From Saccharopolyspora rosea (GTDB taxonomy: Bacteria > Actinomycetota > Actinomycetes > Mycobacteriales > Pseudonocardiaceae), in NCBI RefSeq assembly GCF_025643595.1, contig NZ_CP102826.1, positions 186,001 to 250,000 on the forward strand: a DNA stretch of 64,000 nucleotides, written 5' to 3'. Each line of letters opens with the position of its first letter. Position 1 is the first letter of the stretch. Shown piece after piece: positions 1 to 64,000 of the stretch. The position numbers and the translations under genes are program-made. The notes beneath the pieces are model-generated. The model was not told the origin of the DNA and did not search any database. It was given only the letters and a program-made list of their open reading frames with translations.

Positions 1-1
1 C

Positions 2-598
2 TCCCTCGCGGACTTCGCGGCCTACACCTACGCCTCCCCGATGCTGTCGGCGCTGACCGGTGCGGGCGCCGGGACGCTCGGCGTGCTGCTGTTCGTCTAC
101 GGCGTCGCCGGGGCCATGGGCAACGCCGTGGTCGGGCGGGTCACCGACCGGTTCGGCTCCGGGGTCGGGATCGCCGCGTCGCTCGGCGTGCTCGCCGTCG
201 GGCTCGCGGCGTTGCCGCTGGCCGGTGGTTCGCCGGTCGCCGTCGCGGTGCTGCTGGTCCTGTGGGGGTTGGGCGGCTGGGGGATCATGCCCGCCGTCCA
301 GCACCGGTTGATCTCGCTGGCTCCGGCCGGGGCGGGTGTGGTGATCGCGTTCAACTCCTCGGCCCTGTACCTGGGCATGGGCTTCGGCGGTCTCACCGGT
401 GGTGTCGTCGCCGCCGAGTGGGGCTGGGCCGCCCTCGGCCCGGTGTCGGCAGCGGTCGCGGTCGCCGCCCTGGTCCTGTTCGGCCGGATGACCCGCACCG
501 GCGATGCCGACACCGCCGAACCGGCGGCGACCGCCCCGCCCGGGACGACCACCGAACCGGCCGCCACCGCCGTGCCGGAGGTCGTCCGGGAGGCGTGA
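2..598 (+). CDS. MFS transporter, C-terminal part (5' truncated by window edge)
   Basis: The reading frame is open from base 2, so the gene begins outside the window. About 198 residues remain. They form alternating hydrophobic helices (roughly six) with the loop motif GNAVVGRVTDRFG, the G-x-x-x-D-R-x-G/R loop of major facilitator superfamily proteins, here in the second half of the protein. The last 35 residues are a Thr/Ala/Pro-rich cytoplasmic tail. The look is that of a DHA1-type (12-helix) drug or sugar efflux permease; substrate cannot be told. It converges on the P450 gene, with a hairpin between them. Confidence 0.85.
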   Translation, partial: SLADFAAYTYASPMLSALTGAGAGTLGVLLFVYGVAGAMGNAVVGRVTDRFGSGVGIAASLGVLAVGLAALPLAGGSPVAVAVLLVLWGLGGWGIMPAVQHRLISLAPAGAGVVIAFNSSALYLGMGFGGLTGGVVAAEWGWAALGPVSAAVAVAALVLFGRMTRTGDADTAEPAATAPPGTTTEPAATAVPEVVREA

Positions 599-624
599 CC
601 GGACGGCCGGCGGGCCGCCCGGTC
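597..624. terminator. Hairpin between convergent MFS and P450 genes
   Basis: Inverted repeat with 12-bp arms (597-608 and 613-624, one mismatch) and a 4-nt loop. It begins at the MFS stop codon and ends 8 nt before the P450 stop, so it can terminate transcripts from both sides. No T tract follows, as is common in high-GC actinobacteria. Confidence 0.6.
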
Positions 625-632
625 ATCCCGGG

Positions 633-1820
633 TCAGGACACCAGCAGCGGAAGGCGTCGGACGCCGGTCATGTTGGGGCTCGGGATGAACGCCGGTGCTT
701 CGTCCGGATCGGTCCGCAGCTTCGGGAAGCGGTCGAGCAGCAGGTTCAACGCCACCCGGCCCTCCAGGCGCGCCAGCGGTGCACCCAGGCAGAAGTGGAT
801 GCCGCGGCCGAAGGCGAGGTGCGGGTTCGGGTCGCGGGTGACGTCGAAGACGTCGGGCTCGCGGAACTCCCGCGGATCGCGGTTGGCCGCCGCGATCCAC
901 ATGAACAGCAGCTGGTCGGCGGGGATCCGCTCGCCGCCCAGCTCCACCTCCTGGTTGGTGACCCGGCCGAGCGCGGCGAACGGGCTGAAGTAGCGCAACG
1001 ACTCCTCGATCGCCGACGGGACCAGCGACTGGTCGGCGCGGACCGCGGCGAACTGCTCGGGATGGGCGTCCAGGCACAGCACGGTGTTGCCCAGCAGCAT
1101 CGTCGTGGTGATGTGGCCGGCGATCAGCAGCAGGTTGGCGAAGTTGACGATCTGCGCGTCGGTGAGCCGCTCACCGTCCACTTCGGCCTCGACGAGCTTG
1201 GTGAGCAGGTCCTCGCGCGGCCGCTTCTTGCGCTCGGCCGCGTGCTCGGCCAGGTAGTCGGTCAGGTGCCCGACCTGTTCCATCGCGCGCTCGATGTCGC
1301 GGTCCTGCTCCGCGGAGCGGTTCACGAGCGAGAACTGCTGGGTGCGCTCGAAGAGCGCGTCCACCCACTGCTTGAACAGGTGCCGGTCGTCGCTGGGCAC
1401 GCCCAGGAGCTCGGCGATCACGATGACCGGCAGCGGGTAGGCCAGGTCGGCGACCAGCTCGGCGCGGCCCCGGTCGGCGATGGCGTCGAGCAGTTCCCCG
1501 GTCAGCGCGGCGATGCGCGGTTCCAGGTCGGCGACGACCTTGCGGGAGAACGCGTGGCTGACCAGCTTGCGCAGCTTCTGGTGCTCGGGCGGGTCGAGCC
1601 GGGTCAGCGTGCCCTCGCTGAGCTGGGCGGCCTCCGGGAAGAGCCGCGTGGTGTCGGAGGAGAAGGTGGCCGGATCGCTCAGGACCCGCTGGATCTCGGG
1701 ATGTCCGTAGACGTTCCACATCCCGGTCTTCGGGTCGTATTCCACGGCTTGCCGTGGCCGGATCCCGCGCAGCCAGAACTGCGCTTGGTGGATCCCCCAG
1801 GTGTCGGCCGACGTCGTCAT
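633..1820 (-). CDS. Cytochrome P450
   Basis: A 395-residue bacterial class I cytochrome P450 (soluble haem monooxygenase that needs a ferredoxin and reductase, neither encoded nearby). Visible landmarks are the K-helix E273-x-x-R276 and the haem loop FGRGIHFCLGAPLAR with the proximal ligand at Cys344. The I-helix reads AGHITT (234-239). The usual acidic residue just before the Thr (AGHETT or AGxDTT) is Ile, which is unusual for proton delivery. It lies 33 nt downstream of a tetR gene on the same strand and is probably co-transcribed with and controlled by it. Substrate is unknown. Confidence 0.93.
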   Translation of the reverse strand: MTTSADTWGIHQAQFWLRGIRPRQAVEYDPKTGMWNVYGHPEIQRVLSDPATFSSDTTRLFPEAAQLSEGTLTRLDPPEHQKLRKLVSHAFSRKVVADLEPRIAALTGELLDAIADRGRAELVADLAYPLPVIVIAELLGVPSDDRHLFKQWVDALFERTQQFSLVNRSAEQDRDIERAMEQVGHLTDYLAEHAAERKKRPREDLLTKLVEAEVDGERLTDAQIVNFANLLLIAGHITTTMLLGNTVLCLDAHPEQFAAVRADQSLVPSAIEESLRYFSPFAALGRVTNQEVELGGERIPADQLLFMWIAAANRDPREFREPDVFDVTRDPNPHLAFGRGIHFCLGAPLARLEGRVALNLLLDRFPKLRTDPDEAPAFIPSPNMTGVRRLPLLVS

Positions 1821-1853
1821 GCCATACCCCTCGTGGTGACGTGGAGTCCGGGG

Positions 1854-2543
1854 TCAGCCGGGCTCGGACGGATCGTGTTCGTAGATCCACTTGCGGTAGG
1901 AGTCGGTCAGGCCCTCCAGCAGCGCCGCCACCTCGGCGGCGGCGGTGGCCAGCGCGGCCCGGTCCGGGCGTGACTCCGGTTCGAAGGACGTCCGGACGGC
2001 GTGCTCCAGGGCGTTGGCCTTGGCCTCCTCGTCCAGGTCGGCCGACTCCGGGTTGAGGTTGTCGACCAGGTAGAACCCGGTGACCACCGCGCCCAGCGCG
2101 TACCGCAGGTCCGGCACGTCCGTGCGCAGCAGTCCGTACTGGTCCAGCAGGGCGAAGTACTGGTCCCCGGCCAGCAGCTCCTGGCCGCGCAGGGATCCCC
2201 GCTTGAGGTTGCCGAGCAGTTCGGTGTCGCCGGTGATCAGCGCGTGCATCAGCGGTCGGCGGATGGCCGCCAGGAACGACCGGCGCAGGAACCGGTGCGG
2301 CAGGACCTCCTCCGGGGCCCGGCGCAACGCCGCGACGAGTTCGTCGATGAGGTCGACGGACTCGCGCAGGATCAGCGCCTCGAACAACGCCTCCTTGGTC
2401 CGCCAGTGCAGGTAGACGGTGCCCTTGCCGACGCCCGCCTGCTTCGCGACGTCCTCGACGGTCACCTTCCGGTAGCCGTGTCGGAGCATCAGCGCACCCG
2501 CCGCGTCCAAGATCCGGTCGCCGCGGTCGGTGGGCCTGGGCAT
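1854..2543 (-). CDS. TetR family transcriptional regulator
   Basis: A 229-residue TetR-type repressor. The N-terminal helix-turn-helix (about residues 8-54) contains RILDAAGALMLRHGYRKVTVEDVAKQAGVGKGTVYLHW, split here only for description, matching the family pattern GxGKGTxYxxF/W. The rest is an alpha-helical ligand domain. The frame is open to 2600, but the start at 2543 is preferred because AAGGAGA lies 7-8 nt upstream. It heads a two-gene unit with the P450 and likely represses that unit in response to a small molecule. Confidence 0.9.
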   Translation of the reverse strand: MPRPTDRGDRILDAAGALMLRHGYRKVTVEDVAKQAGVGKGTVYLHWRTKEALFEALILRESVDLIDELVAALRRAPEEVLPHRFLRRSFLAAIRRPLMHALITGDTELLGNLKRGSLRGQELLAGDQYFALLDQYGLLRTDVPDLRYALGAVVTGFYLVDNLNPESADLDEEAKANALEHAVRTSFEPESRPDRAALATAAAEVAALLEGLTDSYRKWIYEHDPSEPG

Positions 2544-2874
2544 TCGGACGTCTCCTTGACTACGTGACTGGATTTGAAATTTGGTCATGCGGTCATGCAA
2601 AAGGTAGCGCTGCCCGTGGCGGAGGGCAATGGGGTGCGCGCTTCACACGGAAGGGGTTTCGCTGCGGTCGCCGAGCGCCTCCGCCGGGCGGCGAGCGCCG
2701 AGCAGGGCTACGTTCTGCCCGGAAAGCCCGGATCAGGTTGGGGAGCATCGCCGCCCGGCCGAGGCTGGTGCGCAGGACTGGGCGAGGGCCGTCCTGCGCG
2801 GCAGTGGTCGAGAGCGGCTCATGGAGGGGTCGCCCGCGACGCGCGGAGCGGCCCCTCTTCTCGTGTTCCGGCGA
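2544..2874. other. Intergenic region upstream of tetR; tandem 8-mer
   Basis: About 330 bp without a convincing gene. Its tetR-proximal end is AT-rich compared with the surroundings and holds an exact tandem copy of GGTCATGC (2583-2590 and 2591-2598), a candidate operator for the TetR protein. The rest, up to the tyrA stop codon, shows nothing recognisable. Confidence 0.5.
2583..2598. promoter_or_regulatory. Tandem GGTCATGC repeat, candidate TetR operator
   Basis: Two contiguous identical 8-mers 40-55 nt upstream of the tetR start, next to an AT-rich stretch (GGATTTGAAATTTGG). Position suits autoregulation, but most TetR operators are inverted rather than direct repeats, so this is a suggestion only. 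Confidence 0.3.
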
Positions 2875-3846
2875 TCACGCGTCCGGCAGTTCGACGGTGG
2901 CGGTGCCGTCCGCCAGCGCGACGACGCGACCGCCGCGCTCGCCGAGCTCGCGGAGGCGGGGCAGTGCGGCGGCGTCCACCGCGATCGTCTCGGTCGTGCG
3001 CGCGCCGGTCGCGAGGCCCTCCAGGGCGGCGCGGGCGTCGTGCCCGGTGTCCACAGTGGACTTCAATGAGCCGGTGGAGGCCAGTGAACCGCGGGCCGCG
3101 CCGAGGCGGCCGAGGGCGTCGTCGACGGCGTCGAGCAGCGCGGCCCGATTGCCCTCGGTCATGGCGCGCACCAGCGCCGGATCGCTGCCCGCCACCCGGG
3201 TCCCGTCCCGGAACGAGCCGGCCGCCAGCGACAGCGCCAGCGGGCCGCCGTCGGAGCCCACCGCCGCCAGCACCGCGGCGAAGACGTGCGGCAGGTGCGA
3301 GACGCGGGCGACCGCGTCGTCGTGCGCGGCGGCCGAGGTCGGGACCACGTGGGCCCCGCAGTCCAGCGCCAGCGTCGCGGCCTCCAGCCAGGCGTCCGGG
3401 GTGGTGCCCTCCTCGATCGCCACCGCCCACGCGGCGCCCTCGAACAGCCCGGCGGAACCGGCGCCCCACCCGGACTCGGCGGACCCGGCCATCGGGTGCC
3501 CGCCCGCGTAGCGGGCCCCGGGCAGCAGGCTGCGGACCTCGGCGTCCACCGGGTCCTTCACGCTCACCACGTCGGTCAGCCACGCCTGCGGGGCGTGCCA
3601 GGCCACCTGGCGCAGCACCGCGCGGACGGCGGTCAGCGGCGTCGCGACCACCACCAGGGCGTCCTGCTCGGCCGCCCGGCGCAGCGCCTCCTCGGTGGAG
3701 GTCGGCACGTCGAAGCCCGCCGCCCGAGCCGCCGAGGCGTCCTCCTCCGACGCGGTCGCGCCCCACGCGGGGCGCCCGGCGTTCGCGGCGGCGCGCAGCA
3801 CGGAGCCGCCGATCAGTCCCAGTCCGATCACGCACACGGCACGCAT
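2875..3846 (-). CDS. tyrA: Prephenate dehydrogenase
   Basis: A 323-residue protein that oxidises prephenate to 4-hydroxyphenylpyruvate with NAD(P)+ in tyrosine synthesis. The N-terminus has the Rossmann nucleotide-binding loop VIGLGLIGGS (residues 6-15), followed by VVATPL, TDVVSVK, and the substrate-binding stretch GGHPMAGSAESGW typical of TyrA. ATG at 3846 is chosen because the Rossmann fold begins directly there, although the frame stays open far upstream. The gene is transcribed away from the tadA block, with about 120 bp between their starts. Confidence 0.95.
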   Translation of the reverse strand: MRAVCVIGLGLIGGSVLRAAANAGRPAWGATASEEDASAARAAGFDVPTSTEEALRRAAEQDALVVVATPLTAVRAVLRQVAWHAPQAWLTDVVSVKDPVDAEVRSLLPGARYAGGHPMAGSAESGWGAGSAGLFEGAAWAVAIEEGTTPDAWLEAATLALDCGAHVVPTSAAAHDDAVARVSHLPHVFAAVLAAVGSDGGPLALSLAAGSFRDGTRVAGSDPALVRAMTEGNRAALLDAVDDALGRLGAARGSLASTGSLKSTVDTGHDARAALEGLATGARTTETIAVDAAALPRLRELGERGGRVVALADGTATVELPDA

Positions 3847-3969
3847 TGGCCCATCCTGCCCGACACCGGGACGTGGCACCCCACCCGGTCGAGCGGGAAT
3901 CGCTGCTCGGAAGGTTACGAGCGCGCAATAGTGCTTTCGGGTGGCGTTCACACGCTCTACGGTGTCCTC

Positions 3970-4458
3970 ATGACGGTGCAGGAGCCGGTCTCGGGCTTCG
4001 CCGTGGCCGTCGTCCGGGAGGACGGCCGGTGGCGGTGCAGCGCGATGGACAGATCGGTGCTGGCGGGCCTCGATTCCGCCATCACGGCGTTGCGCGGGCT
4101 CCGCTCCACCGGCGCGGTCTTCGGCATGTGCAATGTGGACGACGAGTTCTTCGTGCTGGTCCGGCCGGTGCCCGGTGGGGTCGACCTGCTGCTGTCGGAC
4201 GCCGCCGCGGCGCTGGACTACGACATCGCCGCCGACGTGCTGGACCTGCTGCGCATCGACCCGCCGGACGAGGACGACGACGAGGTCTGGCCGGAAGGCA
4301 ACCTGGCCATCCTCTCCGACATCGGGCTGCCCGAGGGCGAGCTGCTGGTGATCATCGAGGAGGTCGACCTCTACCCGGACGAGCAGCTGGAGATGATCGC
4401 CCAGCGCTGCGGGTTCGGCGACCAGTTCGCGGGCCTGTTGGAGAAACTGGACCAGTGA
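3970..4458 (+). CDS. Putative tRNA adenosine deaminase-associated protein
   Basis: A 162-residue acidic protein. Sequence and position match the actinobacterial family annotated as tRNA adenosine deaminase-associated protein, which is found directly before tadA. It has no known catalytic motif. The acidic stretch PPDEDDDEVWPEG and the C-terminal DEQLEMIAQRCGFGDQF are typical. Its stop overlaps the tadA ATG (TGATG), so the two are translationally coupled. A partner or scaffold role for TadA is inferred from this coupling only. Confidence 0.85.
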   Translation: MTVQEPVSGFAVAVVREDGRWRCSAMDRSVLAGLDSAITALRGLRSTGAVFGMCNVDDEFFVLVRPVPGGVDLLLSDAAAALDYDIAADVLDLLRIDPPDEDDDEVWPEGNLAILSDIGLPEGELLVIIEEVDLYPDEQLEMIAQRCGFGDQFAGLLEKLDQ

Positions 4459-4931
4459 TGACGACCGGTATCCGCGCCGGTGACGCCGAGCTGGTGCGGA
4501 CCGCGCTGGAGACCGCGCGCGGCGCACCGTCCACTGGGGATGTTCCGATCGGCGCGGTCGTCGCCGACCCGGCCGGGCGGGTGCTCGCCCGGGCGCACAA
4601 CCGGCGGGAAGCCCTGCACGACCCCACCGCGCACGCGGAGATCCTCGCGTTGCGCGAGGCCGCCGCCGTGCACGGCGACGGCTGGCGGCTTGAGGGCTGC
4701 ACCCTCGCCGTCACCGTGGAGCCCTGCACCATGTGCGCCGGAGCCCTGGTGCTCGCCAGAGTGGCCAGAGTGGTGTTCGGGGTGTGGGAGCCCCGCACCG
4801 GGGCCGTCGGGTCGGTGTGGGACGTGGTGCGCGACCGGCGGCTCAACCACCGGCCGGAGGTGGTCGGCGGGGTGTTGGCCGACGAGTGCGCGGCCGTGCT
4901 GGAGGAGTTCTTCCTCACCCACCGGGAGTGA
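4458..4931 (+). CDS. tadA: tRNA-specific adenosine deaminase
   Basis: A 157-residue zinc deaminase that converts adenosine-34 of tRNA-Arg(ACG) to inosine. The catalytic H59-A-E61 and the zinc cysteines C90 and C93 (PCTMC) are intact, and NRR and VGSVWD are family-typical. The ATG overlaps the preceding stop by one base; an in-frame GTG one codon earlier is also possible. Length is normal for bacterial TadA. Essential in most bacteria. Confidence 0.95.
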   Translation: MTTGIRAGDAELVRTALETARGAPSTGDVPIGAVVADPAGRVLARAHNRREALHDPTAHAEILALREAAAVHGDGWRLEGCTLAVTVEPCTMCAGALVLARVARVVFGVWEPRTGAVGSVWDVVRDRRLNHRPEVVGGVLADECAAVLEEFFLTHRE

Positions 4932-5003
4932 TCCGGCTCATGGGGTCGGCTCCGGGTTGCTGGGTACCCGGGAGGCGGACAACCCCAACGAACGGAGACA
5001 GCG

Positions 5004-5219
5004 ATGGGTGTGTTCGACAAGGCCAAGCAGCAGGCCCAGCAGTGGACCGGCAAGGCCAAGGAAGCCGCCGGTCGCGCCACCGGCAACGAGGACCTGGAGA
5101 ACGCGGGCAAACGCGACCAGGTGGAGGGCCAGGCGAAGGAGGCCGGCCAGGACATCAAGGACCGGGCAGCCGGGACCGTCGACGACCTGAAGGACAAGTT
5201 CCACCGCGACGAGGAATGA
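5004..5219 (+). CDS. CsbD family stress protein
   Basis: A 71-residue, highly charged, Gly/Ala-rich protein. The repeats KAKQQAQQWTGKAKEAAGRATG and DQVEGQAKEAGQDIKDRAAG belong to the CsbD family (general stress proteins of unknown molecular function). The start ATG follows AACGGAGACAGCG. It stands alone between tadA and an ECF sigma gene and ends just before a very strong hairpin. Confidence 0.9.
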   Translation: MGVFDKAKQQAQQWTGKAKEAAGRATGNEDLENAGKRDQVEGQAKEAGQDIKDRAAGTVDDLKDKFHRDEE

Positions 5220-5280
5220 ATGTCCGTTCCACCGGTTCGGGTGGCCTGTCCGGACCGCGAACCCCGTTCCCGGCTGTGAC

Positions 5281-5317
5281 GATGGGTCCGCCCCGCGCTG
5301 CGCGGGGCGGACCCATC
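5281..5317. terminator. Perfect 17-bp hairpin after csbD
   Basis: Arms 5281-5297 and 5301-5317 are exact reverse complements with a 3-nt CTG loop. It sits 61 nt after the csbD stop and 17 nt before the GTG of the sigma-factor gene. It most likely terminates csbD, but lies in the 5' leader region of the sigma gene and could also affect that gene. Confidence 0.75.
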
Positions 5318-5334
5318 GCCTTGCAGGGGGTGAC

Positions 5335-5892
5335 GTGGACCCGACGGACGCCGTGCTGGCGGTGCGCATCGCGGAGGGAGACGTCGACGCCTTCGAACGG
5401 CTGGTGCGCCGCTACTCCGACGGGGTCTTCGGCATGGCGCTGCGGATGCTCGGTGACCGGGCCGAAGCCGAGGACGTCGTCCAGGACGTGTTCATCACCG
5501 CGTGGCGGCGGTCGGGCGAGCTCGCCGAACCGGCGGCGCTGCGGACCTGGCTGTTCCAGGTCGCCAGGCGGTACTGCCTGATCGTCCTGCGCAGGCGCCG
5601 CACCCGCCGCACCGATCCGATGGGTGCGCTGCCCGAGCACCGCCCGGCCGTGGGTGCCGCCGCCGTGCCCGACCCGCAGCGCAACGCCGAGGCGGGAGCC
5701 GGGGTGGTGGCGCTCGGCCGGGCGCTGGCCCACCTGCCCACCCGCCAGCGCGACGTGTGGCTGCTCGCCGAGGTCGACGGGCTGTCCTGCATCGAGATCG
5801 GTCACCGCGTCGGAGCTGGTGAACAGGCGGTCCGCGGTCGGCTGTCCCGGGCCCGGGCGACGCTGGCCTACCGGATGCGGGCCTGGCGCTGA
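5335..5892 (+). CDS. ECF-type RNA polymerase sigma factor
   Basis: A 185-residue extracytoplasmic-function sigma factor. Region 2 (about residues 15-62) reads DAFERLVRRYSDGVFGMALRML and DRAEAEDVVQDVFITAWRR. Region 4 (about 120-180) contains LPTRQRDVWLLAEVDGLSCIEIGHRVG, split here for description, plus the recognition helix GEQAVRGRLSRARATL. It starts at GTG 5335. No anti-sigma gene adjoins it: a serine tRNA follows. Regulon and signal are unknown. Confidence 0.9.
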   Translation: MDPTDAVLAVRIAEGDVDAFERLVRRYSDGVFGMALRMLGDRAEAEDVVQDVFITAWRRSGELAEPAALRTWLFQVARRYCLIVLRRRRTRRTDPMGALPEHRPAVGAAAVPDPQRNAEAGAGVVALGRALAHLPTRQRDVWLLAEVDGLSCIEIGHRVGAGEQAVRGRLSRARATLAYRMRAWR

Positions 5893-5936
5893 CCCCCTCG
5901 GCCGACCCGCCGGAAGCGTCCGATACCCTTGCGGGC

Positions 5937-6022
5937 GGTAGCGTGTCCGAGCGGCCTAAGGAGCGCGCCTCGAAAGCGCGTGAGGTTAACAGCCTCCGTG
6001 GGTTCGAATCCCACCGCTACCG
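5937..6022 (+). tRNA. tRNA-Ser (anticodon CGA)
   Basis: An 86-nt class II tRNA. The 5' acceptor GGTAGCG pairs with 3' CGCTACC (6015-6021), with discriminator G6022. The anticodon arm is CGCGC-CTCGAAA-GCGCG, giving CGA. A long variable arm and TTCGAATC T-loop are present. CCA is not encoded. Confidence 0.97.
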
Positions 6023-6219
6023 CCGATGAGGACCGGTCCCGCCGAGTGCGGGGCCGGTCCTCTTTTCGCGTCGTCCCCGTACCGCTGCGTCGGCTCCGGT
6101 GCGCCGGGTCCGAGCGGGGCGGAGCGAACGCTGCGCGGTCGGCGGCGCTCGGGGCCGGCTCTGCTTTTCAGGGGATTCGCGCAGACCCCTCGGCGGGCGT
6201 GATGCCACCATGATCGGTC

Positions 6220-7173
6220 ATGGGGAAGGGCTCCCGGACCGGGAACGTGTTGAGCAATCGGGCGATCGGGATCGGGGCGGTCGTCGTCGTGGTCGTCACG
6301 GTCGGGTCGATGGGGCTGCTGCTGTTCCTGCTGCGCGGCGCGGAGCCGCAGGTGCTGCTCGAAGTCGTCCGGACGTCGACCAGCATCGGCGCCGGGACCG
6401 GAGGAGGCGCGGCGCTGTGGCTGGCCGCGCGCAAGCAGCGGTCGACCGAACTGGACCTGGCGCAGAAGGGCCACGACGCGACCGAGACGCAGGTGACCGA
6501 CCTGTACGGCAAGGCCGCCGAGCAGCTGGGCAACGACAAGGCCCCGGTGCGGCTGGCCGGGATCTACGCCCTGGAGCGGCTCGCGAACGGCCATCCGGCG
6601 CACCGGCACACCATCGTCGACCTGATCTGCGCCTACCTGCGGATGCCCTTCGACCCGGCCGACGACCCGCAGGAGCGGGAAGTCCGGCAGGTCGCGCAGA
6701 ACGTGCTGATCTCGCACCTGCGCGCGGACGCCGAGTCGTTCTGGCCGGACATCGTGCTCAACCTGGCCGGGGCCACGCTGTCCACGTTCACCTGCACGCG
6801 GTGCCGGGTGCGGTCGGCGACGTTCGCCGGAGCCGAGTTCGTCGGTCCGGCCGTGTTCCGGGGGACCGAGTTCGCCGAGCACGCCGACTTCCGCAACGTG
6901 CGGTTCACCGGGCTCGGCGACTTCCGGCGCGTCACCTTCGGCGGCGAGGGCGTGACCTTCCGCGGGGCCAGGTTCGAGGGCGAGGTGGACTTCGGCACGC
7001 ACACCGAGGCGGCCCTCACCGGAGCGCTCGTCGCCGGGACGAACGGTGTCCGGCGGAAGTGGCCCGCGCACTGGGACGAACAGCCCGCGACCGAACATCC
7101 CGGTTGGTGCGCGCTGGTTTTCACGGGCGGTTCCGGAGAAGGTGGAACCGGCGGCGAGCCGGTGGCGTCATAA
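6220..7173 (+). CDS. Membrane-anchored pentapeptide repeat protein
   Basis: A 317-residue protein. A hydrophobic helix (about residues 13-38), then a Gly-rich segment and GGGAALWLAARKQ, form a membrane anchor of one or two helices. A helical linker follows (DLYGKAAEQLGNDKAPVRLA). Residues about 180-255 carry degenerate pentapeptide repeats (for example ATFAGAEFVGPAVFRGTEF, ADFRNVRF), expected to form a right-handed beta-helix facing the cytoplasm. This architecture is common in actinobacteria but without an established function. A 36-codon ORF follows 29 nt downstream. Confidence 0.85.
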   Translation: MGKGSRTGNVLSNRAIGIGAVVVVVVTVGSMGLLLFLLRGAEPQVLLEVVRTSTSIGAGTGGGAALWLAARKQRSTELDLAQKGHDATETQVTDLYGKAAEQLGNDKAPVRLAGIYALERLANGHPAHRHTIVDLICAYLRMPFDPADDPQEREVRQVAQNVLISHLRADAESFWPDIVLNLAGATLSTFTCTRCRVRSATFAGAEFVGPAVFRGTEFAEHADFRNVRFTGLGDFRRVTFGGEGVTFRGARFEGEVDFGTHTEAALTGALVAGTNGVRRKWPAHWDEQPATEHPGWCALVFTGGSGEGGTGGEPVAS

Positions 7174-7202
7174 CCACCGAACGCAACCAGGGAGGAACGA
7201 CC

Positions 7203-7313
7203 ATGTGCCAGTGCGAGGTCATGAACGGCGGAAGCGCAGTGCGGTCGACGCGGGTGCTCGGGGCGCGCGCGATCTCCTCCGGTTCGGTTCTGGCGCATTC
7301 CACGCGCGGCTAG
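7203..7313 (+). CDS. Putative 36-residue peptide MCQCEV..., unrecognised
   Basis: A short ORF with a good ribosome binding site (GGGAGGAACGACC before ATG), 29 nt after the pentapeptide-repeat gene and so probably in the same transcript. The product starts MCQCEVMNGG and is Ser/Arg/Gly-rich with two N-terminal cysteines in a C-x-C. I recognise no family. Support is the Shine-Dalgarno sequence and operon position; such a short frame could still be chance. A post-translationally modified peptide or small metal-binding peptide are possibilities, not conclusions. Confidence 0.45.
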   Translation: MCQCEVMNGGSAVRSTRVLGARAISSGSVLAHSTRG

Positions 7314-7616
7314 GCGGTCATGCGGGACGCCGGACCGGTCCGGTGGCCCGCGCGAAACCCCGGTCTCCCGCTCGGTGCCGTCCGCGATCACGGCGGCCAG
7401 GAGCCACCGGTGGAGTCCGGTGCGGCTGGGCGGTCGCGCCCCGTCGGGAGGTGTCCCAGCCGTCGAGACCGCTGGGACGGTGCTGTCGGCCGTCCGGCGC
7501 AACGCCGGAACCCGTGGCGGCGACCCGGTTTCGAGTTGTCGCCGAATTCAGCCGCCTCGGTGCGGTCGTGCACTAGGTTCCGCGGGGAGCACGGCCCACC
7601 ACCGAGGAGAAATCCA
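7314..7616. other. Intergenic region upstream of the secreted nuclease
   Basis: About 300 bp. It contains a perfect 8-bp hairpin (7453-7460 with 7471-7478, 10-nt loop) and a TAGGTT that could be a -10 element about 40 nt upstream of the nuclease start. No convincing gene. Confidence 0.4.
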
Positions 7617-9407
7617 GTGCGCAGGACGTCGTTGCTGGCCGCCACCGGTGCGCTGCTGCTGTCGGCAGCACCGGCCGCGGCAGCGCAACCGCAGGTCCGG
7701 ATCCACGACATACAGGGCACGACCCGGGTCTCGCCGCTCGTCGGCAAGCACGTCGCCGACGTGCCCGGCGTGGTGACCGGCGTGCGCGCCTCCGGGGCGT
7801 CGCGCGGATTCTGGTTCCAGGACCCGAATCCGGACAACGATCCGCGGACGAGCGAGGGCCTTTTCGTCTACACCGGCGACAAGGACCCGGCCGTCGCGGT
7901 CGGCGACGCGGTGACCGTCAGCGGTGTGGTGTCCGAGTACTACCCGCTGTCGTCCGGCGAGACTCCGGAAACCACCGCGAACCAGTCGGTGACCGAACTG
8001 ACCGGTGCGTCGTGGCAGGTCACCGGCAAGGGCAGCGTGCCGGCCGAGGAGATCGGCCCGGACACCGTGCCGCAGGCGTACGCCGCGCCGGACGGCAACA
8101 TCGAGAAGACGCAGCTGGATCCCGCCCGCTACGCCCTGGACTACTTCGAGTCCCGGGAAGGCATGGTGCTGCGGGTCGACGACGCGCGCGTCGTCGGGCC
8201 CACCGACACCCACCGCTCCCTGTGGGTCACCACCAAGCCCGAGCAGAACCGCAACCCGCGCGGCGGCACGACCTACACCGGGTACGCCGACGCGAACAGC
8301 GGGCGGCTCAAGGTCGAATCGCTGGCCGGCGGCGACTTCCCGGCCGCCGACGTCGGGGACCGGTTGCGGGGCGGCACCGAAGGCCCGCTGGACTACAGCT
8401 CGTACGGCGGATACGTCCTGGAAGCGAACGCGCTCGGGCAGCACGTCCCCGGCGGGCTGAAGCCCGAGACCACGCGCAAGCAGGCCGACGGCGAACTCTC
8501 CGTCGCCACCTACAACGTCGAGAACCTGGCCCCCTCCAACGATCCCGCGAAGTTCCAGCGCCTCGCCGAGGGCGTCGTGCGCGGACTCGCGGCGCCGGAC
8601 ATCGTGGCCGTCGAGGAAGTCCAGGACAACAGCGGTCCCGAGGACGACGGTGTCGTCGACGCCTCGCAGACGCTGACCAAGCTCACCGACGCGATCGCCG
8701 CCGCGGGCGGACCGCACTACCAGTGGCGGCAGATCAACCCGCAGAACGACGCCGACGGCGGGCAACCCGGCGGCAACATCCGCGTCGCCTTCCTGTTCAA
8801 CCCGAACCGGGTGTCCTTTATGGACAAACCGGGCGGGGACGCCACGACCCCGGTGCGCCCGGTCGCCGACGGCGGCCACGCCGCGCTGAGCACCTCGCCC
8901 GGCCGGATCGCTCCCACCGACGACGCGTGGAAGGACAGCCGCAAACCGCTGGTCGGCCAGTTCGAGTTCCGCGGAGCGCCGGTGTTCGTGGTGGCCGACC
9001 ACTTCGCCTCCAAGGGCGGCGACCAGCCGATGCACGGCCGGTTCCAGCCACCCACCCGCTCCTCGGAGGAGCAGCGCACCGCGCAGTCCCGGCTGGTGCG
9101 CGGCTTCGTCGACGACCTGCGCCGCGTCGACGGCGGTGCCCGCGCGGTCGTGCTGGGAGACCTCAACGACTTCGGCTTCTCCCCGGCGCTGGCCCCGCTG
9201 ACCGACGGCGGTGCGCTGACCGACCTGGCGACCACCCTGCCGCCGGCCGAGCGCTACAGCTACGTCTACGAGGGCAACTCCCAGCAGCTCGACCACACGC
9301 TGGTCACCCCGGGGGTCCGCGCCGACTACGACATCGTCCACCTCAACGCCGAATTCCACGACCAGACCAGCGACCACGACCCGCAGGTCACCCGCATCCA
9401 GCCCTGA
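7617..9407 (+). CDS. Secreted endonuclease/exonuclease/phosphatase family protein
   Basis: A 596-residue secreted protein. The Sec signal peptide is VRRTSLLAATGALLLSAAPA with a likely cut after Ala-Ala-Ala. An N-terminal beta domain (residues about 30-280) resembles the OB-like part of ExeM/NucH-type extracellular DNases. The C-terminal EEP nuclease domain shows SVATYNVENLAP, VAVEEVQ, ADHFASKGGD, VVLGDLNDFG and the terminal SDHDPQ (active-site Asp-His). GTG at 7617 is chosen for GAGGAGA upstream and because the signal peptide starts there. Likely role: extracellular DNA or phosphodiester degradation, perhaps phosphate scavenging. Confidence 0.9.
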   Translation: MRRTSLLAATGALLLSAAPAAAAQPQVRIHDIQGTTRVSPLVGKHVADVPGVVTGVRASGASRGFWFQDPNPDNDPRTSEGLFVYTGDKDPAVAVGDAVTVSGVVSEYYPLSSGETPETTANQSVTELTGASWQVTGKGSVPAEEIGPDTVPQAYAAPDGNIEKTQLDPARYALDYFESREGMVLRVDDARVVGPTDTHRSLWVTTKPEQNRNPRGGTTYTGYADANSGRLKVESLAGGDFPAADVGDRLRGGTEGPLDYSSYGGYVLEANALGQHVPGGLKPETTRKQADGELSVATYNVENLAPSNDPAKFQRLAEGVVRGLAAPDIVAVEEVQDNSGPEDDGVVDASQTLTKLTDAIAAAGGPHYQWRQINPQNDADGGQPGGNIRVAFLFNPNRVSFMDKPGGDATTPVRPVADGGHAALSTSPGRIAPTDDAWKDSRKPLVGQFEFRGAPVFVVADHFASKGGDQPMHGRFQPPTRSSEEQRTAQSRLVRGFVDDLRRVDGGARAVVLGDLNDFGFSPALAPLTDGGALTDLATTLPPAERYSYVYEGNSQQLDHTLVTPGVRADYDIVHLNAEFHDQTSDHDPQVTRIQP

Positions 9408-9429
9408 CGACGACCCGCTGACAACGATC

Positions 9430-9460
9430 GAGGCCCCGAACACCTGGTGTCCGGGGCCTC
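9430..9460 (+). terminator. Hairpin terminator after the secreted nuclease
   Basis: 14-bp arms (9430-9443 and 9447-9460) with one mismatch and a CTG loop, 22 nt after the nuclease stop. It also lies just beyond the 3' end of the oppositely oriented tRNA-Ser, so may serve both. Confidence 0.75.
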
Positions 9461-9468
9461 GTCCTCGG

Positions 9469-9554
9469 CGGAGGATACGGGATTCGAACCCGTGAGGGCT
9501 GTTAACCCAACACGATTTCCAATCGTGCGCCTTAGGCCGCTCGGCCAATCCTCC
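9469..9554 (-). tRNA. tRNA-Ser (anticodon GGA)
   Basis: An 86-nt class II tRNA on the minus strand. Acceptor GGAGGAT pairs with ATCCTCC, discriminator G. The anticodon arm CACGA-TTGGAAA-TCGTG gives GGA. It has a long variable arm and T-loop GTTCGAATC. CCA is not encoded. Confidence 0.97.
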
Positions 9555-10155
9555 GCGCAGAAGCGTACCAGGGGGGTAGTTGACCAGCGGCTATGGGGTG
9601 TGACCTGCGCCGACGGTCCAGCGGCGGGTGGTGTCGTGGGCTTGCGCAACACTGCCGGCTTCGCGCCCGACTGGCACCTTGAGCAGCGGGGCAAACGCCC
9701 GGCTTCGTCCGTCGTCGGGGCCCGGTTCACCGGACGTGGCGCGATCAACCGGTCGCTTCCGGAAACGACCGGCTGGGCTTGTGGCGATGCTCGCGCGGTC
9801 GCTCGCGGTATGGGTGGGCACTCGGTTGAACTCGCCGGGCGGGTTGACGACCGGACATCGTCGACGGTGGTCGAACGCCCAGCGGCGTGCGCGGTGGGGT
9901 AGGCGGGTGCCGTCGGTGTTCGCCTTCCCTTCGTAGGCGGGCCGGGCGAGAAGTCGGCCGCCGGGTGTCGGCGTTTTCCGCGAGAACACTTCGTGGGATT
10001 CCGGGTTCGCGAGAATGGGGCGGGCCGTCCGAAGGGAGGCGGTTTTCGTGATCGTCGATTTTCGTTGTCCGGCCATTTCTCGGGGTGCGGGCCTCGCACG
10101 AGGCTGCGAGGCCCGCGATCAACCACGACGCCGTTGGAGGCCGTTCGGTGCCCGC
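9555..10155. other. 600-bp gene-poor region
   Basis: No open frame here has coding character, a start with a ribosome site, or a recognisable product. The only clear element is a perfect 12-bp hairpin at 10087-10116, listed separately. Confidence 0.5.
10087..10116 (-). terminator. Perfect 12-bp hairpin downstream of a decayed gene
   Basis: Arms 10087-10098 and 10105-10116 with a 6-nt loop. It lies 40 nt beyond the end of the minus-strand reading frame that stops at 10156, consistent with that frame having once been a transcribed gene. Confidence 0.6.
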
Positions 10156-10542
10156 CTAACTGCGCGTTCCACGCGCATCCGCGTTCCGGCCTTCAAGGTG
10201 GTCGATCTTGAAGTAGTACGTTCCGGCCGGGGTGCCTTCCCACGTGTGTCCCGTAGCGGGGGCGACGCTGCCGCTGTCGTTGATCAGGAATTCCCTGGCC
10301 CCGTGGTCCTCGTCGGGGGCGAAGTTGACCTGCCGTTACAGGTGTAGCGTCATTTTCTGCGGGACGTTGGTGGGATGGTCCACGGAACCGCCGGTAACGG
10401 TGATGTTCACGTTTCCAGGGCTGTCCCAGTATTGTGACGAGAACTCTTCTCCCGCGCCGGTCATTTGCCATCCCAAGGCCGTCGGTTTGGACAAGGTTCC
10501 TCCCAGTTGTCCCCAGTGCGCCCAAACGATCGGACCTGGCAT
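10156..10542 (-). pseudogene. Decayed or stop-interrupted gene, unrecognised product
   Basis: One minus-strand frame reads as protein-like sequence from 10542 to a TAG at 10156, broken only by an in-frame TAA at 10336-10338. Before it: GNVNITVTGGSVDHPTNVPQ. After it, in the same frame: QVNFAPDEDHGAREFLINDS and PAGTYYFKIDHLEGRNADA. Both halves look like a beta-rich secreted domain, and codon use is less GC-rich than neighbours. The frame remains open above 10542, but no start with a ribosome site is evident. I do not recognise the family. A sequencing error or a genuine short protein ending at 10336 are alternatives. Confidence 0.5.
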
Positions 10543-10859
10543 TTGCCGGATCCGCCAGTCATGTTTACCGGGTTCCGGAAGGGGTTGGGAAGATAATGGT
10601 GGACGATCACTCGAATTGCGCAGAAGGACACCTGGGCGGCCTAGTTGTGGGCATTTCGCGGGTCGTCCTGGCGTGGCGTCGGGTTCGCGGCATTCAACTG
10701 CGCTCCCGGCCGCGCTCGCGCGTCGACGGTGCCGTCGGGCTGTCTCCGGGCGTCCACGGCGTGCCGGCGGTGGCGAGTGGAACGCCGGGAGCGGGCGTCC
10801 GGCACTCCGCGGCCGCCCTCGTGACGGGGGTGCTTTGCCGGGGGCGGTGGGGGGCGGGT
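10543..10859. other. Region between the decayed gene and the 4.5S RNA
   Basis: The minus-strand frame of the decayed gene stays open through at least 10680 (for example PLPEPGKHDWRIRQ), so it may contain an eroded 5' portion. Nothing else is recognised until the -10 element of the 4.5S RNA gene. Confidence 0.35.
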
Positions 10860-10865
10860 TACACT
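10860..10865 (+). promoter_or_regulatory. -10 element (TACACT) of the 4.5S RNA gene
   Basis: TACACT lies 7 nt before the first base of the predicted RNA stem (10872), the expected distance for a -10 hexamer. No good -35 is seen in the very G-rich upstream DNA. Confidence 0.5.
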
Positions 10866-10871
10866 GTCCGT

Positions 10872-10960
10872 GGACCTCGTGCGGCGTCCATCCTGTGAAC
10901 TCCCCCAGGGCCGGAAGGCAGCAAGGGTAAGCGGGCTCTGGCGGGTGCGCGGGGTCCCCT
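10872..10960 (+). ncRNA. ffs: Signal recognition particle RNA (4.5S, small bacterial type)
   Basis: The conserved domain IV loop GGAAGGCAGCAAGG is present, flanked by CCCAGGGCC and GGGCTCTGG that form the stem around it. The outer ends (GGACCTCGTGC and GCGCGGGGTCC) pair to close a single long hairpin of about 86-90 nt. It binds Ffh for co-translational targeting of membrane proteins. Location just upstream of dnaX is common in actinobacteria. End points are good to a few bases. Confidence 0.93.
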
Positions 10961-10971
10961 TACTTTTCCGG

Positions 10972-10997
10972 GGCTCCTCCCGTCGTCGGGAGGAGCC
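10972..10997 (+). terminator. Hairpin terminator of the 4.5S RNA gene
   Basis: Perfect 11-bp arms (10972-10982 and 10987-10997) around TCGT, directly after the CTTACTTTT that follows the RNA. It ends 37 nt before the dnaX start. Confidence 0.8.
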
Positions 10998-11034
10998 GTC
11001 CGGGTTGTCAGTCGCACCGCGTAGGGTTTCGACC

Positions 11035-13179
11035 GTGGCGCTCGCCCTCTACCGCAAGTACCGGCCCGCGACCTTCGGCGAGGTCGTCGGGCAGGAACAC
11101 GTGACCGAGCCGCTGCGCACCGCGTTGTCGGCCGGGCGGATCAACCACGCGTACCTGTTCTCCGGGCCGCGCGGGTGCGGCAAGACGTCCAGCGCGCGGA
11201 TCCTCGCCCGGTCGCTGAACTGCGACCAGGGGCCCACCGCCGATCCGTGCGGTGAGTGCGACTCGTGCATCGCGCTGGCGCCCGAGGGCGGCGGCAGCGT
11301 CGACGTCGTCGAGCTCGACGCGGCCAGCCACGGCGGTGTGGACGACACGCGCGAGCTGCGGGACCGGGCCTTCTTCGCGCCCGCGCAGTCGCGGTACCGG
11401 ATCTTCATCATCGACGAGGCCCACATGGTCACCACGCAGGGCTTCAACGCCCTGCTGAAGATCGTCGAGGAACCGCCCGAGCACCTCATCTTCGTCTTCG
11501 CCACGACCGAGCCGGACAAGGTGCTCACCACCATCCGGTCGCGGACCCACCACTACCCGTTCCGGCTGATGCCGCCCGGTGTCATGCGGGACCTGCTCGA
11601 ACGGATCTGCCGCGAGGAGGGCGTCACCGTCGAGCCGGCGGTGTACCCGCTGGTCATCCGGGCCGGAGGCGGGTCCGCTCGGGACACGTTGAGCGTGCTC
11701 GACCAGTTGCTCGCCGGGGCCACCGACCGGGGTGTCACCTACGAGCGCGCGGTCGCGCTGCTCGGCGTCACCGACGTCGCGCTCATCGACGACATGGTCG
11801 ACGCGCTGGCCGCCGGGGACGCCGCCGCCGTCTACGCCACCGTCGACCGGCTCGTCGAAGCCGGGCACGACCCGCGGCGGTTCGCCTCCGACCTGCTCGA
11901 CCGGTTGCGCGACCTGGTGCTGCTGCACTCCGTGCCCGACGCGCCGCAGCGCGGGCTCGTCGAAGCCGACGGGGACGAGCTCACCCGGATGCAGAACCAG
12001 GCCGAACAGCTCGGCGCCGCGACGCTGTCCCGGTTCGCCGAGATCGTGCACACCGGTCTGTCCGAGATGCGCGGGGCCACCGCGCCCCGCCTGCTGCTCG
12101 AACTGCTCTGCGCGCGCATGTTGCTGCCCGCGGTGTCCGACTCCGAGACCGCGCTGCTGCAACGGCTCGAACGCGTCGAGCGCCGGATGACCATCGCGCC
12201 CGGTGAGGCCCCGGCCGCCGCCGCTGCGCCCGCCGCCGAACCCGACGCCGAGGCGCGGGACGCCGAGGCGCGGCCGCGCCGCGTCTTCCAGCGACCGCAC
12301 GAGCGGGCCGCGCAGTCGCAGGCCGCGGCTCCGGAGACACCGCCGGCGGCCGAGCCCCAGCAGCCGACCGAGCCCGCTCCGCAGCCGCCGCCGAAGGCGG
12401 CCGAACCGCCCGCGGCGCGCGACGTCCCGGCTGCCCCGGCGGCTCGGAGCGCGACCCGGGAGGCACCGGCGGCGAGCGCCGAGCCGTCGTCCGGCGGCGA
12501 AGCCGCATCCGGCGGCGGGTACGACGCCGCCGCGGTGCGGCGGGTGTGGACCGAGCTGCTGCGGGCGGTCGCGGAGCGGAACCGGCCGACGCAGGCGCTG
12601 CTGCTCAACGCCACCGTCCAGGACCTCACCGACGGTGCGCTCGTGCTGTCGATGCCGACGGCCGGGCTGGTCAAGCAGCTCAACCAGGAGCGCCGGTTGG
12701 GCTTCGTGCGGGACGCGCTGGGGGAGGTGCTCGGCGGCGAGTGGGACATCCACTGCGTCGAGGCCGGGGCCGCGCCGCCCGCCGCGAGCAAGCCGCCGCC
12801 GAAGCAGCCGCCGCAGCGGCGCGAGCAGCGGCCCGAGACGCCCCGCGGCGGGGCGGCGAACGGGCAGGCCCCCGAAACCGGGCAGGCCAACCCGTCCGCG
12901 CGGACCGCGCAGCAGCGGGCCTCGGTGCCGCGCACCCCGGAGCCCGACGACATCCCGCCCCCGCCGGAGCCGCCGGACGAGGAGCCACCGCCGCCGGACG
13001 ACGTGCCGCCCGCGCCCGAACCGCCCAAGCCGCCGGAGCCGGACGACGAGGAGGACCCGGAGGCGCTGCTCGCCGATTCGTCCCCAGTGGACGGTTCGGG
13101 CGCGCAGGTCCGGGATCCGGACGCCGCGGCCGTGGAACTCCTGGAACGCGAGCTGGGAGCCCGCCGCATCGACGGCTGA
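11035..13179 (+). CDS. dnaX: DNA polymerase III subunits gamma and tau
   Basis: A 714-residue clamp-loader ATPase. The N-terminus ALYRKYRPATFGEVVGQEHV is diagnostic. Walker A is GPRGCGKTSS, the zinc module is CxxxxxxADPCGECDSC, and Walker B is IFIIDEAHM. Sensor and lid motifs follow to about residue 370. A long Pro/Ala/Glu-rich linker, interrupted by one folded tau-type domain (about 500-580), leads to the acidic, proline-rich tail and a conserved C-terminal helix. GTG 11035 is the start, since the conserved N-terminus begins there. No slippery heptamer for a gamma frameshift product was found. Confidence 0.97.
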   Translation: MALALYRKYRPATFGEVVGQEHVTEPLRTALSAGRINHAYLFSGPRGCGKTSSARILARSLNCDQGPTADPCGECDSCIALAPEGGGSVDVVELDAASHGGVDDTRELRDRAFFAPAQSRYRIFIIDEAHMVTTQGFNALLKIVEEPPEHLIFVFATTEPDKVLTTIRSRTHHYPFRLMPPGVMRDLLERICREEGVTVEPAVYPLVIRAGGGSARDTLSVLDQLLAGATDRGVTYERAVALLGVTDVALIDDMVDALAAGDAAAVYATVDRLVEAGHDPRRFASDLLDRLRDLVLLHSVPDAPQRGLVEADGDELTRMQNQAEQLGAATLSRFAEIVHTGLSEMRGATAPRLLLELLCARMLLPAVSDSETALLQRLERVERRMTIAPGEAPAAAAAPAAEPDAEARDAEARPRRVFQRPHERAAQSQAAAPETPPAAEPQQPTEPAPQPPPKAAEPPAARDVPAAPAARSATREAPAASAEPSSGGEAASGGGYDAAAVRRVWTELLRAVAERNRPTQALLLNATVQDLTDGALVLSMPTAGLVKQLNQERRLGFVRDALGEVLGGEWDIHCVEAGAAPPAASKPPPKQPPQRREQRPETPRGGAANGQAPETGQANPSARTAQQRASVPRTPEPDDIPPPPEPPDEEPPPPDDVPPAPEPPKPPEPDDEEDPEALLADSSPVDGSGAQVRDPDAAAVELLERELGARRIDG

Positions 13180-13186
13180 GACCTGT

Positions 13187-13231
13187 CTTCGAACTCGTTT
13201 TGCGAGGCGGTACCGGTGGCGGAACCTCAAG
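13187..13231. repeat. Fragment of a dispersed intergenic repeat
   Basis: This 45-bp piece between dnaX and the S9 peptidase gene matches, with a few changes, the reverse complement of 52633-52677 (shared parts include CGAACTCGTTTTG and GGTGGCGGAACCTCA) and more weakly 49600-49632. It is the third copy of the repeat family described under the findings. Confidence 0.65.
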
Positions 13232-13243
13232 ACTGAGGAACCG

Positions 13244-15061
13244 TCAACCGGCCAAGTGGCGGCGCAGGAACGTGAGCGCTCTGGGGTAGGCGTCGAGCCG
13301 GTTCGCGCGCTTGGCGAGGCCGTGGCCCTCGTCCGGGTAGACGCGGAGTTCGCACTCCAGGCCCTTGGCGCGGACGGCCGACGCGATCTGCTCGGCCTCG
13401 GACAGCGGGACGCGCGGATCGTTGGCGCCGTGCAGGACGAACAGCGGAGCCGAGATCGCCGAGGCGCGCGACAGCGGGGACGCCTCGCGCAGGAAGTCGG
13501 CGTCGGCGGTGAGCGAGCCGTACTCCCGCTCGCGGTGCGTGCGGCGGTAGGCGGCGGTGTTCTCCAGGAACGTCAGCAGCGACGAGATGCCCACGATGTC
13601 GACGCCCGCCGCCCACCGCTCGGGTTGGAACGCCAGCCCGGCCAGCACCATGTACCCGCCGTACGAGCCGCCCCACAGCGCCGCGCGGCGGGGGTCCAGG
13701 CCGAGCGCGGGCAGCCAGTCGTGCAGATCGGCGAGGTCGGCGACGGCCTCCAGCCGGTTGCGCCCGTCGTCGGCGGAGTACCAGCGCTTGCCGTAGCCCG
13801 TCGAGCCGCGCACGTTCGGCACCAGGACCGCGTGGCCCTGCGCCACGAGCGCCTGCGCGATCGGGCTGAACGAGCGCACCGACTGGCTCTCCGGTCCACC
13901 GTGGACGATCAGCACCGCTGACCCGGCCGTCTCCGGGGAGGGCGCGGGCGGTGCGTAGACGAAGCACGGGATCCGCTCGCCGTCGCGGGTCGGCACCCGG
14001 TGCGTCGTCGGTGCCACCGGGAGGTCGGCGCCCAGCTGCGCGGTGGAGTCGGTGAGCGGGCGCGCTTCTCCCGTCGCGACGTCGACCAGCAGCGCATCGC
14101 CGGGCACCGCCGGTCCGCTGAACGACAGCGCCACCGACCGCGAGTCGGGCGACCACACCGGTGCCGGCAGCGGGTACCCGCACCAGCCGTCGGCGGGCAG
14201 CCGCACCCCGCGCAGCCGTTCGCCGCTCGCGGCGTCGTGCAGCGCCAGGCGGCTGGTGCCGTCGTCGTTGGTGTGCACCAGCAGCGTGCGACCGTCCGGG
14301 GACAGCCAGCCGCTGAGGTCGTGGTCCGCGGAGGTCACCAGCCACGTGCGTTCGCCGGTGCGCGGGTCGAGCCGGGCGATGCCCGTGCGGTCCCGACCGG
14401 AGTTCGTGGTGACCACCAGCCCGGAGTCGTCGGGGAGCCAGCCGAGGTGGGTGTGCCGGGCCGGGTCGGCCGGATCGGTCAGCGCCACCACGTGCTCGGC
14501 CTCGGTCGCGGGCATCGTGTCGACCAGCAGCACCCGGTCCGACAGCGGCGGTACCGCGGGCACGGTCAGCGCCGCGTAGCGGCTGTCCGGGGAGACGGCC
14601 ACGTCCAGGACCATGCCGCCCCCGTCGTAGACGACCCGTTCCTCGCCGGTGACGACGCTGCGGATCACCACGTCGAAGTCCACGCCGTTGCGGCGGTTGG
14701 TCGAGTAGACGATGCGGTCCGGCAGCACGTCCAGCAGCCGGTGCACGTGGTCCGGGTCGCGGACCAGCGGCTCCAGGTCGTCCAGCGCGGCGGGTGCCGA
14801 CCGGGGCAGGCGCAGCAGCGAGAGCTGGCCGCGTTCGTCGCCGTCGGTGTCGTGCTGGACGACCGCCGCCCGCTCCCCGGGCACGTACCGGCCGGTCACC
14901 GCGCCGGGCAGCGCGGTCAGCGGGGTGGCGGTGCCGTCGGCGAGCTCCACCAGCTGCACCGAGCCGGACTCGTCGGAGCCCGCCAGCACCCGTCCCGCCC
15001 CGTCCGCGTCGAAGGCCCGCCACGAAGCCAGTTCGAGCAACCGCACGATGTCCAGCGCCAT
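13244..15061 (-). CDS. S9 family serine peptidase (prolyl oligopeptidase-like)
   Basis: A 605-residue cytoplasmic peptidase. Residues 1-340 form a WD/beta-propeller-like domain with repeated GxxxxLxxSPDxR-type blades. The C-terminal alpha/beta-hydrolase domain has the triad Ser466 (GGSYGGY), Asp548 (NDPRVP) and His580 (DEGHG). The stretch [11 protein letters not shown] is the oxyanion region. Related to acylaminoacyl peptidases and dipeptidyl peptidase IV-type enzymes; exact specificity cannot be read. Convergent with dnaX. A second S9 gene sits at the right edge of the window. Confidence 0.93.
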
Positions 15062-15194
15062 GCGATCACCCTGTCACGTCGTCCCCGCCGGGCCCAGGGG
15101 CAGCCGAGGGGCACGACTAGGCTGGGAGGGGTACCCGGAAGGGCGCAACGCGCTGGCTCGCGCCAGCGGACAGTCCGGAACGAGGAGGACCACG

Positions 15195-15551
15195 GTGCAA
15201 CCTGGTGGCCAGCCGAACATGCAGCAGATCATGGAACAGGCGCAGAAGATGCAGCAGCAGCTGATGACTGCGCAGCAGGAGCTCGCCGCCGCCGAGGTCA
15301 CCGGGAGTGCCGGCGGTGGACTGGTGACCGCGGTCGTCAGCGGTGCGGGCGAGCTGAAGTCGATGTCCATCGACCCCCAGGCCGTCGACCCGGAGGACAC
15401 CGACACGCTCTCCGATCTGGTCGTCGCGGCCGTGCGGGACGCCAACCGGGCCGCGCAGGAGCTCCAGGCGGAGAAGATGGGCCCGCTGGCCGGTGCGCTC
15501 GGCGGGGCGGGCGGCCCCGACCTGGGCGGGCTGGGCCTGCCGGGCATGTGA
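15195..15551 (+). CDS. YbaB/EbfC family nucleoid-associated protein
   Basis: A 118-residue DNA-binding protein, homodimer in known members. The N-terminal coiled coil is Gln/Met-rich ([16 protein letters not shown]), followed by [16 protein letters not shown] and a Gly-rich tail. GTG 15195 is chosen for GAGGAGGACCAC just upstream; ATG 15219 is a weaker option. It sits 19 nt before recR, the widely conserved dnaX-ybaB-recR arrangement (here split only by the S9 gene). Confidence 0.93.
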
Positions 15552-15570
15552 GGGCTGAAGCGAGCACGAC

Positions 15571-16167
15571 GTGTATGAAGGTCCTGTCCAGGATTTGATC
15601 GACGAGCTCGGCAGGCTGCCGGGCATCGGTCCCAAGAGCGCGCAGCGCATCGCCTTCCACCTGCTCGCCGCCGAGCCGGCGGACGTGACCCGGCTGCAGG
15701 AGGCGCTGCAGAAGGTCAAGGAAGGCGTGGTGTTCTGCGAGGTCTGCGGCAACGTCTCGGAGGAGACGACGTGCCGGATCTGCCGGGACGCCCGGCGCGA
15801 CCCGACGCTGGTGTGCGTCGTCGAGGAACCCAAGGACGTGCTGGCGATCGAGCGCACCCGCGAGTTCCGGGGGCGCTACCACGTGCTCGGCGGGGCGCTC
15901 GACCCGCTGTCCGGGGTGGGCCCGGACCAGCTGCGGGTGCGCGAGCTGCTGGCCCGCATCGGTCGGGACGAGATCACCGAGGTGATCATCGCGACCGACC
16001 CGAACACCGAGGGCGAGGCGACCGCCACCTACCTGGTGCGCATGTTGCGCGACTTCCCGGGCCTGAACGTCACGCGGCTGGCGTCCGGCCTGCCGATGGG
16101 CGGGGACCTGGAGTTCGCCGACGAACTGACGCTCGGCCGGGCGCTGTCCGGCCGCCGGGCGGTGTGA
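15571..16167 (+). CDS. recR: Recombination protein RecR
   Basis: A 198-residue protein that forms a ring clamp with RecO/RecF to load RecA at gaps. It shows the N-terminal helix-hairpin-helix ([20 protein letters not shown]), a C4 zinc module [16 protein letters not shown] (C57/C60 type spacing), a Toprim domain with [12 protein letters not shown], and the C-terminal Walker-like region ending in [19 protein letters not shown]. Starts at GTG 15571. Overlaps the next gene by 4 nt. Confidence 0.97.
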
Positions 16168-16712
16168 CGCCGCTGGTCGAGCGGATCCGCACCGCGCCGC
16201 CCAGGCTGGGCGCGGTGCGGGTGGTCGCCGTCGACGGGCCGTCGGGCTCGGGCAAGACGGTGTTCGCGCGGGAGCTGGCCGGCGCGCTGCGAGCATCCGG
16301 CTCGGACGTCGCCGTGGTGCCCACCGACGACTTCGCCATCTGGGACGAACCGGTGCAGTGGTGGCCGCGCCTGGTGTCCGGGGTGCTGGAGCCGCTGCGG
16401 CGCGGCGAACCCGGCCGCTACCGGCGGGTGGAGTGGCCGGACGGGGAGCCGGTGCCGGGGGAGTGGGTGACCGTCGACCCGCCGGAGGTCCTCGTGCTGG
16501 AGGGCGTCTCGGCCGCGCGCCGGTCGGCCGCCGGATCGTTGTCCCTGGTGGTGTGGGTGGAGGTCCCGGACCCGGCGCTGCGGCTGGAGCGCGCGGTCGC
16601 GCGCGACGGGGAGAGCACGCGCCCCTTCCTGCGGCGCTGGCAGGAGTTCGAACGCGACTGGTTCGCCGCCGACGGCACCCGGTCCCGGGCGGACGTCCGC
16701 GTGCACCGGTGA
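16164..16712 (+). CDS. P-loop kinase, uridine kinase family
   Basis: A 182-residue P-loop protein. Walker A is [16 protein letters not shown] (about residues 23-38). A short DDF ([13 protein letters not shown]) and [11 protein letters not shown] match the uridine kinase/phosphoribulokinase-like family. GTG 16164 overlaps the recR stop (GTGA), indicating coupling. Substrate in this actinobacterial subgroup is not established. The C-terminal [19 protein letters not shown] is typical of it. Confidence 0.8.
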
Positions 16713-16881
16713 GACCGCGCGGGTAGCCGAAGTGGACGAACCGGGTGATCGGGGCGGGTGAAACGCGGAGTCGCGAGGTCGTCCTAAGTAGCTGGATCGT
16801 AACTTCGAGTACTCCACCCGGGGCCGGTTGCGAGTTAGTCTCACGTCACTTTTGAGACCTGAGACACATCGAGGTGCTTCC

Positions 16882-18576
16882 ATGGGCAGAGCTTCCTCGA
16901 CACCGCGCCGGAAACCCCGGATGCGACGTCGTGTCCTCACCGCGGGAATCGCCCTGGCACTGGCCGCGCTTCCCACCGCATGCGCCCAGTCCCAGCGGGA
17001 CAACGCCGAAGCGCAGGGCGGCACGTTCACCTTCGGAGCCGCCGGCGCACCGGACCTCTTCGACCCGTTCTACGCCTCCGACGGCGAAACCTTCCGCATC
17101 ACCAGGCAGCTCATGGAGGGCCTCGTCGGGTTCAAGCCCGGCACCGCCGACGTCGAACCCCGGCTCGCGCAGAGCTGGCAGCACACCCCGGACGGCCGGA
17201 CGTGGACGTTCCACCTCCGCCAGGGCGTGAAGTTCCACGACGGCACGGACTTCGACGCCGGCGCCGTGTGCGCCAACTTCCAGCGCTGGTACCACCAGAC
17301 CGGCGCCGGGCAGAACAACGCGCTGTCCTACTACTGGATCGAGAACTTCGGCGGATTCGCCGACGGCAAGCAGCCGTCGCTGTTCCAGGGCTGCGACGCG
17401 CCCGACCCGGCCACCGCCGTGGTGCACCTGACCCGCTCGACGTCGAAGTTCCCCGACCTGCTCGCACTGCCGTCGTTCACCATGCAGTCGCCGACCGCGA
17501 TGGACCGCTACCGGGCCGACGACGTGCGGGCGCAGGGCGACAGCTTCGTCTACTCCGACTACGCCCGGCAGCACCCGACGGGCACCGGGCCGTTCCGGTT
17601 CGTCTCCTACGACGAGGGCAACGGGACCGTCAAGCTCGCCCGCAACGACCAGTACTGGGGCCCGAAGGCCAAGGTGGGCGAGGTCGTGTTCCGGATCATC
17701 CCGGACGAGACCGTGCGCAAACAGGAGTTGGAGGCGGGCAGCATCGACGCCTACGACTACCCGAACCCCGCCGACCTCAAGGCGTTGCGGGAAGCCGGGG
17801 ACGACGTCCGGGTGCGGCAGCCGTTCAACATCCTCTACCTGGGCTTCACGCAGAAGAACAACCCGGCGCTGCGCGACCTGCGGGTGCGCCAGGCGATCGC
17901 CTACGCCCTCGACCGGCAGACGCTGGTCAGGGCCAACATGCCGGAAGGTTCCCAGGTGGCCGACGAGTTCTACCCGAACACTGTGGACGGTTACGCCCCG
18001 GACGTGCGCAAGTACCCGCACGATCCGCAGCGGGCGCGGCAACTGCTGGCGGAGGCGGGCGCGTCGAACCTGACGGTCAACTTCTACTGGCCGACCGACG
18101 TCACGCGGCCGTACATGCCGGACCCGCAGGGCATCTTCAACGCGCTGGCCGAGAACCTGCGCCAGGTCGGCATCACCGTCAACCCGGTCAGCAAGCCGTG
18201 GAACGGCGGCTACACCGACGACGTCGACAACGCCAAGGCCGACCTGTTCCTGCTCGGCTGGACCGGCGACTACAACACGCCGGACAACTTCATCGGCACC
18301 TTCTTCGGCACCCCCACCAACCGCTTCTACACCGCGGCCTCGCCGTGGGGCCAGCAGCTCGCCGACCAGCTGCGGGCCGCCGACTCCGAACCGGACGCGA
18401 CCAAGCGCGACGGGATGTACCAGGACATCAACCGGCAGCTGCTGTCGGACTACCTGCCCGCCGTGCCGCTGTCGCACTCGCCGCCGGCGATCGTGACGAG
18501 CCCCCGGGTCAAGGGCCTGGTGCCCTCGCCGCTGACCGCGGAGGAGTTCGCCTCCGTGAGCGTGTCCCGGAAGTAG
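16882..18576 (+). CDS. Peptide ABC transporter substrate-binding lipoprotein
   Basis: A 564-residue extracellular solute-binding protein of family 5 (DppA/OppA type). The leader RKPRMRRRVLTAGIALALAALPTAC ends in a slightly atypical lipobox (PTAC), described in parts; the cysteine would be lipidated. The mature domain shows GGTFTFGAAGAPDLFDPFY, LAQSWQHTPDGRTWTFHLR and LRDLRVRQAIAYALDR. ATG 16882 is chosen (GAGG upstream). First gene of a five-gene importer operon for oligopeptides or similar solutes. Confidence 0.93.
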   Translation: MGRASSTPRRKPRMRRRVLTAGIALALAALPTACAQSQRDNAEAQGGTFTFGAAGAPDLFDPFYASDGETFRITRQLMEGLVGFKPGTADVEPRLAQSWQHTPDGRTWTFHLRQGVKFHDGTDFDAGAVCANFQRWYHQTGAGQNNALSYYWIENFGGFADGKQPSLFQGCDAPDPATAVVHLTRSTSKFPDLLALPSFTMQSPTAMDRYRADDVRAQGDSFVYSDYARQHPTGTGPFRFVSYDEGNGTVKLARNDQYWGPKAKVGEVVFRIIPDETVRKQELEAGSIDAYDYPNPADLKALREAGDDVRVRQPFNILYLGFTQKNNPALRDLRVRQAIAYALDRQTLVRANMPEGSQVADEFYPNTVDGYAPDVRKYPHDPQRARQLLAEAGASNLTVNFYWPTDVTRPYMPDPQGIFNALAENLRQVGITVNPVSKPWNGGYTDDVDNAKADLFLLGWTGDYNTPDNFIGTFFGTPTNRFYTAASPWGQQLADQLRAADSEPDATKRDGMYQDINRQLLSDYLPAVPLSHSPPAIVTSPRVKGLVPSPLTAEEFASVSVSRK

Positions 18577-18630
18577 GACCGCGCGGGTGCGCGCTTGCTC
18601 GCCGGTGGCGCGCTGAGGGAAGGGGGTTGC

Positions 18631-19641
18631 GTGCTCCGCTACACGGTCCGACGGCTGGCGCAGCTGGTGGTCGTCGTCGCGGTGCTGTCGATGCTGCTGT
18701 TCGCCTGGCTGCGCATGCTGCCCGGCGGACCGGTGTCGGCGCTGCTCGGCGACCGCGCCACCCCGCAGGCGCGGGCCAAGCTGGAGGCCGATCTCGGCCT
18801 GGACCAGCCGATCCCGGTGCAGTACTGGAAGTTCGTGCGGCGCGCGGTCACCGGCGACTTCGGCACCTCCACCGGCGTGCAGCGCGGCACCCCGGCGCTG
18901 GAGGTGTTCCTGACCCGGTTCCCCGCGACGATCGAGCTGTCGGTGCTGGCGTTGCTGATCGCGGTCGCGGTGGGCATCCCGCTGGGCTACCTGGCGGCCC
19001 GCAGGCGCGGTCGCTGGTTGGACAACCTGACCATCGGGTGGTCGCTGGTCGGGGTGGCCGTGCCGGTGTTCTTCCTGGCGTTCCTGCTGAAGTTCGTGTT
19101 CGCCGTCGAACTCGGCGTGCTGCCCGCGTCCGGCCGCCAGGACACCGGGATCGACGCCACGCACGTGACCGGCTTCTACATCCTCGACGGACTGCTGACC
19201 CGCGAGTGGGACGCGGCGTGGAACGCGTTCGTGCACCTGGTGCTGCCCGCGGTGGCGCTGTCCACGATCCCGTTCGCGGTGATCTTCCGGATCACCCGGG
19301 CGGCCGTGCTGGACGTGGTGGACGAGGACTACGTGCGCACCGCGCGGGCGAAGGGGTTGGCGGCGATGGTGATCCGGCGCCGCCACATCCTGCACAACGC
19401 CATGCTCCCGGTGGTCACCACGATCGGTCTGCAGACCGGAGCGCTGCTGGCCGGGGCGGTGCTGACCGAGCGGGTGTTCAACATCTCCGGCATCGGCCAG
19501 GCCGTCGCGCTCGGCTTCCAGCGCAAGGACTACCCGGTGCTGCAGGTCGTGGTGCTGGCCGCCGCCGGGGTGTACGTGCTGGTCAACCTGGTCGTGGATC
19601 TCTCGTACGCGCTGATCGACCCCCGACTGCGGACACGGTGA
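18631..19641 (+). CDS. Peptide ABC transporter permease (DppB-like)
   Basis: A 336-residue inner-membrane permease with six predicted helices. The N-terminus YTVRRLAQLVVVVAVLSM is typical, and the cytoplasmic EAA loop is seen around DEDYVRTARAKGLAAMVIRRRHILHNA. GTG 18631 follows GAGGGAAGGGGG. It pairs with the next permease to form the transmembrane channel. Confidence 0.94.
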   Translation: MLRYTVRRLAQLVVVVAVLSMLLFAWLRMLPGGPVSALLGDRATPQARAKLEADLGLDQPIPVQYWKFVRRAVTGDFGTSTGVQRGTPALEVFLTRFPATIELSVLALLIAVAVGIPLGYLAARRRGRWLDNLTIGWSLVGVAVPVFFLAFLLKFVFAVELGVLPASGRQDTGIDATHVTGFYILDGLLTREWDAAWNAFVHLVLPAVALSTIPFAVIFRITRAAVLDVVDEDYVRTARAKGLAAMVIRRRHILHNAMLPVVTTIGLQTGALLAGAVLTERVFNISGIGQAVALGFQRKDYPVLQVVVLAAAGVYVLVNLVVDLSYALIDPRLRTR

Positions 19642-19645
19642 GGGC

Positions 19646-20575
19646 ATGGTGGGCAACACTCGTCGCAGAGCGCGGATCGACGCGCTGGCCGAGGCGTCGG
19701 ACGGCGGCGTGAGCCTGGCGGCGTCGGCGTGGCGGCGGCTGCGCCGCAGCCCGGTGTTCCTGATCGGCGCGTCGATCATCGTCGTGTTCGTGCTGCTGGC
19801 GCTGCTCGCCCCGGTGCTGGCGCCGCACGACCCGGCGCAGCGCCTGCTGGACGCCCAGGTGTCGCGGGCGGACAACACGATTCCGCCGCCGCAGCCCGGG
19901 TTCCCGCTCGGCGGCGACCAGTACGGGCGCGACCTGTTCTCCCGGCTGCTGCTGGGTTCCCAGCAGACGTTGCTGGTCGCCGTGCTGGCCACGGTGATCG
20001 GACTGGGCGGCGGGCTGGTGCTGGGCGTCCTGGCGGGCGCCTTCGCCGGGTGGGTGGACGCGGTGGTGATGCGGATCGTCGACGTCCTGCTGTCGATCCC
20101 GTCGCTGCTGCTGGCGGTGTCGATCGGCGCGCTGTTCGCGAACCAGACGCAGTTCACCGTGATCCTGGCGGTCGCGATCGTGCAGATCCCGATCTTCGGG
20201 CGGCTGCTGCGCGGCACCATGCTCGCCCAGCGGGCCAGCGACCACGTGCTCGCGGCGCGGGCGTTGGGCGTCAAGGAGCGGTCGGTGGTGTTCCGGCACA
20301 TGCTGCCCAACGCGCTCGGCCCGGTGATCGTGCAAGCCACGCTGGGTCTCGCGGTGGCGATCATCGACGCGGCGGCGCTGTCGTTCCTCGGGCTCGGCGC
20401 GGCGGACGACTCGGTGCCGGAGTGGGGCCAGATGCTCGGCGGGGCGCAGAACGTCATCGACTCGCACCCGCAGCTGGCGTTCTGGCCCGCCGGGTGCATC
20501 GTCCTCGTCGCCCTCGGCTTCACGTTGGTGGGCGAGTCGCTGCGCGACGCCCTGGACCCGAAACAGCGGCGGTGA
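19646..20575 (+). CDS. Peptide ABC transporter permease (DppC-like)
   Basis: A 309-residue permease with an N-terminal OppC/DppC segment (AWRRLRRSPVFLIGASIIVVFVLLALLAPV, given for position about 24-53) and the FPLGGDQYGRDLFSRLL signature. The EAA loop is ASDHVLAARALGVKERSVVFRHMLPNA. It lies 4 nt after the DppB-like gene and 11 nt before the first ATPase gene. Confidence 0.94.
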   Translation: MVGNTRRRARIDALAEASDGGVSLAASAWRRLRRSPVFLIGASIIVVFVLLALLAPVLAPHDPAQRLLDAQVSRADNTIPPPQPGFPLGGDQYGRDLFSRLLLGSQQTLLVAVLATVIGLGGGLVLGVLAGAFAGWVDAVVMRIVDVLLSIPSLLLAVSIGALFANQTQFTVILAVAIVQIPIFGRLLRGTMLAQRASDHVLAARALGVKERSVVFRHMLPNALGPVIVQATLGLAVAIIDAAALSFLGLGAADDSVPEWGQMLGGAQNVIDSHPQLAFWPAGCIVLVALGFTLVGESLRDALDPKQRR

Positions 20576-20586
20576 CGGAGGCGCGC

Positions 20587-21606
20587 ATGGCACTGCTGGA
20601 AGTCCGCGACCTGTCGGTGGTCTTCGCCCGCCGCGGCGAACCGCCGGTCACCGCGGTGGACGGGATCTCCTTCGACGTCGAACCCGGCCGCACGGTCGGG
20701 CTGGTCGGCGAGTCCGGCTGCGGCAAGTCCGTGACCTCGCTGGCGATCATGGGCCTGCTGCCGCCGCGCGGCGCCGAGGTGTCCGGGTCGGTCCGCTTCG
20801 ACGGCACCGAGCTGCTGGGGCTGCCGCAGCGGGAACTGGACCAGCGCCGCGGCCGGGACCTGGGCATGGTGTTCCAGGACCCGTTGACCTCGTTGAACCC
20901 GGTGGTGCCGATCGGGTTGCAGGTCGCCGAGGTGATCGAACGGCACCGCGGGACGCGGCGCCGGGCGGCGATGTCCGAGGCCCGCGGGCTGCTGCGGCGC
21001 GTCGGCATCCCGGACCCCGACCGGCGGCTGAAGGAGTACCCGCACCAGCTGTCCGGCGGTATGCGGCAGCGCGCGCTGATCGCGATGGCGCTGGCCTGCC
21101 GCCCCCGGCTGCTCATCGCTGACGAGCCGACCACCGCGCTGGACGTGACGATCCAGGCGCAGATCCTGCGGTTGCTGGCCGCCCTGGTCGCGGAGACCGG
21201 CACCGCGCTGATCATGATCACGCACGACCTGGGCGTGGTGGCCGGGCTGTGCGACGAGGTCAACGTGCTGTACGCGGGCCGGGTGGTGGAACGGGCCGGT
21301 CGGCACGAGCTGTTCGCCCGCCCCCGGCACCCCTACACCGCCGGGCTGCTGTCCTCGATCCCGCGCCTGGACGTGCCGCGCGGGCAGCGCCTGACGCCGA
21401 TCCGGGGCTCGGTGGCCGACAACATCCCGTGGGACGCGGGGTGCGCGTTCTGCCCGCGCTGCCCGAACGCGCTGGACGTGTGCGACCAGCGGCCGCCGGA
21501 ACCGGGCGTCGACGGTGCCGGGCGGCTGCTGCGCTGCCACAACCCGGTGCGCCAGACGTCCCCCGTCCAGACCTCCCCCGACGAACGCAGGAGGCGTCAT
21601 GGGTGA
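20587..21606 (+). CDS. Peptide ABC transporter ATP-binding protein (DppD-like)
   Basis: A 339-residue ATPase. Walker A is GESGCGKS, the signature is [15 protein letters not shown], Walker B is [12 protein letters not shown], and the H-loop is MITHDLGVV. The C-terminal oligopeptide/dipeptide module has the cysteine cluster [14 protein letters not shown] that in homologues can bind an Fe-S cluster. It overlaps the following ATPase gene by 8 nt. Confidence 0.95.
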
Positions 21607-22657
21607 ACCCGTTCCCGCCGCGGCCCCGGCGGTGGCGCAGCCCCTGGTCGAGGCCGAGGAACTCGCCGTGCACTTCCCGATCAAGCGGGGCGTGGTGTTC
21701 GACCGCACGGTCGGCCACGTGCGCGCGGTCGACGGCGTGTCGTTCCGGATCGGGCGCGGGGAGACCTACGGGCTGGTCGGCGAGTCCGGCTGCGGCAAGT
21801 CGACGCTGGGGCGGGCGGTGCTCCGGCTGGAGCGGCCCACGGCGGGCCGGGTCACCTTCGACGGCGTGGACCTGTCCGGCATGAAGGGCGAGCCGCTGCG
21901 CCGGATGCGCCGGCGCATGCAGATGGTGTTCCAGGACCCGCTGTCCTCCCTGGACCCGCGGCAGTCGGTCAGATCGCTGCTGGTGGAGGGCATGCGCGCG
22001 CACGGCCTCGACGACGGGGCCGAACAGCGGCGGCTGCGGGAACTGCTCGCGGCCGTCGGGCTGCCCACGACCGCGCTGCGCAAGTACCCGCACGAGTTCT
22101 CCGGCGGCCAGCGCCAGCGCATCGGCATCGCGCGGGCGCTGTCGGTCGGGCCGGACCTGGTGGTCGCCGACGAACCGGTGTCCGCGCTGGACGTCTCCGT
22201 GCAGGCCCAGGTGCTCAACCTGCTGGCGGACCTGCAGGCCGATTACCGGCTGACCTACCTGGTCATCGCGCACGACCTGGCGGTGGTCCGGCACATCGCC
22301 GACCGCGTCGGCGTGATGTACCTCGGCGGGATCGTGGAGGAGGCCGGGGCGGACGTGCTCTACGACGAGCCGCTGCACCCGTACTCGCGCGCGCTGCTGT
22401 CGGCCGTGCCGGTGCCGGACCCGGTGACCGAGGACGAGCGGGAGCAGATCCTGCTCTCCGGCGACCTGCCCTCACCCGCCGCGCCGCCGCGCGGCTGCCG
22501 CTTCCACACGCGGTGCCCGTGGCGGCAGGAGTCGCGCTGCGGCACCGAACGCCCGGCGCTGCGCGAGATCTCCCCGGGCCACCGCGTCGCCTGCCACTAC
22601 GCCGAGGACATCCGCGACGGGCGGTTGCGACCGGCCGTCGCCTCGGCCCGATCGTGA
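21599..22657 (+). CDS. Peptide ABC transporter ATP-binding protein (DppF-like)
   Basis: A 352-residue ATPase, second half of the heterodimer. Walker [10 protein letters not shown], signature [15 protein letters not shown], Walker [14 protein letters not shown]-loop VIAHDLAVV. The C-terminus has [18 protein letters not shown] 21599 follows AGGAGGCGTC. Last gene of the importer operon. Confidence 0.95.
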
Positions 22658-22705
22658 AGATCGTCGTACGCTGCCGCACGCCGGCGACGACGAAACGGAG
22701 GAGCA

Positions 22706-22888
22706 GTGAGGTACAGCAGCGCAGCCCGATGCACTGCGTGCGAACACCGCGCGATCCTGGAGCGCAGGGTCGCCGATCGCCTGGTCGCGGAGTCGGGGCG
22801 GATCCTGGTCCGCTACGACTGCCCGGCGGGCTACGGCGTGCACGTCGCCAACCCCAACTTCGAACACCGCGGCAGCCGGGTGGTCTAG
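22706..22888 (+). CDS. Small CxxC protein, hypothetical
   Basis: A 60-residue basic protein starting at GTG after ACGGAGGAGCA, a strong ribosome site. It has one C-x-x-C (ARCTACEHRA) and a third cysteine (RYDCPAGYG), so it may bind zinc. I recall similar short ORFs as unnamed hypotheticals in actinobacteria but cannot name a family. It may be transcribed as a tail of the importer operon (48-nt gap) and ends at the stop codon of the convergent glycosidase-like gene. Confidence 0.65.
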   Translation: MRYSSAARCTACEHRAILERRVADRLVAESGRILVRYDCPAGYGVHVANPNFEHRGSRVV

Positions 22889-24523
22889 CTACTTCGGTGC
22901 GTGGTCCTGGGCCCAGGCGCAGATCGCGGCGACTTCGTCGGCGTGGCAGGGCAGGGTGTCGTCGGCGATGCCGACCACCGGGATGTGGCCCTCGCGCTCG
23001 ACGTCGGCCGGGCGGTGCACGAAGCCCTTCTCGTGCACGCCGGTGCTGCCGGGCCCGGGAGTCCCCTCCGCGAGGTGGCCCGTGGTGCGCGCGTAGCGCG
23101 TCAGGACGCGGGGTTTGCGCAGGTCGCGGTCGGCGCCGAACCACTGCTGGCTGAGCGGGAACACCGCCGACAGCGCGTCCCACCAGCCCTCGGTGGCCAG
23201 CACCAGTCCCGGGTGGCGGCGCTGCAGCTCGGCGGCGAGCCGCCGGTAGCCGTCGACGACCTCGTGGCGCGGGTCGTTGAACCAGTAGCCCAGCGTGTCC
23301 AGGAACGCCGCGTCGACGCCGAAGTCCCGGACCGCCGCCGAGATCGACTCCACCAGGTGCTCCCGGAAGGTCGGCTCGCCCGGGTTGAGGAAGACCTGGT
23401 CGCCCTCGCCGACCCGGTCGCCGTCCCAGTCCGGCCGGTTGAGCAGTTCGGCGTACCGGTCGGTGTCGTTGCGCAGCACCGAGCGCTCCCACGACGGGTA
23501 CTGCACGACGTTCACCCCGTGGCCGCCGAACATCGGCATCAGCCGGACGCCGAGCCGGTGCGCGGTGCTCGCCAGCGCGGCGAAGCCGTCCGCCCCACCG
23601 AGGTCGGGGCCGGGCCGGTACTGCGGGTACCGGTAGTAGTAGCGGCCCTCCCAGCCGGGCACGTAGGCGAGGACCGCCCGCGGGTCGATGTGCCGCGAGA
23701 CGAACCGCAGCGCCTCGGCCATCTGCGCGAACGTGTTGAACACGTATCCCGTCCAGTGCTGCCCGTGCAGCGTCACGACCAGCGCGATGTCGCGCAGCCA
23801 GGCGGGCACGTCCGGGCGTTCCGACCACGGCACCAGGCCGTGGGCGCCCTCGACGAACGACAGGTGGTCGTCGAGGTCGGCGTCGGCGGTCCGCTCGGTG
23901 GCGCCCAGCCGCAGCCGGACCGGCGGCATCCGGTAGGTCGTCGAGCGCGCCGTCGCGCACGGCACGTGCACCAGTTCCACGATCGGCAGCGGTGCGTACG
24001 GCGGCTGGTGGACGTGCAGGATCTGCCTGCGGACCATCGGGTCGCGCACGCTGAGCACCACTTCGCCGTCACCGGCGGCGACCCACGGCGTCGCCCAGTC
24101 CGGCCCGGGGTACTCCAGCTGGAACCGCTGCCCGCGGACCCCGTGCGCCCAGCCGCGGCCGGTGTTCGGCGCCCACCACCCGGCGGCCAGCGCCGCCTCC
24201 GGCAGGCCGGTGAGCAGCAGCTTCACCGCCTTGATCGGCTCTTCGTGCCGGACGTTGACCACCCACTCCAGCACCCCGGAGTCGCGGCTGACCTCGACGT
24301 CGACCTCGCCGACGTCCACGGTCCGCTGCCGACCGAACAACGCGTACCCGTCGGCGTGCACGTGCACCCGGTCCGCCTCGCGCACCCGGGTCCGCTCGGC
24401 GTCGATGCCGTAGCCGTCGACCGTGGTGAAGACCTGCAGCGCCCACCGCACACCGGGGGCGCCGGGCACGGGGAAGTACGGGTCGCGGGGGTCGAAGCTG
24501 AGGTCGGTGTCGATGAGGGCCAC
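22889..24523 (-). CDS. Glycoside hydrolase-like TIM-barrel protein
   Basis: A 544-residue protein without signal peptide. Residues 1-210 are a beta-rich domain; residues about 230-544 look like a TIM barrel of the alpha-amylase/melibiase type (YVPGWEGRYYYRYPQY, GVRLMPMFGGHGVN, AAFLDTLGYWFNDP, LVLATEGWWDAL). The Asp in FLDTLGYW and the Glu in LATEGWWD are in places where such enzymes carry the nucleophile and acid. Specific family (DUF6259-like is a guess) and substrate are not determined. It lies 20 nt after a 70-codon gene on the same strand. Confidence 0.65.
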   Translation of the reverse strand: MALIDTDLSFDPRDPYFPVPGAPGVRWALQVFTTVDGYGIDAERTRVREADRVHVHADGYALFGRQRTVDVGEVDVEVSRDSGVLEWVVNVRHEEPIKAVKLLLTGLPEAALAAGWWAPNTGRGWAHGVRGQRFQLEYPGPDWATPWVAAGDGEVVLSVRDPMVRRQILHVHQPPYAPLPIVELVHVPCATARSTTYRMPPVRLRLGATERTADADLDDHLSFVEGAHGLVPWSERPDVPAWLRDIALVVTLHGQHWTGYVFNTFAQMAEALRFVSRHIDPRAVLAYVPGWEGRYYYRYPQYRPGPDLGGADGFAALASTAHRLGVRLMPMFGGHGVNVVQYPSWERSVLRNDTDRYAELLNRPDWDGDRVGEGDQVFLNPGEPTFREHLVESISAAVRDFGVDAAFLDTLGYWFNDPRHEVVDGYRRLAAELQRRHPGLVLATEGWWDALSAVFPLSQQWFGADRDLRKPRVLTRYARTTGHLAEGTPGPGSTGVHEKGFVHRPADVEREGHIPVVGIADDTLPCHADEVAAICAWAQDHAPK

Positions 24524-24543
24524 GGTTCCGCCTCCGGGGGTCG

Positions 24544-24756
24544 CTACCGGGCCGTCGCGTGGTCCGCGGCCGTGTCCAGCAGGTGGGCGAGCGCGTCGGC
24601 CTCGTCCGGGGTGAGCACCGTGGTGTCCCCAGGAGGCAGCACCAGCGCCACGCGGTCGCCCACGACGAGGACCGTCACGGTCCGATCATTCGCGTCCGGC
24701 GCGGAGCACGGTATCCGCCAACGGAGCTGTTCGGTCGGGTCCTCGGTCGGCCACAT
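24544..24756 (-). CDS. Small acidic protein, hypothetical
   Basis: A 70-residue protein from ATG 24756, preceded by GCGAGGTGGAC. The sequence VTVLVVGDRVALVLPPGDT suggests a small beta domain, and a C-terminal helix is acidic (LTPDEADALAHLLDTAADHA). It lies 20 nt upstream of the glycosidase-like gene, in the same orientation and probably the same transcript. No family recognised. Confidence 0.6.
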   Translation of the reverse strand: MWPTEDPTEQLRWRIPCSAPDANDRTVTVLVVGDRVALVLPPGDTTVLTPDEADALAHLLDTAADHATAR

Positions 24757-25218
24757 GTCCACCTCGCACGGCTGCGGTCCCGGCCGACTGAACCCCGCCC
24801 GGGGGCGGGCTTCAAGCTCGCTCGCTCGATCAGGTGGAATATGCCGGTTCCTGCTTGCGCGTTCGCCGGATCGAAGGAGAGCGACCGGGCCCCCGACGTG
24901 CCCCCGTCGCTTCCGGCCGCCCTCCTCGCCGACCCCCAGAGGTGTCGCGCCGAGCCATCCCGCATGCCGCGACACTGCGAGTCTGCGTGCCGGGAGGAAT
25001 TCGCACTACCGTCTTTGGTCGGGTGGGTTTCCGACGTTCGCGATCCGGCTCGCGCGGCGGTGACCAGCGCGGACGGGGCAAAGCGGGTGCCCGGAGGTGT
25101 CCGGTCTCACGCGAAGCCCGTCATCCGGCACGTCGGTCGGCTCACCCATCCGTACCCTGGCCGGTACCGGGACGGCACAACGCCGGGCCGACGCGAGGTC
25201 GAACAGGGCGAAGTGAGC
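24757..25218. other. 460-bp divergent intergenic region
   Basis: Separates the divergent small acidic protein and DedA genes, so must contain both promoters. I see no clear -10/-35 pair, palindrome or RNA gene in it, and the open frames lack coding character. Confidence 0.4.
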
Positions 25219-25866
25219 ATGATTGAGTGGTTGCAGACGATCCCCGCCGGAGTGATCTACCTGGTGGTCGGGCTGATCATCGGGTTGGAGAGTGTGGGGA
25301 TCCCGCTCCCCGGCGAGATCATGCTCGTCAGCGCGGGAGTGGCGGCCTCGCAGGACATCGTCAACCCGATCGCGCTGGGCTGCGTCGCCGCGTTCGGCGC
25401 GATCGTCGGCGATTCGATCGGCTACGCCATCGGCCGCCGCTACGGGCGGGCGCTGCTGGCCTGGCTGGGTCGCAAGATGCCCAAGCACTTCGGTCCCAAG
25501 CCGGTCGGGGAGGCGGAGAAGGCGTTCGACCGCTGGGGCGCGTGGGCGGTGTTCGGCGGCCGGTTCGTGGCGCTGCTGCGCATCCTGGCCGGACCGCTGG
25601 CGGGCATCCTCGGCATGCCCTACCCGAAGTTCCTGATCGCCAACGCCACGGGCGGCATCGTCTGGGCCGGTGTGGTGACCACCGTGGCCTACGTGTTCGG
25701 CCTGGTCGCCGAGGCGTGGATCCACCGGTTCTCGTGGCTGGCGCTGATCGTCACCGTGCTCATCGGCGGGCTGATCGTCTACGTGGTCAAGCGCCGCGCC
25801 CGCAAGTCGGCCGCCGCCGAAGAAGCGGCCGCGGCCGAGTCGGAGACCGAGACCCCGGTGCGCTGA
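25219..25866 (+). CDS. DedA family membrane protein
   Basis: A 215-residue integral membrane protein of the DedA/VTT superfamily (lipid flippase or scramblase-related, needed for envelope homeostasis). Signature parts are ESVGIPLPGEIML, GDSIGYAIGRRYGRALL, FGGRFVALLRILAGPLAGILGMPY and ATGGIVWA. Four to five hydrophobic segments, then a charged tail (KRRARKSAAAEE). ATG 25219; an in-frame GTG at 25213 is an alternative start. Confidence 0.92.
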   Translation: MIEWLQTIPAGVIYLVVGLIIGLESVGIPLPGEIMLVSAGVAASQDIVNPIALGCVAAFGAIVGDSIGYAIGRRYGRALLAWLGRKMPKHFGPKPVGEAEKAFDRWGAWAVFGGRFVALLRILAGPLAGILGMPYPKFLIANATGGIVWAGVVTTVAYVFGLVAEAWIHRFSWLALIVTVLIGGLIVYVVKRRARKSAAAEEAAAAESETETPVR

Positions 25867-25882
25867 GGCGTTCGTCCGCGCC

Positions 25883-25932
25883 GTGCGTGGCGGTGCCGGC
25901 CGCTGCGGTTCAGCCGCCGGCACCGCCCGCAC
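25883..25932. terminator. Bidirectional hairpin between dedA-type gene and leuA
   Basis: Long imperfect hairpin (arms about 18 nt, 25883-25900 and 25915-25932) between the convergent DedA and leuA genes. The left arm resembles the GTGGCGGTGCCGG motif in the intergenic repeat at 49.6 kb. Confidence 0.65.
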
Positions 25933-25953
25933 GACGAGTCGGAAGGGGCGGGT

Positions 25954-27846
<1,893 letters not shown>

Positions 27847-27864
<18 letters not shown>

Positions 27865-27891
27865 GCGGCGAAGCAGGAGAACGCGAGCCAC
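27847..27891 (-). CDS. leuA leader peptide (VARVLLLRRRDGVS)
   Basis: A 14-codon ORF from GTG 27891 to TAG 27847, 75 nt upstream of leuA, with three successive Leu codons (CTC CTG CTT). The frame is open further up and includes two more Leu codons (SLGLVARV), so the true start may be earlier. Leader-peptide control of leuA is known in actinobacteria; translation of this one is inferred. Confidence 0.6.
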
Positions 27892-28009
27892 GAGGCCCAG
27901 GCTAACCGCACCGACCGCCCGGGATGCAAGCGCCCTTCCCACATGGCGGGAGCATCCGCTGCTACCAGCTGGTAGTTCTGCGGCCGATCTCGTGCCACAC
28001 TTGACGTTC

Positions 28010-28363
28010 GTGACCGAAGAAGCCGGCGGTTCCATGACGGGCGCGCACCGGCGCCGTTCGTTCGACGTGCGCCGTGCCCGCGCCCGGGTGGTGGGCACGC
28101 TCACCGCGGTGGTGCGTTGGGTCGGCACGCTGTTCGCGGCGCTGCTCGCCGTGCACGTGGTGCTGACGGTCGGCGGAGCGAACCCGGACAACGGGATCAC
28201 GCGTTTCGTGGCCCGCTGGGCGGAACCGCTCGCGCTGGGTTTCCAGGACCTGTTCACCCCGGCCGACCCGAAGCTCGCGGTGCTGGTGAACTACGGCATC
28301 GCGGCGCTGTTCTGGCTGTTCGCCACGTCGCTGGCCACCCGCGTGCTGCGGGCGCTGATGTGA
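28010..28363 (+). CDS. Small membrane protein, hypothetical
   Basis: A 117-residue protein with an Arg-rich N-terminus (GAHRRRSFDVRRARARV) and two or three hydrophobic helices (about 35-58 and 90-113). GTG 28010 is preferred; GTG 27992 and ATG 28034 are in frame. It diverges from leuA and resembles unnamed small membrane proteins conserved next to leuA in actinomycetes, which is a recollection, not a search. Function unknown. Confidence 0.6.
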   Translation: MTEEAGGSMTGAHRRRSFDVRRARARVVGTLTAVVRWVGTLFAALLAVHVVLTVGGANPDNGITRFVARWAEPLALGFQDLFTPADPKLAVLVNYGIAALFWLFATSLATRVLRALM

Positions 28364-28449
28364 TCGACCCCAAGGTGTGACGCCGACGGCGAACGGCGGT
28401 TCCTCGCGCGTGGGCGGGTGACACTGGACGGCGAGTCCAGCCGCTCGGC

Positions 28450-30366
28450 GTGGAGCGCGACCCCCTGCTGCGAAGGGATGTGCGCGTGACCGCCGGAACC
28501 CCGTTCTTCCCCGCCTGGCTGCGGCGCATGCTGCGGCCCGCGTCGCTGCCCGCCGACTGGACGCGGGTGTGCGCGGCGGCGGTCGGCGTCGGTGCGCCGC
28601 AGGTGGTGGGCCTGCTCACCGGGCGCACCGAGGAGGCGGTGCTCGCGTCGGTGGGCGCGCTGTGCGTCAGCTTCTCGGACCTGACGACGTCCTACCGGCA
28701 CCGGCTGCGCAGGGTCGGGTTGACCGCGGTGCTCGGCACGGCCGGGTTCGCCGTCGGCGCGGCCACCACGGGTGCCCCGGCGGCGGCCGTGGTCGTCGCC
28801 GTCGCGGTGCTGTCCGTGCTCGCCAGCGCGATGGGCGACCTGTGGGCCGCGGCGGGCGCGCAGCTGCTGACGTTCTGCATCGTGGCGACCGGCCAGCGCT
28901 CCGGCGCGCTGTCCGTCGGCGAGCACGTGCTGTGGTTCGCCTGCGGCGCGTCGCTGGTGGTGGCGATGGTCGCCGCGACCTGGCCGTTCCGGCGCGCGAC
29001 CCCGGCGCGCCGCGCGGTGGCGGCCGTGTTCACCGAGATCGTCCGCATGGTCACCGCCACCGGCACCGCCGAGGCGACCGCGTCGCGCCGGGAGCTCACC
29101 CGGGCGCTGAACGACGCGCACGACCTGCTGGTCGACGGAGCGGCGGTGTCCCGCAGCCGCGTGCACGACCGGCTCTACCTGGTGCACGCGCGCACCACTC
29201 CGATCGTCGAGGCATCGGTCGCCCTGGTGCACGCCGGAATCCGCCCGCCGAACCGCGCGCTCGACGCGTTGCGCTCGTTGGCGCGGTGCATGCGCACCGG
29301 TGCGGTGCCGGACCGGTACGACCCGGGCGACGACGATTCGGCCCTGGTCCGCGCGCTGGACCGCGGGATCGCCGAGCTGGTCACCGCGTTCCGGCGCGCG
29401 AAGCTGCCCGCCGCGTCGCCGCGCCAGCGCAGCGGATTCCGCTTCGCCGTCGGCCGGCGCACGTGGATCCTCGCGTTGCGCATGGCGTTGTGCCTCGCCG
29501 CCGCGGAGTGCGTCGGCCTGGTGGCCGGTCTCGACCGCGGGTACTGGGTGGCGTTGACCGTCGCGCTGGTGCTCAAGCCGAACTCGGGCTCGGTGTTCGC
29601 GCGGACGGTGCTGCGCGGCGTCGGCACGGTGCTCGGCGTGCTGGTCGCACTGGCGATCCTGTCGGCGGTGCCCGGCGGCTGGTGGACGCTGCCGTTCGTC
29701 GTCGCGCTGGCGGCCGAACTGCCGGTGGCGTTGAGCCGCCACTACGGGCTGTTCACCGCGGTCGTCACGACCCTGGTGCTGTTGCAGACCGAGGGGCACG
29801 GCGTTCCGACGGCGCGGTTGGTCGATTCGCTGGTCGGCTGCGCGATCGTGCTGCTCGTCGGCTTCCTGCTCCGCCCGCTCAGCCGCGGCCCGGCGCTGCC
29901 GGTGCAGTTCGCCGACGCCGTGGACGAGGTGGCCGAGTACGTGTCGCTGTCCCTGGCGGGCAGGCACGGCCGTTCGGCGCAGCGCCGCCGCACCTACCGG
30001 CGGCTGGCCGACCTGCGCGCGGCCCTGCAGCAGCACCTGGTCGACCCGGCTGCGGCGCGCGGTGCGGAGCACTGGTGGCCGACCGCCGCGCTGCTGGAGC
30101 GCCTCGTCGACGCCGCGACCGAACGCGCTCTCGCGACCGCCGAGCACGACCTGCAGCACGCCCAACGACTGGTCTCCGCGCTGCACGCCACCAGCAGGCG
30201 GCTGCGCGGTCCGTCCCCCTCGCCGACCGCGTTCCACGACGAGCTGACGTCGGTCTACAGTGGACTGAACAGGGCCTCGTCCCCGGACCTGGCCGGAAGT
30301 GCCGGTCACGCCACCGCGTGCAGGACGTCGTGCAGTTGGTCGGTGGCCTCCCAGACGTCGACGTAG
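28450..30366 (+). CDS. FUSC family (aromatic acid/fusaric acid efflux-like) membrane protein
   Basis: A 638-residue protein with two halves of hydrophobic helices (about 40-180 and 335-480), each followed by a cytoplasmic helical region, the layout of FUSC/ArAE efflux proteins. Segments such as GLDRGYWVALTVALVLKPN and GSVFARTVLRGVGTVLG match the FUSC domain. GTG 28450 or 28483 could be the start. The last 61 nt overlap the 3' end of the convergent kynureninase-like gene, so the final 20 residues are encoded on both strands. Confidence 0.85.
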   Translation: MERDPLLRRDVRVTAGTPFFPAWLRRMLRPASLPADWTRVCAAAVGVGAPQVVGLLTGRTEEAVLASVGALCVSFSDLTTSYRHRLRRVGLTAVLGTAGFAVGAATTGAPAAAVVVAVAVLSVLASAMGDLWAAAGAQLLTFCIVATGQRSGALSVGEHVLWFACGASLVVAMVAATWPFRRATPARRAVAAVFTEIVRMVTATGTAEATASRRELTRALNDAHDLLVDGAAVSRSRVHDRLYLVHARTTPIVEASVALVHAGIRPPNRALDALRSLARCMRTGAVPDRYDPGDDDSALVRALDRGIAELVTAFRRAKLPAASPRQRSGFRFAVGRRTWILALRMALCLAAAECVGLVAGLDRGYWVALTVALVLKPNSGSVFARTVLRGVGTVLGVLVALAILSAVPGGWWTLPFVVALAAELPVALSRHYGLFTAVVTTLVLLQTEGHGVPTARLVDSLVGCAIVLLVGFLLRPLSRGPALPVQFADAVDEVAEYVSLSLAGRHGRSAQRRRTYRRLADLRAALQQHLVDPAAARGAEHWWPTAALLERLVDAATERALATAEHDLQHAQRLVSALHATSRRLRGPSPSPTAFHDELTSVYSGLNRASSPDLAGSAGHATACRTSCSWSVASQTST

Positions 30367-31466
30367 CGCAGCCACGACGGCGCGAAGCTGCACCGCAGCA
30401 CGTCGGGTTCGGCGTGCTCGACCAGCACGCCGCGGTTGGACAGCTCGTCGGCGACGCGCTGCGCCAGCGGGTGCCGCAGGTTCACCTCGGCGCCGTGCGG
30501 GCGGCCGTCCGGCGGTGCCACCGCCTCGATGCACGCGTCCGCGCAGTTCTCCCGCAGCCGCCGCAGGAACAGGTCGACCAGGCCCGCCGTCTTGGCCGCC
30601 AGCGCGGCCGGGCTCACACCGTCCAAGATGGACAGACCGGTGCGCAGTTCGGACAGCGCCAGCCCCGAAGCCGGTTCGGCGAACCCGCCGGACAGCGGGT
30701 GCAGCACGCCCGCCGCGTCGCACCCGCTGTCGCGCGAGCCGTTGCGGTGCCGTTCGGCGACGAAGCAGTACGCCGGTGCGCCGGCACCGCCGCCGAGGTA
30801 GCGGTACCCGCAGCCGAGGGCGAAGTCGGCCTCCCAGGCGTGCAGGTCCACGTCCAGCGCACCGGCCGACCCGCTCAGGTCCCACAGCGCCAGGGCGCCG
30901 GCCCGGTGGATCCGCTCGGTGATCCCGCCCGCGTCGCGCACCGCGCCGGAGAACCGGTCGGTGTGCGACAGCGCCACCACCGCCACCTCGTCGGCGGGCA
31001 GATCCGCCAGCTGCTCCACGCCGTCGAACAGCCACAGCCGGCGCCCGGCGAACTCGGCGGCGGAGCGGGCGACGTAGTGGTCGGTGAGGAAGCAGTCCCG
31101 GCCCACCGCGAGCACCGGCCGGTCCGGGCGCAGCCGGGCCGCCGCGATCAACGCCTTGAACAGCGGCGTCGACGTCGACTCGGCGATGTTGAGCTCCCCG
31201 GGCGCGGCGCCGACCAGCGGCGCCAGCGCGGCCGCCGCCGACCGGGCCTCCCGGCGCCAGTCGGCGTCGCTGCGCGGCCGCGCCGAACGCAGGTCCCAGC
31301 GGTGTTCGACGAACCGGCGCAGTCGCGCCGTCGTCCGCGGGTGCGGACCGCCGCTGCGGCCGTCGAGCCGGATCAGCCCGGGTGGGAGGTTGTAGTGGGC
31401 GCGCAGTCCCGCGAGTTCGTCAGCGCTGTCGAGCGCTTCCGCCGCAGGTCTCGTACTCGTCCACAC
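30306..31466 (-). CDS. Kynureninase-like protein lacking the PLP lysine
   Basis: A 386-residue fold type I aminotransferase-family protein closest to kynureninase (tryptophan catabolism, kynurenine to anthranilate). Family landmarks are NIAESTSTPLFKAL, VVALSHTDRFSG, LWDLSGSAGALDVDLHAWEADFALGCGY and GGGAGAPAY. In functional kynureninases the last part reads GYKYLNGGPG, with the lysine forming the Schiff base; here codon 30801-30803 is CGC, giving GYRYLGGG (Arg222). The His of DLSHSAG is also Gly. GTG 31466 is chosen as it fits the family N-terminus; the frame extends to a TTG at 31526. Catalysis by the normal route seems impossible. Confidence 0.8.
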   Translation of the reverse strand: MWTSTRPAAEALDSADELAGLRAHYNLPPGLIRLDGRSGGPHPRTTARLRRFVEHRWDLRSARPRSDADWRREARSAAAALAPLVGAAPGELNIAESTSTPLFKALIAAARLRPDRPVLAVGRDCFLTDHYVARSAAEFAGRRLWLFDGVEQLADLPADEVAVVALSHTDRFSGAVRDAGGITERIHRAGALALWDLSGSAGALDVDLHAWEADFALGCGYRYLGGGAGAPAYCFVAERHRNGSRDSGCDAAGVLHPLSGGFAEPASGLALSELRTGLSILDGVSPAALAAKTAGLVDLFLRRLRENCADACIEAVAPPDGRPHGAEVNLRHPLAQRVADELSNRGVLVEHAEPDVLRCSFAPSWLRYVDVWEATDQLHDVLHAVA

Positions 31467-31613
31467 GAGTGAAGTCTTACCCCATGAATCCACGGAACGT
31501 AACTGCCCAAGGATAGGGGAGTTCAAGCCCGGGTGAACGTCTCGTGCTCGCAGCCCACCCGACTTTCCACCGGACGGCCCAATGCGGCGGCCACCTCGCC
31601 GCCGGGCGAGCGG

Positions 31614-32243
31614 TCAGGGGAAGCGCGGGGAGCCCCAGGTGTCGCGGAAGACGAGTTCGGACAGCGGCCTGCGGGAGCGCGGGGCCAGCTCCTTCTGCCG
31701 CAGGCGGTCCGGCATGCCGTCGACCTCGCCGAGACCGCCGATCGCGATCGCGACCATCGGTTCGTACTCGGCGGGGATGTCGAAGGCGGTGCGGGCCGCG
31801 TCCCGGTCGAAGCCCGCCATCTGGTGCGCCACCAGGCCCTCGGCCACCGCCTGGAGCACCAGGTTCTCGGTGGCCAGCCCGAGCCCGTACTCGCCGTAGG
31901 GCATCGGCTCGCCCTCGTCGTCGACCACCCGGGTCACGCCGATCGCCAGCGCGGCGGCGGTGCTCGTCCACCCCGCGTTGCCGCGCGAGAGCGTGGCGTG
32001 GATGCGCTCGAACGTCTCCTCGCCGCGACGCCCGGCGACGTAGCGGGCGGGCTGGGTGTTGCCCCACGACGGGGCCCACCGGGCCGCCTCGAACAGCGCG
32101 GTGAACTGCGCGTCGGTCAGCGTCACGGCCGGGTCGAGGGCGCGCGGGCTCCACCGCTCGGCCAGCAGCGGGTGCAGCGGCACCGACGTCTCCGCCGGCT
32201 TGCTCCTCGGGGTCTGGGCGACCGTGAACTCCTCTGCGGTCAC
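31614..32243 (-). CDS. Nitroreductase family protein
   Basis: A 209-residue FMN-dependent oxidoreductase. It has the nitroreductase pattern LLAERWSPRALDP, FEAARWAPSWGNTQPARYV (FMN contact), ENLVLQAVAEGLVAHQMAGFD and VAIAIGGLGE. The start is GTG 32243, placed after GGAGG with a 6-nt gap, although the frame is open to 32324. Physiological substrate unknown. Confidence 0.9.
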   Translation of the reverse strand: MTAEEFTVAQTPRSKPAETSVPLHPLLAERWSPRALDPAVTLTDAQFTALFEAARWAPSWGNTQPARYVAGRRGEETFERIHATLSRGNAGWTSTAAALAIGVTRVVDDEGEPMPYGEYGLGLATENLVLQAVAEGLVAHQMAGFDRDAARTAFDIPAEYEPMVAIAIGGLGEVDGMPDRLRQKELAPRSRRPLSELVFRDTWGSPRFP

Positions 32244-32337
32244 ACGCACCTCCAGCGTCGCGAGTGGCGTCGGCGACGAGTCTGTCGAGCCCCGGCTACC
32301 CGTGTCCAGCCCGCCCGGCACCACGTCGGGGCGGCGC

Positions 32338-33630
32338 TCAGATCGCGTACTGCCAGGCGGTCAGGGAGTACGCGCCGAACCACGACCCGAAGAACACCAG
32401 CAGCGCCGTGGTGCACACCGCCGTGCTCCGGCGCCGGTGCGCCAGGCCGATCGCGAGCGGGATGAGCAGCGGGAACGCGGGCAACATCAACCGGACCTTG
32501 GAGTACATCAGCCCGTCGGAGCCCAGGTCGAGGGCGACGACCGCGGTGGCGAAGGCCAGCAGCGGCCACGGCATCCGCTGCCGGAAGCACAGCACCAGCA
32601 GCACCAGCGCGGCAAGCACGAGCCACGCGGTGAAGGTCTCCAGCACCGACTTGTCCGAGGTCAGCGTCTCGACCACGAACCTGGTGGTGGCCACGCCGCC
32701 GTCGAAGGCCGAGGACCAACCGCGCTGCTGGAGCGCGAAGTAGCCGGTCGGCTTGCCGGTTTGCAGGCCCACCCAGCCGATGTAGCCGAGCAGCCCCAGC
32801 GGGGCGAGCACGAGCGCCAGCCACGGCCGCCAGGTGTCCCGGCGCCGCACGATGGCGATCAGCGCGGCCAGCCCCACCACCGCGGTCAGCGCCGCGGCGG
32901 TCGGGCGCACCAGTCCGGCCGCCGCGCAGCACAGCCCGGCCAGCGCCCAGTTCCGCTCCAGGACCCCGACCAGCGCCCAGATCGACAACGCGCAGAACAG
33001 CGCCTCGGAGTACGCCATGGACAGCACCACGGACATCGGTGCGGCCGCGAACAGGGCGACCAGCAGCAGCCCGACCGCGTCCGAGCCGCCGATCCGGCGC
33101 CCCAGCCGGACCAGGCCGTAGGCCGCGGCGACGCCCGCCAGCAGGCTGACGGTGATCGCGGCACCGGTCACACCGATCCCCGGCACCAGCGCGAACGCCT
33201 GGATCAACAGCGGGTAACCGGGGAAGAACGCCATCGGCGTCTCCGGGTACCGGTGCCCGTAGCCGTCGACCATGCTCGGGTCGACGCCGGCGTACCCGTG
33301 CGCGGCGATCTCCAGGTACCACTCGCCGTCCCAGGAACGCAGGTTGTCCAGCGTCGACTGGTCGGTGGCGGCGGACAGCCACGCCAGCACCAGCAGGCCC
33401 ACGCCGCGGACTGCGAGGTAGACCACAGCCGGGGAGATAACGAGCAGTGCGCGGCGGTGCCGGAGCAGTGCCTCGCGCACTCTCCGCAGTCGTGCCGACC
33501 GCGGTGGTTTCCGCTGCGTAGCCGTGATGTTCCCGACGCCGCCCGGATGCGGATCGACTGCTCCGGGAGTGGTGGACAACCCGCTCCTCCGCCCTTGTCG
33601 ACAATCCGGTGCCACAGGGTAGTCAGGCAT
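32338..33630 (-). CDS. PIG-V-like membrane glycosyltransferase
   Basis: About 430 residues with around ten hydrophobic helices, a GT-C type enzyme. The first luminal loop carries RSWDGEWYLEIAAHGY, matching the WDGxWYxxIAxxGY of PIG-V-like mannosyltransferases, and RYPETPMAFFPGYPLL follows. It would move a mannose from a polyprenyl-phosphate donor to a lipid or protein. The start is uncertain: ATG 33630 lacks a good ribosome site and the frame is open to 33831. Confidence 0.8.
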   Translation of the reverse strand: MPDYPVAPDCRQGRRSGLSTTPGAVDPHPGGVGNITATQRKPPRSARLRRVREALLRHRRALLVISPAVVYLAVRGVGLLVLAWLSAATDQSTLDNLRSWDGEWYLEIAAHGYAGVDPSMVDGYGHRYPETPMAFFPGYPLLIQAFALVPGIGVTGAAITVSLLAGVAAAYGLVRLGRRIGGSDAVGLLLVALFAAAPMSVVLSMAYSEALFCALSIWALVGVLERNWALAGLCCAAAGLVRPTAAALTAVVGLAALIAIVRRRDTWRPWLALVLAPLGLLGYIGWVGLQTGKPTGYFALQQRGWSSAFDGGVATTRFVVETLTSDKSVLETFTAWLVLAALVLLVLCFRQRMPWPLLAFATAVVALDLGSDGLMYSKVRLMLPAFPLLIPLAIGLAHRRRSTAVCTTALLVFFGSWFGAYSLTAWQYAI

Positions 33631-33853
33631 CGCGGGAGTGGGGTCCACCCCTGCCTGTTCGGTAGGCTGGTCCAGCAGCGGAGCGACCTGGTAGAGGCCG
33701 CTTCGGCCACTGGCCGACCCGGTGGCCGGCGCTGCCCTCCGCCCGGTCGCGGGGCTCCCCGGCGCAGCGCGCCGGTCCCTTCGTCCACCCGGTGTCAGTG
33801 CGGGGACAAACCGCACCCGGGGCGACCGCACGGATCGAGGAGGTTTGTTTCAC

Positions 33854-35118
<1,265 letters not shown>

Positions 35119-35119
<1 letters not shown>

Positions 35120-36171
35120 TGGCTCCGACGCTGGCGATCGTGGGTGCCACCGGCGCGGTGGGCACCGTGATGATCGACATCATCAACGACCGCGAATCCG
35201 TGCCGTGGGGCGAGATCCGGCTCATCGCCTCGGCGCGGTCCGCGGGCAAGAAGATCACCGTGCGCGGGGCCGAGAGCACCGTCGTGGAGCTGTCGCCGGA
35301 GGCGTTCGACGGGGTGGACATCGCCCTGTTCGACGTACCGGACGAGGTGTCCGCGCAGTGGGCGCCGATCGCCGCCGAGCGCGGCGCGATCGCGGTGGAC
35401 AACTCGGGCGCGTTCCGGATGGACCCCGAGGTTCCGCTGGTGGTGCCGGAGGTCAACCCGGAGAAGGTGCACGAGCGCCCGAAGGGGATCGTCTCCAACC
35501 CGAACTGCACGACCCTGTCGATGATGGCCGCGCTGGGCGCGCTGCACCGCGAGTTCGGGCTGCGCGAGCTGGTCGTCTCCTCGTACCAGGCGGCTTCCGG
35601 TGCTGGTCAGGAGGGCATCGACCGGCTGCACGCGGAGATCGAGGCGGTCGCGGGCAAGCAGGTCGGCGTGCGCGGCGGTGACGTCGCCGAGGCGCTGGCG
35701 GCGGCCGGGCTGCCGGAGGAGACGCCGTTCAAGGCGCCGCTGGCGCTCAACGTGGTGCCGTGGGCGGGGTCCCGCAAGGACGACGGCTGGACCTCGGAGG
35801 AGCTGAAGGTCCGCAACGAGTCCCGCAAGATCCTGGGCATCCCGGACCTGAAGGTGTCGGCCACCTGCGTGCGCGTTCCGGTGGTCACCACGCACTCGCT
35901 GGCGGTGCACGCGACGTTCGACCGCGAGGTCAGCGTGGCGCGGGCGCGCGAGGTCTTCGACGCGCAGCCGTCGATCGTGCTGCGGGACGACCACGACAAC
36001 GGGGTCTTCCCGACCCCGGCTGAGGTCGTCGGCGCGGACCCGACCTACGTCGGGCGGGTCCGGCAGGCCCTGGACTTCCCGAACACGCTGGACTTCTTCG
36101 TGTGCGGGGACAACCTGCGCAAGGGCGCGGCGCTGAACACCTACGAGATCGCCGAGACCCTGGTGAGCTGA
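35119..36171 (+). CDS. asd: Aspartate-semialdehyde dehydrogenase
   Basis: A 350-residue enzyme that reduces aspartyl phosphate with NADPH to the semialdehyde. The Rossmann loop is VGATGAVG (8-15). The catalytic cysteine is Cys130 in [17 protein letters not shown] and [16 protein letters not shown] are family-typical. ATG overlaps the ask stop (TGATG), and the pair forms the classic ask-asd operon. Confidence 0.97.
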
Positions 36172-36176
36172 GCGAG

Positions 36177-36208
36177 GAGCGCCTCCCTGCGGGAGCGGGG
36201 AGGCGCTC
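36177..36208 (+). terminator. Terminator of the ask-asd operon
   Basis: Perfect 11-bp arms (36177-36187, 36198-36208), 10-nt loop, followed by a pyrimidine-rich TTCTCCCTTGATT. Confidence 0.85.
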
Positions 36209-36287
36209 TTCTCCCTTGATTCATTCGAACGTGTGTTTGCGTGGTCGATTCCTGGAGATCGGCCCGCGGCTTGGCCACAGTGGTGTC

Positions 36288-36866
36288 ATGTACATCACTC
36301 CGTGGCCTGATCACCTGTTGACGTTGGACGAGTTCGCGGCTCTGCCGGAGGACAACTCGCGGCACTACGAGCTGCAGGAGGGCGTGCTCACCGGCGCTCC
36401 GCGGCCGGGTGTGCTGCACCAGCGCATGGTCACCGCCGTGGCGGCCGCGCTGGACCGCGTGCTCCCGGCGGACTGGGAGGCGTTGTTCGGCGTGGAGGTC
36501 GTGGTCGCCGAGCGGTGGCCGCCCACGGTCCGGGTGCCGGACGTCGTGGTCGCGTCGGCCCGGGCGATCGACGAGGACCGCGCGATGCTGCACGCCTCGG
36601 AGCTGCTCGGCGTGGTCGAGGTGAGCGCCCCCGGTTCGCGCTGCCTCGACGCGGTGACCAAGCGGTACGAGTACGCCGGCGCGGCCATTCCGCTGTACTG
36701 GATCGTCGACGTCGGCCCGCCCGTGACGTTGACCGACTACCGGCTGTCCGGCTCGGCCTACTCCGTCGCCTGGCACGGCGGCGGCCGGTACGAGGTGCGG
36801 GAACCGTTCGAGCTCAGCCTCGACCTGGACGTGCTGGCGCGGCGACCACCTGCGCCGTCGGGGTGA
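36288..36866 (+). CDS. Uma2 family (PD-(D/E)XK-like) protein
   Basis: A 192-residue member of the Uma2/DUF820 family of putative restriction-endonuclease-fold proteins, widespread in actinobacteria and cyanobacteria. Conserved parts are LTLDEFAALPED, YELQEGVL, RVPDVVVA, LGVVEVSAPGS and AVTKRYEYAGAAIPLYWIVD, giving the D...ExK-like core. No adjacent methyltransferase or toxin-antitoxin partner. Biological role unknown. Confidence 0.88.
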   Translation: MYITPWPDHLLTLDEFAALPEDNSRHYELQEGVLTGAPRPGVLHQRMVTAVAAALDRVLPADWEALFGVEVVVAERWPPTVRVPDVVVASARAIDEDRAMLHASELLGVVEVSAPGSRCLDAVTKRYEYAGAAIPLYWIVDVGPPVTLTDYRLSGSAYSVAWHGGGRYEVREPFELSLDLDVLARRPPAPSG

Positions 36867-36911
36867 GCGGCCTGCGCCGGTCGGCGGTCGCGCGCCGGAT
36901 AGGTTTGGGTC

Positions 36912-38384
36912 ATGAGTCCTGCTCCGGTCGTCCTCGGAATCGATCTCGGCACCACCGCGACGAAGGTCGTCGCGGCCGACCGGGAAGCGAACCTGCTGCA
37001 CCAGACCGAGGTCGGGTATCCGCTGCGCACGGACGAGTCCGGGGAAGCGGTGCAGGACGCGGTCCAGGTCCGCGACGCCTCGATCCGCGCGTTGGCGGAC
37101 TGCGCGGCGTGGGCGCGGGAGCGCGGTCACCGGGTGGAGGCGCTGTCGTTCAGCACGGCCATGCACACGTTGGTCGGGTTGGACGCGGCGGGCTCTCCGG
37201 TCACCCCGGCCTTCAACTGGGCGGACACCCGGGCGACCGCGGTGGCGGAACGGTTGCGCGCCGAGCCCGGGACGGCGTCGGCCCTGCACCGCGCGACCGG
37301 AACTCCCGTGCACACCCAGTCGGTCATGGTGAAGCTGGCCTGGTTGACCGGGCAGGGACGTGATCTCGCCGCCGGGGCGAGCCGGTGGTGCGCCCTGAAG
37401 GACTTCGTGCTCTCCGCGTACGTCGACGAGTTCGTCACCGACTACTCGCTGACGTCGGGCAGCGGGCTGCAGGACATGGCGTCGCTGCGGTGGCACGAAC
37501 CCGCGCTGCGGGTGGCCGGGGTGAGCGCCGACCAGCTGCCGGAGATCAAGTCGCCGACCGACGTGTTGCCGTTGCGCGCGCGGGTCGCGGAGGCGACCGG
37601 GCTCCCGGTGGGGCTGCCGGTGGTGCTCGGCGGCGGGGACGGTCCGCTGGCCAACCTCGGCGTCGGCGCGGTGCGCCCGGGCGTCGCGGCGCTGTCGCTC
37701 GGCACGAGCGGCGCGCTGCGCGTGACGCGGGAGCGGCCGGGCGTGGACGAGCGCTGCCGCACGTTCAGCTACGCGCTGGCCGACGGTCTGTGGGTGATCG
37801 GTGGTGCGGTCAGCAACGGTGCCGTCGTCGGGCAGTGGGCGGCCGAGGCGTTCGGCGTGGACGTCGGTGACCTGCTGGAGGAAGCCCTGAAGGTTCCGGC
37901 GGGTGCGGACGGTCTGATGGCCCTGCCGTACCTGCTGGGCGAGCGGGCGCCCTGGTGGGAGCCGGGGCTCACCGGTGCGTTCCTGGGGCTGCGGCGTTCG
38001 CACGGCCGGGCCGAGATGACCCGGGCGGTCGTGGAGGGCGTCGCGCAGCAGCTCGCGCTGGTCCGCGACGCGGTCGCGGACTCCGGTGTCCGGGTGCGGG
38101 CGGTCCGCGCGACCGGAGGCGGCTTCCGCAGTCAGCTGTGGGCCGACGCGGTCGCCGCCGCGCTGGACGTCGACCTGCAACTGGCCGAGGGCAGTTCCGG
38201 CCTGGGCGCGGTGCTGCTGGGCTGGCGGGCGCTGGGCGTGCTCGACACGCTGGAGCACGCCGCCGAGCTGGTCAGTCCGGAGCGGACGGTGGAACCCGAC
38301 CCGGAGGCGGTGCGCGAGATGGCACACCGGCGTCCGCTCGTGGACCGGCTGCACGAGACGCTGCGCGACCTCGACCTGGCCTGA
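36912..38384 (+). CDS. FGGY family carbohydrate kinase, probably gluconokinase
   Basis: A 490-residue kinase with an actin-like fold. The N-terminal phosphate loop is GIDLGTTATKVVAAD. The second half shows SLGTSGALRV, GGAVSNGAVVGQW, YLLGERAPWWEP and RAVRATGGGFRSQLWAD (FGGY signature region). Overall pattern favours gluconate over xylulose or glycerol, but that is inferred. It stands alone, without transporter or dehydratase genes. Confidence 0.85.
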   Translation: MSPAPVVLGIDLGTTATKVVAADREANLLHQTEVGYPLRTDESGEAVQDAVQVRDASIRALADCAAWARERGHRVEALSFSTAMHTLVGLDAAGSPVTPAFNWADTRATAVAERLRAEPGTASALHRATGTPVHTQSVMVKLAWLTGQGRDLAAGASRWCALKDFVLSAYVDEFVTDYSLTSGSGLQDMASLRWHEPALRVAGVSADQLPEIKSPTDVLPLRARVAEATGLPVGLPVVLGGGDGPLANLGVGAVRPGVAALSLGTSGALRVTRERPGVDERCRTFSYALADGLWVIGGAVSNGAVVGQWAAEAFGVDVGDLLEEALKVPAGADGLMALPYLLGERAPWWEPGLTGAFLGLRRSHGRAEMTRAVVEGVAQQLALVRDAVADSGVRVRAVRATGGGFRSQLWADAVAAALDVDLQLAEGSSGLGAVLLGWRALGVLDTLEHAAELVSPERTVEPDPEAVREMAHRRPLVDRLHETLRDLDLA

Positions 38385-38629
38385 GCGCCTGGCTGCGGAC
38401 CTGTGCCGCGCGGGCGGTGCGGGCGGTGCGGGTCGCGGGGTGCGAGCGGCTGACGTCGCTCCCGAAGCGCCCCCGGTCGAGTCCGGGACGGCCGCAGCGG
38501 GCCTGCGCCCGCCGATCGGAGCGCGCCGATCCGGTGTTGCGTCCGCCACCGCGTTGCCGAGTGGTCCCCGCGGCCCTGCCGCGCTGCACGTCCGGGAGGA
38601 GGGTGCGAGGAACACCTCCGAGTGTTTTC

Positions 38630-38660
38630 TTGACTGATTCCAGTTTGGCCGTGGCATACT
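38630..38660 (+). promoter_or_regulatory. furA-katA promoter and probable Fur-type operator
   Basis: TTGACT (38630-38635) and CATACT (38655-38660) make a -35/-10 pair with a 19-nt spacer. The segment TTGACTGATTCCAG is close to the AT-rich FurA-binding sequence I recall from the mycobacterial furA-katG promoter. The -10 ends 10 nt before the ATG, so the mRNA is nearly leaderless. Confidence 0.65.
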
Positions 38661-38670
38661 GGGCCTCGCT

Positions 38671-39165
38671 ATGACCCCCAACGTGACCACCGGCGACAAC
38701 TCCGCCGGCGCCCAGGACCCGCGCGAGCGGCTGCGCGCTGCGGGGTTGCGGGTCACCAAACCGCGTCTCGCGGTGTTGCGGTGGCTGGCCTGGCATCCGC
38801 ACTCGACCGCCGACCAGGTGGCGAGCGCGGTACGCCGCCAACTCGGCTCGGTGTCGACGCAGGCCGTCTACGACGTCCTGCACGCGTGCACCAGCGCCGG
38901 GCTGCTGCGGCGCATCGAGCCGGCCGGGCACCCGGCGCGGTTCGAGGCCCGGACCGCCGACAACCACCACCACCTGGTGTGCCGCGCGTGCGGCCGGACC
39001 GAGGACGTCGACTGCGTGCAGGGCGCGGCCCCGTGCCTGGCGCCGTCCTCGACGGCCGGTTACGCGGTGGACGAGGCGGAGGTCGTGTTCTGGGGCTACT
39101 GCCCGGACTGTCGGTCCTCGGCGACCGAGGATCCAAGCAACCACCACGAGGAGGGACGATCGTGA
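38671..39165 (+). CDS. Fur family regulator (FurA/CatR-type peroxide sensor)
   Basis: A 164-residue metalloregulator. The winged helix covers [19 protein letters not shown] and [22 protein letters not shown]. The metal region is [19 protein letters not shown], and C-x-x-C pairs (CRAC, CPDC) form the structural zinc site. Coupling to a catalase gene (4-nt overlap) supports redox-sensitive autorepression of both genes. Confidence 0.93.
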
Positions 39166-40619
39166 GTTCGGCACGACCCACGACGACCAACGCTGGTATT
39201 CCGGTTGCCAGCGACGACCACTCGCTGACCGCCGGCCCGAACGGCCCGGTCCTGCTGCAGGACCACTACCTGATCGAGAAGAACGCGCAGTTCAACCGCG
39301 AGCGCGTGCCCGAGCGCGTGGTGCACGCCAAGGGCGGGGGCGCCTTCGGGTTCTTCGAGGTCACCGAGGACGTCAGCCAGTACACCAAGGCCGCCGTGTT
39401 CCAGCCGGGCACCAAGACCGAGACCCTCGTGCGGTTCTCCTCGGTCGCCGGTGAGCTGGGGTCGCCGGACACCTGGCGCGACCCGCGCGGTACGGCGATC
39501 AAGTTCTACACCACCGAGGGCAACTACGACCTGGTGGGCAACAACACCCCGGTGTTCTTCATCCGCGACGCGATCAAGTTCCCGGACTTCATCCGGTCGC
39601 AGAAGCGCCGCGCCGACAACCACCTGCGCGACCACGACATGCAGTGGGACTTCTGGACCCACTGCCCGGAGTCGGCGCACCAGGTGACCTGGCTGATGGG
39701 CGACCGGGGCATCCCGCGCACCTGGCGGCACATGAACATGTACGGCTCGCACACGTTCATGTGGGTCAACGCCGCGGGCGAGAAGTTCTGGGTCAAGTAC
39801 CACTTCAAGACCGACCAGGGCCACGACTTCCTGACCCAGGCCGAGGCCGACCGGCTGGCCGGTGAGGACGCCGACCACCACATCCGCGACCTGTGGAGCG
39901 CGATCAAGGGCGGCGAGCACCCGAGCTGGACGCTGTACGTCCAGGTCATGCCGTTCGAGGACGCCGCGGACTACCGGTTCAACCCGTTCGACCTGACCAA
40001 GGTGTGGCCGCACAGCGACTACCCGCTGATCAAGGTCGGCCGGTTCGTGCTGAACAGGAACCCGGAGAACTACTTCGCCCAGATCGAGCAGGCCGCGTTC
40101 GAGCCCGCCAACATGGTCCCGGGCATCGGCGCCTCGCCGGACAAGATGCTGCAGGGCCGGCTGTTCTCCTACCCGGACGCGCACCGCTACCGCATCGGCA
40201 CCAACTACATGGACCTGCCGGTCAACCGCCCGGTCGCGCCGGTGAACAGCTACGCCAAGGACGGCTCCATGCGGTTCAGCTTCGGCGTGGGCGACCCGGT
40301 GTACGCGCCGAACTCCTACAGCGGCCCGCACGCCGACGCCTCCTACGACACGGACGACTCCGCGCACGGCATCGAGCAGGAGGTCATCCGCTCGGCGTAC
40401 CAGCTGCACTCCGAGGACGACGACTTCGGCCAGCCGGGTGCCCTGGTCCGCAACGTCTTCAGCGACGAGCAGCGGGCCCGGTTCATCGACAACGTGGCCG
40501 GGCACCTGTCCAAGGGCGTGAGCAAGCCGATCCTGGAGCGCGCCTTCGACTACTGGCGCAGCGTGGACAAGGACACCGGTGACAAGATCGCCGAGAAGGT
40601 CCAGTCGAACCTCTCCTGA
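39162..40619 (+). CDS. katA: Catalase (monofunctional haem catalase)
   Basis: A 485-residue clade-3-size catalase that dismutates hydrogen peroxide. The catalytic His is in [12 protein letters not shown], the Asn in GNNTPVFF, and the proximal Tyr in [33 protein letters not shown] is the typical opening. GTG 39162 follows GAGGAGGGACGATC and overlaps the Fur-family stop (GTGA). Confidence 0.97.
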
Positions 40620-40657
40620 GGGGAGACGCCGAACCGCTGACTGCGGTGCCCACCACG

Positions 40658-40692
40658 GGAAGGCCCGGGAGCCCCGCGCTCCCGGGCCTTCC
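40658..40692. terminator. Terminator between katA and iniC-like gene
   Basis: Perfect 14-bp arms (40658-40671, 40679-40692) around a 7-nt loop, 38 nt after katA and 89 nt beyond the convergent iniC-like stop. Confidence 0.85.
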
Positions 40693-40781
40693 GCTGTTCC
40701 GGGGCCACGCCGTCGGTTCCACCGGATTCGCGAGGAACCGGGGGACTCGACCGGCTGCGGATGCCCGACGCCGCCCCGCCG

Positions 40782-42242
40782 TCAGGAGGGGCGTTGGGCG
40801 ACGAGGCGTTCGCAGCTGCGGACGACGGTGCGGACCGCTTCGCGGTGGGTCCGGTCGTGCAGCGGGTTGACCGCCTGCTCGCGCCAGCGGGACAGGGCGG
40901 CGGTGGCTTCCTCGGCGAGGTCGACCGCCAGGGCGTTCTCGTCGCGGCCGAGCCGGTTGCGCGGATCGGTGCCGAAGGCGCCCAACAACCGCTTGGCCTC
41001 GGCTTGCAGCGGCCGGGTGAACCGCACCTGACCGGAGTCCAATGCGGACAGCAGCCGCAGTTCCTCCCATTCGTGCGCGTTCGCCACGAGCCGTTCGAAC
41101 TCCCCGCGCAACTGGTGCACGCCGGGACGCGGATTGGCCCGCAGCACCATGTCCACGGCCAGCAGCGCGGAGCGGGCGCGCAACGCTTGCTGCCGTTCCA
41201 CGAACTGCTGGTGCACCGCTTCCTGCAGCGCGTTGAGGCCGCTCTCCTCCAGCAGCGCGGAGCGCAGCTGCTTCGCGTCGCCGCTGCCCGCGCGGATCAG
41301 CGTCAACGCGCGCTCGACGCCGAAGTGCCCGAACCGCGCCACGAGGTGCTGCCGGGTGGCGGGCGGGATCGACTCGGGCCCGGTGCTGTTGGCGAACCGG
41401 TCGGCGGACAGCAGCAGCGCGTCGAGGTCGGCCTCGGAGAGCTGCGCGAGCCCGGTCAGCGCGGTCAGCTCCGCGTCGGTCATGGTCGCGGCGGCCTGCC
41501 CGAGCAGTCCGACGACGGGGATGACGTGTTGCGCGAACGCCCGCAGCGTCGGGTCGTTGCGGTAGCGCTCGGCGATGCGCTCCGCGGACTGCAGCGCCTC
41601 CGGACCACCGCTGCCGACCTCGTCGGCGCGGGAGAACGCGACGATCGTGTTGATCGGGGCGCTGCGGGCGATCTGCAGCTCGTGCACCGATTGCAGGAAC
41701 TGCAGGTCGGTCTGGTGCGGGTGCCGCGTCAGGTACAGCACGGCGTCGGCTTCGGAGAGCACCTGCGCCAGCGCGGACCGGCCGGTCTCCTGCACCGCGG
41801 AGGACGCCAGGCCGGGGGTTTCGATGAGCGAGATCGCTTGCAGCCCGGGGGAGGGGGCCTCGATGACCAGCCGCACCACCTCGTCCGGCCGCCAGTGCTG
41901 GAGATCCCGGATCGTCCCGGCGTCCAAAGTGGACACCGGGACGTTCTGCACCGCGCCGTGCGGGGTGTGCACCAGGATCTTCGGCTCGGGTCCGTACTGG
42001 TAGAAGGTGTTGACCTGGGTGCGTTCCTCGGCGTCGGTGGGTGCGAGTTCCTCACCGACCAGCGCGTTGATCAGCGTCGACTTCCCGGCCTTGACCCGGC
42101 CGCTGACCGCGATGCGCAGCGGTTGGTCCAGCCGTTCCACCCGGCCGCGCAGCCAGGTCGAGGTGCGCGGGTCGTCCCGGTAGAACGTCATGGTCCGGAT
42201 CAGCAGGGCGCGGGCTTGTTCCAGCAGGTTCTCGGTGCTCAT
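40782..42242 (-). CDS. Dynamin-like GTPase, IniC-like
   Basis: A 486-residue dynamin-family GTPase. G1 is GRVKAGKSTLINAL (about residues 48-61), G3 reads IETPGL (Glu where DxPG is usual), and FSRADEV is the G4 region. No transmembrane helix is seen. It is the third gene of an iniB-iniA-iniC arrangement, 7 nt after the iniA-like gene. In mycobacteria iniBAC is induced by cell-wall inhibitors; a membrane-remodelling or membrane-protection role here is inferred. Confidence 0.88.
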   Translation of the reverse strand: MSTENLLEQARALLIRTMTFYRDDPRTSTWLRGRVERLDQPLRIAVSGRVKAGKSTLINALVGEELAPTDAEERTQVNTFYQYGPEPKILVHTPHGAVQNVPVSTLDAGTIRDLQHWRPDEVVRLVIEAPSPGLQAISLIETPGLASSAVQETGRSALAQVLSEADAVLYLTRHPHQTDLQFLQSVHELQIARSAPINTIVAFSRADEVGSGGPEALQSAERIAERYRNDPTLRAFAQHVIPVVGLLGQAAATMTDAELTALTGLAQLSEADLDALLLSADRFANSTGPESIPPATRQHLVARFGHFGVERALTLIRAGSGDAKQLRSALLEESGLNALQEAVHQQFVERQQALRARSALLAVDMVLRANPRPGVHQLRGEFERLVANAHEWEELRLLSALDSGQVRFTRPLQAEAKRLLGAFGTDPRNRLGRDENALAVDLAEEATAALSRWREQAVNPLHDRTHREAVRTVVRSCERLVAQRPS

Positions 42243-42249
42243 GCGGGCC

Positions 42250-44061
42250 TCACGCGGCGGTGATCCGGTTCTGGGTCAGCATCGTGACCCGTCTGCTGAG
42301 CACCGCGATCTCCTCCAGCTTCTGCTTGATCTCGCGGGCCCGCTGGTCGCGGTCCACGGCGCTGCGCTCGGCGGAGCGCTTGATGTCCTGGATGGCCCGG
42401 CTGATCTCGGCCTGCGCCTCCTCGGTGATCTGCGTGAAGTGCTCGTGCAGCGCGCGGTGCACGCCGCGGATGACGTCGCGGGCCTGCTTGTTGACGTGGA
42501 AGACGACCTGTTCGACGTAGCGCTGGATGGCGGCCTTGGCCTCGGCCTGGCGCCGCCGCAGCCGCATGTCCTTCTCCTCCTTGAGGCTCCTGCTGCCCAG
42601 CAGCAGACCGGCGGAGATGGACACCACGTTGACCAGCGGGAGGCCGATGGCGGAGGTGACGACGCCGAACATCAGCACGCCGGCGTACGACCCGCGCAGG
42701 CTGGTGAGCACCTGGTCGAGGCGCTTGTAGTCGGAGCCGTCCGGCAGTTTCGGCTCGGGCACGGCGTCGAGCGGGTGCGGCGGTCGCACCCGGTCCAGGT
42801 CGGGCAGCGAGGCCGCGTGCTCGGCGAGCATCTGGTCGGCGACCTGCTCGGCGAGGCGCTGCCGCCGTTTCTCCATCCATTCGAAGGTTTCCACGATGGC
42901 GTCGGTGAGCCGGTCGGCCAGCCAGTCCTGCAACTCGTCCCAGACCTCAAGGGGGTCGGCGGTGTCCAGGGCCTCGTTGACCTCGTGCATCACCGCCCAG
43001 GTGCGTTCCCGGAAGTCGAACTCGATGTCGGTGTAGAGCTCGCTGATGCCGTCGTTGAGCGTCTTCTGCCAGCGGGAGGAGACCCGGCGCAGCTCTTCGG
43101 CGCGGCGCTGCGCGGTTTCCAGCTCGACCAGGGTTTCCGCGGCGGTGCGCGGGTTCTGCGCGGCGAGTTCGTTGCGCAGCGAGGTGTTGATCTGGTTGAG
43201 CGCTTCGGCGACGTTGTGCGCCACGAGCCGCCGGGTGAGCTGGTCGTGCTGACCGGCCATCTCGGTCTTGAGGTACTCCAGCAGCGGCGGGAACCCGGAC
43301 TCGGTGTTCAGCGAGTTGTTCCGGGTCTGCATCGCGCGCATCCGCACCGTGTTGGACACCGGGAAGATCTTGGCCGCGATGCCGGCGTTGTTCAGGTGCT
43401 TGCGGTTGACCTCCAGCACCCGCCGCCAGTGCGGGGTGCGGTCGATCTTGGGTTGCACCAGCGCGACGTTCGGGCACAGCGCGGTGACCTGCTTGAGGAA
43501 CGTGATCTCGTTGGTGGTCAGCTCCTGCGTGGCGTCGGAGACCATGAGCAGCGCGTCCGCCTCGGCGACCACGGCGAGCGTGGTCGCGGTCAACGTCGTC
43601 GACACGCTGCCGACGCCGGGGGTGTCCATGAGCGCCAGCCCACCTTGCAGCACCGATCGAGGGATGCCGACCTCACCGCGGGTGACCGGGCGTCCGTGGC
43701 TGACCGCTTGCTCGATGTGCTCGCGGACCTGCTCGATCGGCACCGGGAACCGGTCCAGCGCGGCCGGTCCGTTCGCGGGCTCGTGCTCGACGAGCTGCGC
43801 GCTGGGTTCTTCGGAGTAGCGGACGAGGGTGGGCACGACGGTGCTGACGTCGTCGCCCTCGGCGCACACCGGAGCGTTGACGATGGCGTTGACCAGCGCG
43901 CTCTTGCCTTGTTTGGACTCGCCGACGACCAGCACGAGGTGCGTCGGGTCGAGCACGCGCGTGCGGATCTGGCGCAGCCGGTTCTGCAGGTCGCAGCGTT
44001 GCTGCTCGGCGCATTCCGCGGTCGCGCGATCGATCAGTTCCACCAGTGCTGTCTCGATCAC
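42250..44061 (-). CDS. Dynamin-like GTPase with membrane hairpin, IniA-like
   Basis: A 603-residue dynamin-family protein. G1 is VVGESKQGKSALVNAI (residues about 45-60), the switch threonine region is STVVPTLVRY, and G3 is MDTPGVGS. Helical neck/trunk segments flank a hydrophobic tip GVLMFGVVTSAIGLPLVNVVSISAGLLLG (about residues 470-500; described by position), expected to insert into membrane as in mycobacterial IniA. Start is GTG 44061 without a clear ribosome site. Confidence 0.9.
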   Translation of the reverse strand: MIETALVELIDRATAECAEQQRCDLQNRLRQIRTRVLDPTHLVLVVGESKQGKSALVNAIVNAPVCAEGDDVSTVVPTLVRYSEEPSAQLVEHEPANGPAALDRFPVPIEQVREHIEQAVSHGRPVTRGEVGIPRSVLQGGLALMDTPGVGSVSTTLTATTLAVVAEADALLMVSDATQELTTNEITFLKQVTALCPNVALVQPKIDRTPHWRRVLEVNRKHLNNAGIAAKIFPVSNTVRMRAMQTRNNSLNTESGFPPLLEYLKTEMAGQHDQLTRRLVAHNVAEALNQINTSLRNELAAQNPRTAAETLVELETAQRRAEELRRVSSRWQKTLNDGISELYTDIEFDFRERTWAVMHEVNEALDTADPLEVWDELQDWLADRLTDAIVETFEWMEKRRQRLAEQVADQMLAEHAASLPDLDRVRPPHPLDAVPEPKLPDGSDYKRLDQVLTSLRGSYAGVLMFGVVTSAIGLPLVNVVSISAGLLLGSRSLKEEKDMRLRRRQAEAKAAIQRYVEQVVFHVNKQARDVIRGVHRALHEHFTQITEEAQAEISRAIQDIKRSAERSAVDRDQRAREIKQKLEEIAVLSRRVTMLTQNRITAA

Positions 44062-44163
44062 GGCGTCGATTGTGGCGTGCCGCGGCGACGGGTTAAACCC
44101 GGACGGGTTAACTCACAGGCGAAAAGTGGACACTAGGCGTCAAAACCGAAAATCCGGTGTCGG

Positions 44164-44175
44164 TTTCGCGCGAAA
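44164..44175. promoter_or_regulatory. 12-bp palindrome TTTCGCGCGAAA between iniB- and iniA-like genes
   Basis: A perfect dyad 100 nt upstream of the iniA-like start and directly beside the iniB terminator hairpin on its upstream (iniA) side. It could be an operator for separate iniAC transcription. Confidence 0.35.
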
Positions 44176-44211
44176 CGCCGGGTCCGCGGCTCGACGGCCG
44201 CGGACCCGGCG
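44176..44211 (-). terminator. Strong hairpin after the iniB-like gene
   Basis: Perfect 14-bp arms (44176-44189, 44198-44211) with an 8-nt loop, 24 nt after the iniB-like stop. It would cut transcription between iniB and iniAC, leaving iniAC at lower level or on its own promoter. Confidence 0.8.
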
Positions 44212-44234
44212 GATGCTTCAGCGGGTCACCGCGC

Positions 44235-45404
44235 TCAGAGGATGTGGTCCACCGGCAGGTGCGAGGCGACGTTGCCCGCGACGTGCTCGACGGCGCCACC
44301 GGCGACCGGGCCGACGACCGGCAGGTCGCTCGGGGCCGGCAGGTGGGAGGCGACGTCGCCGACCGGCAGCGCGGAGGTCACGTCGTGCACCGGCAGGGCG
44401 TCCGCGGCCTCGCCGACGACCGGCAGGTTGTGGGCGTCCGGCAGCGCGTTGGTCACGTTGTCGACGGCGCCGGTGACGGCGTCGGTCGGCAGGGCGCCCG
44501 CGTCGGCGTGGCCGGCGGCACCGGCGATGTCGCCGACGACCGGGGCGTGGCCCGCGACGTTCTGGACGGTGTCGGCCACGTTGCCGACGACCGGGGCGTT
44601 GCCGGCGATGTTGTGGACCGCGTCGCCGACGTTGCCGACGGCGTTGGTCACGTCGCCCACGACCGGGGCGTTGTGCGCGACGTTGGTGATGTCGCCGGTG
44701 GTGACGTTGTTGACGACGTTGGTCACGTCACCGTGCAGGACGTTGCCCGCGCCGGCGCCGAAGCCCGCGCCGGTGTCGACGGCGTGGTTCACGGTGTTGG
44801 TCACGTGGCCGACCGTGTTGGACACGGTGTCGCCGACGTTGCCGACGGTGTTGCCGACGACGTTGCCGATGTTGTTGTGGCTGGCCACGTCGTGGATGTT
44901 GACCAGGTTGTGCGAGTCGCGCTGGTCGATGTCGATCTTGGTGTTGTGCTCCGAGGACGGCTTGTCGATGTGCTGGTCGACGTCGCCGCCCTTGCCGAAG
45001 TCGGGGTTCTGCTCAGGGGTGTTGTGCAGCATTGTCTGCTCTTCCTGCTCGTGCGGATGTGCGGGATGCAGTTGGTTGATCGCGACGTGCTGGGTGCTCG
45101 CAGCGAACTTCTCGACGCTGCTCTGGAGTGAGCGGTCGTATTCGGTGACGACCTCGACCGGCGCGTAGTCGAGTACCAGCGACGTTGCCTGCAGGACGTC
45201 TGTCGCGCTCATGTCCCCGAGTCCGGCTTGAGCCAGCACGCCGTGCGGATCGGCGTCGAAGGCCGACCTGGCCGCCGGGTCGCTGACGAGCCTGGTGAGG
45301 AACTCGTACAGCGTCGGTTGGCCCAGGTGGCCCGACTCGGCCTGCGCCCCGGGGTCGGCAGTGAAGGACTCGGCTCGCCCTGGAGCGTGCTGAGAGTTCG
45401 CCAT
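44235..45404 (-). CDS. IniB-like repetitive protein
   Basis: A 389-residue protein. Residues about 30-80 (TLYEFLTRLVSDPAARSAFDADPHGVLAQAGL, quoted by part) form the IniB N-terminal domain. From about 125 on it is a low-complexity Asn/Val/Gly/His/Asp-rich region with degenerate repeats such as NAPVVGDVTNAVGNVGDAV and HAPVVGDIAG. No signal peptide or membrane helix. ATG 45404 follows GGGAGGCCCATCG. Expected to be strongly induced with iniA and iniC under envelope stress, as in mycobacteria; the molecular function is unknown. Confidence 0.85.
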   Translation of the reverse strand: MANSQHAPGRAESFTADPGAQAESGHLGQPTLYEFLTRLVSDPAARSAFDADPHGVLAQAGLGDMSATDVLQATSLVLDYAPVEVVTEYDRSLQSSVEKFAASTQHVAINQLHPAHPHEQEEQTMLHNTPEQNPDFGKGGDVDQHIDKPSSEHNTKIDIDQRDSHNLVNIHDVASHNNIGNVVGNTVGNVGDTVSNTVGHVTNTVNHAVDTGAGFGAGAGNVLHGDVTNVVNNVTTGDITNVAHNAPVVGDVTNAVGNVGDAVHNIAGNAPVVGNVADTVQNVAGHAPVVGDIAGAAGHADAGALPTDAVTGAVDNVTNALPDAHNLPVVGEAADALPVHDVTSALPVGDVASHLPAPSDLPVVGPVAGGAVEHVAGNVASHLPVDHIL

Positions 45405-45528
45405 CGATGGGCCTCCCGTTGCTCAGCTGACTCGGCTGGGTGCGACCGAGTGAGGTCGTGCACGGTCCCTCACTCCCTGCGATCACGTTATTGATCCGCG
45501 ACCCCCGAGCCATCGGGAACGACTCCTA

Positions 45529-45586
45529 GTTAGGTTCGCCCCTATTAGGGGATCGAGTCGGTGGCCCGTTAGGGGGTCGGTAGGGG
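45529..45586. promoter_or_regulatory. TAGGGG repeat cluster in the iniB/Hsp70-like divergent promoter
   Basis: Within 58 bp are a perfect dyad CCCCTATTAGGGG (45539-45551), further copies TTAGGGGG (45569-45576) and TAGGGG (45581-45586), and a weaker TTAGG at 45530. They lie between the divergent iniB-like (45404) and Hsp70-like (45692) starts. Such iteration suggests cooperative binding sites, possibly for the LuxR/ATPase regulator encoded at 47118. Confidence 0.55.
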
Positions 45587-45691
45587 TATCCGGACCCGGT
45601 GAGTAATCGGGTGCGCGCTAGATTGTCTGCACTCCGCGCCGGCGGGATTGAAATCACCCGACAGTGGGCGAGTCGGACACGAAGGGATTGC

Positions 45692-47080
45692 ATGCCTTAC
45701 GTCCTCGGGATCCACGTGGGAGCCACCGCGACGTCGGCGGCCATCGCCCGACGCGATGGCAGTCGCTGGTCAGCGGCCGTTCCGGTCCCGCTGGGCGGCG
45801 CCGCGGGACCATCGCCGGTCCTTCCCGTCCCCACCGTGCTGTGCCGGGTCCAGGACGGCTCGTTCGTCGCCGGCGAGGCGGCCCGCCGCCAGGAGCTGGC
45901 GTATCACGAATGGGTCGTCCGCGACTTCACCAAACGCGTGGGTGACGACCTGCCGGTGCTCGTCGGCAGCGAGTTCGTCCCGGCCCAACGGCTGGTGGCC
46001 ACCATGGTCGAGTGGGTCGCCGACGTCGTCGCGAACCGCCAGGGCCACCCGCCCGAGCACATCGCCGTCGCGCACAGCGCCGCCTGGGGCCCGCACCGGA
46101 TCCTGCTGGTGCAGCAGGCGTTGGCGCAGCTCGGACTCGGGGACGTGACCATGGTCCCCGAACCGCTGGCGGTCGCCCTGGACTACGCGGGCAAGCAGCG
46201 GGTCGAGGACGACAGCGCGATCGTCGTCGGCAACGTCGGCGGCAGCGGCTTCGACGCGACCGTGCTGCGGCGCAGGCAGCCGGGGTTCGACATCGTCGGC
46301 CCGCCGCTGGAGTCCGACCACCCCGGCGGGCAGGACCTCGACGACGAGGTCCTCGCGGCGGTCCGCGCGGAGTTCGGCGCCAAGCTGGAGTCCCTGGACG
46401 TCGGCGATCCCGCGCAGCGGGCGGCGCTGGCCGGGCTGCGGGCCGAGTGCGTCCGCGCGAAGGAGGCGCTGTCCCACCAGCCGGGCGTGCAGATCCGCGT
46501 GGAACTGCCCGAGCTGCGCACCGAGTTCGCGTTGTCCCGGACCCGGTACGAGAAGCTGGCCCGGCCGCACCTGGAACGGGTGCCCGAGCTGCTCATCCAG
46601 GCCGTCCAGTCGGCTTCGCTGAGCCCCGAGGACCTCGGCGCGGTGGTGCTGGCCGGCGGCACCGCGCGCACCCCGCTGCTCAAACAGCTGGTGGCGCAAC
46701 GGCTCAGCCTCCCGCCGCAGGTCGACGTGGCCCCCGAACTCGCCGCCGCGTCCGGTGCCGCGCAGGCGGCGGTGCGCGTGCTGTCCGCCGACACCGACAA
46801 GGAGGCGGCGGCCGAGACGAGCGTGCTCATGCGGATCGAGGGCCCCGAGTCCGATCCGGACATCTTCGACGAGGAACCGGCCGCCGCCCCGCGTCCGCCG
46901 GTGGAAGTGGAACCGCTGCCGATCGAGCCGCCCGACGAGGAGCGGGAACGGCGCGTGAAGATCATTAAACTGTCGGTGGCCGCCGTCCTGATCATCGTCG
47001 GCGTGGTGCTGACGATCATCAACCCGCATTCCCCGCTCGGCGGCATCTTCAACGCCGTGCACAGCCCGTTGCAGCACTGA
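45692..47080 (+). CDS. Hsp70-like protein with C-terminal membrane anchor
   Basis: A 462-residue actin/Hsp70-fold protein. The first phosphate loop is GIHVGATATSAA (GIDLGTT in DnaK, so Asp to His), the second is GNVGGSGFDATV (DLGGGTFD, so Asp to Asn), and the adenosine motif VVLAGGTARTPLLKQL is intact. ATPase residues are therefore altered. The peptide-binding domain is absent; an acidic Pro-rich linker leads to one transmembrane helix (IIKLSVAAVLIIVGVVLTII, about 427-446) and a short outer tail. ATG 45692 follows GAAGGG. It diverges from iniB and precedes the IniR-like gene by 37 nt. Confidence 0.85.
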   Translation: MPYVLGIHVGATATSAAIARRDGSRWSAAVPVPLGGAAGPSPVLPVPTVLCRVQDGSFVAGEAARRQELAYHEWVVRDFTKRVGDDLPVLVGSEFVPAQRLVATMVEWVADVVANRQGHPPEHIAVAHSAAWGPHRILLVQQALAQLGLGDVTMVPEPLAVALDYAGKQRVEDDSAIVVGNVGGSGFDATVLRRRQPGFDIVGPPLESDHPGGQDLDDEVLAAVRAEFGAKLESLDVGDPAQRAALAGLRAECVRAKEALSHQPGVQIRVELPELRTEFALSRTRYEKLARPHLERVPELLIQAVQSASLSPEDLGAVVLAGGTARTPLLKQLVAQRLSLPPQVDVAPELAAASGAAQAAVRVLSADTDKEAAAETSVLMRIEGPESDPDIFDEEPAAAPRPPVEVEPLPIEPPDEERERRVKIIKLSVAAVLIIVGVVLTIINPHSPLGGIFNAVHSPLQH

Positions 47081-47117
47081 GCCCCGTACGCCCCGACCCC
47101 CGAGGAGGACTTCCGGA

Positions 47118-49583
47118 GTGAGCCGTTCGATGACCTCCCGCCCCACCCCGGTGCCGGACTCCTCCGCGGCCGGGCTGCGGTCGGTGGTCGCCGCCGATCC
47201 GGCCGCCCCGATCGTCGCCGGGATCCAGGGGGCCGGTGGCTGCGGCAAGACCACGCTGCTGGAACGGTTGTCCCGGATCTACCGCGACGCCGGAGTGCCG
47301 GTGCTGGACGTGCACTCGCTCGACCGCGCAGCAGAGGGGGCGGTGCTGGTCGACGACGCGCACCGGCTGGACGACGAGGTGCTGGCCGAACTCCGCGCCA
47401 CCGCGCGGAAACCGGGCGTCCGGCTGGTCGTCGCCTACCGGCCGGGACCGCGGTCCGCCGCGCTGGCCGAGCTGATCGGGGACCTCGGCGCACCGGTGCT
47501 GCTGTCCGGCCTCGCGCCGGACGAGGTCGCCGAGCTGGCGGGGCGGACGCTGGGCGCGGTGCCGCCGCCGGAGTGGGTCGGCTGGCTGTGCGAGCAGACC
47601 GGGGGAGTGCCGCTGTTCGTCGCCCGGGTGCTCGCCGCCACCGAGCCCGGCGAACTCGCCCCCCGGCTGCCCGACCGGGCGCTCGACCGGTTCCAGCACG
47701 ACCTGGACCTGCTCGGCGACGCCGCTCGCGACTGCGTGACGGCGATGGCCGTCGGCGCGACCCCGCACCCCCAGCTCATCGGAGCCCTGCTCGACCTGGA
47801 CGCCGCGACCGTCGCCTCCGCGCTGGAGGCGGTGCGGGCGGGCGGCCTGGTCGACGCCGACGACGGGTTGCTGCCGGTCGTGCGCGCGGCGGTGCTGCGC
47901 CTGACCCCGTGGGAGCGGCGCCTGCGCGTGGTGCGGCGGCTCGTGGAAACCCAGCTGGCGCGCGGCGGTCCGGTGCTGCCGCTGGTCCGGCCGCTGCTCG
48001 GGGCGGAGATCGCGTTGCTCCCGGAGGCGACGCTGGCGACCGCGTTCGAGCGCGCCGGTGACGAGGCGCTGCCGCAGGCGCCGGAGCTGGCCCGGCAGCT
48101 GTTCGACGCGGCCGTGTCCGCCGGCACCCCGGCGACGGCGGTGGCGGCCCGACGGGCCCGGGCCGCGGCGGAGAGCGGGGACCTCGACGAGGCGCTGCGG
48201 CTGGCCGACCGGATGATCGTCGACGAGACCGTCCCGGACCGGGAGCTCGGCGTGCAGGTGGCCGCGACGGTGCTCGCGCACCGCGGGCTGCTGGCGCGTT
48301 CCGCCGAGCTGTGCCGGTGGTCGGCCGAGCACCTGCGCTGGCCCGGGGACCGCGCCTACGCCGCGGTCGGCCTCATCGGGACCGGTCGGCTCGCCGAGGC
48401 GGACGAACTGCTGCGCTCGCCCGCCGACGCGGGTCCGCCGACGTCGATGTCCGGCGCCGCGGTGCAGCTCGCCGAGGGCGTGCGCGAGTCGGTCACCGGA
48501 TCGGCCACCACGGCGCTGTCCACTTTGGTCCGTTCCGCGTCGTTGTCCGAACCGGTCGGGCGCGACGCGCTGGTCCCGGAAACGCCCGCGGCGGCGGCTG
48601 CTCTGGTCGCGCTGCACTGCGGCGAACTCGACGTTGCGCAGTCCACATTGGACAGGGCGCTGGACTCGGGCGCCGGCGGTCCGCTGCTGCGGGCCCGCCA
48701 CCAGCTGCTCGCCGCATGGCTGCCGCTGGTGCGCGGCGACACCGTCACCGCCCGCGCCAAGCTCGCCGAAGCCGGGGAGTCGGCGGCGCGCGACCGCCTG
48801 CTCGCCACCGCGTTGCAGGCCGGGATCGCCAGTCGCGACAACGACATGGCCGCGTTGACGGTCTCCCGCGGCCTGGCCCGGCAGGCGGCCGCCGAGCACC
48901 CGGTCGACCTGTTCACGCTGCTGCCGCTCGGCGAGTTCGTCGTCGCGGCCGCCCGGCTGCGCGACCTGGACTGGATCGCGCCCTACCTGAAGGAAGCCCG
49001 CGAACTCCTGGAACGGCTGGGGAATCCGCCGTTGTGGAAGGCCCCGCTGTCGTGGAAGTGCCTGCAGGCCGCGGTCGTGCTGGAGGAACTGGACGTGGCG
49101 CGGCGCCACGCGTCCGACCTGGAAGCCGTCGCGGACCACAACCCGCTGGCCGCTGCGCTCGCCGACGGCGCCCGCACCTGGTTGCGCATCCTGTCCGGCC
49201 AGGTGGCCCAGGACGAGGCCGAGCAGGCCGCCCGCGCGCTGCACTCCGCCGGGCTCGCCTGGGACGGCGCCCGCCTCGCGGGCCAGGCGGCCATCCGCAC
49301 GACCGACCGGCGCGCCATGCTCGGGCTCCTGGAGTGCGCGCGGGCGTTGCAGGGCAAGCCGCCGCGCCCCCGCGCCGTCGGCGACGGCGCCGACGTGCTC
49401 AGCGAGCGGGAGAAGGAGGTCGCCGAACTCGTGCTCGCGGGCCTGACCTACAAGCAGGTCGGCAAGCGCCTGTTCATCTCGGCCAAGACGGTCGAGCACC
49501 ACATCGGCCGGATCAAGCAGCGCCTCGGTTGCGCCAACCGCGAGGACCTGCTTGCCCGCCTCCGGGAACTCCTGAACGGTTAG
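47118..49583 (+). CDS. LuxR-family STAND ATPase regulator, IniR-like
   Basis: An 821-residue regulator. Walker A is GAGGCGKTTLLERL (about residues 40-53), Walker B is VLVDDAHRLDD. A long alpha-helical, TPR-like middle follows. The C-terminal LuxR helix-turn-helix (about 765-815) reads LSEREKEVAELVLAGLTYKQ and then FISAKTVEHHIGRIKQRLG. Size, architecture and location beside iniB match mycobacterial IniR (Rv0339c), an activator of iniBAC; orthology is inferred. GTG 47118 follows GAGGAGGAC. Confidence 0.85.
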   Translation: MSRSMTSRPTPVPDSSAAGLRSVVAADPAAPIVAGIQGAGGCGKTTLLERLSRIYRDAGVPVLDVHSLDRAAEGAVLVDDAHRLDDEVLAELRATARKPGVRLVVAYRPGPRSAALAELIGDLGAPVLLSGLAPDEVAELAGRTLGAVPPPEWVGWLCEQTGGVPLFVARVLAATEPGELAPRLPDRALDRFQHDLDLLGDAARDCVTAMAVGATPHPQLIGALLDLDAATVASALEAVRAGGLVDADDGLLPVVRAAVLRLTPWERRLRVVRRLVETQLARGGPVLPLVRPLLGAEIALLPEATLATAFERAGDEALPQAPELARQLFDAAVSAGTPATAVAARRARAAAESGDLDEALRLADRMIVDETVPDRELGVQVAATVLAHRGLLARSAELCRWSAEHLRWPGDRAYAAVGLIGTGRLAEADELLRSPADAGPPTSMSGAAVQLAEGVRESVTGSATTALSTLVRSASLSEPVGRDALVPETPAAAAALVALHCGELDVAQSTLDRALDSGAGGPLLRARHQLLAAWLPLVRGDTVTARAKLAEAGESAARDRLLATALQAGIASRDNDMAALTVSRGLARQAAAEHPVDLFTLLPLGEFVVAAARLRDLDWIAPYLKEARELLERLGNPPLWKAPLSWKCLQAAVVLEELDVARRHASDLEAVADHNPLAAALADGARTWLRILSGQVAQDEAEQAARALHSAGLAWDGARLAGQAAIRTTDRRAMLGLLECARALQGKPPRPRAVGDGADVLSEREKEVAELVLAGLTYKQVGKRLFISAKTVEHHIGRIKQRLGCANREDLLARLRELLNG

Positions 49584-49599
49584 GGAGTGTTTCGGGGTG

Positions 49600-49835
49600 C
49601 TCTGCGTGGCGGTGCCGGGAGCGGAACCTCAGCGGCCCGCCCGTCACCCGACCACCACCCCCCACGGAGGCGCTTCGCGCCACGGTCACATCGGCTCCGG
49701 GAGCCCCGACATCATGTAGCCCCCCTACACCACGTCGGGGCTGTCCTCGCGAGACGACCGCTGAGAACCCGCGGCGGTGCAGGTTGCGAGACCGCGCACC
49801 GAAAGAGAAAGCGGCTTCGCCGCTTGCCATGGTCG
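49600..49835. repeat. Dispersed intergenic repeat, copy 1 (inverted)
   Basis: The 298-bp gap between the LuxR and esterase genes is nearly filled by repeat sequence. 49622-49651 is identical to the reverse complement of 52610-52639 (30 bp) and 49763-49787 to that of 52543-52567 (25 bp), with similar sequence around both, including an AAGCGGC...GCCGCTT stem. Between them lies a separate hairpin (CCCCGAC...GTCGGGG, about 49706-49741). Confidence 0.8.
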
Positions 49836-49881
49836 CCGGTGACCAGGTTCAAAGATGGGAATCGAGGTCCTGGCCGCCGGG

Positions 49882-50979
49882 TCAGCCGGGCACGGTGTCC
49901 TCGTCGGAGGTGGGGGTCCGGTGCAGGGCGAGCGATGCGCGCAGCGTGCCGACCATCTCGAACAGCGCCTCCTGGAACCGGCCGCCGATCGCGCGCAGGT
50001 TCGCGAAACCGTGGACCAGGTCCGGGAACCGGCGGGAGACCACCGGCACGCCCGCCTCGGCGAGGCGTTGCGCGTACGCCTCGCCCTCGTCGCGCAGCGG
50101 GTCGAACCCGGCGGTGACGACGTAGGCGGGCGGCAGGCCACTGTGGTCGTCGGCCAGCAGCACCGACACCCGGGGGTCGGCGCGCTGGTCGACGTCGGGC
50201 AGGTAGCGGTCGGCGAACCAGTTCACGTCCTCCTCGGTGAGCAGCAGCCCGTTGCCGAACAGCTCGCGCGAGCGGCGTCGCGTGGTGGCGTCGACCGCCG
50301 GGTAGAGCAGGAACTGCAGGTTCGGCCGGGGCAGTCCGGCGCGCGTGGCGTGCAGGGCGACCGAGGCGGCCAGGTTGCCGCCCGCGCTGTCCCCGCCCAC
50401 CGACACCAGCCCCGGCTCGGTGCCCAGCTCGCGCGCGTTGTCCACCGCGTACCGGTAGGCGGCGAGGCAGTCGTCGAACGCGGCCGGGAAGGGGTGCTCG
50501 GGCGCGAGGCGGTAGTCCACCGACAGCACGCGGATGCCGGTGTGCAGGGCGAGGAAGCGGCACAGGTCGTCGTGGGTGTCGAGGTCGCCGATCACCCAGC
50601 CGCCGCCGTGGAAGAACACCATGAGCTCGCCGGGCTCGGTCAGTTCCCGCGGCCGGTACACCCGGGCGGCCAGCGGGCCGTCCGGCGTCGGGATGCGCCG
50701 TTCGGCCACCACGACGCCCGGCAGCGGGGTCCGGCCGAGGAGCTTGGTCGACCGCCGCATGCCCTCCCGGGCGAGCTCCGGGCTCGACGCGGACAACCGG
50801 TCCTGCCCGCTGAGCCGTTGCAGCTTGAGCAGCAGTTGGGCGTCGAGCGCCAGTTCCTGGCCGTCCAGCCGGACCGGGCTGCCCGCGATGAGCCGCCGCA
50901 GCGGCCTCGGGAGGGCGAAGATGCCGCGCACCGCGGCGGACTCGACGAACGGTTGCACGAGTTCGAGGGCCTTCGACAT
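49882..50979 (-). CDS. Alpha/beta hydrolase, HSL-type lipase/esterase
   Basis: A 365-residue esterase of the hormone-sensitive lipase family. The oxyanion motif is FFHGGGWVIGD, the nucleophile is in GGDSAGGNLA, the Asp in TAGFDPLRDEG and the His in DLVHGFANL. ATG 50979 follows GGGAAGGTCC; the frame continues to 51057 without a better start. An N-terminal cap of about 90 residues precedes the core. Substrate unknown, probably short-chain acyl esters. Confidence 0.92.
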   Translation of the reverse strand: MSKALELVQPFVESAAVRGIFALPRPLRRLIAGSPVRLDGQELALDAQLLLKLQRLSGQDRLSASSPELAREGMRRSTKLLGRTPLPGVVVAERRIPTPDGPLAARVYRPRELTEPGELMVFFHGGGWVIGDLDTHDDLCRFLALHTGIRVLSVDYRLAPEHPFPAAFDDCLAAYRYAVDNARELGTEPGLVSVGGDSAGGNLAASVALHATRAGLPRPNLQFLLYPAVDATTRRRSRELFGNGLLLTEEDVNWFADRYLPDVDQRADPRVSVLLADDHSGLPPAYVVTAGFDPLRDEGEAYAQRLAEAGVPVVSRRFPDLVHGFANLRAIGGRFQEALFEMVGTLRASLALHRTPTSDEDTVPG

Positions 50980-51090
50980 GGGTGGACCTTCCCGGGTGAC
51001 GACGGACACGCTGAGGTTACCCGCAAGTAGCGAAGTGCTCGATGTTTTGACCTCCACCGCGCTCCAGGTCGTAGCGTGACCGCTGCCTCC

Positions 51091-51260
51091 GTCGGGCGAC
51101 GGGTAGTGCCGTGGCGCGGCTGCGCCTCCGTGGGGGGTGGTGGTCGGGCGACGGGTAGTGCCGTGGCGCGGCTGCGCCTCCGTGGGGGGTGGTGGTCGGG
51201 CGACGGGTAGTGCCGTGGCGCGGCTGCGCCTCCGTGGGGGGTGGTGGTCGGGCGACGGGC
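51091..51260. repeat. 52-bp tandem repeat, three exact copies plus partial
   Basis: Units at 51091-51142, 51143-51194 and 51195-51246 are identical, and a fourth begins at 51247 and runs 13-14 nt. A degenerate partial unit lies at about 51070-51090. The unit contains GCGCCTCCGTGGGG and GTGGTCGGGCGACGGG, the core of the dispersed repeat at 49.6 and 52.6 kb. It fills the divergent region between the esterase and flavin reductase genes and ends 24 nt upstream of the reductase start. The length is not a multiple of three. Confidence 0.95.
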
Positions 51261-51284
51261 GGGAACGATGGAAGGATCGGTTGC

Positions 51285-51836
51285 ATGACGGTGTCCGTGG
51301 TGGGAATCGGAGGTTCGGTCCGGCCGGACTCCCAGTCCGAGCGCGCGCTGCACGCCGCGCTGGCGGGGGCGCGCGACGCCGGGGCGAAGGTCCACGCGAT
51401 CACCGGGAGCGACCTCGTCCTGCCGTTCTACGACCCCCAGGTGACCGAGCGCACCACCGCCGCCGTCGAGCTCGTCGAGGCGCTGCGCCGCGCGGACGGT
51501 GTGATCCTCGCCTCTCCCGGCTACCACGGCACGATCTCCGGGCTGATCAAGAACGCCCTCGACTACGCCGAGGACCTGCGCCACGACGAGCGCCCCTACC
51601 TGGACGGACGGGCGGTGGGCTGCATCGGCACCGCCTACGGCTGGCAGGCCACGGTCACCACGCTCCAGGCGCTGCGCTCGGTGGTGCACGCGCTGCGCGG
51701 CTGGCCGACCCCGCTGGGCGGCGCGGTCAACTCCGCCGAGACCCAGTTCGAGCCGGGCGGCGAGTGCGCCGACGAGAAGGTCGCGACGACGCTGCGCACG
51801 ATCGGTCACCAGGTCGTCGACTTCGCCCGCCGCTGA
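51285..51836 (+). CDS. NADPH-dependent FMN reductase family protein
   Basis: A 183-residue flavodoxin-fold reductase. The phosphate loop is GIGGSVRPDSQSERAL (residues about 7-22) and the second flavin contact is PGYHGTISGLIKNALDY. ATG 51285 follows GGAAGGATCGG. Likely reduces FMN or quinones; partner unknown. Its upstream region is the 52-bp repeat array. Confidence 0.9.
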   Translation: MTVSVVGIGGSVRPDSQSERALHAALAGARDAGAKVHAITGSDLVLPFYDPQVTERTTAAVELVEALRRADGVILASPGYHGTISGLIKNALDYAEDLRHDERPYLDGRAVGCIGTAYGWQATVTTLQALRSVVHALRGWPTPLGGAVNSAETQFEPGGECADEKVATTLRTIGHQVVDFARR

Positions 51837-51922
51837 CGGGCATAGCGCCTCGGCATGCGCGGGTAGTCGAGTGGCAGCACCCTCGGGTGGACCGTGCACG
51901 CATGAGGGAGGACGAGGCGCTC

Positions 51923-52420
51923 ATGGCCCAGAAGACGGCATCCAAGACGGCCCCGATCACCAGCCCGTTGAGCGATCAGGACCGCGAGATCACCGGCAAG
52001 GTCCTGCAGGGCACCCTGCTGGACCTCATCGACCTGCACCTGGTCGCCAAGCAGGCGCACTGGAACGTCATCGGCAAGTTCTTCCGGTCGGTGCACCTGC
52101 AGCTCGACGAACTGGTCTCGTCGGCGCGCGGCTTCGCCGACGACGTCGCCGAGCGCGCGGCGGCTCTCGGTGTCTCGCCGGACGGCCGGGCCGCGACGGT
52201 CGCCGAGGGTTCGGGGCTGCCGAAGTTCGAGTCGGACTGGCGCGATGACCGCGAGGTCATCGAGGCGATCGTGTCCGCGCTGGAGTCGGTGATCCGGCGG
52301 CTGCGCGCCCGCATCGACGAGACCGACAAGACGGACCTGGTCACCCAGGACCTGCTCATCGCCATCGCCCGGGACCTGGAGAAGGCCCACTGGATGTGGC
52401 AGGCCCAACTCGCCGACTGA
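51923..52420 (+). CDS. dps: Dps family DNA-protection ferritin
   Basis: A 165-residue dodecameric mini-ferritin. The ferroxidase ligands are all present at standard spacing: H46, H58, D62, D73 and E77 (KQAHWNVIGKFF, HLQLDEL, ADDVAER). A Lys/Ser/Thr-rich N-terminal tail (MAQKTASKTAP) may bind DNA. ATG 51923 is preferred over 51902 because GGACGAGG lies just before it. Confidence 0.95.
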   Translation: MAQKTASKTAPITSPLSDQDREITGKVLQGTLLDLIDLHLVAKQAHWNVIGKFFRSVHLQLDELVSSARGFADDVAERAAALGVSPDGRAATVAEGSGLPKFESDWRDDREVIEAIVSALESVIRRLRARIDETDKTDLVTQDLLIAIARDLEKAHWMWQAQLAD

Positions 52421-52430
52421 CGCACGACAC

Positions 52431-52463
52431 CGCGGCCCCTCCCACCATCCGGGAGGGGCCGCG
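52431..52463 (+). terminator. Terminator after dps
   Basis: Perfect 13-bp arms (52431-52443, 52451-52463) with a 7-nt loop, 10 nt after the dps stop. Confidence 0.9.
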
Positions 52464-52489
52464 TTCATGTTCAGCACAGCACTTCAAGT

Positions 52490-52678
52490 CCGAAGAACCA
52501 GACAAGCGGCGCCAGCCGCTTCCTCTTCCGGTGAGTACGCAAGCAACCTGCACCGCCGCGGGTTCTCCGATGAGCACAGCGGCGCGCAGCGCCTCCGTGG
52601 GGGCGGTGGTCGGGTGACGGGCGGGCCGCTGAGGTTCCGCCACCGGCACCGCCACCCAAAACGAGTTCGGAGACGAGC
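52490..52678. repeat. Dispersed intergenic repeat, copy 2
   Basis: Lies between dps and the OYE-type gene. It contains the two segments (52543-52567 and 52610-52639) repeated in inverted form at 49.6-49.8 kb, the GCCTCCGTGGGGG core shared with the 52-bp array, and at 52633-52677 the piece also found at 13.2 kb. Confidence 0.8.
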
Positions 52679-52685
52679 CCTCAAA

Positions 52686-53753
52686 TCAAGGCCGGGCGCG
52701 CTCGTACTGCTTGGGCCAGAGGTCATCGGCGCGCAACCGGTCGGCGGCGTGCAGCGGCCAGTTCGGGTTGCGCAGCAGCTCGCGGGCGAGCAGGACGGCG
52801 TCCGCGGAGCCGGACGAGACGATCTCCTCGGCCTGTTCCGGGGACGTGATCAACCCGACGGCCGCCGTCGGCACCTCGGCCTCCCAGCGGATCTGCCGGG
52901 CGAACCGCACCTGGTACCCGGCCCGCACCGGGATCTCGGCGTCCGGCACGGCGCCGCCGGTGGAGGTGTCGACGAGGTCGACGCCCCGGCTGCCGAGCAG
53001 GCCGGCCAGCTTGACCGAGTCGTCGCCGGTCCAGCCGCCCTCGGCCCAGTCGGTCGCGGAGATCCGGGCGAACAGCGGCTTGCCCGCGGGCAGCGCCTCG
53101 CGGACCGCCTCGGTGATCTCCAGCAGCAGCCGGACGCGGTTGTCGAAGCTGCCGCCGTACTCGTCGGTCCGGTCGTTGACCAGCGGCGAGTAGAACTGGT
53201 GCGCCAGGTACCCGTGTGCGAAGTGCAGTTCGACGACGTCGAACCCGGCGGCGTCGGCGCGGCGCGCGGCGGCGGCCCACTGCTCGGGCAGCGCGGCGAT
53301 CTCGTCGCGGGTCAGCGCCCGGGGCGCGGTCAGGTCGCCGAACGGCTGGTCGGTGGAGCTGACGGTCTGCCAGCCGCCCTCGGACTCGGGCACGCTCGCG
53401 CCGCCCTCCCACGGGGCGGCCGTGGACGCCTTGCGCCCGGCGTGCGCGAGCTGGATGCCGGTGGCCGCGCCCTGCTCGTGCACGAAGTCGGTGATGCGCC
53501 GCCACGCGGCGACCTGCTCGTCGTTCCAGATCCCGGTGTCACCAGGGCTGATGCGGCCTTCCGGCACGACACCGCTGGCCTCGACGATGACCAGCCCGGC
53601 GCCGCCGACGGCGAACCGGCCCAGGTGCACCAGGTGCCAGTCGTTGGGCACGCCGTCGACGGCCGAGTACTGGCACATCGGCGACACCCACGCCCGGTTG
53701 CGGATGACGACGTCGCGAATCTTGATCGGTTCGAAGAGATGGCTCACGTGCAC
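52686..53753 (-). CDS. NADH:flavin oxidoreductase (Old Yellow Enzyme, YqjM-like)
   Basis: A 355-residue FMN barrel enzyme. SPMCQYSAVDG includes the redox-modulating Cys of the thermophilic-like/YqjM class; QLAHAGRKAS, ELHFAHGYLAHQFYSPLVN and DEYGGS complete the FMN and substrate site. Reduces activated alkenes. GTG 53753 or 53747 is the start. A tetR gene lies 46 nt upstream on the same strand. Confidence 0.93.
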   Translation of the reverse strand: MHVSHLFEPIKIRDVVIRNRAWVSPMCQYSAVDGVPNDWHLVHLGRFAVGGAGLVIVEASGVVPEGRISPGDTGIWNDEQVAAWRRITDFVHEQGAATGIQLAHAGRKASTAAPWEGGASVPESEGGWQTVSSTDQPFGDLTAPRALTRDEIAALPEQWAAAARRADAAGFDVVELHFAHGYLAHQFYSPLVNDRTDEYGGSFDNRVRLLLEITEAVREALPAGKPLFARISATDWAEGGWTGDDSVKLAGLLGSRGVDLVDTSTGGAVPDAEIPVRAGYQVRFARQIRWEAEVPTAAVGLITSPEQAEEIVSSGSADAVLLARELLRNPNWPLHAADRLRADDLWPKQYERARP

Positions 53754-53799
53754 CTACGACTTCCGGACCCCGGCGGGCTATTCCGCGGCGTTGGCCATC

Positions 53800-54321
53800 T
53801 CACAGGCTGGGCAGCAGCGCCTCGAAGGCCGCGTCGACGCGCTCGGTCTCCCCGGTCGCCAGCAGGTCGAGCAGCAGTCCGCGCAGTGCCGCGAGCACCA
53901 GCGTCGCCTCGGCGTCGGAGCCCCCGAGCACCTGCCGCAGGCGGGGCAGCCACTCGTGCACGCTGATCTCGCCGAACCCGTCCCACGCGTTGTCGGCGTG
54001 CAGGGATCTCGCGTAGCTCTCGAAGAAGAACCGGATGACGTTGTGGTGCGCGGGATCGCTCAGCCACCGCCACAGGGCCCGCAGCGCCTCGGTCCGGTCG
54101 GTGCAGTCGGCCACCGCCTCGGCGAGCAACTGCGACTGCACCCGGCGGGCGTGCCGGTGCACTTCGCGGATCAGGTTCTCCTTGGAGCCGAAGAAGTACA
54201 GCAGCATCCGCGGGCTGGAGCCGACCGCGGCCGCGAGCGGGCGCAGCGACGTCTCGGACAGGCCGTGGTCCGCCGAGTACTCCAGGAGCTTGCCGAGCAG
54301 TTCCGCCCGCCGGTCTTGCAT
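53800..54321 (-). CDS. TetR family transcriptional regulator
   Basis: A 173-residue TetR-type repressor. The HTH (about 6-50) includes LLEYSADHGLSETSLRPLAA and GSSPRMLLYFFGSKENLI, quoted in part. ATG 54321 is preferred for AGGAGAACAGAC upstream. It is divergent from a GNAT gene with a perfect palindrome between the two, and upstream of the OYE-type gene, so it may regulate both. Confidence 0.9.
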   Translation of the reverse strand: MQDRRAELLGKLLEYSADHGLSETSLRPLAAAVGSSPRMLLYFFGSKENLIREVHRHARRVQSQLLAEAVADCTDRTEALRALWRWLSDPAHHNVIRFFFESYARSLHADNAWDGFGEISVHEWLPRLRQVLGGSDAEATLVLAALRGLLLDLLATGETERVDAAFEALLPSL

Positions 54322-54354
54322 GTCTGTTCTCCTGCCGTTCCCGCTGCTAGCGTA

Positions 54355-54378
54355 GGGGTGAAACAGTTGTTTCACCCC
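54355..54378. promoter_or_regulatory. Perfect palindrome, probable TetR operator
   Basis: Arms GGGGTGAAACA (54355-54365) and TGTTTCACCCC (54368-54378) around GT. It sits 33 nt from the tetR start and 11 nt from the GNAT start, ideal for repression of both. Confidence 0.8.
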
Positions 54379-54389
54379 TGGAGCCCACC

Positions 54390-54902
54390 ATGGTCGGGAT
54401 CAACCTCCGCACCGGCCCCCGCCCCGGGGACCTCGGGACGGTGCTGGCGATGCACGGCGAGTGCTACGCGCGCGAGCACGGTTTCGACGAGCGCTTCGAG
54501 GCCCACGTCGCCCACGGCCTCGCCCGGTTCGCCGCCGCGCTCGGTGCAGCGCGCGACGCCCCGGCCGCCCGCGAGCCCGGTCGCCTGTGGCTCGCCGAAC
54601 GCGACGGCGAGGTGGTCGGCACCATCGCGCTGACCGACGAGGGCGACGACGTCGCTCAACTGCGCTGGTTCCTGGTCGACCCGTCGGCTCGCGGCAGCGG
54701 CGTGGGACGGCGGTTGCTGCGCGCCCTGCTGGACCACGCGCGCCGGGAGCGGTTCGCGCGGGTGGTGCTGTGGACGGTGAGCGGCCTGGACGCCGCGGCG
54801 CGCCTCTACACCGACGCCGGGTTCCGCCGCGCCGAGCGGCACCCGGTGCGCCAGTGGGGAGCGGAGCTGGACGAACTCCGCTACGACCTCGATCTGGCCT
54901 GA
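54390..54902 (+). CDS. GNAT family N-acetyltransferase
   Basis: A 170-residue acetyltransferase. The acetyl-CoA pyrophosphate loop is PSARGSGVGRRLLRALLDHAR (about residues 92-112), after the beta strand VAQLRWFLVDP. VLWTVSGLDAAARLYTDAGFRRAERHPV is the typical C-terminal region. Substrate unknown. Likely repressed by the divergent TetR protein. Confidence 0.92.
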   Translation: MVGINLRTGPRPGDLGTVLAMHGECYAREHGFDERFEAHVAHGLARFAAALGAARDAPAAREPGRLWLAERDGEVVGTIALTDEGDDVAQLRWFLVDPSARGSGVGRRLLRALLDHARRERFARVVLWTVSGLDAAARLYTDAGFRRAERHPVRQWGAELDELRYDLDLA

Positions 54903-55021
54903 TACTCCCCGAGCCTGGGAACCGGCTGGGAACCCGTTGCGAGGTGACCGCACGATTCGCGGCGCTCAGGAATCGGCTGCGGACGTTCAGCGAATTTCCA
55001 GGGTTCTCTGCGGGAAATCGC

Positions 55022-55051
55022 GTCGAATCGGCCCGTCGGCCTGCCTAGATT
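55022..55051 (+). promoter_or_regulatory. Possible promoter of the proline-rich peptide operon
   Basis: TAGATT (55046-55051) is a good actinobacterial -10, with GTCGAA (55022-55027) as a weak -35 at 18-nt spacing, 61 nt before the first peptide ATG. The DNA from 54980 to 55110 is less GC-rich than the neighbourhood. Confidence 0.45.
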
Positions 55052-55112
55052 CGGTGGTGTCGACGGCGGAAAGCCGCGGCGGAAACGAAAAGTACCGACT
55101 CTGGAGGAAAAC

Positions 55113-55202
55113 ATGGGTTTCCCGCTTCCCCTGCCCCCGAAGCACCCGCGTCCGGTTCCCCCGAAGCACCCGCGTCCGCCCTTCCCCGGTGAGCGCCGCT
55201 GA
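55113..55202 (+). CDS. Proline-rich basic peptide 1 (29 residues)
   Basis: A 29-codon ORF with an excellent ribosome site (CTGGAGGAAAAC). It starts MGFPLPLPPKHPRP and then repeats PPKHPRP; about 45 percent Pro, with Lys/Arg/His and no acidic residue except one Glu near the end. It is a paralogue of the next ORF (shared M-[GA]-F-P-L-P-L-P start). No family is known to me. HPRP/PRPP units resemble insect proline-rich antimicrobial peptides, which is a compositional likeness only. Confidence 0.65.
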   Translation: MGFPLPLPPKHPRPVPPKHPRPPFPGERR

Positions 55203-55231
55203 AACGAACTGACGAATTCGAGGAGATGATC

Positions 55232-55324
55232 ATGGCTTTCCCGCTTCCGCTCCCGAAGAAGAAGCACCACCCCCGTCCGGCCCCGAAGCCCGCGCCGTTC
55301 CCGGCGCCCGCGCCGCGCCGGTGA
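55232..55324 (+). CDS. Proline-rich basic peptide 2 (30 residues)
   Basis: A 30-codon ORF beginning 29 nt after the first, again with a strong ribosome site (GAGGAGATGATC). It starts MAFPLPLPKKKHHPRP and ends in Pro/Ala-rich PAPAPRR; net charge strongly positive, no acidic residue, no cysteine. Same N-terminal motif as peptide 1, so the pair likely arose by duplication. A hairpin and then an ABC exporter gene follow. Confidence 0.65.
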   Translation: MAFPLPLPKKKHHPRPAPKPAPFPAPAPRR

Positions 55325-55330
55325 TCGACC

Positions 55331-55367
55331 GGGAGGGCCCGCGGTCCGCTCGACCGCGGGCCCTCCC
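55331..55367 (+). terminator. Hairpin between the peptide genes and the ABC exporter
   Basis: Perfect 16-bp arms (55331-55346, 55352-55367), 5-nt loop, 6 nt after peptide 2. No T tract. As a partial terminator it would give abundant peptide mRNA with limited read-through into the exporter, a layout known from bacteriocin operons. Confidence 0.75.
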
Positions 55368-55387
55368 GCTCTGCGAGGAGGTCGGAG

Positions 55388-57184
55388 TTGGCCCAACCGG
55401 GAGTGCGCGAGATCTTCCGCCGGTTCTGGCCGTTCCTGCACCGAGACCGGCGAAAACTGCTCGTCGCGGCGGTGTTGTTCGTGGTCGCGGCGGTGATGGA
55501 GACGGTCGCGGTGTGGATGTTCAAGGTCCTCACCGACGACGCGCTGACCACCGGGAAGCTGTCCGCGTTCTGGCAGCCGGGGATGACCTGGCTCGGCACG
55601 GCCGTGGTGGGCGCCGCGGCGTCCTTCGGCGGTGCGTACCTGACGTCGAGGGCGGCGGAGAAATTCCTGCTGGAACTGCGGGCGCACGTTTTCGACCACG
55701 TTCAGGAACTGTCGCCGGACTTCTTCGCGCGGCGCGGCACGGGTGATCTCGTGGCGCGCCTGTCGGGAGACGTCGAATCCGTCGAAAGACTCGTCGGATC
55801 CGGGATGCTCGAAACTGTTTCGGCGTTGTTCAGCGTGGTGCTCTACGCGGGCGCCGCGCTGTACCTGAGCTGGGACCTGGCATTGCTGGCCCTGCTGTTG
55901 GCCCCGGTTTTCTGGCTGGTCGCCCGGAAGTTCTCGCACCGCATCCGCACGGCGTCCCGGCAGGAGCGCGACGCCAACGGCGCGATCAGCTCCGTGGTGG
56001 CCGAGGGGATCGCCAACGTCGAGCTGGTGCAGTCCTGCAACCAGCAGCGCAGCCAGGGCGAGCGGCTGCACCGGGAGTCGTTGCGCTGGTTCGGCGCCAA
56101 GCTGGCCGAGGCGCGCCTGTCGGCGCTGTACGCCCCGGTGGTCACGGTGCTGGAGACGGTCTGCGTGCTGCTGATCATCGGTGTCGGCGTGTGGGAGATC
56201 TCCGCGCAGCGCATCACCATCGGTGGCCTCATCGCGTTCGCCGCCTACCTCGGCTACCTGTACCAGCCGTTGCAGCAGCTGGGGCAGATCACCATGGCGG
56301 TCACCGCGGCCCGCGCGGGTTCGGAGCGGCTGATCGAGCTGATGGACCAGCGCCCGGCGGTGGCGGACACCGGCCGCGCGTCGCTCCCGGCTCGGCGCAG
56401 CAGGGGAATCCGGTTCGAGCGCGTCGGTTTCGGCTACCCGGGAGCGGACCGCCCCGCGCTGGCGGACTTCGGTCTCGACGTGCGCCCCGGCGAGTTCGTC
56501 CTGGTCACCGGCCCGAGCGGCGCGGGGAAGTCGACGCTGGCCAAGTTGCTGCTGCGGTTCTACGACCCGCACGCGGGACGCGTGCTGCTCGACGACGTCG
56601 ACCTGCGCGACCTGCCGCTGCGCGCGGTGCGCGACTCGATCGCCCTGGTCCCGCAGGAGGTCGCGATCTTCCACGGCACGGTCGCGGACAACATCGCTTT
56701 CGGCGCCCCGGACGCGACGCGCGACGAGATCGTGGCGGCGGCCCGCGAGGCGGACGCCGACGAGTTCGTCCGCCGCCTCCCGGACGGCTACGACACGGTC
56801 ATCGGCGAACGCGGCGCCCTGCTCTCCGGCGGCCAGCGCCGCCGACTGTCGATCGCCCGCGCGGTGCTGCGCCGCGCCCCGGTGCTGGTACTGGACGAAC
56901 CGACCAACGGCCTCGATCGCGCGTCGACCCGCCGGGTCGTCGAACCGCTGCGCCGCCTGGCCCGCACCCGCACCACGATCCTGATCAGCCACGACCTGGA
57001 CCTGGCCGCCGAAGCGGACCGCGTGGTGGTGCTCGACGGCGGCCGAGCGGCGTCCCCGCCGCGCCCGGAGCGGACCGGTTTCGCCGGAGATCTGTTCGGG
57101 CCCGACGACGCCCCGACCGTCCGGCTCCGCCCGCCCTGGCTGGCGACCCTGACGAATCCGGGCATCGCCCGGGGCCGCCGCTGA
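55388..57184 (+). CDS. ABC exporter (fused membrane and ATPase domains)
   Basis: A 598-residue half-transporter of the MsbA/HlyB type. The membrane domain has six helices (about 24-45, 65-88, 143-160, 162-180, 255-272, 278-295). The ATPase has Walker A GPSGAGKST (375-383), Q-loop VPQE, signature LSGGQRRR (479-486), Walker B VLVLDE (499-504) and H-loop ISHD. No C39 peptidase domain, so it would export without cleaving a double-glycine leader. TTG 55388 follows GAGGAGGTCGGAG; GTG 55403 is an alternative. It is the only protein downstream of the peptide genes. Confidence 0.9.
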   Translation: MAQPGVREIFRRFWPFLHRDRRKLLVAAVLFVVAAVMETVAVWMFKVLTDDALTTGKLSAFWQPGMTWLGTAVVGAAASFGGAYLTSRAAEKFLLELRAHVFDHVQELSPDFFARRGTGDLVARLSGDVESVERLVGSGMLETVSALFSVVLYAGAALYLSWDLALLALLLAPVFWLVARKFSHRIRTASRQERDANGAISSVVAEGIANVELVQSCNQQRSQGERLHRESLRWFGAKLAEARLSALYAPVVTVLETVCVLLIIGVGVWEISAQRITIGGLIAFAAYLGYLYQPLQQLGQITMAVTAARAGSERLIELMDQRPAVADTGRASLPARRSRGIRFERVGFGYPGADRPALADFGLDVRPGEFVLVTGPSGAGKSTLAKLLLRFYDPHAGRVLLDDVDLRDLPLRAVRDSIALVPQEVAIFHGTVADNIAFGAPDATRDEIVAAAREADADEFVRRLPDGYDTVIGERGALLSGGQRRRLSIARAVLRRAPVLVLDEPTNGLDRASTRRVVEPLRRLARTRTTILISHDLDLAAEADRVVVLDGGRAASPPRPERTGFAGDLFGPDDAPTVRLRPPWLATLTNPGIARGRR

Positions 57185-57186
57185 CG

Positions 57187-57229
57187 GGCCGGTCGGCGCG
57201 CGGGGGAGGGGAGCGCGCGCCGACCGGCC
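57187..57229 (+). terminator. Terminator after the ABC exporter
   Basis: Perfect 16-bp arms (57187-57202 and 57214-57229) with an 11-nt loop, 2 nt after the stop codon. It also lies beyond the end of the convergent minus-strand gene that stops at 57300. Confidence 0.85.
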
Positions 57230-57299
57230 GGGGTGAGGCGATGCCTCACCGATGCGGACTCGGCGTCCTGGAGTCGGGGGCCGACGCCGAGCCGACGAC

Positions 57300-57569
57300 T
57301 CACGGCGGTGGCGGCCATTCCGGCGCGTCCAGCGGTGGTTCCGCCGGTATGTCCGATGTGGACGGTGGTGGTTCCTCGCGGAGCCGGTGCCGACCGCCCC
57401 GCTCCCGCTGCCGGGCCTCCTGCTCGACCTGCGCGATGAGCTGCCACACGCTCACCGCGCCTTCCCCGGCTCCGGCGTGCTGCGGCCGCGAACCCCAGGT
57501 CCCCGAGTGCATCAACACGCCGCCGACGGCGATGATCAGGCAGCTGAGAGCGGTCCACGCGGCGAACAT
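57300..57569 (-). CDS. Small membrane protein downstream of zinc-finger gene
   Basis: An 89-residue protein with one N-terminal transmembrane helix (FAAWTALSCLIIAVGGVLM), a charged helix (VWQLIAQVEQEARQRERGG) and a Pro-rich C-terminus (EPPLDAPEWPPPP). Its ATG overlaps the stop of the zinc-finger gene (ATGA), so they are co-translated. No family recognised. Confidence 0.7.
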   Translation of the reverse strand: MFAAWTALSCLIIAVGGVLMHSGTWGSRPQHAGAGEGAVSVWQLIAQVEQEARQRERGGRHRLREEPPPSTSDIPAEPPLDAPEWPPPP

Positions 57570-57799
57570 CAACGCGTCCTCCTGGAAGTCGTCGAGCGGG
57601 CGGAGATCCGGTGCGCCTCGGCGTTGCACTCGGGGCAGGTCTCCCACAACCACGCGAGCTGCGAGTTGTCCGCGAGCACGTCCAGCCCGCACAGCGTGCG
57701 CACCTCGGCCCCGGTCGGATGCAGGAAAACGCCCTCGGGCCGCGGGTCCAGGCTCGCGTGCCGTGCCCCATCACCGGGAACCCAGTGGAACGGATGCAT
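57569..57799 (-). CDS. Small zinc-finger protein
   Basis: A 76-residue protein of a type often found beside XRE/DUF397 genes in Pseudonocardiales. It has MHPFHWVPGDGARHAS, then HPTGAEVRTLCGLDV and WLWETCPECNAEAHR, so His plus C-x-x-C can form a zinc site. ATG 57799 is chosen over 57811 because GGGAG precedes it. Divergent from the XRE gene, sharing its operator region. Confidence 0.8.
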   Translation of the reverse strand: MHPFHWVPGDGARHASLDPRPEGVFLHPTGAEVRTLCGLDVLADNSQLAWLWETCPECNAEAHRISARSTTSRRTR

Positions 57800-57824
57800 G
57801 AGGACTCCCATCTCAGCCGTCGGA

Positions 57825-57881
57825 TGTCTACGGAGTGATCAGCTTGTGTAGACAGGATCGGTGTCTAGTAGACACTGATCA
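57825..57881. promoter_or_regulatory. Operator array GTGTCTA/TAGACAC in the zinc-finger/XRE divergent promoter
   Basis: Contains TGTCTAC (57825-57831) facing GTAGACA (57848-57854), then a perfect 15-bp dyad GTGTCTAGTAGACAC (57861-57875), and TGATCA at 57836-57841 and 57876-57881. A further GTAGACAC lies inside the XRE gene at codons 3-5 (57941-57948). Likely autoregulatory sites of the XRE protein. Confidence 0.7.
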
Positions 57882-57934
57882 ATTCCACGATCAGGCGAAG
57901 TGGCTGGATTTCGGCCGCGACTACGATCTGTCTC

Positions 57935-58801
57935 GTGCCTGTAGACACCAACGGTGTGACGCCCCGAGCCCGCGCACTGTCAGCGGCAATTCGGTCGATC
58001 CGGGAGCGCTCGGGTGTGAGCGGACGAGAACTGAGCCGACGACTCGGCCTGAGTCACGGCACCGTCTCGCACTGGGAAACCGGTCGCCGCATCCCGACAC
58101 CGGAAGACGTCGCGTCCTTGCTGACAGCTGCCGGAATCACCGGTGCCGAGAAGCAACGCGTGATCGAGCTCGCCCGTCACGCCAGCGAACCGAACTGGCT
58201 CACCGTGGGCATGCCCGGCATCCCGCAACAGCTCGCGGGTGCGGTGGAGTGCGAGCGCGCAGCCTCCTCGATCGTCGAGTGGGCGCCAATGGGGCTTCCC
58301 GGACTGCTTCAAACCGGCGATTACGCCCGGGCGATCGCGGCGGCGAGTGGTTTGCCGTCGTACGAGCTGGAACAGCGCGTCGTTCTTCGACTTGCTCGGC
58401 GGGAAGTGCTCACCCGCAGGGACCCGGTTGTGTTCCACGCCTTGGTGGGCGAAGACGCGCTCCGAGACAAGATCGGCACGCCCGAGGTCATGGAGGAACA
58501 GCTCCGGTATCTCCTGGAACTGGCGGAGCGCGAGAACATCACCATCCAGATCGTGCCGCCCCGCATCGGCTGGCATCCCGGCATCGCCGGTCCCTTCGTG
58601 CTGTACGACTTCCCGGAAGCTCCGTCCGTCGTGCACTTCGAACACTTCAGTTCGGGAGCGTTCGTGCCGGACGAAGATGACGTACTCGCGTACCGGAAAG
58701 CCGTGGACAGCATCCGCGCGGTCGCGCTCGGCCAGAAGGACTCGACGAAGCTCATGGCCGAGATCCTCGATGAGTTGGAGAAGATGCATGGAACTTGGTG
58801 A
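57935..58801 (+). CDS. XRE family regulator with DUF5753-type sensor domain
   Basis: A 288-residue regulator. The HTH (about residues 12-66) reads LSAAIRSIRERSGVSGRELS, RRLGLSHGTVSHWETGRRIP. The C-terminal two-thirds (PMGLPGLLQTGDYARA, RQEVL-like RREVLTRRDP, HALVGEDALR, NITIQIVPPRIGWHPG, VHFEHFSSGAFV) is the DUF5753 domain of actinobacterial XRE regulators. GTG 57935 has no ribosome site, so the mRNA may be leaderless; GTG 57956 is an alternative. Its 3' end overlaps the DUF397 gene. Confidence 0.92.
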   Translation: MPVDTNGVTPRARALSAAIRSIRERSGVSGRELSRRLGLSHGTVSHWETGRRIPTPEDVASLLTAAGITGAEKQRVIELARHASEPNWLTVGMPGIPQQLAGAVECERAASSIVEWAPMGLPGLLQTGDYARAIAAASGLPSYELEQRVVLRLARREVLTRRDPVVFHALVGEDALRDKIGTPEVMEEQLRYLLELAERENITIQIVPPRIGWHPGIAGPFVLYDFPEAPSVVHFEHFSSGAFVPDEDDVLAYRKAVDSIRAVALGQKDSTKLMAEILDELEKMHGTW

Positions 58802-59036
58802 CTGGCAGAAGGCCAGCTACAGCCAGCCGAACGGCAACTGCATCGAGGTGGCCCGGATCGGCTGGCGGAAGTCCAGCTACTCGTCCCAACCAGTCACCTG
58901 CGTCGAAGTCGGTCGCGTCCCCGGCGGCGCGGCCGTCCGGGACAGCAAGGACCCCGATGGCGGCTACTTCACGACCACCCCGACCCAGTGGTCGTCCTTC
59001 CTCGCCGCCGTCAAGAACGGCCGCTTCGACGCCTGA
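58788..59036 (+). CDS. DUF397 protein with a partial second DUF397 unit
   Basis: An 82-residue protein. Residues 5-24 (DWQKASYSQPNGNCIEVARI) are the first half of a DUF397 domain; residues 26-80 are a complete one (WRKSSYSSQPVTCVEVGRVP, AVRDSKDPDGGYFTTTPTQW). The ATG overlaps the XRE gene end by 14 nt. XRE-DUF397 pairs are widespread in actinobacteria and act as paired regulators in development in Streptomyces (for example the WhiJ family). Confidence 0.9.
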   Translation: MELGDWQKASYSQPNGNCIEVARIGWRKSSYSSQPVTCVEVGRVPGGAAVRDSKDPDGGYFTTTPTQWSSFLAAVKNGRFDA

Positions 59037-59042
59037 CCGCGC

Positions 59043-60890
59043 TCAGCCGAGGTCCGGGTCCGAGCGCAGCTCGATCGTCCTGCCCGGGGTGTGGAGTTCG
59101 AGGACGACCACGTCGTTGTCGCCCTTCCTCCACAGTGGACTCGGCGCGTGGAGGGTGCGCTGCGGGCCGAGGTTCCAGTAGCGGCCGAGCAGGAAGCCGT
59201 TGAGCCACACCAGACCCTTCTCCCAGCCCGGCAGTGCGAGGAAGCCGTCGGCCGGGTCGGCGATCCGCAGCGTCGCGCGGTGGAACGCCGGTCCGGCCGG
59301 GGCGGCGCCCGGTCGGAACCGCAGCGGCGACAGGTCGTCCAGCGGCAGCGGGCGGATCTCCCAGCCGAACAGGGCCTGGGAACCGTGCAGCACGCGGTCG
59401 GTGACGCCCTTCGCGTCGGCCAGCCGGTGCCCGTAGTTGATCCGTCCGCCCGTGTCGACCAGCAGGTCCAGCCGCACCGAGTCGCCGGGCACCGGCACCT
59501 GGACCGAGCCCTTCGGGTCGTTGCGGTCGAGGGTGCCCAGCGGTGTGCCGTCGGCGAAGACCAGCGCGCGGTCGGCCAGACCTTCCACCCGCACGCCGGC
59601 GGTTTCGCGCGGACCGCGGATCTCGGTGCGGTAGTGGATCAGGCCGTGCGGCTGGCCCAGCGCCTCCATGTGCACCGGTGTCGTCCGGCGCACCGGCTTG
59701 CTCAGCACGTCGAGCGAGTCGAGCAGGCCCACCGATCCGATCGGCTGCGCGGTCTGCGGCGCCAGGCGCGGCGGGCGCGCGGGCAGCGGCACGTCCGGCA
59801 GCGGTTCGTGGCGTCCGATGACCTCGCGGATGCGGTGGAACTTCTCGGTGAGTTCGCCGGCCTCGCCGATCGGGGCGTCGTAGTCGTAGCTGGTGACGGT
59901 CGGCTGGTAGCGGTCCTTGGCGTCGTCGTGGTTGGCCCCGGCCCACCACTCGAAGTTCGTGCCGCCGACCGCCATGTACAGCGAGACCGACGCCCCGGCG
60001 GCCAGCATCCGGTCGATGTTCGCGGCGGTCTCGGCCGGGTCGGTGGTGTTGTGCTGCTCGCCCCAGTGGTCGAACCAGCCGTCCCAGTACTCGGTGCACC
60101 ACAGCGGCCCGCGCGGCTGGTAGCGGCGCAGCGCGGCGAACGGTTCGGTCGGGTCGCCGCTGAAGTTCACCGTCGCCAGCTCGTCCGGCAGGTTCCCGCC
60201 GCGCAGCATCCACTCCGACGGGCCGTTGGAGCAGTACAGCAAGCTGTCGATCCCGTTGCCGCGCAACGTGTTCCGCAGGTGCTCCAGGTGGGCCAGGTCG
60301 TCGCCGTAGCTGCCGTACTCGTTCTCCACCTGGAACGCGATGATCGGCCCGCCCCGGGTGGCCTGCAACGGCGTGAGCTTCGGCAGCAGCGTGCCGAACC
60401 ACTCGTCGACCAGCTCGCGGTAGGGCGGTTCGTCGCAGCGCAGCGGCATCGTCCGGTCGGCGAGCAGCCAGGCGGGCAGCCCGCCGAAGTCCCACTCGGC
60501 GCAGATGTACGGGCCGGGGCGCACGGTCACCTTCAGCCCCGCCTCCGCCGCGGTCTCCACGAACCGCACCACGTCGCGCCAGCCGGAGAAGTCGACCTCG
60601 CCGCGCCGGGGTTCGTGGAAGTTCCAGGCGACGTAGGTGTCGACGGTGTTGAGCCCCAGCGCCCGCATCCGGTCCAGCCGGTCCCGCCACTGGTCCGGGT
60701 GCGTCCGGAAGTAGTGCATCTCCCCGGCGAGGATCCGGAACGGCTCGCCGTCGAGCAGGAACTCGTCACCGCGCACGGTCAGCCCGCCCGGTCCCGCCTC
60801 GGCCAGCACGCGGTTGCCCCCGCCGACCACGCCCAGCACCGCGCCACCCGCCGCCACCGCGCCGAGGAACCCGCGCCGATTGATGCCCAT
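59043..60890 (-). CDS. GH35 beta-galactosidase, Tat-exported
   Basis: A 615-residue glycosidase. The twin-arginine leader NRRGFLGAVAAGGAVLGVV (4-22) predicts Tat export. The barrel has RILAGEMHYFRTHPDQWRDR, GPYICAEWDFGGLPAW, GPIIAFQVENEYGSYG (acid/base Glu region, 189-193) and WCTEYWDGWFDHWG (nucleophile Glu267). C-terminal beta domains (about 350-615) follow. ATG 60890 follows GGGAGGCGGG. Releases terminal beta-galactose from polysaccharides. Converges on the DUF397 gene with a 6-nt gap. Confidence 0.94.
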   Translation of the reverse strand: MGINRRGFLGAVAAGGAVLGVVGGGNRVLAEAGPGGLTVRGDEFLLDGEPFRILAGEMHYFRTHPDQWRDRLDRMRALGLNTVDTYVAWNFHEPRRGEVDFSGWRDVVRFVETAAEAGLKVTVRPGPYICAEWDFGGLPAWLLADRTMPLRCDEPPYRELVDEWFGTLLPKLTPLQATRGGPIIAFQVENEYGSYGDDLAHLEHLRNTLRGNGIDSLLYCSNGPSEWMLRGGNLPDELATVNFSGDPTEPFAALRRYQPRGPLWCTEYWDGWFDHWGEQHNTTDPAETAANIDRMLAAGASVSLYMAVGGTNFEWWAGANHDDAKDRYQPTVTSYDYDAPIGEAGELTEKFHRIREVIGRHEPLPDVPLPARPPRLAPQTAQPIGSVGLLDSLDVLSKPVRRTTPVHMEALGQPHGLIHYRTEIRGPRETAGVRVEGLADRALVFADGTPLGTLDRNDPKGSVQVPVPGDSVRLDLLVDTGGRINYGHRLADAKGVTDRVLHGSQALFGWEIRPLPLDDLSPLRFRPGAAPAGPAFHRATLRIADPADGFLALPGWEKGLVWLNGFLLGRYWNLGPQRTLHAPSPLWRKGDNDVVVLELHTPGRTIELRSDPDLG

Positions 60891-61032
60891 CCCGCCTCCC
60901 TGTGACGCCAATTGCGCGAAATCGCACCGATTCTCGCGACTTCGCACACCGGTCGCGCCATTGATGACCGGATCGGAGCAACGGGCCGGAATGCTCTGTC
61001 CGCCCGGCGGCGACGGGGCGGATGCTTCGCCA

Positions 61033-61671
61033 ATGGGCACGTTGACGTGCCACTACAAGCGCGCGGGTTCGGAGGCGCCGGACGAGGTCCTGACGCGGTT
61101 CCGGACCCTGGCGCGCAGGCACGCCGGGGGTCGCGTCCTGGACATCGGCGCCTACCAGCCGGACGACCTGCTCTGCTACCGGAACCTCGGCTCGCTGGCG
61201 CTGGTGGCCGCGGACGCCCGGTTGCTCGCGGAACCGCCGCCCGGCGCCGAGTTCGTCGACACCGGCCTGGAGCGGCTGCCGTTCCCGGCCGGTGCCTTCG
61301 ACGTCGTGATCTGCCGGTTCGCGCTGTGCGCCACACCGGACCCCTGCCGCGCGGCCCGCGAGATCGCCCGCGTGCTCGGCCGGAACGGGCACGTGCTCTT
61401 CCTCGAACACGCACGGGCACCCGGCGTCATCGGCCAGGCGCAGGACCAGGCCCAGCGCATGCTGCACGGGACCCGCCACTGCCGCCTCAACGTCGAGGTG
61501 GTGGCGAACTGGCAGCTGGTCGGACTCGTCATGCGCCGCCTCGACTGGTACTGGCCGCCGTGCTACGCGCGGGCACCGCTGGTCCAGGGCGTGGCGACCC
61601 ACCCCGACCAGCGCTACCGGCAGGAACTGGCGTGGCTGCGCGGCACCGAGATCCCAGGAGGGAAGCCATGA
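61033..61671 (+). CDS. Class I SAM-dependent methyltransferase
   Basis: A 212-residue protein. Motif I is GGRVLDIGAYQPDD, followed by the acidic end ALVAADARL, GLERLPFPAGAFDVVICRFAL and LGRNGHVLFLEHAR (UbiE/COQ5-like). The start is uncertain: ATG 61033 lacks a good ribosome site and ATG 60964 or 60991 are in frame. It overlaps the next gene (ATGA), so the two are coupled. Substrate unknown. Confidence 0.8.
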   Translation: MGTLTCHYKRAGSEAPDEVLTRFRTLARRHAGGRVLDIGAYQPDDLLCYRNLGSLALVAADARLLAEPPPGAEFVDTGLERLPFPAGAFDVVICRFALCATPDPCRAAREIARVLGRNGHVLFLEHARAPGVIGQAQDQAQRMLHGTRHCRLNVEVVANWQLVGLVMRRLDWYWPPCYARAPLVQGVATHPDQRYRQELAWLRGTEIPGGKP

Positions 61672-62156
61672 CCAGGAAAGTCGTGGACTGCCGCAAGTAC
61701 CCCAGCGAGATCGGCTGCACGCTGATGCTCGCCGGGGAGGAGGACGAAGTGGTCGAGGCCGCCGCCCAGCACGCGGTGGCGGTGCACCGGCACGAGGACA
61801 CCCCGGAGCTGCGCGAGACGATCCGGCAGCTCCTGGTGGACGAGGGTGCGGCGGACGGCATGAAGTTCGTCCAGCTCATCGAGTTCCACACCGGCAAGGG
61901 CGCGGAGCTGAACCACCTGCTGGACGAGTGGGAGGACGCCACCGGCGGCAAGCGCACCGCCACCCGCGCGGTCCTCACGCGGGACCACGAGCGGCCGGAC
62001 ACCTACTACGAGTTCGTCGAGTTCCCGTCGTACGAGGAGGCCATGCGCAACTCGCGGCTACCCGAAACCGACGAGATCTCCGGCAGGATGCGCGCCCTCT
62101 GCGACGAGACGCCCACCTTCCACAACCTCGACGTCGTCCGCTCGGACACCCTCTGA
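61668..62156 (+). CDS. DUF1059-type domain fused to an ABM-like ferredoxin-fold domain
   Basis: A 162-residue protein. Residues 1-60 (RKVVDCRKYPSEIGCTLMLAGE, VEAAAQHAVAVHRHEDTPEL, in parts) are a DUF1059-like small metal-binding domain with Cys8 and Cys17 and two histidines. Residues about 66-162 (KFVQLIEFHTGKGAELNHLL ... YYEFVEFPSYEEAMRNSRLP) look like a dimeric alpha-beta barrel of the antibiotic biosynthesis monooxygenase type. ATG 61668 follows AGGAGGGAAGCC and overlaps the methyltransferase stop. Function unknown. Confidence 0.8.
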   Translation: MTRKVVDCRKYPSEIGCTLMLAGEEDEVVEAAAQHAVAVHRHEDTPELRETIRQLLVDEGAADGMKFVQLIEFHTGKGAELNHLLDEWEDATGGKRTATRAVLTRDHERPDTYYEFVEFPSYEEAMRNSRLPETDEISGRMRALCDETPTFHNLDVVRSDTL

Positions 62157-62165
62157 GCGCCGAAG

Positions 62166-62200
62166 CGGTTCCGCGCGGCACCGACGTCCGCGCGGAACCG
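62166..62200. terminator. Terminator between DUF1059 gene and S9 peptidase
   Basis: Perfect 13-bp arms (62166-62178, 62188-62200) with a 9-nt loop between two convergent genes. Confidence 0.85.
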
Positions 62201-62207
62201 CGACGAC

Positions 62208-64000
62208 TCAGCCCAGGCCCACCGCGCGGCGGGCGAAGTGGATCTCCGCCGCCACCTGCCGGAGGGTCTCGGCGACCACGAGCGAGCCGTGCCCGGCGTC
62301 GTAGCGGTAGAACTCGAACGGGATCTCCCGCGCACCGAGCCGGTCCAGGTAGTTGAGGATCTGCTGGAGCGGGCAGCGCGGGTCGTTGTCCCCGGCCAGC
62401 ACCAGCACCGGGGCGCGCACCTGGTCGACGTAGGTCAGCGGCGAGGAGTCGCGGTACACGTCCGGCACGTCCTGCGGCGAACCGCCGAACAGCGCCCGGT
62501 CGTAGGCGCGCAGCGGCTCCATCTCGTCGGCGTAGGCCGTGACGTAGTCCGCGACCGGCACGCCCGCGACGCCCGCGGCCCACCGCTCCGGCTGGGTGCC
62601 CAGCGCCAGCAGCGTCAGGTAACCGCCCCACGACGCGCCCGCGACGACGCTGAGCGCCGGGGTGGTCAGCCCTTCCTTGACCGCCCAGTCGTGCACGTGC
62701 GCGACGTCTTCCAGCTCGGTCAGCCCCGGACGGCCCTCGATCGCGTCCCGCCACTTCGACCCGTACCCGGTCGAACCGCGGTAGTTGATCTCGACCACCG
62801 CGAATCCGGCGTCCAACCAGGCCGCCCGGTAGGCGGAGAACCGGTCCTCGTCGGCCGCGTGCGGGCCGCCGTGCAGGTTGAACACGGTCGGCAGCGGTCC
62901 CGGTCCGGCGTCCGCCGGCCGCGCCACCAGCGCGTGCACCGTGTCGTTCGGCCCGTACGGCAGCTCGACGAACACGTCCTCGACGGCCTCCGAACCGGGC
63001 GCCCGCTCACCGGGCGGCGTGAGCAGCACCCGGTCGTCGCCCTCCCGCGAAACCGTGCGCACCAGCGACGGCGTCGCCGCCGACGACCACACGTACTCCA
63101 CCGAGTGGTCCGGGCGCACCGACGCGCCGACGACCGTGCCGGGCGGGGTGGGCAGGCCGGTGAGCTCGCCGGTCGCGAGGTCGTAGCGGTGCATCGTGGT
63201 CCGCGCGTGGTGGGTGTGCGCGATCAGCAGCGCCGTGCCGTCCGGGAACCAGTCGGCCGAGACCTCCCCGGGCAGGTCCAGCACGATCTCGGTCTCGGTG
63301 TCCGCCTCGACGTCCCAGATAAGCAGCTCCTCGCGCCCGCGCCGCTCGTGCAGCACCAGCAGCCGCGGGTCGCCCGGGACGGGCGCGAACTCCAGCGCGT
63401 CCAGCCCCTTGCCCGGTCCGTCCCACTTCTCGGCGACCTCGGAGCCGTCGACGCGCAGCACCCGCAGGGCGGGGTGGCGGCTGTCGCCGTGCTCGGAGTG
63501 CGAGATCACCAGCATCGACTCGTCCCGCGACATCGCGGACACCCCGCCGTCCTGCTCGTGCTGGTAGAGCACCTGCGGCGGGCCCCCATCGGTGGCCACC
63601 CACACCGTGACGCCGTCGTCGGTGGACATGCCCAGGCCGACGACCGAACTGCCGAGTTCCAGCCCGGCCGGGTAGCCCGGGTGCGTGCCGGGCAGCGCGG
63701 GCCGCGACTCGCCGGGGTGGAACGGCTCCACGACCCAGCTGCCGAACTCGTCGCCGTCGGTGTCGTCGAACCACCAGATGTGCTCGCCGTCCGCGGACAA
63801 CGTCCCGTGGAAAGTCCCTTGTGGACGCTCGGTGACCCGGCGGTGGGTGTCCGCGGCGCGGTCCCACGCGTAGATCTCCCACGTGCCGCTGGAGTTCGAC
63901 AGGTACAGGCTGCGGTCCGACGCGTCCCGCGCCCAGTCCGGCAGCGACACGCGCGGTGCCCGGAACCGCGCCTGCCAGCGCGCCTCGCGTTCCGGATCGT
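62208..64000 (-). CDS. S9 family serine peptidase (5' end beyond the window)
   Basis: At least 596 residues. The frame stays open to the window edge with coding-like sequence (DPEREARWQARFRAPR) before a possible GTG at 63950, so the true start is probably outside. A beta-propeller-like part precedes the hydrolase domain, which has VFNLHGGPHAADE, the nucleophile in GASWGGY, Asp in GDNDPRCP and His in YDAGHGS. Related to acylaminoacyl/prolyl oligopeptidases. It shares only the fold with the S9 gene at 13.2 kb (GGSYGGY versus GASWGGY). Confidence 0.9.
   Translation of the reverse strand, partial: DPEREARWQARFRAPRVSLPDWARDASDRSLYLSNSSGTWEIYAWDRAADTHRRVTERPQGTFHGTLSADGEHIWWFDDTDGDEFGSWVVEPFHPGESRPALPGTHPGYPAGLELGSSVVGLGMSTDDGVTVWVATDGGPPQVLYQHEQDGGVSAMSRDESMLVISHSEHGDSRHPALRVLRVDGSEVAEKWDGPGKGLDALEFAPVPGDPRLLVLHERRGREELLIWDVEADTETEIVLDLPGEVSADWFPDGTALLIAHTHHARTTMHRYDLATGELTGLPTPPGTVVGASVRPDHSVEYVWSSAATPSLVRTVSREGDDRVLLTPPGERAPGSEAVEDVFVELPYGPNDTVHALVARPADAGPGPLPTVFNLHGGPHAADEDRFSAYRAAWLDAGFAVVEINYRGSTGYGSKWRDAIEGRPGLTELEDVAHVHDWAVKEGLTTPALSVVAGASWGGYLTLLALGTQPERWAAGVAGVPVADYVTAYADEMEPLRAYDRALFGGSPQDVPDVYRDSSPLTYVDQVRAPVLVLAGDNDPRCPLQQILNYLDRLGAREIPFEFYRYDAGHGSLVVAETLRQVAAEIHFARRAVGLG

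Follow-up and report, generated by a model that had tools for sequence, protein, structure and literature searches.

A probable actinobacterial peptide-export system with small, low-complexity and highly variable cargo

Aureocin A70, garvicin KS and the cereucins are encoded by loci that each specify several leaderless short peptides, and in the studied cases, genes for secretion and immunity lie nearby (PMC6131525). Known leaderless bacteriocins have a common sequence within sub-groups and tested activity (PMC6131525). In Actinomycetota, the aureocin A53-like leaderless bacteriocins described in PMC11580447 are 51–52 aa long and contain 3–5 Trp residues. The system described here resembles the multi-peptide loci in having short peptides and an adjoining transport gene, the latter in a search that was built on the exporter; by reading, the window peptides have no double-glycine leader, though a conserved head is present in the peptides. 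In aureocin A70, the transporter is a single ABC protein. Unlike known leaderless bacteriocins, the peptides of the present system are low in complexity and differ drastically from one another around a single exporter family. With the aureocin A53-like group they have the phylum, small size and, in some peptides, Trp content in common, but the Gly-Trp peptides consist of WG units strung together and the Pro-rich peptides lack Trp altogether. No prior description of such a peptide/exporter system was found in openly licensed PubMed Central text.

The window (the whole 64-kb stretch of DNA that was analysed) belongs to a genome of 6.56 Mb assembled as one contig. Peptide 1 (55113–55202, plus strand) is 29 aa long (MGFPLPLPPKHPRPVPPKHPRPPFPGERR), is preceded by the ribosome site GGAGGA, and has orthologues; its codon pattern is specific to exporter loci. 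Its tandem paralogue, peptide 2 (55232–55324, plus strand; MAFPLPLPKKKHHPRPAPKPAPFPAPAPRR), is 30 aa long with the ribosome site GAGGAG, to which an alternative in-frame ATG at 55226 lies too near. The two ORFs of 29 and 30 codons and the 29-nt gap between them (55203–55231) are thus as an earlier, sequence-only reading had placed them, and its description of Pro/Lys/Arg/His-rich peptides with almost no acidic residues holds as well: E27 of peptide 1 is the single acidic residue across both. Their P, R, K and H composition is arranged in HPRP and PRP units, a double-glycine leader is absent by reading, and searches of NCBIfam and Pfam returned 0 families for either peptide at E 1.

Between peptide 2 and the exporter lies a hairpin (55330–55368, plus strand), with a perfect stem of 17 bp (55330–55346 paired with 55352–55368), one more than the 16 bp first reported, and a 5-nt loop. 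There is no T-run on its 3′ side and it is absent from the T-run terminator scan, so it does not qualify as an intrinsic terminator of the canonical kind; folding of the spacer gives an MFE z of -3.6. The ABC exporter itself (55388–57184, plus strand; 598 aa) starts at a TTG codon preceded by GAGGAGG and fuses one membrane domain with one ATPase domain (Pfam ABC_membrane, PF00664, and ABC_tran, PF00005), with Walker A (GPSGAGKST), LSGGQ and Walker B (VLVLDEP) motifs that are intact by reading. As the sequence-only reading had it, the exporter lacks a C39 domain (no match to peptidase C39 in a Pfam scan at E 1), which sets it apart from C39 double-glycine secretion systems. Its domain order is that of MsbA and other ABCB-type exporters (TIGR02203 over positions 1–545 of 572, 419.8 bits), but the score does not reach the curated cut-off, which is 602 bits.

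Upstream of the peptides, an alignment of nine loci of the Pro-rich clade reveals a conserved, promoter-like pattern (54988–55051, plus strand in the window), consisting of the direct repeat CAG-N8-CAG (54988–55001, an 11-bp period), GTCGAA (55022–55027), 18 nt, and TAGATT (55046–55051). The CAG-N8-CAG element keeps a near-constant position relative to the first peptide (-128 to -118) in 11/11 Pro-rich loci, and anywhere within 220 nt upstream in 24/114 other loci, while the GTCGA-to-TAG-TT pattern occurs in 9/11 Pro-rich loci. A simple scan found no sigma-70 match in this region; the element is reminiscent of the repeats with an 11-bp period to which regulators of the OmpR or SARP type bind. 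An antisense, mechanically called ORF of 703 aa spans the locus (54881–56992, minus strand); such ORFs are common in GC-rich DNA and it was not taken as a gene.

Orthologous exporters, with 71–73% identity, define 11 loci, five in the genus (window included) and six in a second genus. An upstream peptide starting with M[GAP]F is present in all of them, and the reading frame is kept in 11/11 with both ends in one frame, so that the refuting condition named in the sequence-only reading, frames lost or broken where the exporter persists, did not arise in these loci. A pair does not always precede the exporter: a peptide is there in each of the 11, but only three loci carry two (the window, L010 and L013) and eight carry one, for which reason a constant two-peptide system was rejected. 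Flanking gene clusters are common to the six orthologous loci checked (window, L251–L255), across the two genera. The codon pattern ATGGSNTTYCCNVTNCCNNTNCC for M[GA]FPxPxP gave six matches in 5/22 genus genomes, all adjoining the exporter, compared with 0 matches for a reversed control pattern in the same 22 genomes; the five genomes with the MxFPxPxP pattern are exactly those that hold the window-type exporter. Similarly, Cys-Phe-Arg peptides occur within the genus only adjoining their exporter (E below 1e-9). In L013 (G005:C1 near 6198300), the exporter orthologue is apparently frameshifted near residue 67, through decay or sequencing error, and both peptides are intact.

The exporter belongs to a larger family. 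A protein search returned 722 relatives at E 1e-150 or better, and among the 120 matches listed of these 722, the nearest named relatives of the window exporter are from Saccharopolyspora. Counting the source genome in each case, at least one member was found in 16/22 genus genomes at E 1e-100, in 77/390 genomes of the family at E 1e-125 and in 18/394 genomes drawn across the class at E 1e-135; about 15 matches from the family-genome search, mostly the weakest (E 3e-145 to 4e-136), lie outside the sample of loci. A single-exporter search of genome contigs yielded mostly generic ABC proteins, and the 80 loci from it (L039–L118) enter no count. The source genome has three family members, after which the next exporter drops from E 1.2e-156 to 6.7e-82. 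The other two members there (L031 and L119) are accompanied by Cys/Arg/Trp and Gly/Trp peptides. Two further exporter members, L210 and L219, contain an internal TGA.

Just upstream of the exporter, a peptide ORF of extreme composition was assigned in 127/135 member loci. The assignments were picked by eye and not blind, and fixed-rule counts are therefore given beside them below. They comprise 133 peptides, 131 of them distinct, of 25–74 aa (median 44). Three of the remaining loci are cut close upstream (L130, L146, L190), and five had no assigned peptide despite upstream DNA (L149, L171, L175, L179, L213), among which L171, L175 and L179 have a similar candidate ORF in common. Besides the Pro-rich type, the cargo includes Gly/Trp repeats, His/Arg/Ser tails, GFSGRCFSRRFCSRRF peptides, and Cys/His-rich, Tyr/Gly-rich, Asp/Arg-rich and Ala/Lys/Pro peptides. 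K+R exceeds D+E in 114/131 distinct peptides; the reverse holds in 12/131, and some peptides are Cys/His-rich, features that suit cationic antimicrobials poorly. Cys/His-rich peptides with CHECKP-type motifs (L168, L181, L183, L192, L160, L163) are possibly metal-binding.

Known families offer little purchase on these sequences. Of 50 peptides scanned, drawn from 60 N-terminal types, none matched NCBIfam or Pfam at E 0.01, and by this measure none resembles a known leaderless bacteriocin sub-group. A Gly-Trp query, low in complexity, gave no homologues at E 0.001 among 2974 candidates. The Ala-Lys-Pro type has 71 relatives at E 0.01 in public protein sets, the named ones being Streptomyces 'hypothetical protein' entries and one that UniRef labels 'Histone H1'. 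What recurs is a common design with a conserved head: over the 60 N-terminal types, the share of F, I, L and V is 25% in residues 2–12 and 7% elsewhere, and an [FLI]-x-x-[LIV]-x-P motif occurs in 10/60 types against a shuffled mean of 0.6.

A fixed detector, requiring a start codon, a ribosome site, 22–80 aa and low normalised entropy, finds such ORFs without any choice by eye. At an entropy of ≤0.85 it fires upstream of the exporter in 111/130 family loci versus 5/30 and 6/30 in two control exporter families, and at ≤0.75 in 69/130 versus 0/30 and 2/30. This comparison covers 130/135 loci with corrected offsets; the control windows begin at match starts, so that part of them may be coding DNA, and since the controls are two orthologue sets they do not amount to 60 independent tests. 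Within the same loci, the detector fires in 107/129 upstream regions, versus 32/129 on the opposite strand and 13/70 downstream, a count made with uncorrected offsets that left out L130, L143, L217 and loci with less than 600 nt upstream. Selection, too, points to the annotated frame. In 13/13 groups (71 ORFs), pN/pS is below 1 (range 0.09–0.79), and the annotated frame has the lowest value of the three (pooled 0.62 versus 1.01 and 1.18), although alignments built in frame 0 tilt the comparison towards it. The ratio is only mildly below 1 in two groups, at 0.78 for the Gly-Trp peptides and at 0.79 for the peptides of the window's genus, where tandem copies are counted. The window ORFs are real genes, with support for selection on both peptides.

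Peptide type and exporter descend together. On an exporter tree of 70 rows, three coarse peptide classes need six changes, versus 31.1 with shuffled labels, a contrast that is inflated by near-copies; the tree holds the 70/135 loci in which the exporter is complete and a peptide was assigned, with L013, L138 and L210 left out for a stop in the stretch that was read. The Gly-Trp class requires one change, on a weakly supported branch (42/3). Since peptide class follows the exporter tree, the type of cargo is for the most part inherited along with the exporter and occasionally rebuilt. Beyond the exporter, no family is widely common to non-syntenic loci among the ORFs of at least 90 aa in 21 neighbourhoods of about 15 kb, as compared by crude ORF calling; a few other gene clusters are common to two or three neighbourhoods. 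A modification-enzyme (RiPP) cluster was accordingly rejected on present evidence, as the peptides, unlike those of RiPP clusters, have no widely common modification enzyme beside them in these 21 neighbourhoods. Neither was an immunity gene recognised among the same ORFs; immunity could come from the exporter itself. In 5/21 neighbourhoods (L259, L260, L261, L267, L268) there is a sensor-kinase-like gene close to the exporter, and four of these also have a response-regulator-like gene, calls that were made by reading the proteins of two loci (L259, L267) by eye.

Hairpins after the peptides are a feature of many loci in the family. Downstream of the last peptide, within 90 nt, 50/127 loci have a perfect stem of at least 12 bp (mean of 0.0 in dinucleotide shuffles) and 77/127 one of at least 8 bp (shuffle mean 3.95), while the 90 nt before the first peptide contain stems of at least 12 bp in 0/126 and of at least 8 bp in 13/126. 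Stems of at least 12 bp within 300 nt before the exporter occur in 53/130 members, versus 1/30 and 1/30 in the control families. The 50/127 loci with no perfect 8-bp stem after the last peptide include some with imperfect stems, such as L010, which this count misses; the folding z of the spacer is below -2 in 83/127 loci and above -1 in 13/127. Between tandem peptides, in gaps of only 15–60 nt, no stem exceeds 4 bp (6/6 loci). In six chosen Gly-Trp loci, all 13 stem pairs hold in every sequence, two of the 13 varying on both sides and 11 being invariant. The position of the hairpin would suit a partial terminator or a processing site.

Taken together, the evidence for a dedicated pair of peptide and exporter is strong, and we favour a dedicated actinobacterial peptide-export system with hypervariable cargo, of which the window pair is one member (probability roughly 0.78). 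That the exporter moves the peptides is what linkage, co-descent and layout point to. In such a system, one or two tiny peptide genes would be transcribed and translated, and the strong hairpin after the last of them would probably end or trim the majority of transcripts and thereby keep production of the exporter encoded behind it lower. An ABCB-type half-exporter, presumably acting as a homodimer, would then pump the finished peptides out, with no cleavage of a double-glycine leader during export. In many peptides, the short, relatively hydrophobic head may serve as the export signal. The tail behind it, of low complexity, mostly cationic and probably disordered, would have been remodelled in one clade after another. 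Outside the cell, antagonism of the bacteriocin type seems the most likely role, a first guess that follows from charge and turnover; alternatively, the peptides may act at the surface, in the matrix or as signals. More tentatively, and with somewhat less than even odds, we picture a common exporter chassis with exchangeable head-plus-tail cargo, the tails having been remade many times over (Pro, Gly-Trp, His, Asp-Arg, Tyr, Cys-His). Such peptides would make up a large class of secreted weapons or surface molecules that has no name, and its Pro-rich branch would be the bacterial equivalent of the proline-rich antimicrobial peptides (PrAMPs) of animals.

The main rival remains attenuation, in which the ORFs would be leader peptides, the progress of the ribosome on Pro, Trp or His codons would set the hairpin and thereby exporter expression, and the exporter would move some other substrate. 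A short ORF, a strong hairpin and an ABC transporter gene are an attenuator layout, and the stem in the window begins 5 nt after the last stop codon. The fact that two peptide types never occur away from the exporter within the genus fits attenuation and exported cargo equally. Against leader peptides stand the constraint at the amino-acid level over whole ORFs in 13/13 groups and the tandem paralogous ORFs in 6/127 loci. Pro, Gly-Trp, His, Asp-Arg, Tyr and Ala-Lys swap between clades, so that no single sensed tRNA explains the peptides, and the window hairpin, unlike the terminators of attenuators, has no T-run. We regard attenuation as unlikely. Chance ORFs in GC-rich spacer DNA might be invoked because short GC-rich ORFs are common and the detector still fires in some regions of every control set (32/129, 13/70, 5/30 and 6/30), but the frame, linkage and pattern tests contradict this, as do the 71 public relatives of the Ala-Lys-Pro type; we rejected chance, which is hardly credible given the detector controls, the frame test and the codon-pattern linkage.

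If the peptides are exported, they may still serve the producer, in surface, matrix, metal-binding or signalling functions, rather than act as weapons. We hold such uses to be a serious possibility, though not the favoured one: the Cys/His-rich, Tyr/Gly-rich or Asp/Arg-rich cargo of some clades, the lack of a recognised immunity gene among ORFs of at least 90 aa, and the two-component-like pair near some loci agree with them, while the turnover of sequence between clades and the net positive charge of 114/131 peptides look more like antagonism, although these are both weak arguments. Narrower still is the proposal that the Pro-rich pair are bacterial PrAMPs that enter cells and bind the ribosome, like apidaecin or oncocin. 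The likeness to insect and mammalian PrAMPs drawn in the sequence-only reading is borne out for composition, namely high Pro plus Arg/Lys with PRP motifs, in the Pro-rich clade only. Insect PrAMPs are made from pre-pro-polyproteins, unlike the window peptides, and sequences this short support no claim of homology. As an explanation of the whole system the analogy fails because Pro-rich is just one of many cargo types. In the source genome itself, Gly-Trp and Cys/Arg/Trp peptides accompany the sister exporters. Across 19 Pro-rich relatives, invariance is limited to M1 and a single Pro. Ribosome targeting by the window pair seems quite improbable to us, and any antimicrobial activity is a suggestion drawn from charge and turnover.

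Should the favoured reading, a dedicated peptide-export system, hold, many actinobacterial genomes would contain a class of secreted peptides outside Pfam and NCBIfam, as suggested by the absence of matches among the 50 scanned. An exporter family that handles cargo this diverse would allow a direct test of how ABC exporters recognise their substrates, and the peptides are short enough for synthesis. The exporter is also a handle for finding the remaining peptides, given 722 relatives and peptides checked in 135 loci. Three of the exporters (P0087, P0104 and P0132) carry the public label 'protein-tyrosine-phosphatase', which is evidently a misnomer.
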